Source: Saccoglossus kowalevskii (taxonomy: Eukaryota > Hemichordata > Enteropneusta > Harrimaniidae). From it: 58,416 nt of DNA. A model generated the notes under the pieces. It saw nothing but the letters and a program-made list of their open reading frames with translations. It was not told where the DNA came from and did not search any database. Below are positions 1-58,416 of the stretch, in pieces; position 1 is the stretch's first letter, and the number at the start of each line of letters is the position of its first letter. The DNA lies in NCBI RefSeq assembly GCF_000003605.2, contig NW_003108083.1, positions 447,067 through 505,482 on the forward strand. Reading direction: 5' to 3'. The position numbers and the translations under genes are program-made.

Positions 1-80
1 CCGTGGTATTTTCCCCATCATACAGTGCTGGAAATCCGACCACATCAACAGGGGGGTGCAGATATAAACTGGAATGGCCC
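1..80 (+). mobile_element. Right end of a TIR element (same family as 10041-10675)
   Basis: The first 80 bases match the reverse complement of the left end of the element at 10041-10675, including the terminal run CTGGAATGGCCC and the adjacent G-rich run, CATCAACAG block and TTTTCCCCATCATACAG block. Only this end is in the window; the rest lies upstream. It sits in an intron of the spermidine synthase gene. Seen directly; that it is a DNA transposon is inferred from the TIRs of the complete copy. Confidence 0.6.
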
Positions 81-1403
81 AATATCTGTCAAGATTTTTT
101 TGTTTATTTAAATGGTATTTAGGACAAAGTCGTAATTTATCTTAAATCTCCCTTCTTTTCTCAATTACTAAATCGTGGTTACAGGGTACAAATACTTGTT
201 TCAAATATGGATATAATAATTTTTTGTCTGGTATTTTTGTAGCAAGATAAGGTTCAAAATTGTAATTATTGGATTTTATATAGTTTTGTATTAATGTTTA
301 ATACATTGCTTTATTTGGTGAAGATGAAATATTTTCTTCTTGTAGATTTTTATTTTTCAATATATTTTGCACAGATACAGTAGAATACACAATAAATTTG
401 AGTGTTTTTTTTTCATGAAATTCTTGTTTCACCAGGCTTTTGGAAAGATTTTTTCAATATTTTTCAATATACTAGTACATGTAGAATCTAGGGTATGTTC
501 AAAACCCAAGTACACTGAGGTATGCAAAAAATGTCCCAGGAGATGTACACGCAGGATATATATATCTTTTGAACAAAAAATATTTTAAAGTTGATACATT
601 CTTAATGTGAAGCCTTATTTTAATTTGTTTATAATGCAGTCATATTCTGAAATAATCATGTGGACTATTAAGTGAAATACTTGATGGTCTAAGAGTGCGA
701 AATTACCATTCAAATAACAACAATTTTCAGCATGTCTAACATCAGCATCATTTTCTGATTTTTCATTCCCAAATGAAGCGTCTCACTATGTATTAGTTCA
801 ATATCACAGGAATTCAACAGTGTAACCCTCAATATTGTCTTATTGTGCTAGTGTACAACACTGACATAATACAGTGTCCATATACATGTATTAGCTATAC
901 TATTATAGGGAATTATATAATCAGTGCCAGTCTGTTGTCAGAAAATGTCATTTAGTGAATTTAAAAAATAATTATCAATTCATCTGTCATAGTAGGTTAT
1001 AAGTAATAATTTTGCAAACAAATGTGAATTTCTAAATTAGTCTAAATCGTTAATATGAATAATATTTCTTAAATAATGAAATGCTGCCAAAATTCACAAA
1101 ATGGCATTTTTGCCAAAAAAAAAAAAAGGTTTGGTGAATATAGATATACATGCTAACATCAACCTCCCAATACTATAAAATGGAAGACTTTTTTGGAGTA
1201 ATCGAGTCAGTTTTGGTGCAATATTTCATGCATTTTTATGTATTTTTTTTATAAATTTTGTATATTTTGGACGAATTAAACTTTACATACCCGGTAGGTA
1301 CATTGCCTATTTTTACTGTCTTTTTGAAGAAAATATTAACAAATTTGATTTTAGTATTCAAGGATTTAATGCAAATATTCATTTTTTGTTGTTTTTTTGA
1401 CAG

Positions 1404-2934
1404 AAAGTGATAGAAGTATCTAAAAAGTATTTACCTACAATGGCAGTGGGTTATGAGAGTCCCAAGCTGCTGCAGCATATCGGGGATGGTTTTGCTTTCA
1501 TGGGTGAACATAAAGGTGAATTTGATGTCATAATAACAGACTCTTCTGATCCTATAGGTAAGTGACCATATTATACACGACACTGTGTCATTTTGTTTTG
1601 AACATTTTATTCTGTCTTTGTATTTGCAGCGAATACACCCACATACTTTTGTAAATGACTAAGGTGTGTCTATTGTCAAAATAAGTCAAATTTTAATGAT
1701 CTAGTATATGTACATGTACAGTGCAATTTTTTTTTGTCTTTTTTTGTGATGCTTATATTAGAGGTTTGCTTCTAATTGAGCAAATATGTTCTATCATTTC
1801 TAGAACATGTAGCCAAGCCTAGCTTGTGGCACAGTGTCATAAAAAAACACATGTGATTTGGCTATTGTCATGTTATGGTTATTAGTCCCCGTTCGAGCAC
1901 AGTCTGAAAACGGGGACTTATGTTTTGACCTCCGTGCATCCGTGCGTGCGTCTGTGTGTGCGTCCAGACCTGTATCTTAGAAATGCCTGGACCAATCACA
2001 ATCAAACTTCACACATACATCATACATGATATTATACCTATGCACGTCAATTTGTTCCACGATCTGATTCAAGATGGCTGAATGGCGGCCATTTTTGTGC
2101 TAAAAAATCCTAAAAATGAAGCATTTCTCAGCTGTTTACAGATGGATTTTGTTCAAACCTTGTATATACGTTGGACATTATAGGACCTTGATGCACATTA
2201 TTTTGTTTTACGATCTGATTCAAGATGGCCGAATGGCGGCCATTTTTGTGCTAAAAAATCCTAAAAATGAAGCATTTCTCGGCTGTTTACAGATGGATTT
2301 TGTTCAAACTTGGTATATACATTAGACATTATGGGACCTTGATGCACATCATTTTGTTTTACGATCTGATTCAAGATGGCCTGATAGTGGCCATTTTTGT
2401 GATAAAAAATCCAAAAAATCGAGCATTTCTCGGCTGTTTACAGATGGATTTTGTTCAAACTTGGTATATACATTAGACATTACGGGACCTTGATGCAAAT
2501 AATTTTGTTTTTCAGATAAGATTCAAAATAGCCGACTGGCGTCCATTTTGTTTTAATGAATATGGTTCTCGTGCCATATCTCTGACTTGCTTTCACTGTT
2601 TATGTTCAAATTTTAAATATTCATTATACATCTTGTCATAAATAAACAGATTAGTTTGACGATCGTATTCAAAATGGCCAAATGGTGGCCATTTTTGTGC
2701 TAAAGAATCATCAAATATCAAGCATTTCTGGCATTTATGGATGGATTTTGTTCAAACTTGGTACATATATTAGACATTACGGGTTCCTGATGCACGTCAT
2801 TTTATTTTTCAGATTGGATTCAAAATGGCTGTCTGGCGGCAATTTTGTTTTAATGATTGGGCTTCTAGAGCCATATCTCTGACATGCTTTGACTGATTAT
2901 ATATACAAATTTTATATATTCGTTATACATCATG

Positions 2935-2970
<36 letters not shown>

Positions 2971-5900
2971 GTGTATTCAAAATGGCTGATTTTGAATGCT
3001 GTTCCAGAGCAATATCTCTCAATATGGACAAGTACTTGTTTGACGATCAGATACAAATGTCAATCATTTTAATGTTAAAAAATCATATTCCTGACATGGT
3101 TATATTCCAGCTATATTACTATAAATAAAACTATATATCTTAAATTTGATAACTAACGAGGACTGTGCCATGCATGGCTGGTTTAGTATAGTTTCACGTA
3201 GCTGGATTTGTTTGATTTTATTGCTCATGAATCAGCTCATGGTAAACTACTTAAACAGTTTGAAATATGTCTGTGTACCTCTTTTTTTAGCTCCCCTGTC
3301 GACTTTGTCGAGCGGAGCTTATCATATGAGTGATTGTCTGTTGGCGTCCGGTGTCCATCGCCATCTGTCGTCCGTGTCAATGTTTTACTTTTTCAACTTC
3401 TTGAAAACTACATGCCTGAATGCTTTGATATTTGGTGTATATGTACCTTGGGTAGGCCTCTCTTAGATTTATTCATTTCATTATGATATCTTTAATTCTC
3501 TAAGTGAATATTTTTGTAATTTTTGGTAAAAAGTGATGTTTTTGACTTCTTGTTAAAAACTACAAGTCTGATTACTTTCATATTACATATATAGATACTA
3601 CATGTGGACCTTTCACAGATATGTACATTTCGTGATGATATCTTCAATTGTCTAATTTTGATGAATATTTTTGTAATTTTTGGTGAAAAGTGATATTTTC
3701 GAATTCTTGTTGAAAACAGCAAGTCCCATTGCATTGATACTATGCATATTGTTCATTTTCTAATGATATCTTCTGTTCTTTAATTGTAATGTGCATTGCT
3801 AACAGTGGAGCTATCTCAGCCGAGAGGCTGCTTGTTTTTTAATAAAATATACGTCCAGGCACAGTTTTATATTAACACAAGTTTTTTAAAAAAATCATTC
3901 AAAAGGCGTATTTTAATCAACAGTCTAATGTATTAACTATGTAATCAGCATACAATGGTATCCCATCTACTGTATCTAAGACAAAAATTTCTGTGACATT
4001 ATTTTTTTTCACATATGACCTATATTATCTATTTGCAAAATTTAAAATATAATTTTTATCAATAGAGTATGATATATTAACTATGTAATCTGCATACAGT
4101 GGTATCACATTTATCTGAAAAATTGGTATGTGACACCATTATTCTTTTTCACATATGACCTATATAATCTCTTTGCAAAATATAAATTACAAAGACTTGA
4201 AACTGTATTTATTGATCAACTTTGAAGTACTGTGAAATACTTTATTTTAGCTGGAATTAATTTTTGCTAAAAAAAACTTTTTGAGTGTTTTGTATGAAAT
4301 TTATTTTCACTGATTTCTGGCGAGTTGAATGTAAAATATAGGAAAAAAAGTATATTGCTGGATTTTATTTTCACTGAATCATTACTTCAGTGAAAATAGC
4401 GAAAATTAATTCCAAGCGAAAACAAGTATTTTACAGTATAATGATTGCCATGAGATGAGTGCATAATAAAGTCACACAGAGAATCATAAAATAAATGTCT
4501 GTGCTACAATATATCAGTGTTTTTAACAGTTAGTGAGTAAGAATAATATTTCATGATGTTTTGTTGTAGGCCCAGCTGAGTCATTGTTTGAGAAACCCTA
4601 TTATGAGTTAATGAAAGCAGCATTAAAACCAAATGGTATAGTCTGTACACAAGGTAAGGTATCTATAATTGTTGCCACGGCAACATAAAGAATTATTGTT
4701 AGTGTTAAGTTGTTGTCATACAACTGTTCATAGAAAATACTGATAATTAGAAAATTATCTTCAACCTGTGTTGCTTAGCAACACAAGTAATCATGATTAC
4801 TTAATATGTAGTCAATATTTTCAGCAAAATATGATTGTTAGATTTTTCTATCATGTTTCAATTATCAAAATATTTTTTTTTGGCACTTTAAAAACCATAA
4901 TTGACTTTTTTATTTTTTTACATAAAACATTCACATAATTAATATAGCCAATGTGAAATTGTCCTAAATTGTCATAAAAAATACAAGATTGTAAACCTTT
5001 TTCATTTAGAAATCCTTAATTAGATGCATACATGTAGTGTTAACTTGACAGTGTAGATAATTTGGAGAAGTCATATTAATAAGTGGGACTTGCAATCAGC
5101 AAATATAAACATTTTTTTGTGTGGTTAACTTATCCTGTGTATCATGCCTGTTCCATGTGATACAGCCCATTGGATACTTTTGTTTTCCTGACCCCAATGG
5201 GCTATTGATGAAGATGATTGGGTGATGCACTCAATTCAAAAGTGTGAGGTCATCTCCATAGATACCAAAACATGACTCATTTGACAACTTTGCAATTACC
5301 TTTTTTAATGGTACATGTATACATGTATGGTAAATATTAATGTTTATGCTATATGTACTGGTGTTTTTAAACATTCACCGACATCTGTTTTGATGTTAAA
5401 GTTGCATATACAGACTGTTATTTTTAATTCTGCCAACCTCAACTTTGCAATTTTCAAATGTCAAATGGCAATTACATGTAGATGTGCTATGCAGATCAAT
5501 CAGATCTGTTTGAACTCCTGCAGAACTTAACCAGGGTTTCCCCAAGGTCACATCCATTAGTTAATGAATCTTGGCCAGCAGATTTGGTCTTTCATTTGAG
5601 TCTTTGGCATACTAACCCATTTGTAGACCCAATTTTACAGGTTGTCTTAACACAGAAAATAAATAATAATTTCTCATGGTGGCTGACTAACTTAATCACC
5701 AAATAAAAAAATTTATTGCTGCAATCCCAGAAAAGTAAATTGTACATACACTGGACAACTTCAGAAATTATGTTTTGTTTGTTTTTGAAAACAGTTATGA
5801 TTTTTATTCACAATATATTCTAATTAAATTATAAAATGTAATACAGTTAGCAGTCTGTATATACATGTATAACTTAATATCACCACGCACATTGGTTAAT

Positions 5901-8900
5901 ATCTGAAAATAATGGTAAATAACAGAAACATTAATATATACCATATTCAAAAACATTATTGCAAAGTTGTGTGAATTGTATTTGACATACATTTGTATGT
6001 TGATCAAGCTCACAAATGATTTATTAAGTATAGCAATCTGAAATAGTTTTCTTTAGTTTAGTTTATGCTTCGAAACAGTGATTTACTATTAGAATGTTTA
6101 AAACACACTGTATATAATCACAAGATGGCAGACGTAGTCAGAAATGTACTAAAGCAAGTCATGATTGAATTAGTGAGTTGTTATTGTGATAATGCAAGAC
6201 AATAATAATGGTTCCCATACATACAAGTCATTTATGTTTAAAGTTTTTATGGAGAAAGGAGGCGTTTTCAAGAAAACTTAACATGCAAAATAATCAAAAA
6301 GCAGCCATTTGGAATCCATGTGAACACATTATTCTATGGATAGTCAAAATACTCCAATGTAGCCCTCATAATACTACATAACTTTTTTTTTAGCATAGTT
6401 TACCAAACAAAATTTTGAGATACATGTATGATGGAATGTTTTGGCCATAGTAATTGTAAATCACTCAAAACAAAATTTGGGTGAATTTTCGTTTTTTATT
6501 TAAAAAAAAAAATTCGCTATTTTTGTCCAAATCTTCTGAAGGACTATAGTGTAGACTATAAACAGAACTATTTTGTGATGAAAAGAGGGAACTGATGGTG
6601 AAAATGTTAAAGACATGAAAATAAGGTTAATAGAATATTATACATATATAAGACCTTTCTGACTGGCAGAATTTACTAAATTCTGATATTCAAATATGTC
6701 CAGACCCGTTTCTCAGAAATAAACAGGGCGACTCATTCAAAATTGTTATCAGGATCATGCATATTAGGTTTACAGGTACATGAGGGAAATGTAGAACTGT
6801 CATCTATTGTTTTAGAAAATTAGCATATCTATTTGCATATCTAATGATTGGCACCATTGACTATGAAGGGTATTGGCAGACATTTCTGACATGAATTGCG
6901 AGCCATGATAACCAGCCAAACAGTTGTATGGAATCCAGACTTGCCAAATTCAATCTACTGAAAATGTTTCTGAACATTTGTGCAGTGAATTAGGCGAAAT
7001 AAATTACCTGTTCATATACTAGTTCCTTGTAAACTCACTAAATGAATTCATTAGCAATATAGCCATATTTTTGGCACTTAGAAATATCATTTGGTACAAC
7101 AATTAATCATTGACTTTAGCCCATATCTCTAGCTGTCTATATGTATTTAGATATTTGACTTCAGTGGAGGAGGGGGGGTACCTGATAGTTTTTGGAATTA
7201 TGACTTTATTGCGTTAGTTTGATTCAAATGGCTAAATGGTATAGGAGAAATCAGCCATTGTTTCCATAGAAAGTTTAGATAACCTAACTTTTTTTTTTTC
7301 AATTTGATGAAACTTTCACATTTTATTTGATATCCTGGTCCATATTTACATTGACACTCATCAAAACTGTACATCTGTGTGTTCTAAGGTTCTAGTATTG
7401 TCCTGTTCGGTGATTGGGATTTACCTACATGTACATTTCCCGCACTATATGTTGTAAGCAGTTCAGTAAAACACAATTGCTCACAGTTGTATCTAGTACT
7501 TTAACAGCACAAAACATTATGACAAGGCGCAATGTAATTGTGATCATTGATCAAACTTACTTGCTTGCCTATGAAATGCATGACTGAATTTTAACACCGC
7601 TAGTCATTGTCAATATGTAAACATATGTGTACCTCTTCTAACTGTTGTGAACATTTCTAATGACAGTTAAACTTTGAACTACTATCATGTTCTTTTTCTT
7701 AACAGGAGAATGTCAATGGCTTCATCTTGATTTAATCAAAGAAATGACATCATTTTGTAAAACATTGTATCCAGTTGTTAGATATGGCTATTGTACTATT
7801 CCAACCTATCCCAGTGGCCAGATTGGCTTCATGCTTTGTAGTCTCAATCCAGTAAGTACCAGATTGGCTTTATGCTTTGTAGTCTCAATCCAGTAAGTAC
7901 CAGATTGGGTTTATGTTTTGTAGTCTCAATCCAGTAAGTACCAGATTGGCTTTATGCTTTGTAGTCTCAATCCAGTAAGTACCAGATTGGCTTTATGCTT
8001 TGTAGTCTCAATCCAGTAAGTACCAGATTGGCTTTATGCTTTGTAGTCTCAAATCCAGTAAGTACCAGATTGGCTTTATGCTTTGTAGTCTCAATCCAGT
8101 AAGTACCAGATTGGCTTTATGCTTTGTAGTCGCAATCCAGTAAGTACCAGATTGGCTTTATGCTTGTAGTCTCAATCCAGTAAGTACCAGATTGGCTTTA
8201 TGCTTTGTAGTCTCAAACCAGTAAGTACCAGATTGGCTTTATGCTTTGTAGTCTCAATCCAGTAAGTACCAGATTGGCTTTATGCTTTGTAGTTTCATTC
8301 CAGTAAGTGCCAGATTGGCTTTATGCTTTGTAGTCTCCATCCAGTAAGTACCAGATTGGCTTTATGCTTTGTAGTCTCAATCCAGTAAGTACCAGATTGG
8401 TTTTATGCTTTGTAATCTCAATCCAGTAAGTATCAGATTTGCTTTATGCTTTGTAGTCTCAATCCAGTAACTACCATATTGGCTTTATGCTTTGTAGTAC
8501 AATCAAATGTTCGTGTACATGGTATACATGTATGTTGTGCATGTTGCATACATTATGTAGTTTATTAATCCAGTAAGTACTAACATTGTATGACAGAATA
8601 GACAGACGGATTTGATAAGCCAAAGTGTGACAGAGTCAGAAATTACTAATTTGGGTTCTGTCTGTCTATGCAGAGCTACTTTTGACCAATCGTATTCAAT
8701 CTTTACACAAAGACTATGCATGATACCCTACATACTTGTATGTATTCAGTTTTCTTTAACAATTTGACTAAATATGGCTGATTAGCGATAATTTTCATTC
8801 TTCAATTTACTAAATTCTGATATTTGTGTAGATGTGTCAGGAACTGTTTATTTGAAAAGGCCTTGGTCGTTTCTTTCAAACTTTGTCATGATCGGTTTAT

Positions 8901-11350
8901 TGGGTTACAGGTGCACATACATTTTCAAGATTTGGACAAAATAGTGGCCATTTTGTTTTTATGCATGTCCATATCAATTCTTCATTGATCGCCTCATTCG
9001 GTTAAAAGTATTTATACTTTCTACTATACACAGATAATATTTGTTTAGTTTATAGGTATCTGACTTAAATCAAACACTATATTCCCAGTCTGTTAAAGTG
9101 CCTGAAACCATTTTTCTGAGTTGGACAGGACAATTTCATTCAAATTGCATTCGGAGTTACAGGTGCCTGTCATTTTTCAAAACAAAAATGGCCAACTGAC
9201 ACCCATTTCTGTTTATGGTTATCAGTGTTACTTTCTCTAAAATACAATGAAAAATACAATATTTAGTGTAAGCATGCATATGATGAAAGAGTCCCTTGGT
9301 GCTAAACATTGACTGACTATCTATAATACCAACTGGGGACTGTGCATTGACGATATTAAAAAAATAAAATTACTGTGTAAAAATTTGTGTATGCTTTTTC
9401 TGGTGGCTTCATGCATCAAAAATGAACATTGATCAAGTCTAGAAGTCACTATAATCACAAACTGCCTGACCAGATTGCCTATTCTGACACATGTTCACAT
9501 TAGGATTATTTGTTTTTCTTTTAATTTATATTTCAGAAAACTAAATTTAATGAACCAGTTAGAAAGTGGTCCAGAGAGGAACTAGAAAAGCTAAATCTAC
9601 GATATTACAATAGTGCAATACACAGTGCTGCATTTGTATTACCACAGTTTGTACACCAGGTAAAATGTTTTTCTTCATCATGGTCATAAACTCGCCATCA
9701 TTGCTGGACATAGTGATCCTCAATCATGTAGAGAAATTATGATATCATGTGAAATTATGCATTTTTATAAACAATTATTCTAAACTTATCATTCACAGTT
9801 TTGACTGATTTTGTTAGCTCTACTGTTGACTTTGTCAAGCGGAGCTTATACTACAATGTATGAGTGATTGTCCGTATCAACTTCTTACTTTTTCAACTTT
9901 TTCTTCTTGAAAATTACAAGCCTGAAGGCTTTGATATTTGGTGTATATGTACCTTGGGTAGACCTCTCAGATTTGTTCATTTCATGATGATAACTTCACT
10001 TCTCTAATTTTGATAAATATTTTTGGTAAAAAGTGATATTGGGCCATTCCAGTTTATATCTGCACCCCCCCCCCCCACTGTTGATGTGGTCTGTATGATG
10101 GGGAAAATACCCCGGAATTCCAACTGTATATGGAGAAACAGAATCTGGAAATCCAGATGAGTATGGAAAAAAAAATCCTGGAAATCCAGGCAGTTATGGC
10201 TACTAAATAAAATATGGCCTAGTTTATCTCTCCACATACCGGTTGATGAGTTTGAATTTCCAACAGTATGACTAAAAGAAAACTTGGAATTCTGACTGTA
10301 TATGGTAAAAAAATTGGGCCAGTATGAAATAGTTATTACTGAAATAACATTAGGATGGTGGCACGAATGAGCTCATCAACACCATGAATGAGGACTAGTT
10401 TGGATTTCCATTATCAAATATAAAATTTTGAACTTGGTAAATTAGCATATGATGAGAGTTGTATTTAGAAATCCTATTCTGTATGGTGGCACAATGGAAC
10501 TCATCAACACCATAAGTAGGAACTATAGTTTTGGATTTCTATTACTGTATGGTGAATGGTGATTTGGAAATAAAACCTTGTATGACTTGTACACCCATGG
10601 AAATTATACTCTGTATGAAGTAAACACACAAGCTCATCAACAGGGTGGAGGTGCAGATATAAACTGGAATGGCCCATTTTCAGATTCTTGTTGAAAACAG
10701 CAAGTCTGATTGCTTTGATACTATACATATTGTTCATTTTCTAATAATATCTTCTGTTTTTTAATTAAATTTGTTCATTGCTAACAGCGGAGCTATCTCA
10801 GCCGACAGGCTGCTTGTTTAAATTGGTTATAAATGAAGGCAGATCATAATAGTTAACATAATTATGTGCATCAATTCGTTTCAAATTTTGAATTAATATC
10901 ATTTATGTCGGCTTACTCACACATTACATTTACCTTTGCGATTGGATTGGTGGAAGTTTCTTTTATATTTTAAATGTATTAGCTTTTTTACATGTTTTGA
11001 TTTTGTTTAAATTAGGTAGAAAGCAAGGGTTTATGCACACTATAATACACCCAATGGCAGCTATTTTCCCACTGAAATACAATAACAGGCTTATAATATA
11101 TTTTAAACTTAGCATTCACATAGTACTGTTAGTGAACCAGAAATACTGAGTAGTTAGAAAGGTAGAAATACCAGTTTTTGTTTTGATGATTTGATATCAT
11201 TTCTGCTATGTCACCAAAGTCAATTCAGCTAAATACATTACACAACTTTATACGTTAACTCAAATTACAATGTTCAATGAAAATGAACCGTAATCTTTTT
11301 TCTCTTCAAAGATTATATTTGTTTTTTTACAGGAACTTCGAAAATTATAA
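1404..11350 (+). CDS. SRM: Spermidine synthase, 3' part (five coding exons)
   Basis: Spermidine synthase transfers an aminopropyl group from decarboxylated S-adenosylmethionine to putrescine, making spermidine in the cytosol. The window holds the C-terminal 174 codons in five exons: 1404-1557, 4570-4653, 7706-7851, 9537-9659 and 11333-11350. All have AG/GT borders and compatible phases (1, 1, 0, 0), and the last ends in TAA. Visible motifs are GDGFAF (the conserved GDG of the nucleoside pocket), [10 protein letters not shown] with the catalytic Asp, [11 protein letters not shown], and [10 protein letters not shown], which shapes the polyamine site. The last exon has only five codons (ELRKL). 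The N-terminal half lies upstream of position 1. No frameshift or stop was found, so the gene looks intact. Exon 7706-7851 is followed directly by a minisatellite that copies its 3' end (separate entry). Spermine synthase is less likely, because the sequence follows the shorter SRM form. Confidence 0.93.
1885..3190 (+). mobile_element. Helentron-like non-autonomous element, hairpin end plus 151-bp tandem core
   Basis: The left end is a strong hairpin: GTCCCCGTT (1885-1893) pairs with AACGGGGAC (1909-1917), followed by CTTATGTTTTGACC. The core from about 2040 to 2640 is a direct tandem repeat with a 151-bp period. Each unit has a GATTCAAGATGGCC..GGCGGCCATTTT block and a CAGATGGATTTTGTTCAAAC block; more diverged units run to about 2990. 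The right end, near 3150-3190, resembles those of two other copies (near 9336 and 34015). Hairpin end, tandem core and no coding capacity fit Helentron-associated elements (HINEs) of marine invertebrates; the class is inferred. Short open frames in the core are repeat artefacts. Confidence 0.6.
2936..2968. repeat. (TA)n microsatellite
   Basis: An uninterrupted TA dinucleotide run lies inside the tandem core of the hairpin-end element. Confidence 0.9.
3289..3836 (+). mobile_element. AGCTC-type hairpin-end element (uninterrupted copy)
   Basis: It begins with AGCTCC, a short GTCGAC/GTCGA stem and GGAGCT, and ends with GGAGCTATCTCAGCCGAGAGGCTGCTTGTTT, which holds an AGCC..GGCT hairpin. Inside are repeated blocks (TTTTTGGTAAAAAGTGAT, TTCTTGTTGAAAAC, TTTGATAT) about 150 bases apart. 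A second copy at 9816-10819 has the same ends and order but carries a nested insertion. No coding capacity. The Helentron/Helitron-like assignment is inferred from the end hairpins. Confidence 0.6.
4228..4438. mobile_element. Palindromic MITE with TA target sites
   Basis: The first ~37 bases (TACTGTGAAATACTT.. to ..GGAATTAATTTT) are the imperfect reverse complement of the last ~37 (AAAATTAATTCC.. to ..GTATTTTACAGTA). The complementarity continues inward through a TTTTCACTGA block, so most of the 211 bases can fold on itself. TA flanks both ends, as in Tc1/mariner-type MITEs. It lies in the SRM intron between exons 1404-1557 and 4570-4653. A related end (TTTTACAGTAT) is near 42040. Confidence 0.7.
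4654..7705. other. SRM intron, mostly unannotated
   Basis: No coding signal here. A weak inverted repeat (AGCCCATTGG / CCAATGGGCT) lies near 5165-5215. The stretch 6660-6810 resembles 8800-8930 (ACTAAATTCTGATAT, then TTACAGGT), so an old dispersed repeat is present in both. The rest shows only AT-rich sequence. Confidence 0.5.
7819..8510 (+). repeat. 41-bp minisatellite copying the SRM exon end and 5' splice site
   Basis: The last ~33 bases of SRM exon 7706-7851 and its splice donor are repeated head to tail about 16 times. The unit is CAGATTGGCTTTATGC..GTCTCAATCCAGTAAGTAC. The period is 41 bp, with single-base indels in a few units (near 8050 and 8165). The exon itself has GGCTTCATG, whereas the copies have GGCTTTATG, a silent change. 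Most copies keep an intact GTAAGTACC donor; the last ones decay (GTAACTACC near 8467). Because 41 is not a multiple of 3, splicing at the next donor would shift the reading frame. Confidence 0.95.
8740..9360 (+). repeat. Diverged copy of the ATGGCC tandem-core repeat family
   Basis: Units with TTACAGGTGCA, AATGGCCAACTG and CCATTT blocks recur loosely. The right end near 9336 (GGGGACTGTGCATTGACGAT) matches the ends of the hairpin elements at 3150 and 34015. The left hairpin is not recognisable, so this is an old, decayed copy. Confidence 0.4.
9816..10819 (+). mobile_element. AGCTC-type hairpin-end element, interrupted copy
   Basis: Same family as 3289-3836. It starts AGCTCTACTGTTGACTTTG and GGAGCTTAT, and ends GGAGCTATCTCAGCCGACAGGCTGCTTGTTT. 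After position 10040 it is interrupted by a 635-bp TIR element and resumes at 10679 with CAGATTCTTGTTGAAAACAG, as in the uninterrupted copy. It lies in the last SRM intron. Confidence 0.6.
10041..10675. mobile_element. Nested 635-bp TIR transposon with ATT target duplication
   Basis: The ends are perfect 26-bp inverted repeats starting GGGCCATTCCAGTTTATATC, extending imperfectly to about 46 bp. ATT precedes the left end (10038-10040) and follows the right end (10676-10678). The uninterrupted host copy at 3289-3836 reads GTGATATTTTC at the matching site, the expected empty site with a single ATT. Inside are two diverged copies of a GGTGGCAC..CTCATCAACACC block and a C homopolymer near 10066. 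It has no coding capacity. A 3-bp duplication with GG-starting TIRs would suit a PIF/Harbinger-type non-autonomous element; that class is inferred. Confidence 0.75.
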
Positions 11351-12015
11351 TGGTGTAGTGTAGACCTGACGAACTTAATCATATCAGAAATAGCAGACAT
11401 TAGTTTCAACAATTCATTATACTTCCTCTGTTTTTAGTGTGTAAGTTTACTTCATAACCTTATTTGCATATTTAATATTTTTTATTAAATCGATATATTC
11501 ATCGGTGTTTAGTTTTATTTGCATGCACCAATATAGTATACACAAACAACGAATGTTTGTTGATTTTAAGAAACTTTCTTTTTTGAACTAATGCACTCCT
11601 GAAGAGATTATTATGAAGAAATTATCCAGTACACGATGTGAACACAGGAAAAAAATAGAATACATGTACATCACTGCCTGAAACTATATCAAAAGCTTTG
11701 AGCTCCTACATGTAGCACTGATAATGTAAGATAACAACAACATGCTTTGATAGAGGAAAACTTGATAACACATTTGTTTAGGCATTCAATAATGTATCCA
11801 AGTGTCAATTATATTGGCTTATTTTATATCAGTATTGTATATTAAGAAGAACATTATCACTCACACTCAATAATTAATGTGTATACAAGCTTAAGCCTTC
11901 ACCATTTCAGTTCAAGTCATTTTATCTGTATTGAATATTTAATGTTTTGTGGTGAAACTTGGGGCCACAATCTAGTATATGAAAAAGCCCAACAATAAAA
12001 TTGTTTTAAACAATA
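11351..12015 (+). other. Probable 3' UTR of spermidine synthase with poly(A) signals
   Basis: AT-rich sequence follows the TAA at 11348-11350. The first canonical AATAAA is at 11994-11999, with another AATAAA-type word about 15 bases later. The true cleavage site cannot be fixed from sequence alone. Confidence 0.4.
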
Positions 12016-13766
12016 AATGTTTTCAGGTATTAATATTTTATCTTCATTAAATTATTTATTTGCTGACCTGAATATATTTCTTGTAGGGTTACAGTAATTG
12101 GTTTTTCTTTAATATCTCACGGGTGTTGAGTTGCGGTGATATGTTTGTATGTTGTTTAGTGGTTATGAATTGTATTAATCAAATGCTCACTGTGTGTGTG
12201 TACAATAATTTGAAGTCCAAAGTGAGTTAAAATCTTACCAAGGGTTATTAAACCTTGTAAAAGCCAAGTTGCCAGTATGCTACATAATTGGAGAACAAAA
12301 AAACAGTACCAATGGGCACACACAGATCAAAGAACAATTGGCCTTATTGATCTAAATAAATTACTTGGGGTTCTCTGCGATAATTTTTCTTGTAGCATCA
12401 TCAACGTATGCATGTATCTACTATTTATTGTTTATCACTAATATAAATTATGTGACGCGTGACTTTTTGTGCTATAATTAACAATACAAAGAAGCTTTTG
12501 GTAATCTTCTTCAGAACTGCTAATCACATTGCACTGAAATCTGGTATCCATCATGTACATACAGAGTACATTAGAGCAGATGATTTAGTGTATTATTTTA
12601 TTACATTTACCTCTTAAACAGTAGCCATATAACACCACGGTGAGGTCTGGCCTGTCGCTGCCTGAGATCTTTGTCTAATTACATGCTGACGACTAACAAA
12701 CACGTCTATTGCTGTATCTCCTACTTGCGCATTAAATGTTTCAAAATCTTCTATTTTATAACCATAAAATAAATTAATCACCAAGTTGGCATGTAGCCTG
12801 TATGTAAAGATTGCAGTGGAAATTCTCGTTCAAGTCATAGATTCACTGAAAAACTATGTGACATTGTTAGATTAGTAACATTACTGACATATTTATGAAT
12901 ATTACTTCCAGTAAAGATGCTGGTGTGCCAACAGCTCAAATAAAAGAATGTTTTCTTAATAAAACTATCATTCGGGAAAATCAGTTCATTCATGTTCAAG
13001 CTGAGGAATGGCATTTTTCCCCTCGGGAGTGAGGTGTCTAGAGATATGGAAACATCATCGGCTGTACGTTACTAAATGAAGTGAGAGTCTTGCACAAAAA
13101 CAAGATTATTCATAAGATTAAAATAGGTTTTGACACAGTTTAGAGTTTTCATGGGTGGTATTCTCATGGACAGTGAAAATCTCCGGATTTCCGTCCCAAT
13201 AATCAGGAAAAATCGAACTTGAATTGCTGATATGTGATATCGTATATTAAATAAACCAATTTGTTGTAATGATTTATTAAGTACATGCATTGCAATTATT
13301 ACATGTAGCAAAACAAAACCTGATGAAAATAATTGAAAATTACGTGAGGCTCGTCTGAGTTCGTAACCATCTGACATTGATTAAACTCCATATCTGGATT
13401 GTGTGCACGTGTTGACTAGCCACATGGCAGATGAATATTTGAGACTGACTTCCCCTTGATATCTTGTGTGTGACACGCATGTTACATGATTCTTCTCATT
13501 GATCCAAGAACCACTGTGGAATGTGACCAATTCACTTGGCCACTGGTTCATAGCCGTGAAGTGGCATTTAGTTAATAATTTGACTGCGCCCACTTGATGA
13601 AATTTAACCTATCAGCAAGATAAATCTTGCAGTTCTCCCCATCTACTGCCTGTCCCTCTTGAGCAACAAGCTTCATAAAGAGATGCAAATAACACATAGA
13701 CTAAGACGAGGTAACCAACTTAGAGACTCAGTGCTCCATGACTGAGTGAAATGTTTTATAAATTCT
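12016..13766. other. Intergenic, no gene recognised
   Basis: No convincing exon on either strand. A stretch at 12601-12635 (TTACCTCTTAAACAGTAGCCATATA) resembles 16713-16745 on the other side of the DIRS element. Confidence 0.4.
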
Positions 13767-14292
13767 TATTCACTACATTTGATTACCCACCATAGTCTCT
13801 AGTCAGCCAAAATTACTGATTAATCTGCAATTCAGCCAATGACAGAAAAAGAAATCTAGGTCAGAGAAAGCCCCATAGATTTTCTTCCACGTCACGCACA
13901 CGTAATCGAGGTCAAGAGGGCGACTTCATCTTGCCTTATGATCACTTCTGTTTTTCTCCGCACCGAGTGCATCGTAGCAAAAACAGTGTGATTCATTCTC
14001 CATAATTTTCAACTGAGTTTTGTCTGGGAAGCTCTGAACAGTCAGTTATAGCAGACGCAGTGGCTGGTAGAATAAGTTTTCTTATTTTTGCGGCCCATGT
14101 CTTTTTTGTGTGCACTGCTTACAAAAAAAAAACTCAGGTGACGCATTCGACCACATTGTTGGATCTCTTTGTGTCAGCTTTTTTAACTGTAATTCGTTCC
14201 TCTTTCATGCCTTGTTCATTTCAAAAAATGGATAGAAAGAGAACAGTCCAAGGTCTTCTCACCTCCTAGTTGTCGTCCAAAGGTCAAATTGG

Positions 14293-14622
14293 TTGTGTGA
14301 TAATTGCCACCAGAAACTCCTGGGTTGGAACACCCATAGCAAATGCCATATCTGCTTTGAGTTTGTTCAAGACTTGGGGTTTTGCAGTGAGAACGTGTGT
14401 GACAACTGGGATTCTGAGGCCTGGGTTGTTTTTCAGGCCTGGGTGCAAGTTGCTGAGCCTGATCGCGTGGCTTGGGGTAGTTGCACATTCAGTTCTGGGG
14501 GCTCTGTGATCATGTGTGAGTGGAATTCTAGCATGGGCGGAAAGACCTCCCGCTTGTCTGCCGGTGTCTCGGGTATTGCATCGACGAGTGGGAGGATCCG
14601 AGGTTTCTCGGCCCCCTGCTGA
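14293..14622 (+). pseudogene. DIRS gag-like fragment with Cys/His cluster
   Basis: A 109-codon open frame begins CDNCHQKLLGWNTHSKCHIC and continues with GFCSENVCDNWDSEAW, giving a pattern of paired Cys, a His, then paired Cys and a further Cys..Trp. This is like the Cys-rich motif in the first ORF of animal DIRS elements. It is probably a nucleic-acid-binding part of the capsid-like protein. Position (between the left inverted repeat and the reverse transcriptase) and strand fit. It lacks a full-length N- and C-terminus and is not joined in frame to the polymerase. The family assignment rests on the context and the YLDD polymerase downstream. Confidence 0.5.
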
Positions 14623-14939
14623 TCTGAGGGCATCCTCACAGTTTGATTTTGAGGCGGAGGTTTGCCCAAGTGACAGGCGTTCTCAGAGGGGACTGACCCG
14701 GCCAGCAGAGATGCTGTTGAACACACGCTCTCGCTCACTTTCTTAAGGTGAGGGGAGGGCGTTTGGCGCTTTCTGACACAGCGAGTACAACCTTGGGTGG
14801 CCCCTTGGCCGAGTGGTGGGCATAGCTAAGGGCACACAGATGGTGTTGATGGGCGGATGTTGGTCTCCTGCAGGAGGAGTCTATTCCTAAGGCTCCAGGC
14901 TGGAGCAATCTTATTGTTCAACTCCTTCCGCTGGACCAG

Positions 14940-15840
14940 ATGCTACCCAATCGGTGTGGTCTCCATTTCCGATACCAAGGCAAGGTATGGGTCGAAACTG
15001 CACGCCTGACCGGATCCTGCAAGGTGGAAGCAATCCAACAAAAGGTATACAGTTTGCTCACAAAGGGCACTATACACTGGATAAGAGACCCTGCTATAAA
15101 CCTGGGCTTCTACTCACAAGTGTTTGTAGTTCCAAAGGCTGCAGGTGACTGGCGTCCAGTTCTGGACTTAAGCAGTATATGCTTCTCAATCGATATTGCA
15201 TGGAAACACCAAGCACCGTTTTACTCTCTGTGCACATTTTTGACTGGTTAGCATCACTAGACTTAAGCGATGCTTACATGTACCTCCACATACCAATGCA
15301 CCCAGCAAGTGAGTGACAGTGATTCGCCCAATTGGGCCAAGTATTTGAGTTCAGGTACTTCCTTTCGGGTTATGCATGGCTCCATACGTGTTCAAACAGG
15401 TGGTGCTGCTGCTGCACCGGGTGTCGGTACACATCAACCCATACTTAGACGACTGGTTGCTACACAACCAAAACAAGGGGTTGTTGGCCAAGCAAGTAAG
15501 GCTAACATGGGATTCACTACACCAGTTGGGCTTCCAGGTAAATCGAGAAATGTCCCATCCCCACACAACACAGCAGTTGGTGTTACTCGGCATGAAGTTT
15601 GACATGGAAGCAGGCTTGGTACAGTCATCACAGGCTAGTTGTCGGGCACTAAGTGACCTAGCTGAACGTCTAGTCAGACCTCTCCCGGTCTCTTTCCGAC
15701 AGCTGATGCATATCATTGGATTGATGGCGTCAGTTCACAGGGTAGTTCCCCAAGCTGCATTACGCAGCAGAACTGCAGAGGTAAGTAACTCTCGCGGACC
15801 AAGAGATGGATGCCTTATCCTGATGGATGGCAATTGACAA
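14940..15840 (+). pseudogene. DIRS-type reverse transcriptase, frameshifted
   Basis: Three overlapping frames give the polymerase in order. 14940-15251 has LLTKGTIHWIRDP..GFYSQVFVVPK and GDWRPVLDLS (fingers). About 15240-15310, in another frame, has LASLDLSDAYMYLHIP (first catalytic Asp). 15376-15837 has MAPYVFKQV, then PYLDDWLLHNQ (YLDD catalytic pair), LGFQVNREMSH, LVLLGMKF and RQLMHIIGLMAS. The YLDDWLL and LGFQVN..S patterns are typical of DIRS/Ngaro-like polymerases rather than LINEs or Gypsy. At least two frame changes show it is dead. It ends soon after the thumb-like region; no RNase H DAS..G motif follows. Confidence 0.85.
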
Positions 15841-16370
15841 TCTCAGACCAGATGGGATAACACTGACAAGGTAAGTCACTTGGTTAACAAGGTGGTCGTC
15901 GTAAGTAAGGAATATTGTCCCGGCTGGGACACCCATTATTGTTTCTGTTTTTGCTCGGAAACCCACCACCTCTCGGCGTCTGACTCTGCCTACAGTTCAA
16001 AATAGTCATTTTGTCTAACCGGAGTCTATAGTGAGTAATTGAATGAAGTGAATTTAGGCAGAGGGTTTTCAACCTGCCTTCACATAGTTCATACCCATTA
16101 TAGAATCCAGGGCCCTCCCGACCACCCCACTTCTCTGTAGGGATTGGCTTATTCTTTGTATACGGAGAAAACCAGAAGTGATATTAAGGCAAGATGGCAT
16201 CACCCTCTTGATCCTGGTCACGTGTACGGGACGTGGAAGAAAATTTATGAGATCATGGGGTTTGCCCTGACCTAGATTTTTCTCTCAGTCATTGACTGAC
16301 TCGCAGATTAATAGTCATTTTGACTGACCAGTGTCTATGGTGGGTATGAACTTATGTGAATAGGCGCGTT

Positions 16371-19300
16371 GAAACCCCTCTGTCAAATTTTACCATCATC
16401 GTCAAACTGATGGAAATACAGTATTGTTAGCTTTCTACAATTGAGAACATTAAACTTTCTTTCTGGTGTGTGTCGCATAATATAGAAAGTCCACTAGATG
16501 TGGCACAGATCGAGCGATAGACGCATTTCACATAAGTTTATACCCTGTGTACATTTGGTGTACGCTGACTGCCCAGACAGGAGACTGAATAATGCTTTCA
16601 TTGCAATCACATGAAAGTGCTTCATAATCAACGTTTTTTTTTCAAATGTCTTGTGTTTAACTCATATGAGATATCAACAGGAGCTGTGCGATTTTTAATG
16701 TATAGTTTTAATTACATCTACCTGTTAAACAGTGGCCATATATTATAATATATATAATAGAGTACAATAAATCATACTTCAATTTGATCATCAGCATGCA
16801 GTATCAAAGAGTATAGAAATATGGTCATATATAAATGATTCAACTTCATTGCAACAGGACATATAGTCTTAGGATTGTTCCATTATTTATGCCAGGGTTT
16901 ATGTATTGTACTTGTGTTTTTCTTTCTAATTACTAACACTCACAACATAAATAATTTACGCTAATCTATCTTAGCAGTCGCATCAAATATTTATGTATAT
17001 TTATGATTATATCTCAACTATCTATGTAAACAATCGTTTGACTTTTGCCAAAAACAATTAAATTGGCACAATTTATGAGTGTTTGTCGTCTTGTAATTTC
17101 ACACTAGTATATTATGATCGAGCCGTGTGCACTAAATAGCAAATACTAGCTGGGTTCGTTCAATGTAGTTCACTCTCTTAAACGACAGACCAGCTAAAAT
17201 ATCGGTGCTACAACATTCTAGATATTTTAATACATTTTGCTAAAAAAATAATCGGACATAATTTCCTAGTGACTACAACAGGTCAGAGGATTATAACAAA
17301 TACAACCCTGGGTTCATTGTATAGAGTAGATATTTGAGAAGGCGTCTTCACATGCATGCCTCTGACAATATGAATTCTATGTTTGTATTCCAACTTATTT
17401 TATTGCTACAAAACTGAAAGAAAATACTACCGAAATGCTGCCCGTCGCGTATAGCCGTCGAAGAGAAGGTCGATGTGAACCAACATCTCTTAATTACAAT
17501 GGCTGTTCCCGTGTTCAGCACGACACGCTTTCTTCCTTAGACAGAAGGCATAATGATGGCGAATACGCGTCAGTTTCTTTTTTAATTTGATATTCACGTT
17601 TTGCTGATTGGTGTGCCGAACTAAAAAAACTTCAATATGTATGAACAAATAAATTAATTAATTAATTGAAATATGTTAACAAGTTCAATGTGTATATATT
17701 ATAATACGAATGTATATGTATTGTGTACATTCCTGCAATTATAATATACTGGTGTTACGACCCTGGCTGATCCCAGGAAGTCCGCTTTCACAATGTTTAT
17801 TTTAGATTTCTCGCTTTCTTTTGATTTGAGACTAGTTTATATTGCTAGGGAGTTTATCGTTGTCGTAAACCTGCATAGTGCTATACATGTTTTACAAACT
17901 TTGTTATCGAATTGTTTCTTCGCATAACTACAATACTGACCAGGCTACTGTTGATCGCCAGTGTATTCCTATGCCAAACACGTCAATGAATAAAGGAGAT
18001 ATTAATTGTTTAACTCTGGAATGCCCCACCAGTGATCCACCGTAATTGCAAGACTCTAAACATGTTAATACAATGTACACATATAATATTCTAAACTATA
18101 TCCCGTCTATATTGTATATCATATTGTCGAATGTTACACTTCTTCGCTGGAAGGAAGCTATATGTATCTAAGTTCGGCTAACCTGTATAATATCACTAAA
18201 TAATAACATCAAATAATAATTGTTGATGAGATTTAAAGTTGTTTATTTGGAAACATTGTGACAGGGGTGTTCTGTTTTGTTTGTTTTTTTTATAATTCAC
18301 CTAGGAAGGTGTGTATCCTTAACGATTTACACACAGAAACTCGGCATCAAATACACAACATCGTTTACCAAATCGCGGCGTTTGCGATTCCTAAATTCGG
18401 TAAATGTGGAAATAAATAATAATCAGTAATAATATTTAAAAAAAGTATTTTGGCACCAAGTCATCAATATCAAACAACAACGAACTAGTATATTCACGTT
18501 GTTGTAATTATAGTTGTGTTAGTGAAACTTACACTTGAGTGAGATGTTTGTTCTATAATGTGTTTTTGCGTGCTAAACAAATCAATACATAATTAAACTC
18601 ATTGATAAGCTGTCCAGATTCAAGTAGGGTTGACTTTTTAGCAGCAAGATATATTATTAAGATTACCATTATATTTGTCTACCAAACCATTTGCCATGGA
18701 ATGCGAGGGGTGCCGTCTACTCACTTCAACCGTTAAGCCAGCTGTGAACTGTTTACTCATATCAAAATGGCTTTGTTTGGGTACACCTACCTATCTGTAG
18801 ATATAAATCAGGGCTTCAGTAACTGCCGGTTCTATTATCGTCAATTGGTCGTACCAAATGAACCACCACAGGCCTAATGGTTGTGTCAATGCAGCTGTAA
18901 TTTGCAAAAAGGCTGGATGTCATCATGTTAAGGTTCGAAGACTGTTGTCACGGCTGGCTGCATTTTGATATGAATACTATATACCACACTTGGGCTCGTC
19001 AGTAGAGGGATGTTTAAGACGATCCGATCGTTCCTGATTAAAACCCCACTACATCTGGAATTTTTTTTTAGGTGTGGTATATAGCAAGGATGCTTTCTGA
19101 ACAGTAAATGCTGTTCTTTAATTTTTCTCATTTTTCCATCTCATCTCTGTAGCTTCTATGATTTTATTCTGCTTCTTTTGAAACTGAACGCATTCGCTTC
19201 CTTGCCCGTCCTTGCAGCTGTCTAACCATTTCCTGGCCAAATCTTCTGTCTCATAATAAGACTGCACCCCATTTGTTTTATAGCTTTTACATCCATGAGT

Positions 19301-19740
19301 ATCGCAGGAACAAATAAGCAAATTAAAAAATCAAACATTCTGCATTCTCAAAGACAAAAGTACAAATCTTGCGAAATAAATAGGAAGCTTATGTAAATTT
19401 AGTAAGGATTGAATTCTTGATGACACGGTCAAATATAATTTATTTTTACAAAGTAGTTACACCAATACAATCAGTACAATAATGTAATGGACGGCTTATA
19501 ATGTACAAGTGAGTGTTAAGAGAGAAGTAGTGGCATAGTTGGTCGTGGTCGAAAAGCAAAGTAAACGTGTATGACATGGTGGTCCAACAATGTCTTCACA
19601 CCTGCATGCAGACACATTGACAGGTGTAGGCAGTAGGCACTGTACACAAACACACTTTCACTGGAGCTGGTCAAACATATCACGAGACACAAATATTACA
19701 TGAAAAATCAGTCACATGTAATATCACACGATGGTTTGTA
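16371..19740. other. Intergenic, no gene recognised
   Basis: AT-rich sequence without convincing exons. There is a short (AATT)n run at about 17651-17668. Nothing else stands out. Confidence 0.4.
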
Positions 19741-19778
19741 TAGACGCCAGCCCCTGAACACTAATATGCACATCAGAT

Positions 19779-19958
19779 GCTGTTTCAATCTACCAATCAG
19801 CACCCTCCATACTGTATTGCTGTTTCAATCTACCAATCAGCACCCTCCATACTGTGTTGATGTTTCAATCTACCAATCAGCACTCTCCATACTGTGTTGC
19901 TGTTTCAATCTACCAATCAGCACCCTCCATACTGTGTTGCTGTTACAATCCAATCAGC
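19779..19958 (+). repeat. 40-bp tandem repeat, each unit carrying CCAATCAG
   Basis: The block TGTTTCAATCTACCAATCAG recurs at exactly 40-bp spacing, starting at 19781, 19821, 19861 and 19901, with a shortened fifth unit at 19941 (TGTTACAATCCAATCAG). Units differ at only one or two positions. Every unit contains a perfect CCAATCAG (19793, 19833, 19873, 19913, 19950). Confidence 0.95.
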
Positions 19959-20087
19959 GACCTCTAATAATGTATATACCCATGACCGTTTAATATGGTC
20001 ACGTGCAAGCCAATAACTCCAAATGTTTCTATATATCCGTTGTAAGTATAAATATTCCTTATAATCGCATTATTGTCGATTGAGTCA
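19793..20087 (+). promoter_or_regulatory. Candidate promoter: five CCAATCAG boxes, E-box, CCAAT, TATA
   Basis: Five CCAATCAG words (19793-19957) match the NF-Y recognition core. They are followed by CACGTG (20000-20005), another CCAAT (20010-20014) and TATAAATA (20047-20054). Transcription would start near 20078, about 50 bases before the ATG at 20129. TGAGTCA (20081-20087) lies at or near the expected start. The order and spacing are those of a TATA-type animal promoter. Activity is inferred. Confidence 0.6.
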
Positions 20088-20128
20088 GTCTGAAAACATC
20101 ACAATACAGCAACACGCGTATATTAGAC

Positions 20129-20190
20129 ATGGATAAACTACTACTATCAAAAGGGCTGACGAGTGGAACAATTCAGAGGAATATGAGAAG
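20129..20190 (+). CDS. Short first coding exon of an unidentified gene
   Basis: An ATG in ATTAGACATGG context opens 20 codons (MDKLLLSKGLTSGTIQRNMR plus two bases) and ends at a strong splice donor, AAG|GTAAGTAAT, at 20191. It lies about 75 bases below a TATA box and the CCAAT array. The peptide is basic and too short to assign. The next exon is not certain: the HECT-type exon starting at 24412 needs a different phase, so either exons are missing between them or they belong to different genes. Confidence 0.5.
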
Positions 20191-22990
20191 GTAAGTAATG
20201 ACTATACTAATTTTTGGCTGATATATTATGTTAGTTTTTTTCCATGTGTTTACTTAGATTTGCATGTGTTTCAAATGTAATGAAGAAAGCGTGCGAATTT
20301 AATTTATTATTTTAACATAAAACGTGTAACAGTAGCTTATAGATCATTTTGAATTGGTTGCTAGTTGTCAAGAATATTTACTTTCACTCAGTGCAGTGGC
20401 AATTAATGTTCATGTTCACCACTAATGTTTTGTTGTTGGTTGATATGGACATTTACTTGGTTGCTAACAAAACGCTCAGTTCACTTCTGTGATGAAAGTT
20501 AATCTTATTCGTTTAGAGGCATACCTTTATCCAAAATGTTTTTGCTTTTGTAATAATTTTCATGCACACTAGTTGCGATGATCATTTCTAACTTATAAAC
20601 AAATGAATAAATCATGTAATTAAAATATATTATTCAGTGTCAAGCTATTTTTAGTATTATGTTGTATAATAATATAAAAACATTTGACAATTAGATAAAA
20701 GTTATGGTGATTTCAAAAAGTGGTTCTTTTTTTTTGTTAATTCTTGTAGTCCAAAAAATAACATTGAACCAGTTTTGTCCAAAATATTCAATATACATAC
20801 CAACCTATATAGACAGAATCGCCTATAAAAAATAAAAAAAAATGATGATATCATCACAAAAATGCAAATTAACAATCAAGTATCCAAAAAAAATATGATT
20901 AAGTCAAATTCTAAAATTTCATCTTTAAATGCCCAATTTACTTGCCCCAAGCAAATATGAATTAGAGGTGTGGCTATGCTAATGAGTGTTGTTAATCATT
21001 TACATAGCCTATGTGTAGACTGGCCCAGCTGTGGTGATTTTTTTTTCAGTTAAAAAAATAGAAAAAATAGTTGGGTTGGGTGAACGCGAAACCACCACAG
21101 AATGGTCTTATTTGCAGCAAATCTGTTGCTATTATTTATTCATGATATGCAGTGACATCACTGAACGGATGCAGAAAAAAAGTGGGAGTGCGCGCTGCAT
21201 AATGAGTAACATTGTGGGTCTTCTGTGCAGATCGCGCTTCACTGTACCCAGGCGAGATAAAGCTACACGCAGGCTACTTCTCTCCATTAGAATAATTTGT
21301 ACGGAACGTTATAAACAGTGATTCGTTTGTTATGATTGACGATCGAGAAACTTGAAGAAAAGTGAAGTCTTCAGGTACAAAGGTTAACTAAATATAGTTT
21401 AAAGGTCAAATTACTCTGATTGGATAACGTTCTTGCCTGTTATTCTGCTCATTAACATAAAAACTTTCACCACAGAGGGCGCGGTAAAAACGTCCAGTCT
21501 GGGTGATTTCGCGGTTACAGGGGATTTCGCGTTAACACCTCACCCTTATTTATCAGCATTGCCATATATGGTACATCGACGACATTGGAATAAGTATATA
21601 CTCGTTACAAACAAAACAAAGGTCCACCCACATCCTCCAAAAAGAGAAAAGCAGTAAATATCAAATGTGTTCGAATGTAGCTTAGTATAATATCCATTTT
21701 TTAAAAGATAGTCTGAAGCTTCTGTTTCTCTGCGCTAAAACCACTGCGTAAAAAAGCCTGTTGACCGACTACAGCCACTCGTAACGGAAACAGAACGGCT
21801 ATATATATTTCAGCATGACTGTGAAGGCTAGCTTTTGTAGTCACATTGAAAAAAATGATTTTAGAGAATATAAAAAATAGTCACGAGTGTACCGTCATCG
21901 GCAACCCTAAAAATCATGTGATTAGATTCCATTTACCGTCATAGGCTGCGTTATTTTCGGAACATGCTCTATCACTACGTACATACCCTTAAAATAACTA
22001 GAGGTATTTCTGACTCGTACTCTCTGTGGCGACTTTTTAAATTTGGGAACACGATTGTCATTGTCTTCGTTGAATCCGCTATGTGATAATGAGAAACGCA
22101 TTAGGAACTGTGTAAATCACGGTTACTAAAAAAATAACGGTGGTGTAAATGGAGATTAGATGACGCATCCTGTTTCAGCGGTCCGCCATCGCGTGACTTT
22201 GATTGACAGCAGTTAATTATTCAAGCTTAGTAGCGCGTTCCTTTTCTGGGTTCGTGTTTTTGACTTTTATCCGCCAAAATCTCAACTCGTACACTATTTA
22301 TTGTCATAAATACTGCACACAGCCACTGCTGTGATATTCATAGTCACATACATCCACTGTAAGTTCGAGAAAACGCGTTTTTTACAGGAGCTTGGCTGGA
22401 GTTATTTACTACTGCGTGACAAGCAAGGAAATAATGCCTATTGTTTAGAAGCGTATTTATAGTATACCTTGGCCTTTAACAAAAATTTACACCAAAAATA
22501 ATGGAAGTGTCATAAAATTGAAAAATCTGAGAGAGGGTCATCAACAAGACTTACATATCAAGTTTCAAAACAATTGGGGAAAATTGTTCATGATACTGTT
22601 GTTATGTCTTTTTTCCAAAAAATATATCCGCCAAAAATAGAAAATCGATGAAATCATTATGTTATTTATTATGTTATTATTTAAGTATTGGTACATATTT
22701 AAGCATTTATTCAAATTATATCCAAATGGAGTCAGATAACATTCTAGTAATCATCCTAATATACATGGTATAAATACAATTTACATTGTACCCAAGTCCT
22801 TTTCTCCACAATTTTGAGAGTGTTTTGCCGCTGAAATTCAGTGACATACAATTGTTGCATTAATTTTAAATTAGAACTTTCATACAATATGTGTCATGTT
22901 ATATGGGACTGTACCCGAAGTAGAAATTCTTTTATGTAGGAATTAGTTTTGCTTTCCATGAAATCGATCATCAAATCGGAAAGCACCTAT
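20191..22990. other. Intron or intergenic, no gene recognised
   Basis: No convincing coding exon. The stretch 21440-21660 is richer in CpG and has paired GATTTCGCG words, and 22140-22260 is also CpG-bearing. Neither has a clear first exon. Confidence 0.35.
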
Positions 22991-23009
22991 TAGTCTTGGT
23001 GAAGGCTTT

Positions 23010-23860
23010 GCATGATACTAATTATGAAATATGTCCAAATCGAGAAAAAGTGGTTCACTTTCTATGAATCCTGATGCGATGAAGGTCCAACTGCATATTA
23101 CATTACCTCTATTTTGGGTAAAACTAATACTATCGCAATTCGTTTCAGATATGTATGATGCAGCTATCTCTGTGGGGTCGTTCTTACCCAACCATATACC
23201 ACCATCTGGTATCAAGGAAATTGTTCGCGTGGTGAAGAAATGTGGGATAGTATTTATTTGTTGAACTCATAACCCCGAGGTGAGGTGTGAGGTGCCATCA
23301 TATATATATATATAATGAAATGAAATTTGTAAACAGAGAACCTTACATTGGTGTTGGAAGGTTGTTTGTATCAGTTGCCTTATGGGTATGTTTATCTAAG
23401 TGAACTCCCCTCCTCCAGTTCTCTCGTAAATCTATTTATTTTTCGAGCTAGTTTATTCTGGGAGTGAAATCGAAAGCTAAAAACAAGCCAACATCGTAAC
23501 AAAAAAATTTTCCCACTAACCCCCGCCACACAATAATGACAATGCGTCGTATCAATATAAGAAATATTGATTGTAACGCTCATAATATACAACATTTAAC
23601 TTTATTTGAATAATTTGTATATTTGATCTGTTTTACAGGTGGTCATATAGTTATTTTAACCAGGGAGAGTTGCACAACTGGAAAGTATGGCGAGAAGTTA
23701 CTCTCTGTGACAGCTGACCAATGTTGTTGAGATGATACGCTTCGATACTGACAATGTGAAATACTCGGAATCATTGAAAATCAGTGGTGTCCTTATTGTT
23801 TTACGAGTTCTGTAGAAATTAAACCTTCTACCACAGTGATCAAGTATATGGGGTTATGTG
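23010..23860 (+). pseudogene. METTL27-like (Williams-Beuren region 27 type) methyltransferase remnant
   Basis: After a TTTCAG acceptor at about 23146 the frame reads MYDAAISVGSFLPNHIPPSG, then IKEIVRVVKKC. This resembles the segment of METTL27-like SAM-dependent methyltransferases that follows the nucleotide fold. A second block after TTTTACAG at 23639 reads GHIVILTRESC and KYGEKLLSV, the expected continuation (..KPGGHIVI..). A further frame ends VKYSESLKISGVLIVLRVL and a stop near 23816. Between the first two blocks the expected GT donor after the KKC/G codon reads GG, and the last block needs a frame change. The SAM-binding glycine motif was not found. It looks like a decayed copy; an active gene with assembly errors is possible. 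Confidence 0.45.
23297..23314. repeat. (AT)n microsatellite
   Basis: Short TA/AT dinucleotide run inside the region of the methyltransferase remnant. Confidence 0.8.
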
Positions 23861-23929
23861 TGTATGTGTACATAATAAAGATACCACTGCAAAATTGTTC
23901 TGGTATGGCATCGTATTCCTGCCAAAATT

Positions 23930-24330
23930 ATAATATTCCATTTAATGGTATTCTATGCCATTTGACGCCACAACATGCCATTCTACGATGAAAGATTTGA
24001 GTATTTATATTGCAATTCCACAATGCCATATTCTAGTATTCGTATTGCAATTTTACAATGCGAGATTCGAGTATTTGTATTGCAATTTCACAATGCGTCA
24101 TGTCATTCCACAATGCTTCGTGCCATTTGACGCCAAAACATGCCATTTGATGCCTCGAAGTGCCATTCCACTATGCGAAATGCCATTTGAAGGGACCTCA
24201 TTCGATGCCTTTGCATTCTACGTCCTGCTATTTGAAGCACGCTCATTTCACGCCTTCGCATTGTGCGTCTCACCATTTGAAGGCTTCGCATTCGACGTCA
24301 CCTCATTTGAAGGAAGCTCATTCGTCGAAT
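23930..24330. repeat. Degenerate interspersed tandem words (TGCCATTTGA / TGCCATTCCA)
   Basis: Words such as ATGCCATTTGACGCC, ATGCCATTCCACAATGC, CCATTTGAAGG and CATTCGATGCC recur irregularly over 400 bases, alternating with TTGAGTATTTATATTGCAATT-like blocks. The pattern suggests an old minisatellite. Open frames here on both strands are repeat artefacts. Confidence 0.6.
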
Positions 24331-24919
24331 GCACCCTCTATCGACAAATTTCGGAAATGTTAAGTAAAATGGCGCAGAACTTCCAGAACAATTAAAGTTC
24401 ATTAGGTGCAGGGCGATCGTCCTTTGATCGCGCAAGACGTTACCTATCAATTGCAGCTCAGCTTATAAGACATAGTGATGGAGAAGCAACACCACTATCA
24501 ACAGAGAATGATTTGGAAGTCGAACTTCGACCCGCGTGCCAAATTCACCATGCAGTTCCGGCGCGAATGTTGTCACGCCCAGAGGAGCGCGCACAACAAC
24601 CACGTCGCCGGCCTCTAGCAGAGGTTCATCTGACAGCGAACTAAAAGCTTTATTTGGTAGAAACAGGAACCAGACGTCGAAGTCACAGTTCAGAAAGCGG
24701 CAAAAAACTAATTCATCAAATTTCATTATTCAAGTGCCAAGTGCAGAAAAAGATAACCTGAGAAGAGCCGGGCTGCGTGATAAAAAGGTCATCTTCCAGA
24801 ACAGAAATGGTGACACCATACCGTATTTACGTGATGAAAGTCCTTTGCGTCAATCTATCGCATATGTGGTACCACTACAAAGAGATCTAGACTTAACGTC
24901 AATCCAAGAAAATGAGAAG

Positions 24920-26606
24920 GTACCTATATTCATATTATATCTTTCGTGTTTTTATGTTTGAAAACTGGGAGGGTGAAGATTTTTTTTTCAAGCATCATAG
25001 TAGATACTATATACTATATTGTTAAGGTGTCTAGCCAACTATGAATGATTGTTCGTCCAGTGATCAAATAGTTAGCCCTTAGTAATTCCTTACTAGTACA
25101 TGCTCGTCTTCAAATATGATTGTTCCTTGTGAGGCAATATTTATTACATTTGAGTATGTGTGTGTATATGGTGTGATCATTAACTGAAAACCTAGGGAGA
25201 CTGTAACAATTATTGAAAATCAGTTTTATTTTTTATTTCAAAATAAACACAAAATTAAAATATATTATTGCATGAAGAATTCTGTCTCTTATCCCACTCA
25301 AAACCTTCATCTTCTAAATATTGTTTGAAAGTCCTTATATAGAGGACCACATTTGAACATACTAGCTAGTCATTTGTTTACATAAGCATCATATGACACA
25401 TTTATTATTCACCTTGTCAAAATGATTAAACCTGTCATTCCCTGAAAGCATGTTAAATTAATGCAATGTCCTTTATTACTTTTATCAAATAACACGATAT
25501 GTACACACGGAGTAGTATTACTGGGTAGTTGGATCGTGGTTCATTTCCTTTCACAACAAATGCGGCAAAACATATGCAGGTTATTTCTAAGTTTAATCTC
25601 CATGTTTCTCTATTTATACAAAAAACGAGAATAGAGATAATTAAAATTTATGCTCCATTAAACTACAAGCATCCTACAGAATATTTAAATGCCTTCATTT
25701 GTTCAGTTGTGTGAGCATATCGTACAAAGCATCCACAAAAAGGAACATTGTCAAAGCCAACACTGCCACTTGACCTTTATAAAAACCGAAAATTTCACTA
25801 ATTCTTGGAAAAATCAAAATAATAAATACTACTATAAATTTGCTCATTATGTATTCACAATATTAAAAATAGGAAATATTAAAAAAGCTGTAACTCATCC
25901 AAAAATTGGCCGATTTGAAGGGAACAACGGCGATCAAAAGGTAAAAACACACATTTTATTTCTGGTTAGAATAGTAAGTTAGATCTTAAAGTATTCCCCT
26001 GTGTGTTCGACACTAGACTAATTTTTCCCACTATTACAACAAAATACTTGTAAATGAATGTTACAGTTTATTAACCATTTCTACTGCAGAGCATATAATA
26101 ATCATGCTGCTAAGAGAATAATTTCATACCGATGGATGCAAATTTCGGGAAAATCGTGTGTTGCCAGTGATATGTTAGTATCCATTGTTATATAAGTATA
26201 CCAATCAATGGATAATCCACTATCAGACATTACCTGTACTATTCAACAGCAGACTGTTTACAGATAAGCTGCATCTGATTAGACACAATAAACAATCAAA
26301 AATATACTTCATCTAAGACAAACATTATGTAAAAACTTAGTACTCAGTGCTTGTTTATTTAATATTTCAGTTGCTTACTAAGGGATTTTTTACTAAACTT
26401 TGATAAGTTTGGATTTTTGGTTCTGAATTTTAAAAATAAAACAAAAAGAATTCTCATTACCAAGAAATACAGCAGGGATATACTGAATGTTCAAAAGTGT
26501 GATGCACATTATATTTGTCATTTTGTCTAGTATGCTGTTGACATTTAAATCAACATATCAGTTATATCTCCGTTGGTCATAATATTATTCAATCTTAATT
26601 TCACAG
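24920..26606. other. Intron of the HECT gene, no exon recognised
   Basis: AT-rich. An open stretch ending in DQK before GTAAAA at 25940 could be an exon but matches nothing I recognise. Nothing else is supportable. Confidence 0.35.
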
Positions 26607-27191
26607 AACCTGCATGGAGAAGTGGCTACAGTTGACTGTATCTATTGTCATGAAAATATTATAATTGCCAATATTACTGATCACCAGGAAGTCTGTAATT
26701 CCATGCCTATTGATATCGATCCAGAAGATATTGTTCAGGATAATTCAGCATGTGCCAGCGATGTCACTGTTATTTCTGATGTGCATGATGATACCAAGCA
26801 GTCGGAGGTATTTATTGTTCTCATATTTATTCCTAATTCAATATGACACTTACTTTGGGATGCTTGATTGCAGGTAGCAGATCTGTATCATACTTGTATC
26901 AACTGAGTTGAAACTAAGCTGTTTGGCATTTATATCCCTCCACTTGAGATGTCACCTTAACACATCTGATTTCTAAACATGTTTCAGGTACACGAAAAAG
27001 CTGACACATTGATAGAAATCTTAAAGGATAAATCAAGGGAAGATGTTCTTTCTAAATTGGTAGAATACAATGGAGATGCTGATATGGTATTCTATGCTTT
27101 ATCATCCGTTAATGATAAGATTAATTTTCATTCCACTGTCAATTTTTGTCATCTTTTGGAAAAAATAATTCATTCAGTATGCTTGTCTTCG

Positions 27192-27830
27192 CAGTCCGAA
27201 AACAGGGACTTATGTTTTGACCTTTGTGCTTCCGTGCTTCTGTGCGTCTGTACTTGTATCTTATAAATGCCTGGACCAATCACAATCAAACTTCACACAT
27301 ACATCATACATGATATATACATCAATTTGTTTCACGATCTGATTCAAAATGGCCGAATGGTGGCCATTTTTGTGCTAAAAAATTAACAAAATCAAGCACT
27401 TATGGATGGATTTTGTTTGAACTTGGTGCATACGTTGGACATTGTGGGACCTTGATGCACTAGCGACCATTTTGTTTTAATGAATGCAGTTCTAGTGCCA
27501 TATCTCTCTCATGCTTTAACTGATTATGTTCAAATTTTGTATATATTCATTGTACATCATGACATAGATATATTGGTTTGACTATATGATTCAAAATGGC
27601 CAAATGGCAGCCATTTTTTTGCTCAAAAATCAAGCATTTCTGGCATTCCAGAACTGGATCTTGGTGTTTATATTATGGATAGATTTGGTACATGTATTAA
27701 AGATTTGGGGTTCCTGATTCACGTCATTTTATTTTTCAGATCGGATTCAAAATGGCTGACTGACGGCCATTTTGTTTAAATGAATGCGCTTCTAGAGCCA
27801 TATCTCGTGATATGCTTTGACTTTGTGGTT
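27192..27830 (+). mobile_element. Hairpin-end tandem-core element, 5'-truncated, inside the HECT gene
   Basis: It starts inside the left hairpin (CAGTCCGAAAACAGGGACTTATGTTTTGACC, missing the first arm) and continues with ATGCCTGGACCAATCACAATCAAACTTCACACATACATCATACATG, nearly identical to 1983-2030. Two or three core units follow, with AAAATGGCCGAATGG and GGCCATTTT. It lies between the CUE-like and HECT blocks and may have removed or displaced a splice donor. Confidence 0.65.
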
Positions 27831-29714
27831 CTAAGTACATACCAGTATAATCAAGTAAATATGCCTCACATACTCTTGATAATGCTGTAATATGATACCT
27901 TATATAATGCTGTTGCATGTTCACGATTTCCTGATATGCGATGCAAGTAATGACCAAAATCTTTTACAGCATAATCTGCTCTCTAAATTTTTTAAACAAA
28001 TAAGGATTAGAAAGTTTCTCTATTTTTTTAATATCCAGCTAAAATAAACAGTTCCAGTTTGGGATGAATGGTAGTTCAAATGCACCAGGCTCAAACATTT
28101 TGTATACTAATTACTTGAATGTAATTTTGTCTTTATTCAGATGCTAGCAAATCAGCAGTACTTAAGACACCAGAAGAAAGATTATTAGATGACTGGAGAA
28201 AAATAACCTTAGTGGAGGATGGAAAACAGCCACGAATTTATTATGACCCGGATTGTAAACACCCTTTTCGACAATTAGTTGGGATTTATAAGAAAAACAT
28301 CAACATTTGCATTCATCCTATGGTGTATTTTATTTCTGGTGGGAAAGAGGAAGTGGCAGTTGATGCAGGGGGACCAGTAGAGAATTCTTTCATCTCATGC
28401 AAACCATTCTTACAAGTGAAGAACCCTTGTTTGAAGGAGCCAAAGATCATCTTTTACCTATTAATAAACAGTATATCATAAGCCAAGAATTATTTGAGTT
28501 GGTTGGTAAGGTTATCACACATTCTTTGCTGCATGGTGTACCAGGATTAAATGGCCTAGCTAAGCCAGTTCAACAGTATTTAGTCCATGGGAATAATGAT
28601 CAGACTGCAAACCACTTATCACTTGGTGATTAGCAGACTATGAACTAAAAGAAAGTCTAATGAAGGTAGGATATAAACAAAATATTTTTTCCTGCATATT
28701 TATATTGTTACCTGGCTATTCTGTATTGTCTATCCGTATGTCAGTCATCAGCGATTCAATATTTTACTTCTTGAAAACAGCCAGTCAGATTGGTTTGAAC
28801 TTGCCTTGCCATAAATGATTGACCAACACAAGTTTGAAGTTTCATTTAACACCCTTGGCGCTATATATGTATATACCGGTATGGGCCATTGACTATGTAC
28901 ACTGATGTATAATATATTTTTTGATGAAATCGTTGATGGAGTGGACCATTGCATTCTGTTAATAGGCCATTGATGAGGAAAACAAACAGCCCATTATACA
29001 GCAGGATATAAAAAACTTAAATTTTCTAAAAAATATATATATACCGGTAATATCTTCCTACCCACTCTCTGTGGACAGACACAGCACTATGACCAAGTTT
29101 TCCAAGCCTCTTGCTGTGTCTGAGAGTAGACTGAAACAGAAACAGAATCTGACTGATTTTATATATTTTTTTTTCGTTATATGCTTCTGACACAGCAGAT
29201 CTGTTTAAGCTAACAAGTTGCTCCCTTTCACGATTTAATGTGCATGTACTAGGGAGTATAAAATTGATAAAGGGTTATGCATTTGAAATATGCCATAAAC
29301 TGATATTATGTTTTATTGTAATTGTTCCCTGAATAGATTTTGGATTGCAGTGAAAACCTTCAGGCATATGGACCACAACTTATTGAAATGTTGGCTAATG
29401 CTGGAGCATCACATTTCGAAGTGACACCGGAGAATAAGGGAATACTTGTATTTGAGTTAATACAACATCATGTATTACTGAGCAGAAAAATACAAATGGA
29501 TCAGTTGTGTCGTGGGATGAATAGTTTTGGACTCCTGAAAGTGTTGTAACGTGAACATGGAATCATGGCAACATTATTTCCAGCTGAGCCAGTTATTCAT
29601 TATGATTTCCTGAAATCGAAGATAACATTGAAGGAGGATGATCATCTAGATGATACTGAACAGAAGGACTTGAGTTTTTTCATAGTTATATAAAAGAAAA
29701 ATGTGAATCAAAAG

Positions 29715-30420
29715 GTAATTCTGTTTCTCTTCTAATGACAATTTAACCTTCACCAATGCAATTGTCTTTGATGAAAACTTAACAGGATACTCTATATAGG
29801 CCTTATTTTATATTTGTTCATACGAGGGGAAAATGTCTGCCCTTCTCATCATTTTTGTCTCTAGCGTAAACTATTTTTTAGCAGTTTTTAGCTCCCATTG
29901 GTGCAAAACAGTGGTGCAAACTCAGTTTGCTGAGTCTGTGAATACAAACTATAAAAAAAAATGAGCAAATTCATATGCAAACATGATTCGTTATTGAGTA
30001 ATTTTTGCTTCATGTATTTCAAACAAATTTGCTATGTAGTTAGAGAATATTCTATATTTTATATATTTGAAATCTTGTATAATTCTGTAGCAAATTGAAA
30101 TTTAATCTGTTTAATTTATTATTAAACTGCATCTCAATCAAACTTAAGTACCAGTAAACACATTTTTCATGGGCAAGATGATAATTATGCAAAATGTTTG
30201 GTCATGAATGGAGTTTTGTCCTAAATGTGTGATGCTGATATGTTCTGTATTCACATTGGATCAACAGAGTTTAACTTCGATTGTCCAATCTTTTTCAAAT
30301 TTTGATATTTTATTAATCAGTTTGGATGTTAGGCCAAGTTTGTTTTTGGTATGTGTTTTATATATTATTCAAATTATTGGTGCAATTTCAGTTAAAATTG
30401 TCTGCATATGATTACAATAG
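29715..30420. other. No gene recognised
   Basis: AT-rich sequence downstream of the last HECT-like block. I searched for a HECT C-lobe with its catalytic Cys and did not find one. Confidence 0.35.
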
Positions 30421-30424
30421 TCTT

Positions 30425-30670
30425 TTTTTTTACTCCCAATGGGGGTCTTTGCAGTTAGTGTGTTTGTATGTATGTGTGTGTGTGTGTGTTTGTCCGTCCG
30501 TCCGTCTGTCTATTCCACTGATATCTCAAGAACTATATGTTGGTTTTTGATGAAACTTAATGCATAGATGTTCTAACTAATGTGCAGATTTTATTAGATT
30601 TTGGTAGAAACCATGCATATTAATTATCTAATTTGCATGATAATTAGCTAGTATTTAGCTTTTAACAGTA
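30425..30670 (+). repeat. Dispersed repeat with CTCCCAATGGGGG hairpin and TG/TCCG tracts
   Basis: It begins CTCCCAATGGGGGTCTT, has (TG)n and (TCCG)n tracts at 30474-30505, then ATTTCTCAAG-type and TTGATGAAACTT blocks. The part from CCACTGAT to AATTAGCTAG is similar to 34700-34860 (CCACTGATTTCTAA, GGATTTTGATGAAACTTGG, ATTAATTA). Two copies of one non-coding element, probably another hairpin-end family. Confidence 0.5.
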
Positions 30671-30684
30671 GTGTTCATGTTAGA

Positions 30685-31320
30685 GATCTTGACACGTGCC
30701 GAGACTCAAGACCGAAACTTGTATGCGAACGGTCAGGACCGAATCGGCACGTGCCAAACAAACTCGATCTTGGTCGTGAAACTCGGCACGTGCCAGGATT
30801 TACTGCTTGAACACTCGGCACGAGCCAAAATCACGCCCTCAGTGGTAAATTTAAGAGAACATATGCTGATTCATACTACATGTAGTATAAAATGACGATG
30901 ACAGGAATGCAGATATACTAGTATATGGTCGGATGCTGTAGTAATGAATGAAATGAATGCAAACCATCGTCAGCGACGCATATTAATGTGCTGCTGCAAC
31001 CGCTATTTTCTTGCAATGCTACATTGATGTGAAAAAATAATTGTTTTTTTTTTTTTAATCGTTGCCATTCATGTCCACGATGACTCGTAATAAATACCAT
31101 AACAACAAATGGATATAATTTCAGTATAGCAATTATTATTATTATCGTATGCGTATAGTTTTCCATGTTTAGGCCTAATAACAGATCGATAAATGAGGGC
31201 GTGATTTTGGCATGAGCTGAGCCGGTCCTAAGTGGGTTCCGAATAACGTGAACGCAACTGCTGTAATCCCTCTGCAAACACAAAGGATGAAAAATTCCGT
31301 CACGTGCCGAGATCCCGTAA
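30685..31320. repeat. Fold-back region with clustered GGCACGTGCC palindromes
   Basis: A perfect 18-bp inverted repeat (GCCAAAATCACGCCCTCA at 30824-30841 and its complement at 31194-31211) flanks a ~350-bp loop. Outside it CACGTG words recur: 30693, 30746-30755 and 30785-30794 (both full GGCACGTGCC), 30817-30826 (GGCACGAGCC), and 31301. The arms continue loosely outward (ATCTTGACACGTGCCGAG versus the complement of CACGTGCCGAGATCCC). No coding capacity. It may be a fold-back element or a cluster of bHLH sites. Confidence 0.55.
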
Positions 31321-31329
31321 CGTGAAGGT

Positions 31330-32760
31330 AGTAAAGGATGAGCTCATATTCAAACACCTGGGTTAACCCGGCCTGCCCTATTCAGACTTACTAGACCTAC
31401 AATATGCAAATTAGTAGTAGGTTTTAACCTAACCTCCTGATTAACTGCCCATTAACGCCCCACTGAAAACAAACAACAGAGAACAAAAAAGACAGACCTA
31501 GGGAAACCTAGGTTTTTCTTACAATACTGTTTCAGCCTGGTTTCAGTAGGAAAAAAATAAGATGTATACTATGGAGCTCCATGTTCATACTGAGTGTTAT
31601 ATTTTGAAGTGTTAAGAATAACAGCAGCTATTTCTTTTCTTTGCAAGTCTTGTAGTTGTACATGTAAATGCTAATAAAAAGTAAACTTGCATTCGTTTCA
31701 CAAATCTATTTACATCATGTCATTTATAAGTGTGATGAAAATTATATTTATTTATTTCTGTGATTGGTAATAATAATTAGTTTCCCACAACTTACATTTT
31801 GGTACAAGTCAATACAATTGTTATTGTTATTCAATTTATCTGGAACTAATTACAGACGTGAATGTTTGTTATATTTTGTGAATCAAGTGATACCATAAAC
31901 CACAGTCCCTCAACACCTGTGCATAAACCCTCTCTAAACCCTATATGGTAAATTAATGTTTGAAACAGAACAGGGAAAAAATGCACTAGAATTTTAATGA
32001 GCAGCTTCTTAGGATAAATTACTATACGTTATATATATATTTGGCATAGTCAGTAAAATATGTTTATCCATGGAGCGAACTGGTACATTTTTATTCGCAA
32101 CAAGTACGGTCAGTTTTGTGCCCATGTCAGTTCATAAATTCATAGAACACATTATTTTGGTTAAGTTTGTAAAGTCTGTGAGACTGTGAGTTATCAAAAT
32201 ATGTAAGTATTAAATCGATAATGGCAACATTTTTTTCTACGAAGGCATCTGAAAACCACAGTTCCTCTATTACTGTGTCAAAACTAAAGTCGTTAGCTAC
32301 GACTACGGCGCTACGACCACCGTAGCACTGTCAGCTGACGGCATTGCGGGGAAATTACGGGTATTTACCGCTGCCAATATCTTACTTTTCTGTGACAAAA
32401 TGCACACATTTCGAACCCCGGCCCCGGTTAATTAAAAATAAACGATTATTTTAGAAAATACATCGAAGCACAGTGCCTTGAGGGACTGTGGGCGAAGTAG
32501 GCAGCGAGGTGTTGTTTTTAAACACCGCAGTAAATCATGCACTCAACGCAGCCATCTTGGTTACCTCAATCCAAATTTCTCCTTGTCACCCATCATGCAT
32601 CGATTGCGATATCGCAACGTGCACTGTGTCGCCTTGGGCGACGGTCCTAGGTACAAGGCACTCTATGAATAAGGTATTTTCAGAGGTAAGGGTTCGTCTT
32701 TTATAAGCAGTCTCGTCTGCAGATGAATAGCCTTAAATAAGCAGCGCGAGTCCATTTAAT
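31330..32760. other. Intergenic, no gene recognised
   Basis: No supported exon. The stretch 32280-32480 is richer in CpG, but no first exon with a convincing donor is visible. Confidence 0.35.
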
Positions 32761-32762
32761 TA

Positions 32763-34045
32763 GTCCCCGTTCGGACGCAGTCCGAAAACGGGGACTTATG
32801 TTTTGCCCTGTGTGCGTCCGTCCGTCCGTCCGTGCGTCCGTGCGTCCGTGATCACCTGTATCTCGAACATGCATGGACCGATTAAGTTCAAACTTCACTC
32901 ATACATCACACATTATATGGGACATATGCACATGCATTTTTTTCATGATCCGATTAACGATAGCCGAATAGCGAATAGCATCAAAATCGCACATTTTCAC
33001 CATTCCGGACCCGGATCTCAGTTATGCATGGACGGATTTTGTTCAAATTTGGTAAATACATTAAACATAATAGGACCTTGATGCACGTCATTTTTTTTTT
33101 GGATCGGGTTCGAAATGGCCGACTGGCGGCCATTTTGTTTTAAAGAATTCAGTTCTGGATCCGTATCTGAGACATGCTTGGATTGATCGAGTTCAAACTT
33201 CACACACANNNNNNNNNNNNNNNNNNNNNNNNNNNNNNNNNNNNNNNNNNNNNNNNNNNNNNNNNNNNNNNNNNNNNNNNNNNNNNNNNNNNNNNNNNNN
33301 NNNNNNNNNNNNNNNNNNNNNNNNNNNNNNNNNNNNNNNNNNNNNNNNNNNNNNNNNNNNNNNNNNNNNNNNNNNNNNNNNNNNNNNNNNNNNNNNNNNN
33401 NNNNNNNNNNNNNNNNNNNNNNNNNNNNNNNNNNNNNNNNNNNNNNNNNNNNNNNNNNNNNNNNNNNNNNNNNNNNNNNNNNNNNNNNNNNNNNNNNNNN
33501 NNNNNNNNNNNNNNNNNNNNNNNNNNNNNNNNNNNNNNNNNNNNNNNNNNNNNNNNNNNNNNNNNNNNNNNNNNNNNNNNNNNNNNNNNNNNNNNNNNNN
33601 NNNNNNNNNNNNNNNNNNNNNNNNNNNNNNNNNNNNNNNNNNNNNNNNNNNNNNNNNNNNNNNNNNNNNNNNNNNNNNNNNNNNNNNNNNNNNNNNNNNN
33701 NNNNNNNNNNNNNNNNNNNNNNNNNNNNNNNNNNNNNNNNNNNNNNNNNNNNNNNNNNNNNNNNNNNNNNNNNNNNNNNNNNNNNNNNNNNNNNNNNNNN
33801 NNNNNNNNNNNNNNNNNNNNNNNNNNNNNNNNNNNNNNNNNNNNNNNNNNNNNNNNNNNNNNNNNNNNNNNNNNNNNNNNNNNNNNNNNNNNNNNNNNNN
33901 NNNNNNNNNNNNNNNNNNNNNNNNNNNNNNNNNNNNNNNNNNNNNNNNNNNNNNNNNNNNNNATTTCGGTCATGATCTGCTTTGAATGTATATGTCACTC
34001 AAATATGAACGGAACGGGGACGTGTCATTGACAATGACTTGTTTA
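32763..34045 (+). mobile_element. Hairpin-end tandem-core element containing the assembly gap
   Basis: The left hairpin is the best preserved in the window: GTCCCCGTTCGGAC pairs with GTCCGAAAACGGGGAC (32763-32795) around a GCA loop, followed by CTTATGTTTTGCCC and a (TCCG/TGCG)n tract. Core units with GATCGGGTTCGAAATGGCCG and GGCGGCCATTTTG follow up to the N run. After the gap the right end reads GAACGGGGACGTGTCATTGACAATGACTTGTTT, with a GTCATTGACAATGAC hairpin at 34022-34036. Same family as 1885-3190 and 27192-27830. Confidence 0.7.
33209..33962. other. Assembly gap (N run, 754 positions)
   Basis: Unsequenced. Both flanks are hairpin-element sequence, so the missing bases are probably tandem core units. 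The stated length may be nominal. Confidence 0.99.
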
Positions 34046-37000
34046 ATTTTCTGTTTTGATACTTCGTGTCACTGGCAATTGAATAAGAAAAACTGCAAAT
34101 AACCGATGTGTAGCAAATCGAAATAAATTTTCATGGCGTACGCTGCATTTGAAAGAACTGTTTGAAAATTGAACGCGCAACAGTAGTAAAGGCTTGAACA
34201 CAGTAGCGCAAGTCTCAAGTGCAACTTTGTATCAACAAATGTTCGTATTCTGATACTTATTAGCTGTCAGAGACACATATCAATTGTCCAGCCCAATGAA
34301 AAGTCTGATTCACGTCCTCAAATTGCGACTCGAGCATAACAGTTTATCAAAACAAAATTTATTCAGCACGCTGTTCACCAATATATGAAAGAGTGTTTTT
34401 AGGCAAGACACACGGTATTGACTACTGTACACCAATAAATCAACACATTTTAGAGACAACTATCTAGGCTTCAAAAAGAAATGTAAACTCTGTCAATCCT
34501 AAAAATAAACAACAGCTTGAATGAGGTGTGAATGAGATCGGTTCGAACCGCAGTTTTTATGCAAATGTGTGCGGTCATCCTGAACCGCACTGTCTATTGT
34601 TTAAACTTCCAAACCGCAAAAACTGGGTTTTGTTCGGGCGTTTTGGGTTTTCGTAGGTTTGACCCGCATGTTTGAATATGAGATCACCCCTAAATGACTG
34701 TCCCACTGATTTCTAAAGAGCCACTCATTGGATTTTGATGAAACTTGGTATATTGATGCTCTGAACTAATGAGCAAATTTGATTAGTTTGGGTTAAAAAT
34801 CTATGTATATTAATTACCTTATTTGTATAATTAATCAATTTTCAGCTACAGTATCTCAAGTACAAGTAATTGATTGATTTGATTTTTAATGTTTATCCAA
34901 AACTCTCAGCACATGGGAGTTCTTTATAAGCTTTCTCTGATTGTCTAATTGTCTTCAGACTTGTAAATCACTAATCATCTCGTAATGACTTCCTAACACC
35001 TGATGGTACTGTAGTTCATGATGCTACTGAATGGAAAAGTAAGTTAGTTGAATAATGTTATTAAATAAATTGTCATTTATAGACAGTTACAACATATGCT
35101 ATTAAAATAAAAGTTATCAATACTGATGATTCACATCACAAAACCAAAACAAATCTGATCTTTACAGAAATTAAAATATTGCTTTGTTTTTGTACCAGGT
35201 GTGATTAACACAATTTAATATTAAAGAAGCTGACGGTGACAACGCACGTTAATAGGCAAAGACTGATGGATAGATGTATGCGCAGGTGACGATGCCCCGC
35301 TTCAACAGAGATATTGAAATTGAATACATGAATTAGAAAGCATATGTAATGTTGAAAATAACGAGTTAAATGAATACAACTGTGTTTTATGTATTTTATC
35401 TCGCATGTATCTTACTAGTTTATTTTTGTAGTTCGTTATATATATCTGTTGCATTCTTTTAAAATATTCCTCTCATTAGTAAATAGCGCCCTCACTCAAC
35501 AATATTTAGAATGAGTGGTTGGTCAAAAGTTTGATGAGTCAGGTGCATCTATTGGCTAAGCTTGTTGTACATAGATGCAAATGAGTATAGAAACCATTAA
35601 TTCTGTAGGATGTATTGGGAGGGGTGGAGGATTTCATGTTTGTAATGACTGGTTGTAATGTGCTATCTCGTTGTTTTCAGGATGCAGCCTGATATTTGTT
35701 GCTTTCTTGGTTGTTCAATTATGGCTAAAATTTGTGTGGCGGGTGGAAGATGTGTTTATTGTTTGTTGAGTCATTGATTAGACACCCTGCAGCTTGAAAT
35801 GGTATGGTCCAAATCCAAATTCGATATGAGGGTGTTGAATATCTGTGCGATATGTCGGTGTCGTCTAAAAAACATGGCATCAAAATGATTTCTGTTTATT
35901 TATTTACTGTTGTAGATCCTGAGATCTAGCCACTGAGTATGATGTCGGGAATAAATGGTATTCTGAACAAGCTTTATTAATTATTGCTGGCAATATTCCA
36001 ATTGGGAGAATGAATTGGGAGCAAACTGTGACACCAATTTAGTCGTTGTATTGTCAGATCCCAACAGAATCCTCCCTTCAACTCTCGGGCAAGTTTATAT
36101 ATTAAAAACCTTTATACACCGTCAAGCGCGTATAGCTAATCAACGACAACGTCACGTCTGGTGATTGTTTGCAGTATTTTATTTGTCATAATTCGCAGCT
36201 CAAACTTGAAAACTTAAAAGAAACTGGACTGAACATTTAGATTTTGTTGTTGAGAGAGTAGATGTGTTCAAGGCAGTGAAGTTGTAAATCGATGTGATCT
36301 AGGCTGCTGACTGGAAATTATAGAACAATTAGTTCTCTATCATCGCATTAAAGGGTGAAACATCAAAGCAGCAAAATTGCCTGATATTTAAAAAACTAAA
36401 AACTATACAACTGTCCGTTGGAACGCGCAATTCGTTTTTGAGTCACAACATTCTCAAGAGAAGAACAGCTGCATTGTAAGGGGGACACAATATGTATGTA
36501 TTATATGATAGCTGTGGTATATTTGCACTTCACTTCCATGTCCTGTCTACAGGTTAACTTGTTATTATCAATATTTCTTTTTTGGGGGTATTCCTGGCTT
36601 AATATATCTATATAGCTGATACGAGCCGCTAACTCATCTTGCAAGATTCAAGTCACGGTTCAAGTCATGATTTATTTTCGTTTGTGGTTCGGGAGTGGTT
36701 TGATGGGCCGTCGTTTCGATCAAAAATCTAGCTCCACGGGAACCAGTACTACTTAGTCCAATTTGTAATGATTTTGAAAACAACCACGCCATCGATTGCA
36801 TGACGGTATTATTACATACGATCCATTATGCTGCTAGGTTCAAATATCAGTCAATTTTCAAAACAAACTATTTTCGTGGTTTGTCACACAATAGTCGTGA
36901 AATAACATACAAAACAAATTATTAACACAAAATCGCAGGTATGAATAATAATTGTTATCGCTATTGGTATATGTATAGTTTATGCTACTAAATGATTAAA

Positions 37001-38640
37001 ATGCTTGACCTTGTCTGCTATTTTTATCACTTGTTCGACTGTAAAGACCTGTATTTTATCATGTATAAAAGCAATCGTAGCATATCAAAACGCAATCATC
37101 CCGTGGGACACTTCGGCGTATGTGTATCTGTTAATTGTTTCTGATACTGCGCAGGCGTGGTATGGTCATTCTTTCGATCGATCAACACATCGTATTTTAT
37201 CAGAAAGGGGAACCCTTCTATAGCATGTACTACTCGACCAGGATGTATGCGTACAACGGGAAATAGTCAACGGTGGGCAACCTGTTACGAATATTGTGTG
37301 TATTTTGCGTCATGTGCTCGCAATAGCTATAATCAGCGAATGTTTGCAGGTAGGTTAAATATTTGTAACGCTTACAGCAACCGGGAATATGTTACATACC
37401 ATCTACAGCCGTATAACCACGATTAGTTGAACGTGCAGGATATCCGGATATCGCAACAAACCGCGGTTATTTCATGAATCCATTTAATTAAATATTCTTC
37501 TTTATGATGTGATTAAAGCAGCCATATAATTGCAATTAACTCATTTCTTATAATTGAAATTTCAAAATATAGCGATTGTTTTTCATGTCGTTCGTTGTAC
37601 TCGTTTATCAGTTTATGTAACTAGGCGACACTGTCATAAACTTGAAAGAAAAGTGATTTTATCTGGCCTGGTTTATTTCTATCTACAACATACTAGAATA
37701 ATGCTGTATCACGGGAAGTATTTCCCTATTGAATATAATAAGAATATACTATAAATTAACTAAAATAATTTACAATGATAAATTACAATTATACTGTGAT
37801 CAATACCGATTGTAGACTAGCGCAGTCGGGCGATTAATTTGTTTTTGAAGCTTGAATAAAATAAAAAAAATCGCGAAATGGAGGTGTTAGCTTATTCTGT
37901 ATGGTCCTTTATCGACACTGCAGAGCCCGACGATTACAATGGATAATTATGTGAACGAGTGTTGTAATTGACAATCATCTAAGCTAATCATAACGTCTCT
38001 TCAACTGACCTCTGACCGAGAAGACGTCGGCTGATTGTAGCAGCCATTTTTTTTTAATTCTACGACTAGTACGAGTTACTCTTTTACACATTGTGATGAA
38101 TTAGAAAATGGAGAGTGAATTATCTCGTCTTCGCTACAGTAGTCTTCGAACTAACTCGAATTTTAACGTACCGCCATGTTATGTCTGCACTGTTACATTT
38201 ACCATGTTGACTTTATTATGCACTTATGTCCGCGCCCATTTCATTATAATATGTGCATTCATGAATATTTAATAGCAATGAATTTCCTGCTGAATAGTAC
38301 ATATGTTTGTAATTTGAAAAAAAAATAAACGTCTGCAACTTGAAAAAGGGAATACGCAACAAGTGAATTATCATTCTGTAAGGAAGAATGTAAGAATCAT
38401 TATCAATGAACTGTTGACGTTTTATCCTGATCAGTATTGTTCAACAGTCATATCTGCAATATGTTTAATTTATTTGTAGTAAACGCTTTGTGCATGTATA
38501 TATTGGTCACGGTAGATTATGACAATAAATCATTTAGGGAATGTTTCGAGCAGATCATGAATATTGATTATCATTTCTTTTTCATTATTCAAAGTGATTT
38601 ATACGTACCTGATGATAAAATAAAAGCATAAATAAAGTGT
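34046..38640. other. Intergenic, no confident gene
   Basis: 34692-34930 is a copy of the 30425-30670 repeat. 34540-34690 has paired GAACCGCA / AACCGCAAAAAC words and their complements, perhaps another decayed element. 34966-35037 can be read, with one frame change, as a short exon ending DFLTPDGTVVHDATEWK before GTAAGTT; I do not recognise it. The rest shows nothing supportable. Confidence 0.35.
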
Positions 38641-38683
38641 TATATATTATAACAGATAATATAATTTTCCATTCATCTATTTA

Positions 38684-38725
38684 GTAATTAAAAAAATCGA
38701 TGTGCCGATTTAAATATACAGTGTC
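38684..38725. repeat. Dispersed repeat, copy 1 (GATGTGCCGATT)
   Basis: TTTAGTAATTAAAAAAATCGATGTGCCGATTTAAA is closely matched at 39464-39510 (TTAGTAATTAGAAAAACTTGATGTGCCGATTCAAA). The similarity stops abruptly after about 45 bases. Confidence 0.6.
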
Positions 38726-39463
38726 AATTGTTATTACCGACATACCGTTGTTGTCCCGTAACATTTGATGTACAAAATGTACATCAACAACGTTATGCAT
38801 ATACTAACCAATCTTACATTCAATTATATGTCATAGATTTGAGTTCAGGAATACTCAAAAATTTTGCAAAATACAATCACACTTTTATTAGAAGTTTGTA
38901 TGATACTATGCGATGCTAATTACTGATACGTTCTCATCGGTTAATCTGTATCACATGATGTCCGGTTATCTGCCGAGGTCAATGCAGGAAGAAGAAAGAT
39001 TGATTGAGATTGTAAATGAACCAGTCTTATCCAATGTCTATATTTGCACGGATCGATTGCGCCTCGTCAATTACTGTTCACAACCTACTACTTCTTGCCT
39101 GTCATCATAAAATAATGGAAAACACATTTTCCTAAACTTCATTAATTCTGAACAAAATCTATGTTATCTAATGTATTTTTTGTGATTTCCCTGGTTGTCA
39201 ATAACGATTTTATAGTTAAAATAATGATGATAGATTTGTCCGAGTATAATGTTCAGTACAACTAAAACAGGTAGGATAGTAATATTTGACAATACTGGCA
39301 AGTTAGAGTTTATCATGTGGTTATGAAATCCAGACAGACAAGGGTCAACGTTTACACATACCCAGATATGCAACATACGCTCGATTTTTTATTTATCAAT
39401 TTCAAAAAAATATATAAATATTATGTATAAAATAAATATAATATCCAATTTAACTGTTCACTA

Positions 39464-39570
39464 ATCTAATTAGTAATTAGAAAAACTTGATGTGCCGATT
39501 CAAAAATGCAGTTCTAGAAACACACGTAATAAACTGCAGATTGGTTTAATTAGATCAGCTCTCGCGAAAT
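39464..39570. repeat. Dispersed repeat, copy 2, joined to a second repeated block
   Basis: The first half matches 38684-38725. The second half (CACACGTAATAAACTGC..TTAGATCAGCTCT, about 39519-39562) matches 41095-41140. It is a junction of two repeated blocks that occur apart elsewhere. Confidence 0.6.
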
Positions 39571-40879
39571 GTTCGTTTAAAACCAATTTCCCAGAGAGAG
39601 ATAGCTTTTTTATTACTTTGGTGGCCTGTTATTATTTCAGAACAGATAATTTATACAGCGAGAATAGGTTACGGTTAACTCACTTGGACAGCACATGCTT
39701 TCAGAAGTGAATTATATCAACGCGTTTCCCCAGCCATGTTTATGCAGATGTTATGTAAATTACCTATATTTGCATATTGCTGTCATGATATCACGTAATG
39801 TAAATATGATGTAATACAACCGCAGAATATAAGTCATTGTCTACATAGGCCAATTTGCTGTGTTTAGGAGATATATCGTGCAGTTTAATTTAAGCTTTTA
39901 TAAAAGAAAAAAAGAATTGGTATGGTATACACTGTTATAAATATTGTCCGTAAGTCGAAAAATCTGGTGTATTTAACTACGAAATAATTAATATATTTTG
40001 AATAAATGAGTAGACATTTATAGAGTATTGTCATATAGAACTCTCGAAGTAAGTACAAATATTTCAAACAGTAGTCTATGAGGGCGTTGGCAGCAATTCA
40101 TATACGAATAGATCTACAGAGACAGGCAATTTACGGTATGAGTTATTCTATGGTTTGTTGTGGTAGCTACTATAGTACCACGCTGTCAGAAAGCAGTATA
40201 CACCTGACGATCGGGAGTTTACCGAAAGAATAATAAGAATAATTTGTTTTTTGAAATTGAAACCTAAAAACATCGAACGTGTGTTGCATATCTTGGTATG
40301 TGTTAACGTTGACCATTGACTGTCTGAATTGAATGACCTACGACGTGACCACGTGATAGGGTCTAACTTGTACTGAACATTATGCTCGGACAAATCTATC
40401 ATCATTATTTCGAACTATAAAAGCGTTAGTAATAATGCAGACTTTCATTGCTAAGTCAAATTTTAGTGTTGTATTATTTATTTCAATAAAATAAAATATA
40501 ACAAATGACGACGACAACAATTCCCATTCATAACAACCCCTCAACTTCTGTGCGTAATCATCAAATGATCATCCAATGATATCTGTATTATTTTAACATC
40601 CCTAATGATGCATATTAATTTTAGATGAAATCGTAAATAAATTCAAATTCGATAGTATACAATGTATGGTCTACAGAATGTGACGTATACATGTAGTACA
40701 CTTTTTCTTTTAAAGGGCGGTGGTTGTCGCGCTGCGCATGTGTGACATTTGTGTCGATAAATATTGATTTTCCCACAATCCAATGCGCTCTTCTAATGAA
40801 AATCACAAATGCGAGTTTTGACCTAGGTGCGACATGCAGTAATTACCGCCGATGACCCCTTCGATATCTTCCATTCACC

Positions 40880-40954
40880 TCAAAAATATCTAATTAAAGC
40901 CTGGTAACATCTCAGTTTGTACTTGTTGATTTGCGCTACAGTCGAAGTCGCCAT
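40880..40954 (-). CDS. Candidate short first exon/ORF with a YY1-like start context
   Basis: On the minus strand AAAGATGGCGACT opens MATSTVAQINKYKLRCYQAL and four more codons before TGA. AAGATGGCG is the YY1-type element often found at start codons of TATA-less animal genes. Just upstream, on the same strand, is CCACGCATGCGTG (about 40980-40995), an NRF-1-like palindrome. A donor-like AG|GTGAAT follows 2 bases after the stop. The peptide is unrecognised and the downstream exons were not found. Confidence 0.3.
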   Translation of the reverse strand: MATSTVAQINKYKLRCYQALIRYF

Positions 40955-41095
40955 CTTTGTTTATATGATACCCATATATTTCACGCATGCGTGGCGCGAC
41001 GAATACCTCCCTATACGTTCACATATTTCACATCAATAGGTGACACGGCTTACGTTACTCCAGACGAAATGAACATAATATACTATTCATGGAGA

Positions 41096-41140
41096 CACAC
41101 GTAATAAACTGCTAAATGGTTTGATTAGATCAGCTCTGGA
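41096..41140. repeat. Dispersed repeat, second copy of the CACACGTAATAAACTGC block
   Basis: ACACACGTAATAAACTGC..ATGGTTTGATTAGATCAGCTCT matches 39519-39562 with a few changes. Confidence 0.6.
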
Positions 41141-41144
41141 ATAT

Positions 41145-42234
41145 ATAAGTAGTCCAGTTAATCTAGACTTTATTTCGTCGACCCTGAAGGCCTTGCACAA
41201 AGATGGGGGATAGTGAGCATTTTATGGTAAACAACACATTTTTTGATATTTTCAAAAACTTGTCATTTATCAATTAGACTGAAAAATGGCTCGTGAAACT
41301 GTAAAAAAAAACAATTACCATTTTGCTGATACTGTGAGCCCCACAGGAATAATAATTATTAATTGAGCCGATTGCGGATAGTCTATATAGACATTTAGCT
41401 TATGTAATATTAAAGTTCAAATTAACATTTGACCTGTCTAGCTAATTACGATACGATAACAGTTGCTTACAATTATTGTAATAAGACTTGTGTGATGTAC
41501 CTAATATTATTAATGCTGTAAAACATCACGACGCCATATTGAATTTTAATTTTAACAATGGTCGAAAAAATGTTATTAAATTTGTTTGCAATCCAATTAG
41601 AATCGAGCTGCAATACAGACAACATTTCGTTGTTGTGTAAGTAGGGTCTATGTATAACTCTATGCAATGCCTGTTTTTTTAGTGTTATATCCCCCCGAGA
41701 TGTTCAACTGATCTTTTTACAGTCTGGATATTTTTATGTTGTACACATATGCTAATTTAGCGAATCTCTCTTGTCATTGTTGATTTCCTGTTTTCACAAT
41801 AGTTGTCGGTCGCGCCAAAACAAATGCGCAGTTATCATCTCAATTAAAACAAAGAAAAACTATCAAGTGTAATTAGGAAGCGCCCGAAATTTTTATGTTC
41901 CAGATTACTGTATACAAATCCCCAAGCCTTGACCATTTTGCATTTATAATAAAGTCATTAGCGACATCTTGAATTAGCGAATCAGTTCTCTCGCTAAATT
42001 CGATAAAAAGACATGCTCGCGAAAACGACATGTTTTACAGTATATTGCCAGTAAGGGGTGCATGCCGGGAACGCATACATCGTTTCAAATGACTTTCCTG
42101 ACTTTCTCGCACAAAATGAACCGTAATTTTGGAGCCTAACAGACAAAATTCGCAGACTATTTAAATTGGACTATTTTGTGAATTTGTGATGAAAAGTGGG
42201 AACAACTCGTAGTGAAAAAAGGTTAAGAGGTTGT
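41145..42234. other. Intergenic, no gene recognised
   Basis: No exon seen. 42160-42225 (ACTATTTTGTGA..GATGAAAAGTGGGAAC..GTGAAAA) resembles 6565-6612, another dispersed repeat. TTTTACAGTAT at about 42033 resembles an end of the MITE at 4228-4438. Confidence 0.35.
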
Positions 42235-43236
42235 TTGAGAGGCCTCCCATTAAACTGTTGGCGGTTCGATAGGTAGTTTTGAAACCAGTCAGTTTTCATT
42301 AACAACATTACATCGCCATACATGAACATACAAAGTGGTGTCCTACAGGGATCGATGCTAGGCCCCGTTCTATTTCTAGTCTACATTAATGACATTGAAA
42401 ACTCTACCAACTCCTTTCAATTTCGACTGTTTGCTGATGACACCAATTTATTTAAATTTATTAAAGAAAATCAATTTTTTCTTTCCCATATAAACTCTGA
42501 GCTTAAGCATGTTTGTGATGTTGTGTCATGCTTACAAGCTCACTATCAGTGCTGAAAAGACCAATTACATGATTATTAAAACATCCCAAAAAATAGTGAA
42601 CGTAGAGGGCAGCTTGGGTATTGACGGTAACCAAATAGAGGGTGTCCCATCGGCCATTTACCTTGGAGTATCCATTGATCAGCATTTCAATTGGTCTCAC
42701 ATTCGAAATGTTGTGAAATTCATTGCCCCTAAGGTGGGATTTATATCTCGGCTCAGACATTATTTACCTAAATCAACTCTTATATTATTGTACAACTCTT
42801 TAATTCTACCACACATTTCCTATTGCATTGTAATTTGGGGGAACACGTATAGTACCTTCATAGAGACATTACTTCAAACTACCGCGCCCATATTTCCTCT
42901 TTATTTAAACGACTTGGTATTCTTGACATTCACAAACTCTCTGAATTCAATACTTGCCTGTTCACCTTTGACTTTCTTAAAAATTGCTTCGCACATGTTA
43001 TTAATCATTACTTAGACCCCTTTCCACACAACTACCCAGCCAGACTCGCTCTTTAAAACACTTTGTACATCCCACAAGTGCATTTAACTCAAAATAAACA
43101 TAAATACGCAGTTACAAAGCACTGGAATGCTCTTCCCAATCACATTAAAAATATCCCATTAATATTTCTGTACATTAGTATTTGTTTAATTTCCTTATGT
43201 TTCTGGTGAAATGAAATTTCAATTTCAATTTTAAAC
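42235..43236 (+). mobile_element. 5'-truncated CR1/L2-like LINE, reverse transcriptase and 3' end
   Basis: Non-LTR retrotransposon polymerase. In order: a decayed NQSVFINN stretch with two in-frame stops (about 42255-42300), SGVLQGSMLGPVLFLVYIND (42331-42390), FRLFADDTNLF (catalytic ADD, about 42424), a frame change near 42530, LTISAEKTNYMIIK, YLGVSIDQHFNW, LRHYLPKSTLILLYNSLILP and YCIVIWGNTY (to about 42850). A third frame follows with NYRAHISSLFKRLGILDIHK. The segment ends near 43236 with a tail of GAAATTTCAATTTC repeats. The endonuclease and ORF1 are missing, and frameshifts show it is dead. The clade (Jockey/CR1/L2-like) is judged from motif style. Confidence 0.8.
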
Positions 43237-43362
43237 GAATTCGTTCTATAAGGGAATATTTCATTATGTCAAGGTTCGTCAGTGAGGGAATGGTCAATAT
43301 TGATTGTTGTGGAATCCCATACTGATGATTTTTGATTGGTCAGGTGGTTCACACTAATTATT

Positions 43363-43371
43363 TATATATAA
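43363..43371 (+). promoter_or_regulatory. Possible TATA box
   Basis: TATATATAAA-type word about 255 bases before the ATG at 43625. It could drive the membrane-protein gene with an intronless or short 5' UTR. Weak, because the region is AT-rich. Confidence 0.25.
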
Positions 43372-43624
43372 AGTATGTTTATATGTTGCTGCTACTAACG
43401 ATTGTAAATCACATCAATTTGACGATTCAGAATCACAATCGCTGTATCTAGTCTTTCTTTGTAAATTGAGCAAAGCGGTGAATACCAAATTAGTTCTTAT
43501 GATAATTTGTGTAAATCGTCCTCCTGTTCTTTATACAAATGAATAACCATGGGAAATTCATTATTTTTATTTATACTTTCACAATCTGACTATTCATTTA
43601 TCAACAGATTTAATTGTATCTAAC

Positions 43625-44398
43625 ATGGACAACATATACCTCACTGTACTTCTTCTGTTGCCACATGTTACGTTGTCGATAGATGGCGTTTCATCGTGCC
43701 CATGCGACTGTGTTTGTAAATCCACGAGTTCCAATTCGCCAAACGCGTTATGCAGTAACAATGATGGTAATTTGACACTCGAAGTGACTGTCGAGGAAAG
43801 TCAAGAATTTGTGAGTACCTTGAACAAATCGCCTGAGCAGCTATCAAGCATATTGCTTACCGGAAGTCGGGCGATACGTAAGGCGACGTCAAACCAGCGA
43901 CTTAAAGTCCGTGTGACTCAAATCGCCGATGTTTCTATTGAATTATTTTTCACTATATCCAGTACAAGTTTCAAACGTGATCTTATTGCCGCCTTTCTGA
44001 TCGAGTACAATATTGGAGGGAACGAAAACGTGATAAAAGATGCAGTCACTACGACAATACAGCTGGAGAGAGTTACAGACAGTACAATTTCACTGACCCA
44101 TAGCATTCTTGGTTTGCACCCACAGTCCCGCTACATCATTTGCGTTACCGGTTTTCTATTGGGGGATGCCTATTACGTCACGGGGTCAAAGTGTCTACAT
44201 GCAAACACCTTGGTGCGCGATTCGGAGATGAGTACGGAACGGCACCACAACCATGCGATTTCTATCGTCATTGAAGTGGGTACCATCGCAGGAATTGTTG
44301 TCATAGCAACCATGTACGTCATATGCATGATGATCGACCGCATATGGTGTCAGCAGAAAGCATCACCTGCAAGTACTTTGGAGATTTACAATGTGTAA
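43625..44398 (+). CDS. Single-exon type I membrane protein with fibronectin III-like domain
   Basis: This 257-residue protein is uninterrupted in one exon. Residues 1-20 look like a signal peptide (MDNIYLTVLLLLPHVTLSID). Residues 25-43 are Cys-rich (CPCDCVCK..LCSN), in the manner of an LRR N-terminal cap, but no leucine-rich repeats follow. Residues ~90-196 look like a fibronectin III domain, with a C-terminal LTHSILGLHPQSRYIICVTG strand pair and a later Cys-containing strand. Residues ~211-237 form one hydrophobic transmembrane helix, then DRIWCQQK and a ~20-residue tail ending EIYNV, which could bind a class II PDZ domain. NLT (49) and NKS (67) are possible N-glycosylation sites. ATTAAA follows at 44464. 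It resembles the membrane-proximal half of LRR/FnIII receptors. I do not recognise the exact family; the function is unknown. Confidence 0.7.
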   Translation: MDNIYLTVLLLLPHVTLSIDGVSSCPCDCVCKSTSSNSPNALCSNNDGNLTLEVTVEESQEFVSTLNKSPEQLSSILLTGSRAIRKATSNQRLKVRVTQIADVSIELFFTISSTSFKRDLIAAFLIEYNIGGNENVIKDAVTTTIQLERVTDSTISLTHSILGLHPQSRYIICVTGFLLGDAYYVTGSKCLHANTLVRDSEMSTERHHNHAISIVIEVGTIAGIVVIATMYVICMMIDRIWCQQKASPASTLEIYNV

Positions 44399-44463
44399 TA
44401 CCTGGATTTGTTGCTATGATTCTAGTCAAATTAGAAACAGTATCTATTTTCATAGCCTGTGCG

Positions 44464-44469
44464 ATTAAA
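44464..44469 (+). terminator. Candidate poly(A) signal ATTAAA
   Basis: ATTAAA lies 66 bases after the stop codon of the 257-aa membrane protein. It is the most common variant of the canonical signal. Confidence 0.35.
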
Positions 44470-44966
44470 GTGCCTCCATAGATGAGATTCTGAATACTTT
44501 GGCGAGACAGTGGCTTACATGCTGTAAACGTTATTAAATGAATTTTGAATCGCGTTGAACAATGTCGTTTGTATACACTGATATCGGTTCAGCAGCGAAT
44601 CTATGAGTACGTAGGCTGGAATAATATTATCTAGTCGGATTACTGTTGTTTTTTTTCAATACCTCGACAACGTGCAATGCTTTCTCGGATGGATCGGATA
44701 AACGAATTGGCATTATCCATCTAATTGATATCTGCAATACACTGAAAGTATTGACGCGAAATCTAATTTATAGTGATAAGGAGATTACTTAAAATTCTTA
44801 TTGATGTTTAAAGCATTCGAATTTTAAACAAACAATGTTTGCACGCGTTGTTTATAAAATATTAGGCATTGAGACGATTTTGGAGCAATGACACGTCTTT
44901 TGGAGGTACTTACTGAAGCACCTTGATATAATATCAACGATTTTAAGTGCTGCAATGCGGTAAATT

Positions 44967-47047
44967 CAGTGGCGGATTTAGAGGGGGCCGAGGGAGCCGC
45001 GCCCCCTATTGTTAACAACCAACAAAAAAATCAGCAATTTTCTATTTAGTGAAACTAACTCCAAGGCGCTACTGTTACAATTACACTACAATGTCTAGCG
45101 TTTTGTATGCGACAGTGCTCGTGACTAACTTGCTTGGGAGAAAAAAAGTCCAGGAATTCGCAGCGTCGCAATGCGATCATCACGCCCGACCTTGCGTGGC
45201 TGCCTTCCATCCTAACAACACGTGACTCACCAACATGACGCGCACAGCCATGGCAGATAAACGCAAACCACAACAGCTCACGCTCTTCGATATTTTTCCA
45301 CGAAAGAAAGGTTTGTTTCCATTTTTCATGTTCGAATTTATAATTTTAAGTTAGAGTAAAAAAGGGGTTGTTCTCCTTGTAGGTCCAGAAACGTTAGCCA
45401 TACCGTAACGATAGCTTCAATTTTGACCCTGTTTTGATATAGGCCTGCTCTCCCTGCATTTCTGACAAGATATTTTCTTGATAAAATTCTTCAGGTTTTT
45501 TTGTATACGTACAGATATTTTCGTATTTCTTCTGCAATATTTCATGATGTTTTCATGATGAGTACACAATATTTCAAGATTTTGAAATCAGATGAAAATG
45601 CTGCTAGGAAGCTAAAACAAAAGAAACCAATGGAACTTTATTTAAATTTTGAAATAACAGCGGCATGTCTTTCACTTTGCGATTATTCCAATCGATTTAC
45701 AAAGTTTTGATGTATTCGTAATTTCCCCTGTCATGTCTCAAGCGATTATATTATGTGGAAAAAGTTTACCAAACGAGCCGAATAAAAGATGTGATTTCTC
45801 AGGCCAGCTATTTTCAAACAATAATATTTTCACTTCAACGAAAAGTCAACCCCCTTGATGAGGATAACGACCAACCCTCTTCGTCAGACCTTTCTGACGG
45901 AGAATCAGAATTTGACCAAAATGAAGATGCTGTTCCTTCCTCGTCGAGTACTGCAGCAACCCCTCTTCGGAATGATCCCGAAATGACAGTTTCCACAGCA
46001 GGTATTTATGCTTATCTTTTATTTTCGATAAAGTTTCCTGTTAAATGCTCAAAAAATGAAAGCCATGATACTTACTGGTACAACAAATGTACTAAGACGT
46101 CTTTTTTTCAGGCAGGATCAAACTGAAATCAAAACTATTGTTTCGCGACATAAATGAAGCTGTCAAAGCCATCAAACAATGCAAGACCATTGACGATGAA
46201 CAAAAGGAATACTTCATTAAGAACCGATCACCTGGTGAAGCCTATTTATTTTCAGCATAGGAATACAAAGACAAAAATGAAAAATCGGGGAAAAGGAAAC
46301 GCTATTGCTGTCTTGACTGGTTAAAAAACACGACTTTCTTGCATATTCAAAATACATAGACGGCTTATTTTGTTTGTCCTTTGTTCTTTTTCCTATAAAG
46401 TCTAAGGGGAGTCGTGCAAGTCTTCTAATCAGCGCTCCTTATCCCAACTGGAAGGATACCGTTATATCGAATGTTAAAATAACTGTGGTATGTAACTGGG
46501 ATTATAAAACGAATGATGATTAATTTCTGATTATTTTCGGAATTATTCATTAATACCCTGCATTGCATCTATCATAGATTATCTTATTGGAATATCATGT
46601 ACGGTGTGGAGTCAATACTAATAATGAGAGCAAACATTTAACTAAGTAGCCCTTGTCGTCCACCAATTGTCAGTTACTTTATTATAGACAACTTTCGGGA
46701 GAAAAAGCCCTGTATTTGCCGTCTTTATACAATAGCAAAAGTTGTTCACCTTCGGGATGATAATTTAACTACACTGGCCTGAAAGCATTTTTTTGGTTGA
46801 GGAGTTCTTATAATGAATGTGGGTTCCTTTTTCAGTACTTTTCAGATGTAGATATTGTTACCCTGAATAATGAGTGATAATATTAGGAAATTATGCCTCC
46901 AAGTGCTTGGAAATCGCATCTGAGCGCATCTAGAATAAAACAAATTCTGGGACCTCTCACAAGAGCTTTGCACCATCGGCGCTCGCGAACTTGGTCTTTG
47001 GCCAACTTATCGGCCCCTCCTATTCCAGAATCCTAGAACCGCCTCTG
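44967..47047 (+). mobile_element. hAT-superfamily DNA transposon, 2.08 kb
   Basis: The left end CAGTGGCGGATTTAGAGGG (from 44967) is the imperfect inverted repeat of the right end CCTAGAACCGCCTCTG (to 47047). CAGTGGCGGATCTAG-type ends are characteristic of animal hAT elements. The 8-bp flanks (GGTAAATT and GAATTGGT) are not identical, so the target duplication has decayed or the ends differ slightly. Inside is a decayed transposase (separate entry). The DDE core and the C-terminal dimerisation domain are not recognisable in the ~600 bases after the N-terminal zinc-finger part, so an internal deletion is likely. Confidence 0.8.
45250..46480 (+). pseudogene. hAT transposase (TTF/ZMYM-type), N-terminal part, disrupted
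   Basis: Transposases of this group cut and paste the element by its terminal repeats. Visible blocks: 45250-45310 (MADKRKPQQLTLFDIFPRKK, then a GT donor), a block ending at 46001 (SSSDLSDGESEFDQNED, Ser/acid-rich) with AG/GT borders, a block from 46112 (KSKLLFRDINEAVKAIKQCK) to a TAG at 46260, and beyond it RYCCLDWLK and, after a frame change, KHDFLAYSKYIDGLFC, CLSFVLFPI and YPNWKDT. The Cys..WL..H.FLAYS..DG.FC pattern and the NWKD motif are those of the TTF-type zinc finger before the hAT catalytic domain. One stop and one frame change are seen. The catalytic region is absent. Confidence 0.75.
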
Positions 47048-49400
47048 GAATTGGTGTAAGTGTTTGTCATAATAAATGTTCAGGTTGGACTGTCATGCGA
47101 CGTTTACAGCGTGTGTAATTAACATTGTTTGGTTACATGAAATTCAAGTTAAACTCGCCCTCCACGACAACTGTGCTACTTTCGTTAATTCGCTTTGTAA
47201 AACATCAGTGTGTTCTGTTTCAATGAATACGATATTATTATGTAATCACTCGATTGCCTCCTAGACTTTAACAATTATGTTTTTTTAAATTGTGTTTTCG
47301 TTAACATGCATCGAGCGTATATAGTGTATATAATCAGTTGACTTGCGTGTCTAGTATTGGTCATGTTATTAGCTGTTTATGTTTTGAGACATCACAGAGG
47401 TAAGTTATTTGCAAAAATACTAAGCAAAAGAGTGAGATATGTTTCATCGAGCAGACTTAAAATTAAAATAAATGTCGATTAAAAATGAAATTGGGAAGAA
47501 GAAAGGATCTGCTATATGCAATGACACTGATTGAAATAAAGATGGGGAGCGGTAAACATGAAGATTTACGAAATGAAGTATATTTGAACAAATGTAGGAA
47601 AACACAAACTATACAAGCTTCTTGTGAAGAAGCACCCACAGCGCGTAAAACACAAATGCTGACCATAAACAATTTTGTATTCTGATCAGTTATAAAAACA
47701 TTCATAATAATGGTTCATGTACCCAATTAGAATGGCAAATGTTACAATAACGCGTCTCTCCAATTCATGTATCCATGGCAATACTAAAGGAATCTAGACC
47801 TTAGAGATAGTGTGGCAGCTGAATCAAATGAACAAACTAAAATGAAATGAACATCACAATTATATGGACCATAAAATACCATACTATTGTACATCGAATT
47901 CGTTCTACAATCACAAACGTTAAATTGTTGTTTTTTGAACAAAACGTGTGTAATGTTAGTTTCATTGTACAGCATAAGGTATTCCTGTTATCCTCGAATA
48001 ACACGTATCCTACTAAAAAGTATCCAAAGCTAGACGCGTATACTTATTTATGAGTAAATAGACCATATAAAGTGTAATACACAGCTTGTGCCAGAAATGT
48101 CACAAAATATTCATCCGCATCTAGACATTTAGGGCAACCGAGGAGGGTAAGGCTATACATTTTAAAAAGTGTCACATTTTATGTATTTTTTTATTTTTCT
48201 GTATTTCTTGATTTTTCTATTATCATTTTGCATTTTGAAATTCTATTGTCGATTTCACTATTGAAATCAATATCAAACTTAAAAGCACGAATCAAAATAT
48301 AATTTATAGATTTGTAATTTCACTTCACTTTTGACAATGGTTTACATTTGTAATCTTACTTTTATGTTTGAAAATTGATTTATATTTCTCTTCACTTTTG
48401 AAAATTTTCTCTTTACTATATAAAATTAGCTTTTCAATTGAATTTTGTAATTGATTTTACATTTGTTCGTCTTTTTCTACTTGGCCTTTTACCAGCCAAT
48501 GAACAATTTTCATTCCCACGATGTTCTAAAGTGAAACGCTTGTATTGAAAATGTGTACAGATATTTTACATGTTTTACAGAAAGGTAAAGGTCGAATTTG
48601 TTTTGCAAACAATCTGAATTGAAACGATCGCTTGACTGGTGTTTCCAACTAGGATCGCCGAAAATTGTGGTTACATGAAATGAATACTCAAAGGACATTG
48701 AAAAACGGGCGAAAAAAATCAAAATATATTTTTAACTGATTTAAAAGTTGAATTAAAAATCTAAAGGCGAACGATCTCGATTCCTTCACGAAATATAATT
48801 TCTATTTGAAGGGTACCTACAATGTGGTGACCTACAACATTTTTATCGCAGAATGGCGATATAACTCCTGGTAGACTTTTACATCGAAAATAACTTCTGT
48901 TGCAGTAACAATCATTAGTAAGCACATGACAATCTTGAAGTGCAATATATACAACAAAGCTGACGAAGACGAGAAAAACTACCAAGTAATATATAATAAG
49001 TAGTATGAGTGAAATTCTGATTGTAAGTCAAAAAGTGAATGCGTTAGTATGAATGAAAAGGTCATAGGTTAAATTTCAACACGTACTCGTATTTCCGACT
49101 GGAAATGCTATTTTTAGATCAGGAGAAGTTAAGTCCGAGTAAATGATTAATTATCATTTGTTTCATCAATAGTTGAGTAGGAGCCCAGTAGGAGACAAAT
49201 GTATACGAGACTTGTAAATGGTTGAGGAGGTACTTTTAAAGTCATGTGCTTGGGAAAAAGTGAAAACACAACGACACATTTCCAAATAATCATCTTTGAA
49301 AATATAATATGACAAAAATAGTTAATAGGAATGAGTAGTGTTCGATGGCGTACAAAACAACGCTTGGCTGCTTTGGTTGTAAAACGTAGACCACCGGTAA
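47048..49400. other. Intergenic, no confident gene
   Basis: 48160-48480 has loosely repeated TTTCACTTTTGAAAATTG-type words. A 66-codon basic frame at 47485-47685 matches nothing I know. A possible very short first exon (ATG at 49412, 9 codons, then GTAAGTATA) follows, but is unsupported by any downstream exon. Confidence 0.3.
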
Positions 49401-49851
49401 CAAACAAAATGGACGTGTCATCGTGTGTCGAGAACGAGTAAGTATACCATGTTAACTAGTCACACATTTTCATATTGCTGTGACACGTCATCATGATTGT
49501 TGTATCGCATAATTAACTGTAATTAACTGTTAAATGTTGTCGTCCAGAAAACATTGATCTACATCAGATTTACTTTCTCTATATCGTTTTTTTTTAATAA
49601 ATATCTTCATCTCCAGTCAGTAGCAACCAAACTTCTTAATTCATAAGTGTATTGTTACCATATAGAATAATGGATTTAAAGGCTGCATATTTAGATTACA
49701 TTATGTTTCAATTCTGGTATTGTATAACCACATGATTCATCCATAATTCACGTTTGTTGGTTACTTGGTGGTTTTTTTTAATGTAATGTATCAGTGGGAG
49801 GGGATCTAATTGAGATGATTGAATGTTGAATTTATCACAGAAGAGACAACA

Positions 49852-49880
49852 AACTTTGTCTTGTCTTGTCTTGTCTTGGG
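49852..49880. repeat. (TTGTC)n pentanucleotide repeat
   Basis: About five TTGTC units end in GGG. Confidence 0.9.
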
Positions 49881-50215
49881 ATAATTTTACTGACACAATT
49901 TTACTGAAACCTAGCAACAGGCTGAATACACACATAACACATCACATGCACAAAATGTATTTCAATCACAGTTCATACTCATTGAGTTCATACCACCGTA
50001 CACCAAACCATATATACAAACATAAATCGTTCCAAATATTCATTCATATATGTCCAAACGAATCTCCAAATATCACATTGACGCCATACTAGGAAAATTA
50101 CAATATTAGTATTCCGTATTCATAGTACTAGGTTTTGCCGTCGTACATTCAGTACATTGTAAATAAATAAGATGGGTGGTAGAAGTAAATAGTTATATAC
50201 ATCAATCTAGCTATC

Positions 50216-50216
50216 A

Positions 50217-50275
<59 letters not shown>

Positions 50276-50277
50276 AT
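50216..50277. repeat. (AAAT)n microsatellite
   Basis: About 15 uninterrupted TAAA/AAAT units. Confidence 0.97.
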
Positions 50278-51080
50278 GCATAATCAAACCCCTACATCGC
50301 CTATATTTCTTTGTGTCTCTGTGAAATATACAAATATAAATAACTAGTATAACTAGTCTAATTACAAAAGTTATTTTCATCATTTCGCAATTTATACTCT
50401 CACATAATATTTTATTTTATTGAAAAAAAATACAAAAAGTAAGAGACTTTATGCAAGTCTAGCAGAGAAAGAAAACATAAGCAATATTAACTCGGAAAAA
50501 TACATTTATCATCATTGTTCTGATCTTGTCCTAGACATGCGTTATTCTCTCCTGTAACTGGTTTTACTTGCCTTTATCGTAGATCATCGACATACAACGA
50601 TTACAAATATATCATGTCATATGCACATGCGCGAATTGATATCGCCTTCCGGTTGTAAATTATGAATGTCAGCTTCTGTATATTTTAGAACCACTCATTC
50701 TGATTAGACTTATACGGCGCCTCGCACGGCAAAAATATTGTTAATGTTAGGAGTCACTAGTTCACATAGCAACAGGTCACTTAAGTAATTGCGCGGTTAC
50801 TCATTGACGTTTTACTGCGACAAATCGCATTGGGAAGGTGGTCACAGATTCAGTTTCACTCACTGAGATTCGCTACAACTGAAACGAATGTATTACTTGT
50901 TGGATACGGATGACCGGCATGTCCTTCCAGTGCACCGTGGCGTACACGTTATTCGCTGAGAGGTAGACATTGTAATGTATATGATAATGAGTCATGAAAT
51001 AGGGACTTCTAATACCCTAGAATGCTATCAACATATGGTTCATTCTTGAAAACGTTCAACTAGTACTTTTGTGAGGTGGG

Positions 51081-51528
51081 ATGAGTGTTTCTGGGGAATG
51101 GTGGAATGCGTCGCTGAATGCAAGCAGATCTTTATCGATTTGGATACCGTACGAGGAGCGGGTGGTAGAAGGATTCGTTTTGACTGTCATATGCATGGTC
51201 GCAGTTTTTGGTAACACCTCACTCTGGCTTGTGGTGATGCGAAGCCGCGTACTCAGAACTACATCTAACGCTCTTGTGCTTTGTCTCAGTGGCGCGGATC
51301 TACTCGTGTCGATCGTCAATATGCCGGTAACTATAGTCACGATATTTCGGGGTGAAAACATATTTAGTGATGTATCGTGTATCAGCCTTGGATTTATCAA
51401 CATGGTCACGTTTGTGGCGTCAGTCATGTCACTGGCAGCTATCAGTATTAATCGATACATATCAATTGTTCGTCCTCTCAAGTTCAAGCAGATTTACAGT
51501 CGCAGAAATACTTTGTTTGTGATTCTAG
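51081..51528 (+). CDS. Class A (rhodopsin-like) GPCR, first coding exon (TM1-TM3)
   Basis: The exon encodes 149 residues and stops at a good donor (ATTCTAG|GTGAGT). It has an extracellular N-terminus with two NAS glycosylation sites (residues 9 and 13), TM1 (~30-53) with the conserved GN (N45), TM2 (~64-86) with GADLL (D73), C100 at the start of TM3 (the usual disulfide Cys), TM3 (~100-123), and NRY (124-126) in place of DRY, then ISIVRPLKF and RRNTLFVIL at the start of TM4. The NRY-with-SIVRPLKF style is like the melatonin-receptor and Moody/Tre1/GPR84 branches, but the ligand cannot be inferred. TM4-TM7 must lie on later exons; I could not find them in the remaining ~6.9 kb, so the next intron is long. 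Confidence 0.85.
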
Positions 51529-54500
51529 GTGAGTCAAATTTATTGCAAAATGTTTCTGTTTACCATTGTCAGTTTAGAATCGTGATCTCTCAACATCATA
51601 AATGTATTATATCACCAGTACGTTGCTAGCAATGTAAGTGCTTATATTTGCTTGTATTCTTGTGTAATTCATTTTCGAGTATGTCACTTCATTTAACATG
51701 TAATCGGACAAGTACAAATGGTGCAACTTGAGTCCACATCACAAAACGCGTAACGTAGCGGATTGTACCATATATTTTTGCATCGCATAATAGTTATTCT
51801 ATAGAACTATAATTTATTATAGAAATGTGGCTCAGCAGCAAATATGCTTAAAATTTTACCCGGATAATGGTAGCTCTATATACAATTTTACATATAGGTA
51901 TTAGCAGCAAATATTCTTAAAATTGTACACCGAATAACAGTATTTGTATGAAATTTTATATATAAGTATTGCAAAAAAAGCAAACATAAAAGCGCTAATA
52001 TTGGAAAGAGATGCCAATTGGGATCATTAAATGATTAAAAAGCATCAGCTCCAAAATATCAGACGAGCAGAGAACAATCTTAAGGCGTAATTGTGTCAAA
52101 ACATGTCGTATGTATATATTAATATTCGAATGAACGTTTATCGATTTAATCGATAATCAAAGACGAAATGTTTGATACACACTTTAAGTTGTAATGATAA
52201 TAAATACTAGGTAAATTATAGGTCGGATGTAAATTCCCACATATATCTAGTATTTCAAAACAAGAAAATGACGGTAACTGAAGACTTCTTCTCAAATATA
52301 GTCCAACTTCTTTCTCGCCCATCAAAGGCGATGGCGATTATAGCTATAGTCGAAATGTCCTCGTACTTGACGTTTACAAGTAGACTTGCATACTGTCTTT
52401 TGTTTCAGCATTCATACATTCACATACAATTTTCTTTTATTGAAAAAAAAAACACCGAGTGTACATCATAAGGAAAACATCTTAGTTTGTCGATGTGCAG
52501 CGATTAAATATCTTATGTATTTTTTTTTTCCGCGGAACTATATTCACGTTTACAAATCCAAAGTTGTAATGATTATAAATCTTAGTTTTATACTCCGACG
52601 CCTATATCTCAACACCAATACAAACACGCGAAATGTATGTTCCACGGTCAAATAGACTATCAATCATTCTCGTTCGTCGCGTCGAAAAGAATCCTCATTG
52701 TTCATTTTTAATGACGGTGACAAGGGTATATATGATCCATATTTGGACGTATAGATGGAGTTTTAATTTAACCTGTGCAGTACAGTGAAGTAAACAAAAA
52801 AACAAAGCAAAATAATAATTAAATTAATTATATATAATATTGGCAGTTGATGTCGGCATAAACACATTTCTTCTCCGCGCAGGAAATGTGTATTTTCTAT
52901 TGTGTAAAGATACCAGCTTAAATTCACTTTACTAAAATTAGTAATTATATTACCAATACAAACAGTAAATATAATGTTCCAATTATTGCACTATTATTAA
53001 GTAGTACTGGTACAAAATATATATGAGAAAATATGCTTGGATGGCAATCGATATACAACTTACTAAATAACATATATTGAGTTGACACTGAAACGGGTTG
53101 ATGATTACATTTTGAAATCGATAATGTCGTATTATTCATATCTATCATTGGCAGATATTATATATATGCCAAATTACCTCCATTATTAGTTAACTTTATA
53201 TATATATAGCTGAAGTAAATTTACTTGTTTTACTGTTCACAAAGGCAGAAACAACTGTACAAATCTTTTTCTGATATTGTCATTTTTATTAATGCTTATA
53301 TTTCACTCTTAATTTGTCTGCTGTAATAATTTTAGTTTCGAGAAATCTTCATATTTTATGACGTCATAGCATACTGAAGTATTTATCTAGGCATAATTGG
53401 GTAATAGTATCATAATAAAACCATAGCGATGTATACTTCATATTCTCGGGGCGGACATCCGGGCATTTTCATCGCCTGGCAACCATCACGGTGAAAACAA
53501 AGGCCGACAGTGTAACAAGATTACGCCTCATGGAAAATTTAGTGAGTTTTATTGCTGCTAAATGAACAATTCCAGTCAAAAATTGTTGCGGCGATTCGTA
53601 TAGCTACTCGTTTCGCAGCTTTCAAGAATTGGAATTCAGCTACATTTGTGGTTATTTCAAACTCGACTTCACTCAAAAGTTCACTAGTTATCACTTATCG
53701 ACCTATAATGAAAGAACGAGTCTTGGACGAGTTTATTTGTGTATATATATGTACGATCGTTAACTATTTTTTAGTGCAAAGTTTAGTTCAGTGCACGTGG
53801 GCCGTAAATACACTGGGTTGTAAGTAATATTTATTGTACAGACATGTCGCTACATTATATGTGGGGTTGTCTGTCACAGTGGTTTTGGAAAAGTAAATTT
53901 GCGTTCAAGGAATTGTTTGAATACACTTCCGGACTCCTTCAGTGACCCTACTGCTGATTTATCCGGTGACAAAAATTATACTTCACCTGAAAAAAGGTCT
54001 AAATAATGACCGAATAGTTAAAATATTTTTTTTGTAACGCGTTACAACTGCCTAAAAATGCGTCATAATGTCCGGGATTTGCAATACCATTCCTTTATAT
54101 TCGATTGAAACTACTTGATAAAATGATTGGTACACAATATTAACCCGGTGTAAAACACTGTCGACTCATTATGCTTGTTTAATAAAACGGGCATGTAATA
54201 GTAATAAAAGCAATTACAAAATAATACTTACTTTCTGAATACATTTCACACAAGTGTTATACTAACAAAGGCGAATATACGATCCAGTATAATACATGCT
54301 ATGATTTCAAAGTATTATCAAAACATTTCCTCATGCAACTGTCTATTAATATCACAGAATATTTCTCTAATAATTAATTATTCAATGTCAGAGGTTGACA
54401 ATTTTGATAAAATGTTTTCGAAATTTGCGTTATTTTCATAATGGACTTTATAAGATCTCACGGGAAAAAAATGACGTGTTGCTTCTATAGATACGATTTT

Positions 54501-57340
54501 ATTTTGTTGAAATAAAATATATATGCCCGCCTTAAGCATTACTATCAGCACTGCGACTGTTTAATTGCATGACTGTGTAAATATGAATATTTACTATATG
54601 GTGATCAATAGGATTGCTCATATATGCATTGTCAATTTATTTGCAAATGAGCGAACAAAAGAGATAGAACGACAGAAATGGTATCAGGCATCTCCAAACA
54701 TTTGGCCAGGGTCATACATTGCAGTTCAGGATTATTTCGTTAAGTTAATGATTGTTATATTATTCCCGTTATCTTTCGTAATATAAAAAACACCTATAAA
54801 ATCAGACAAAGACGATGGTATCTTAAATTTAATCTTGATCGAAGAATGAATGCGTCAAGTCTACGCTAATTTAGCGCTACTACAACTCACGATCCTTTAA
54901 TCATATTGTTTAAGGACAATAATCGTCAACTTTATTTACAGTATTATGCAAATAAGGAAATTAAGTACTGTACATTTTAAAATGATGTTTTACATGCAAA
55001 CAAACAGACAATATGGTTCACACGATTCGTACTTACGATCGCGGCAATTGCCACGTCATTGGTGCGGCTTGAAAAACAAATTCAGTTCAGGCAGTAGTTC
55101 ATTACAACACATCAATGGCCAAATGCAAACTAATGGCGAGGTTAACGGAGGATGTGGTTTTCATTTCGATTAACATTCACAGGATAGTTTGTCTTGCGTC
55201 TTAAACCTGCAATAAAACACAATCTTATACCATTTCAATAAACGCTCAATACAAAAGTGCTGATAAATCATATTAAATTGATGTCATAAATGAAGTATAA
55301 CAATGTATATATCTCATAATCACACCGCCTACGGCATTTAACCAATATATTCCTTTTAAAGGCATGCAACGATGTGTATTATGATTTATGGTGTATGTAA
55401 TTTAGAGATGGTACACTGGTTTTCTTTTTCATGCATATCGCAGGTTATTGCTTTGATTATCATAGCCGACTGTTCACTCAAAATCAGAGTACAACTTTCC
55501 ATGCAATTCATACATGAGGTTTGTGAAACTGGTTAACTCTTACTAAACCTCACAGCTACGTTGCGATAATCCGGTGTGTTGCTGTGCAGGTACTATTTAG
55601 AACAAAGAAAAGGTACTTCCACTAAAACAGTGAACGAAAACTGCAGCTGCCGAGGGGTGACTTTTTCACGCATCTTGGAGGTTATTGATTCGATTACCGC
55701 AGCCCACTTTCGGCTCAAAATTATAAATAAAAGTACAATGTTCTCTGCCATTCAAAGCCGCTGATAGTTTAGAAAACTGGGAAATTCTTAATAAACCAGA
55801 TTGCTATGTGGTTTGAATTTAGCATGTTGCTGCTCAGGTATTGTTTGAAACAAAGCAAAAGTACTCCAAATGAGACACTGAACGAAAACTTCCGCTGCCG
55901 AAGGGAGGCATACTGTTCAAACTTCAGAGACGAGCCAGAAAATGTATCATCATAAACGCTAGAGTTCTATTCATCGCAATGCAAATCGTAATTCTATATA
56001 TGAGAAGGTATCCCATTTGTTGATCGAACTGGCGATCATGCCATCAAATCGCATACCGGATGACGCTCAGGCACCTTCTATGTGAATATAGAGATGGTAA
56101 CTAGGGAAACGTGATCAGCGGATAAATGACATATTAATAGACGAGTGACAGGAAACTGGATTTTTTGCATAGCAAAGCATTACGTCTCCCTGTGTTATGT
56201 CCTTGTGTAATTATATTTATATGCATCCAAACGAGTTTCCCTTCACTCATCTATTATTGTCTATTTAGTGTATTCTCGTGCATATGACGTGACGACGACT
56301 TTATTCAAAGGTTTACATCTGTTTAGCCATCTCTACAAAATTCCATATATATTAGGGGTTACATGCACTGTCTATTGAATACCAAAATCATGGTTTGAAC
56401 CAAGCTTAGAAATCCTATTAAATAAATAACAGAACTTTGACGCATGTCTAATATTCTAAAGCGTGACCTTTGACTAATATCTAAGCTCGAAAATGCCTGA
56501 CAGTAAGTGTGCACCTTGTCAGTCTTCATTTCCACGATACAAAACTGTAGTTAAGACTGGACAATTATAACCTCTGTGGCGATGGCAGAAAACATATGGA
56601 AAATATTTGTTTTCCTTTACTTACTTGTTTGCTATTTGTTTCAATGATGAATTCGCTGTAATTTTTTATTTCCTCTGAGTGGAATATTTTTCTCCCCAAG
56701 ACTATATTCTGTTTCTCATTGCCAACAATTGGTTTGTGTCAAATGATGCACGTAACATGGTGTACTTTTGACGCGACCTTGAATTACCTCTCTTATGCAT
56801 CCGTGTATAAAGCATTATATTAACCTCACCATAATTATCCAATGAATGTACTTTTTTTTTGCTTCTACGGAATTATGGGGCATATGGAATCGGAAGCAAT
56901 TTTGAACAATTTATTTTGACCAGTATATATGATCGTTCCACTAAACAATTACTAGTGTAATCAGAATAATTATTATAACGACCGGGAAGTATTTTCTAAA
57001 GCTTAATGGTGGTGCTGGTAAAAATCGGGTTGTTAAATTCAATAATTATGGGTTTATGATACGTTTATGCTTAGTAAGTACATAATAAGATAATTGCGAT
57101 TTTTTGAAGCCAATTTAGCACATTATGTGTCCACTCAGCTCAAATACATTCAGTACGATAGCAATATAATATAAATGCTTTCTGTTTCTGTGTTTTTTTT
57201 CCAGTAGACAATAAACACGAGAAACATAAATATATACTATATAATGGTGCTAAAATTAATTAGCTAAACACATTTTAATTATATGTAATTTATGTATAAT
57301 CACTACCATGGGGTTTTCTCTTTTATTCAATCTTGATTCA
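51529..57340. other. Intron of the GPCR gene and/or intergenic
   Basis: No further GPCR exon is recognisable. A candidate tiny first exon (CTCATGGAAAATTTA|GTGAGT, ATG at about 53530) is preceded by CCTGGCAACC but has no supported partner. A diverged tandem duplication lies at 55441-55920 (separate entry). Confidence 0.35.
55441..55925 (+). repeat. Diverged tandem duplication, period about 248 bp
   Basis: GTGTTGCTGTGCAGGTACTATTTAGAACAAAG..GTGAACGAAAACTGCAGCTGCCGA (55575-55660) is repeated as ATGTTGCTGCTCAGGTATTGTTTGAAACAAAG..CTGAACGAAAACTTCCGCTGCCGA (55824-55905). The upstream parts also pair: TTATTGCTTTGATTATCATAGCC with TTATTGATTCGATTACCGCAGCC. Many substitutions indicate age. No frame is conserved. 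Confidence 0.75.
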
Positions 57341-57344
57341 GTCT

Positions 57345-57350
57345 TTATAA
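57345..57350 (+). promoter_or_regulatory. Possible TATA box
   Basis: TATAAA-type word about 75 bases before the ATG at 57424, the expected distance for a short 5' UTR. Confidence 0.3.
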
Positions 57351-57423
57351 ACGTGTGTATGGTATTGATTGCTAAATTCCCACTTGAGTAACATATGCTT
57401 TGATCATTAAATAATTCATCACA

Positions 57424-57540
57424 ATGACATCACTTGTATTTCTGAAGAATGCATTGACTAAAGTTCGGCCATATCTCGGACGAAATGTAATCCAACCGAG
57501 TCGCAAATTAATCTTTCGGGGTGCCGGAAAACAAAACACG
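57424..57540 (+). CDS. Candidate first exon encoding a mitochondrial presequence
   Basis: The ATG opens MTSLVFLKNALTKVRPYLGR, then NVIQPSRKLIFRGAGKQNT and a donor-like GG|GTAAAC. The peptide is rich in Lys, Arg and hydroxyl residues, lacks acidic residues, and could form an amphipathic helix, as import presequences do. RxGAG-type endings are common at processing sites. No downstream exon is seen; a LINE begins about 290 bases later in the same orientation and could sit in its first intron. The product is unidentified. Confidence 0.4.
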
Positions 57541-57826
57541 GGTAAACAAATGTTTTCAGTAAAAAATAGTCGTCTTCATATAACACTCATTTACTTCAAT
57601 ACTGGCAGTACAGTTTAACTATGGTGACTTTTAATCTTCATCGATGCTTACGATGGTCGAACACAAGGTTGTGATAAAGTATTGTGTCTAATTTCTTTTT
57701 TGAAGTCAACCAATAATCACCATATTATCAGCATGCTTTTTCACCATGCACTTTGGTGCAGGTTGTTCTGCTCTTTTATTTTTGGTCTGTCTGGGTACGG
57801 TGGTTTAATTTGTTTTTTGTTGAGTA

Positions 57827-58416
57827 ATGGATAGTTTTTCTTTTAAGCTCCTGTCTTTGAACGTACGAGGCATTAGGAATTATTTGAAAAGAAAAAAAAT
57901 ATTCACTTGGTTAAAACAAAATGGTAGTGATGTTATCATGCTACAGGAATTGTACAGTACACAAGAGATTGAGCAGAGATGGGCAAATGATTGGAAAGGT
58001 AATATTGTGTATTCTCATGGAACCAGTCATGGTAGGGGGGGTTGGTATTATGATCAAAAGATCATTGAATATCATGGTTCATGATACATTTAGAGATAAC
58101 AATGGTAGGCTAATTTGTATGGATGTTACAATTCAGGGTATGAATGTAATTCTTTGTAATATTTATGCACCCAATTGTCCAGTTGATAAAGTACCTTTTT
58201 TCAATCAAGTTTGCTCTAAGATTGAGGACTTTAACCCTGAGGGCGATAAAGCAGTTATTTTGGGGGGTGATTTTAACCTGTGTTTAAACCCACTTTTGGA
58301 TAGACAAGGAGGAAGTCTGAGATTCAACAAAAATATTTTGAATATTGTGAATGAAAAGCTAGCAGTATTGGATTTGATAGATATATGGAGGGTTAAAATT
58401 CCCAATTTAAAACGAT
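57827..58416 (+). mobile_element. Tx1/L1-like LINE, ORF2 endonuclease domain, runs off the window
   Basis: The ORF2 start encodes the apurinic-type endonuclease that nicks target DNA for reverse transcription. From the ATG at 57827: FKLLSLNVRGIRNYLKRKKI (the conserved Asn of LNVRG), VIMLQELYS (catalytic Glu), WKGNIVYSHGTSHGRG. A frame change at the G run 58035-58041 follows, then VGIMIKRSLN, CNIYAPN, ILGGDFNLCLNPLLDRQGG (the DFN metal/DNA residues), FNKNILNIVNEKL and DLIDIWR. The second frame is open to the window end. The polymerase would lie beyond. One extra G is the only visible defect. The clade is judged from the DRQGG and WKG..SHG style. Confidence 0.85.

Follow-up and report, generated by a model that had tools for sequence, protein, structure and literature searches.

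How should one understand an intron that opens with repeated copies of its own 5' splice site? This question is raised by a gene of the hemichordate Saccoglossus kowalevskii, in which the end of an exon and the first bases of the adjoining intron are reiterated in a long tandem array. If the spliceosome could use the copies, the array might serve as a regulatory device, whereas a chance origin at an exon border would call for no function at all. We addressed the issue within a window of 58,416 nucleotides, to which all coordinates below refer unless a contig is named, and within the genome assembly from which it derives.

The gene carrying the array encodes spermidine synthase (SRM) on the + strand, and four of its exons were located in the window. 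The array-bearing exon (7706–7851, 146 nt) was recognized from its translation and protein matches; it follows an AACAG acceptor ending at 7705, terminates in CCA, and its last 33 nt form the exonic portion of the repeat unit. The intron that begins with the array (7852–9536) closes with the acceptor ATTTCAG and is followed in phase 0 by exon 9537–9659 (KTKFNEPV...FVHQ; donor CCAG|GTAAAA). Upstream, and on the same strand, lie exons 1404–1557 (donor ATAG|GTAAGT) and 4570–4653 (donor CAAG|GTAAGG). Exon 7706–7851 matches Pfam PF01564 by itself, and its joint translation with exon 9537–9659 matches the solved spermidine synthase 2o05, which we take to be the human enzyme, with an E value of 1.5e-39 over residues 1–87 of 89. 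A PF01564 search of the assembly returned three matches, all of them exons of the window's gene, and thus no second spermidine synthase was found there. N-terminal SRM exons were not found in the window or in two 10-kb stretches upstream, and a weak candidate tblastn match at 54670–54729 (E 0.5) was dropped as a chance hit.

The assembly also contains mitochondrial DNA, of which 16,363 of 17,037 bp were read. Its protein genes, recognized from their translations and in the case of cox1 additionally by Pfam, run cox2-atp6-cox3-nad3-nad4L-nad4-nad5-cob on one strand, with nad6 and cox1 on the opposite strand, nad2 preceding nad1 and a tRNA-Lys whose anticodon is TTT. In a codon count over nine genes, delimited by eye, AGG occurs 0 times, AAA 45 times and AGA 4 times. 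The available text of a paper on Rhabdopleura mitochondria (PMC3121625) reports for S. kowalevskii an inverted COX1 and a moved ND1 or ND2 relative to Balanoglossus, UUU in tRNA-Lys, AAA read as Lys and an absence of AGG; both the gene order and the codon use observed here agree with it, a match that fits a Saccoglossus acorn worm best.

The repeat unit itself measures 41 bp, composed of 33 bp of exon end and 8 bp of intron start, arranged head-to-tail. Tandem Repeats Finder (TRF) reported it at 7818–8498 (period 41, 16.6 copies, 95% matches) with a score of 1241, the highest among its 16 rows for the window. Counted copy by copy, there are 16 full units at 7819–8474, 14 of them 41 bp in length, one 42 and one 40. 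These two approaches confirm the central claim of the first-pass annotation, namely that an exon end is repeated in tandem together with its own 5' splice site, but its estimate of about 16 copies after the true donor must be adjusted to 15 full copies plus an interrupted remnant. Copy 1 (7819–7859) is the authentic exon end with the 5' splice site at 7852. Copies 2–16 (7860–8474) each present a donor-like CCA|GTAAGT (GTAACT in copy 16), at 7893, 7934, 7975, 8016, 8058, 8099, 8140 and 8180 for copies 2–9 and at 8221, 8262, 8303, 8344, 8385, 8426 and 8467 for copies 10–16. Copy 17 is split: its 5' part (8475–8498) is separated by a 63-bp insert (8499–8561) from its displaced 3' end, AATCCAGTAAGTAC (8568–8581), which contains a further decoy donor at 8573. 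GTAGT is found both at the end of the insert and immediately before it, and BLAST detected no second full copy of the insert in the window. The sequence directly after 8568–8581, TAACATTG, is likely to be the original intron sequence past the array. An 18-base word spanning the repeat junction occurs exactly 13 times in the 572-Mb assembly, always within the SRM array; by this measure, which registers exact matches only, no second haplotype carrying the word was found in the assembly.

In total, 17 CCA|GTAAGT or GTAACT sites lie between 7852 and 8573, including the true donor, and of the 16 GT sites downstream of it in like context, the full copies contribute 15 and the remnant the last. GTAAGT is broken in copy 16 but preserved in copies 1–15 as well as in the remnant; the exact sequence CCAGTAAGTACC is present in 13 of the 16 full-copy donors, with copies 12, 15 and 16 deviating. 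The U1 genes of this organism, read at 4 loci, start with ATACTTACCTG, and we used pairing with U1 to judge the strength of the sites. (U1 snRNA genes occur in a long tandem series about 790 bp apart on contig C876, loci L034–L037; C876 accounts for 35 of the 42 U1 matches scored, which are spread over three contigs.) An exon end in CA rather than AG limits the pairing of the array donor with U1 to -7.0 kcal/mol, where a full consensus reaches -14.0; at the remaining three SRM donors located, the preceding exon does end in AG. The deviating copies 12, 15 and 16 reach -6.7, -7.5 and -1.9 kcal/mol, respectively. Outside of the array, 70 of 3411 GTs on the + strand pair with U1 equally well or better, and therefore the array sites are real but ordinary donors. 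The description of these sites as near-perfect U1 targets was consequently overstated, since positions +1 to +7 pair while -1 and -2 do not, and scoring of each copy yields moderate donors equal to the true one, with copy 16 weaker. Nor does predicted RNA structure offer a robust reason why the decoys would be hidden: by its probability of being unpaired, the true donor took rank 2, 2, 4, 5 and 10 of 17 across five settings, and the idea was rejected, as this rank was not robust to the settings.

Two proposals concern U1. One is that the array acts as a U1 decoy, which is unlikely given that its sites are ordinary (-7.0 kcal/mol, equaled or exceeded at 70 of 3411 other GTs). A few added sites on one transcript would make an implausible sink for U1, and on this inference together with the ordinary site strength we rejected the array as a global sink. 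The other is local: extra U1 bound within the intron could strengthen recognition of the exon or block premature polyadenylation. Pairing of at least 7 bp at 16 of the 17 sites (true donor counted; one via G-U) and an AATAAA at 9363 followed by a GT-rich tail, located downstream in the array intron, speak for such a platform, but the sites remain ordinary at -7.0 kcal/mol, and AATAAA occurs in the window at 1.39 per kb, so its single occurrence in an intron of 1.7 kb is unremarkable. Telescripting was rejected on the grounds that intronic AATAAA is no more frequent than expected, and we regard a local U1 platform as highly improbable.

The coding consequences of decoy usage are uniform. Splicing from the first decoy would lengthen the exon by 41 nt, and a stop codon would then start at nt 47 of the next exon; each decoy from the second onward brings in a TAA 42 nt beyond the true exon end. 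All 16 downstream GT sites therefore yield a premature stop and none a usable protein, which bears out the prediction that every alternative donor would be unproductive. The accompanying detail, a TAA met in the second unit, holds from the second decoy on, but for the first decoy the stop falls in the next exon. Whether the first-decoy product would be subject to nonsense-mediated decay (NMD) depends upon a further exon downstream of 9537–9659.

Unproductive splicing controls polyamine genes elsewhere, as in the case of SAT1, and this precedent, together with the universal premature stops and a U1 pairing similar to that of the true donor at 15 of the 16 downstream sites (all but copy 16), speaks for graded unproductive splicing, in which some transcripts would use decoys and the length of the array would set the yield of spermidine synthase via NMD. 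Conversely, the donors display no signal of selection, the donor of copy 16 is already broken, and the amphioxus parallels discussed below are reported, in the available parts of that literature, not to mis-splice. We consider this explanation very unlikely. A further version, a length-tunable brake whereby copy number would set the proportion of dead-end splicing and hence the amount of enzyme through NMD, seems decidedly unlikely; if it were true, differences in array length between individuals or cells would translate into different amounts of spermidine synthase. Judged from sequence, graded mis-splicing could be regulatory but lacks support, and the same applies to the nonsense-mediated control suggested in the first-pass annotation, as the donors lack a conservation signal and amphioxus mRNA is reported as normal.

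The divergence among the copies is informative in this regard. Relative to their consensus, copies 2–16 contain 13 substitutions and 2 single-base indels, none of which is shared between copies. Ten of the 13 substitutions are located in the 33 exon-derived positions of the 41-bp unit and 3 in the 8 intronic bases, while the donor 9-mer holds only one (binomial P of <=1 = 0.19). With numbers this small (13 substitutions), the donors appear neither purged nor protected beyond the rest of the unit, and the divergence among copies 2–16 looks neutral. A certain polarity is seen along the array, as copies 2–9 hold 3 substitutions and copies 10–16 hold 10 (Fisher P = 0.045, a weak and post hoc result). 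The private variants also bear upon the possibility of an assembly artefact, with a wrong copy number or a misassembled array. The sequence does come from a single assembly, and one amphioxus mirage was wrongly assembled in a draft genome, according to the available text of PMC3087553. However, 9 of the 15 later full copies carry substitutions or indels of their own, which artificial repetition of one unit would not produce; moreover, the flanks are dissimilar to the unit. An artefact is thus disfavored and in our estimate extremely unlikely.

As for origin, the array continues directly from the exon, and at its far end (8568–8581) it passes into unrelated intron, which is the border pattern that a tandem border duplication predicts. 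This anatomy supports derivation of the array from a duplicated border unit. Presumably, a tandem duplication of a segment across the exon-intron border (33 exonic and 8 intronic bp) came first, and the copy number then grew through slippage or unequal exchange, as is ordinary for minisatellites; copy 1 would have been kept by coding selection as the exon end while the intronic copies drifted. At one position the exon has C, and all 15 later full copies as well as the truncated copy 17 have T. Descent of all copies from a single duplicated unit, which had been concluded from this shared T, is plausible but not forced, because either the exon C or the array T could be ancestral.

Arrays of this kind are not without precedent. 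In amphioxus, "mirages" have been described as minisatellite-like tandem duplications across exon-intron borders in Adh3 and the globins BflGb6 and BflGb9, with somatically unstable units of 10–72 bp in Adh3 and units of 150–160 bp in the globins (PMC3087553, available portions). In those same portions, both the evidence from Adh3 and RT-PCR on the globins pointed to undisturbed regular splicing, although the authors noted that the copies could act as cryptic splice sites. A second report, as far as its available text extends, found no aberrant mRNAs from the Adh and troponin C mirages and described further, imperfect mirages in PGBD5 (PMC3902484). The SRM array shares with amphioxus mirages a unit that spans the border and joins the exon end to the start of the intron, a terminal copy that is the authentic border (copy 1), a diverged far edge and a splice signal within the copies, GTAAGT being retained in copies 2–15 and the remnant but not in copy 16. 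It differs in belonging to a hemichordate, in affecting spermidine synthase, and in its 41-bp unit and 16 full copies. Its variants are all private, and hence the homogenization between neighbors described for BflGb6 is not seen.

Other systems provide partial parallels. The minisatellite of human IFI6 (6-16) likewise places a donor in each repeat beside the true donor, with two of the downstream units serving as donors for isoforms (Turri et al. 1995, in the available account of PMC4526556). Whereas the IFI6 repeats give isoforms, the SRM decoys would all give premature stops, and protein variants of the IFI6 type would not be among their products. Intron gain by tandem AG/GT duplication, as available descriptions present it, similarly involves a duplicated segment that includes splice signals, but it creates a new intron, whereas the SRM array lengthened an existing one with no new intron position evident. 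The array could nonetheless be viewed as a source from which a new intron or exon might evolve, an inner copy becoming an exon if an acceptor arises. Its anatomy corresponds to that of the amphioxus globin model (PMC3087553, available portions); however, read-through hits a stop in every case tested and the unit length is not divisible by three, so that the capture of a copy would tend to disrupt the protein. We consider this outcome extremely unlikely.

Whether border arrays are frequent in this genome was approached with several surveys. In the window, 6 TRF rows reach 100 bp or more with a period of 10 or more; two of them represent one array, which leaves 5 distinct arrays, and many minisatellites surround myosin exons. 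Among 30 myosin loci, drawn from 56 matches, situated on 11 contigs (some of the loci overlap, and 3% of the sequence is N) and tested by TRF within 120 bp of the match and by self-BLAST, with the six loci near an array also read by eye, no array with the exon edge in its unit was detected. In 20 of the 143 kinase matches listed, taken with 200 bp on each side, neither TRF nor repeated 14-mers revealed a repeat touching the match edge; as a positive control, the same tests recovered the array-bearing SRM exon. The other three SRM exons lack a comparable array by TRF and by a repeated-sequence test. These 50 myosin and kinase matches, whose edges are not always exon edges, are compatible with border arrays at a frequency of a few per cent. 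Genome-wide, a pattern of three AGGTAAGT separated by gaps of 10–40 bp occurred 417 times forward and 699 times in reverse, and since the reversed pattern yielded 1046 and 565, there is no excess of donor arrays. The SRM array itself falls outside this pattern, its donor being CAGTAAGT. Four donor-bearing arrays with AGGTAAGT in the unit were inspected, and no clear coding exon was found upstream of them.

Several of the other repeats encountered merit description. Another SRM intron contains a 151-bp tandem array (2040–2943), which looks like a member of a dispersed tandem family, because a 91–93% identical stretch sits in reverse orientation in an array near a myosin exon (contig C559, L055 985–1342). 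On contig C464 (L043 1787–2804, the same as L068 469–1486), a 72-bp, 14-copy minisatellite fills most of a myosin intron, starting about 15 bp inside it and ending about 60 bp before the next exon; this is the myosin array nearest to an exon edge. A 31-bp, 22-copy minisatellite (L051 1710–2404) ends about 30 bp upstream of a myosin exon acceptor. Additionally, the window contains a reading frame at 15349–15837 that resembles a mobile-element reverse transcriptase (weak Pfam RVT_1, E 0.0014, below the curated cut-off).

Taken together, we conclude with a probability of roughly 0.82, based upon sequence comparisons, that the SRM array is a neutral mirage, a minisatellite seeded by chance from an exon-intron border. 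As the genome is rich in minisatellites, one lying on an exon border needs no special cause, and as amphioxus boundary repeats are reported, within the text available, without disturbance of splicing, the array looks like a further example of a known oddity rather than a new control device. Most likely, the spliceosome would keep using the donor at 7852, which is favored since it alone closes the 146-nt exon beside its own acceptor with the full exon sequence; exon definition is the basis for expecting the first donor to be chosen. Occasional use of a decoy would produce a premature-stop mRNA, presumably destroyed. The array would have no regulated job, and its main consequence would probably be a length-unstable intron in a metabolic gene. 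Against this neutral reading, the decoys pair with U1 like the true donor and sit nearer to the acceptor. Work by Eperon and colleagues reportedly implies that, among several sites occupied by U1, one lying downstream can prevail. The equal U1 pairing, the proximity to the acceptor and this work mean that the silence of the intact decoys, 14 of them in full copies and a fifteenth in the remnant, needs explaining: a faithful cell must ignore 15 intact donors that are closer to the acceptor than the true one. Nor did the 50 sampled myosin and kinase matches yield a second border array that would parallel the recurrence known from amphioxus.

The array extends exon-border minisatellites from cephalochordates, in which published descriptions were found, to a hemichordate; no report of hemichordate mirages was found in the open-licence literature, which misses most subscription journals. 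It also constitutes a natural test of 5' splice site choice, in which a true donor is followed by 14 full-copy decoys with nearly equal 33-nt exonic context and U1 pairing, leaving position as the main difference. If splicing of spermidine synthase is faithful, then position and exon definition decide the choice of donor; if it is not, the use of decoys should be readable as a function of distance.
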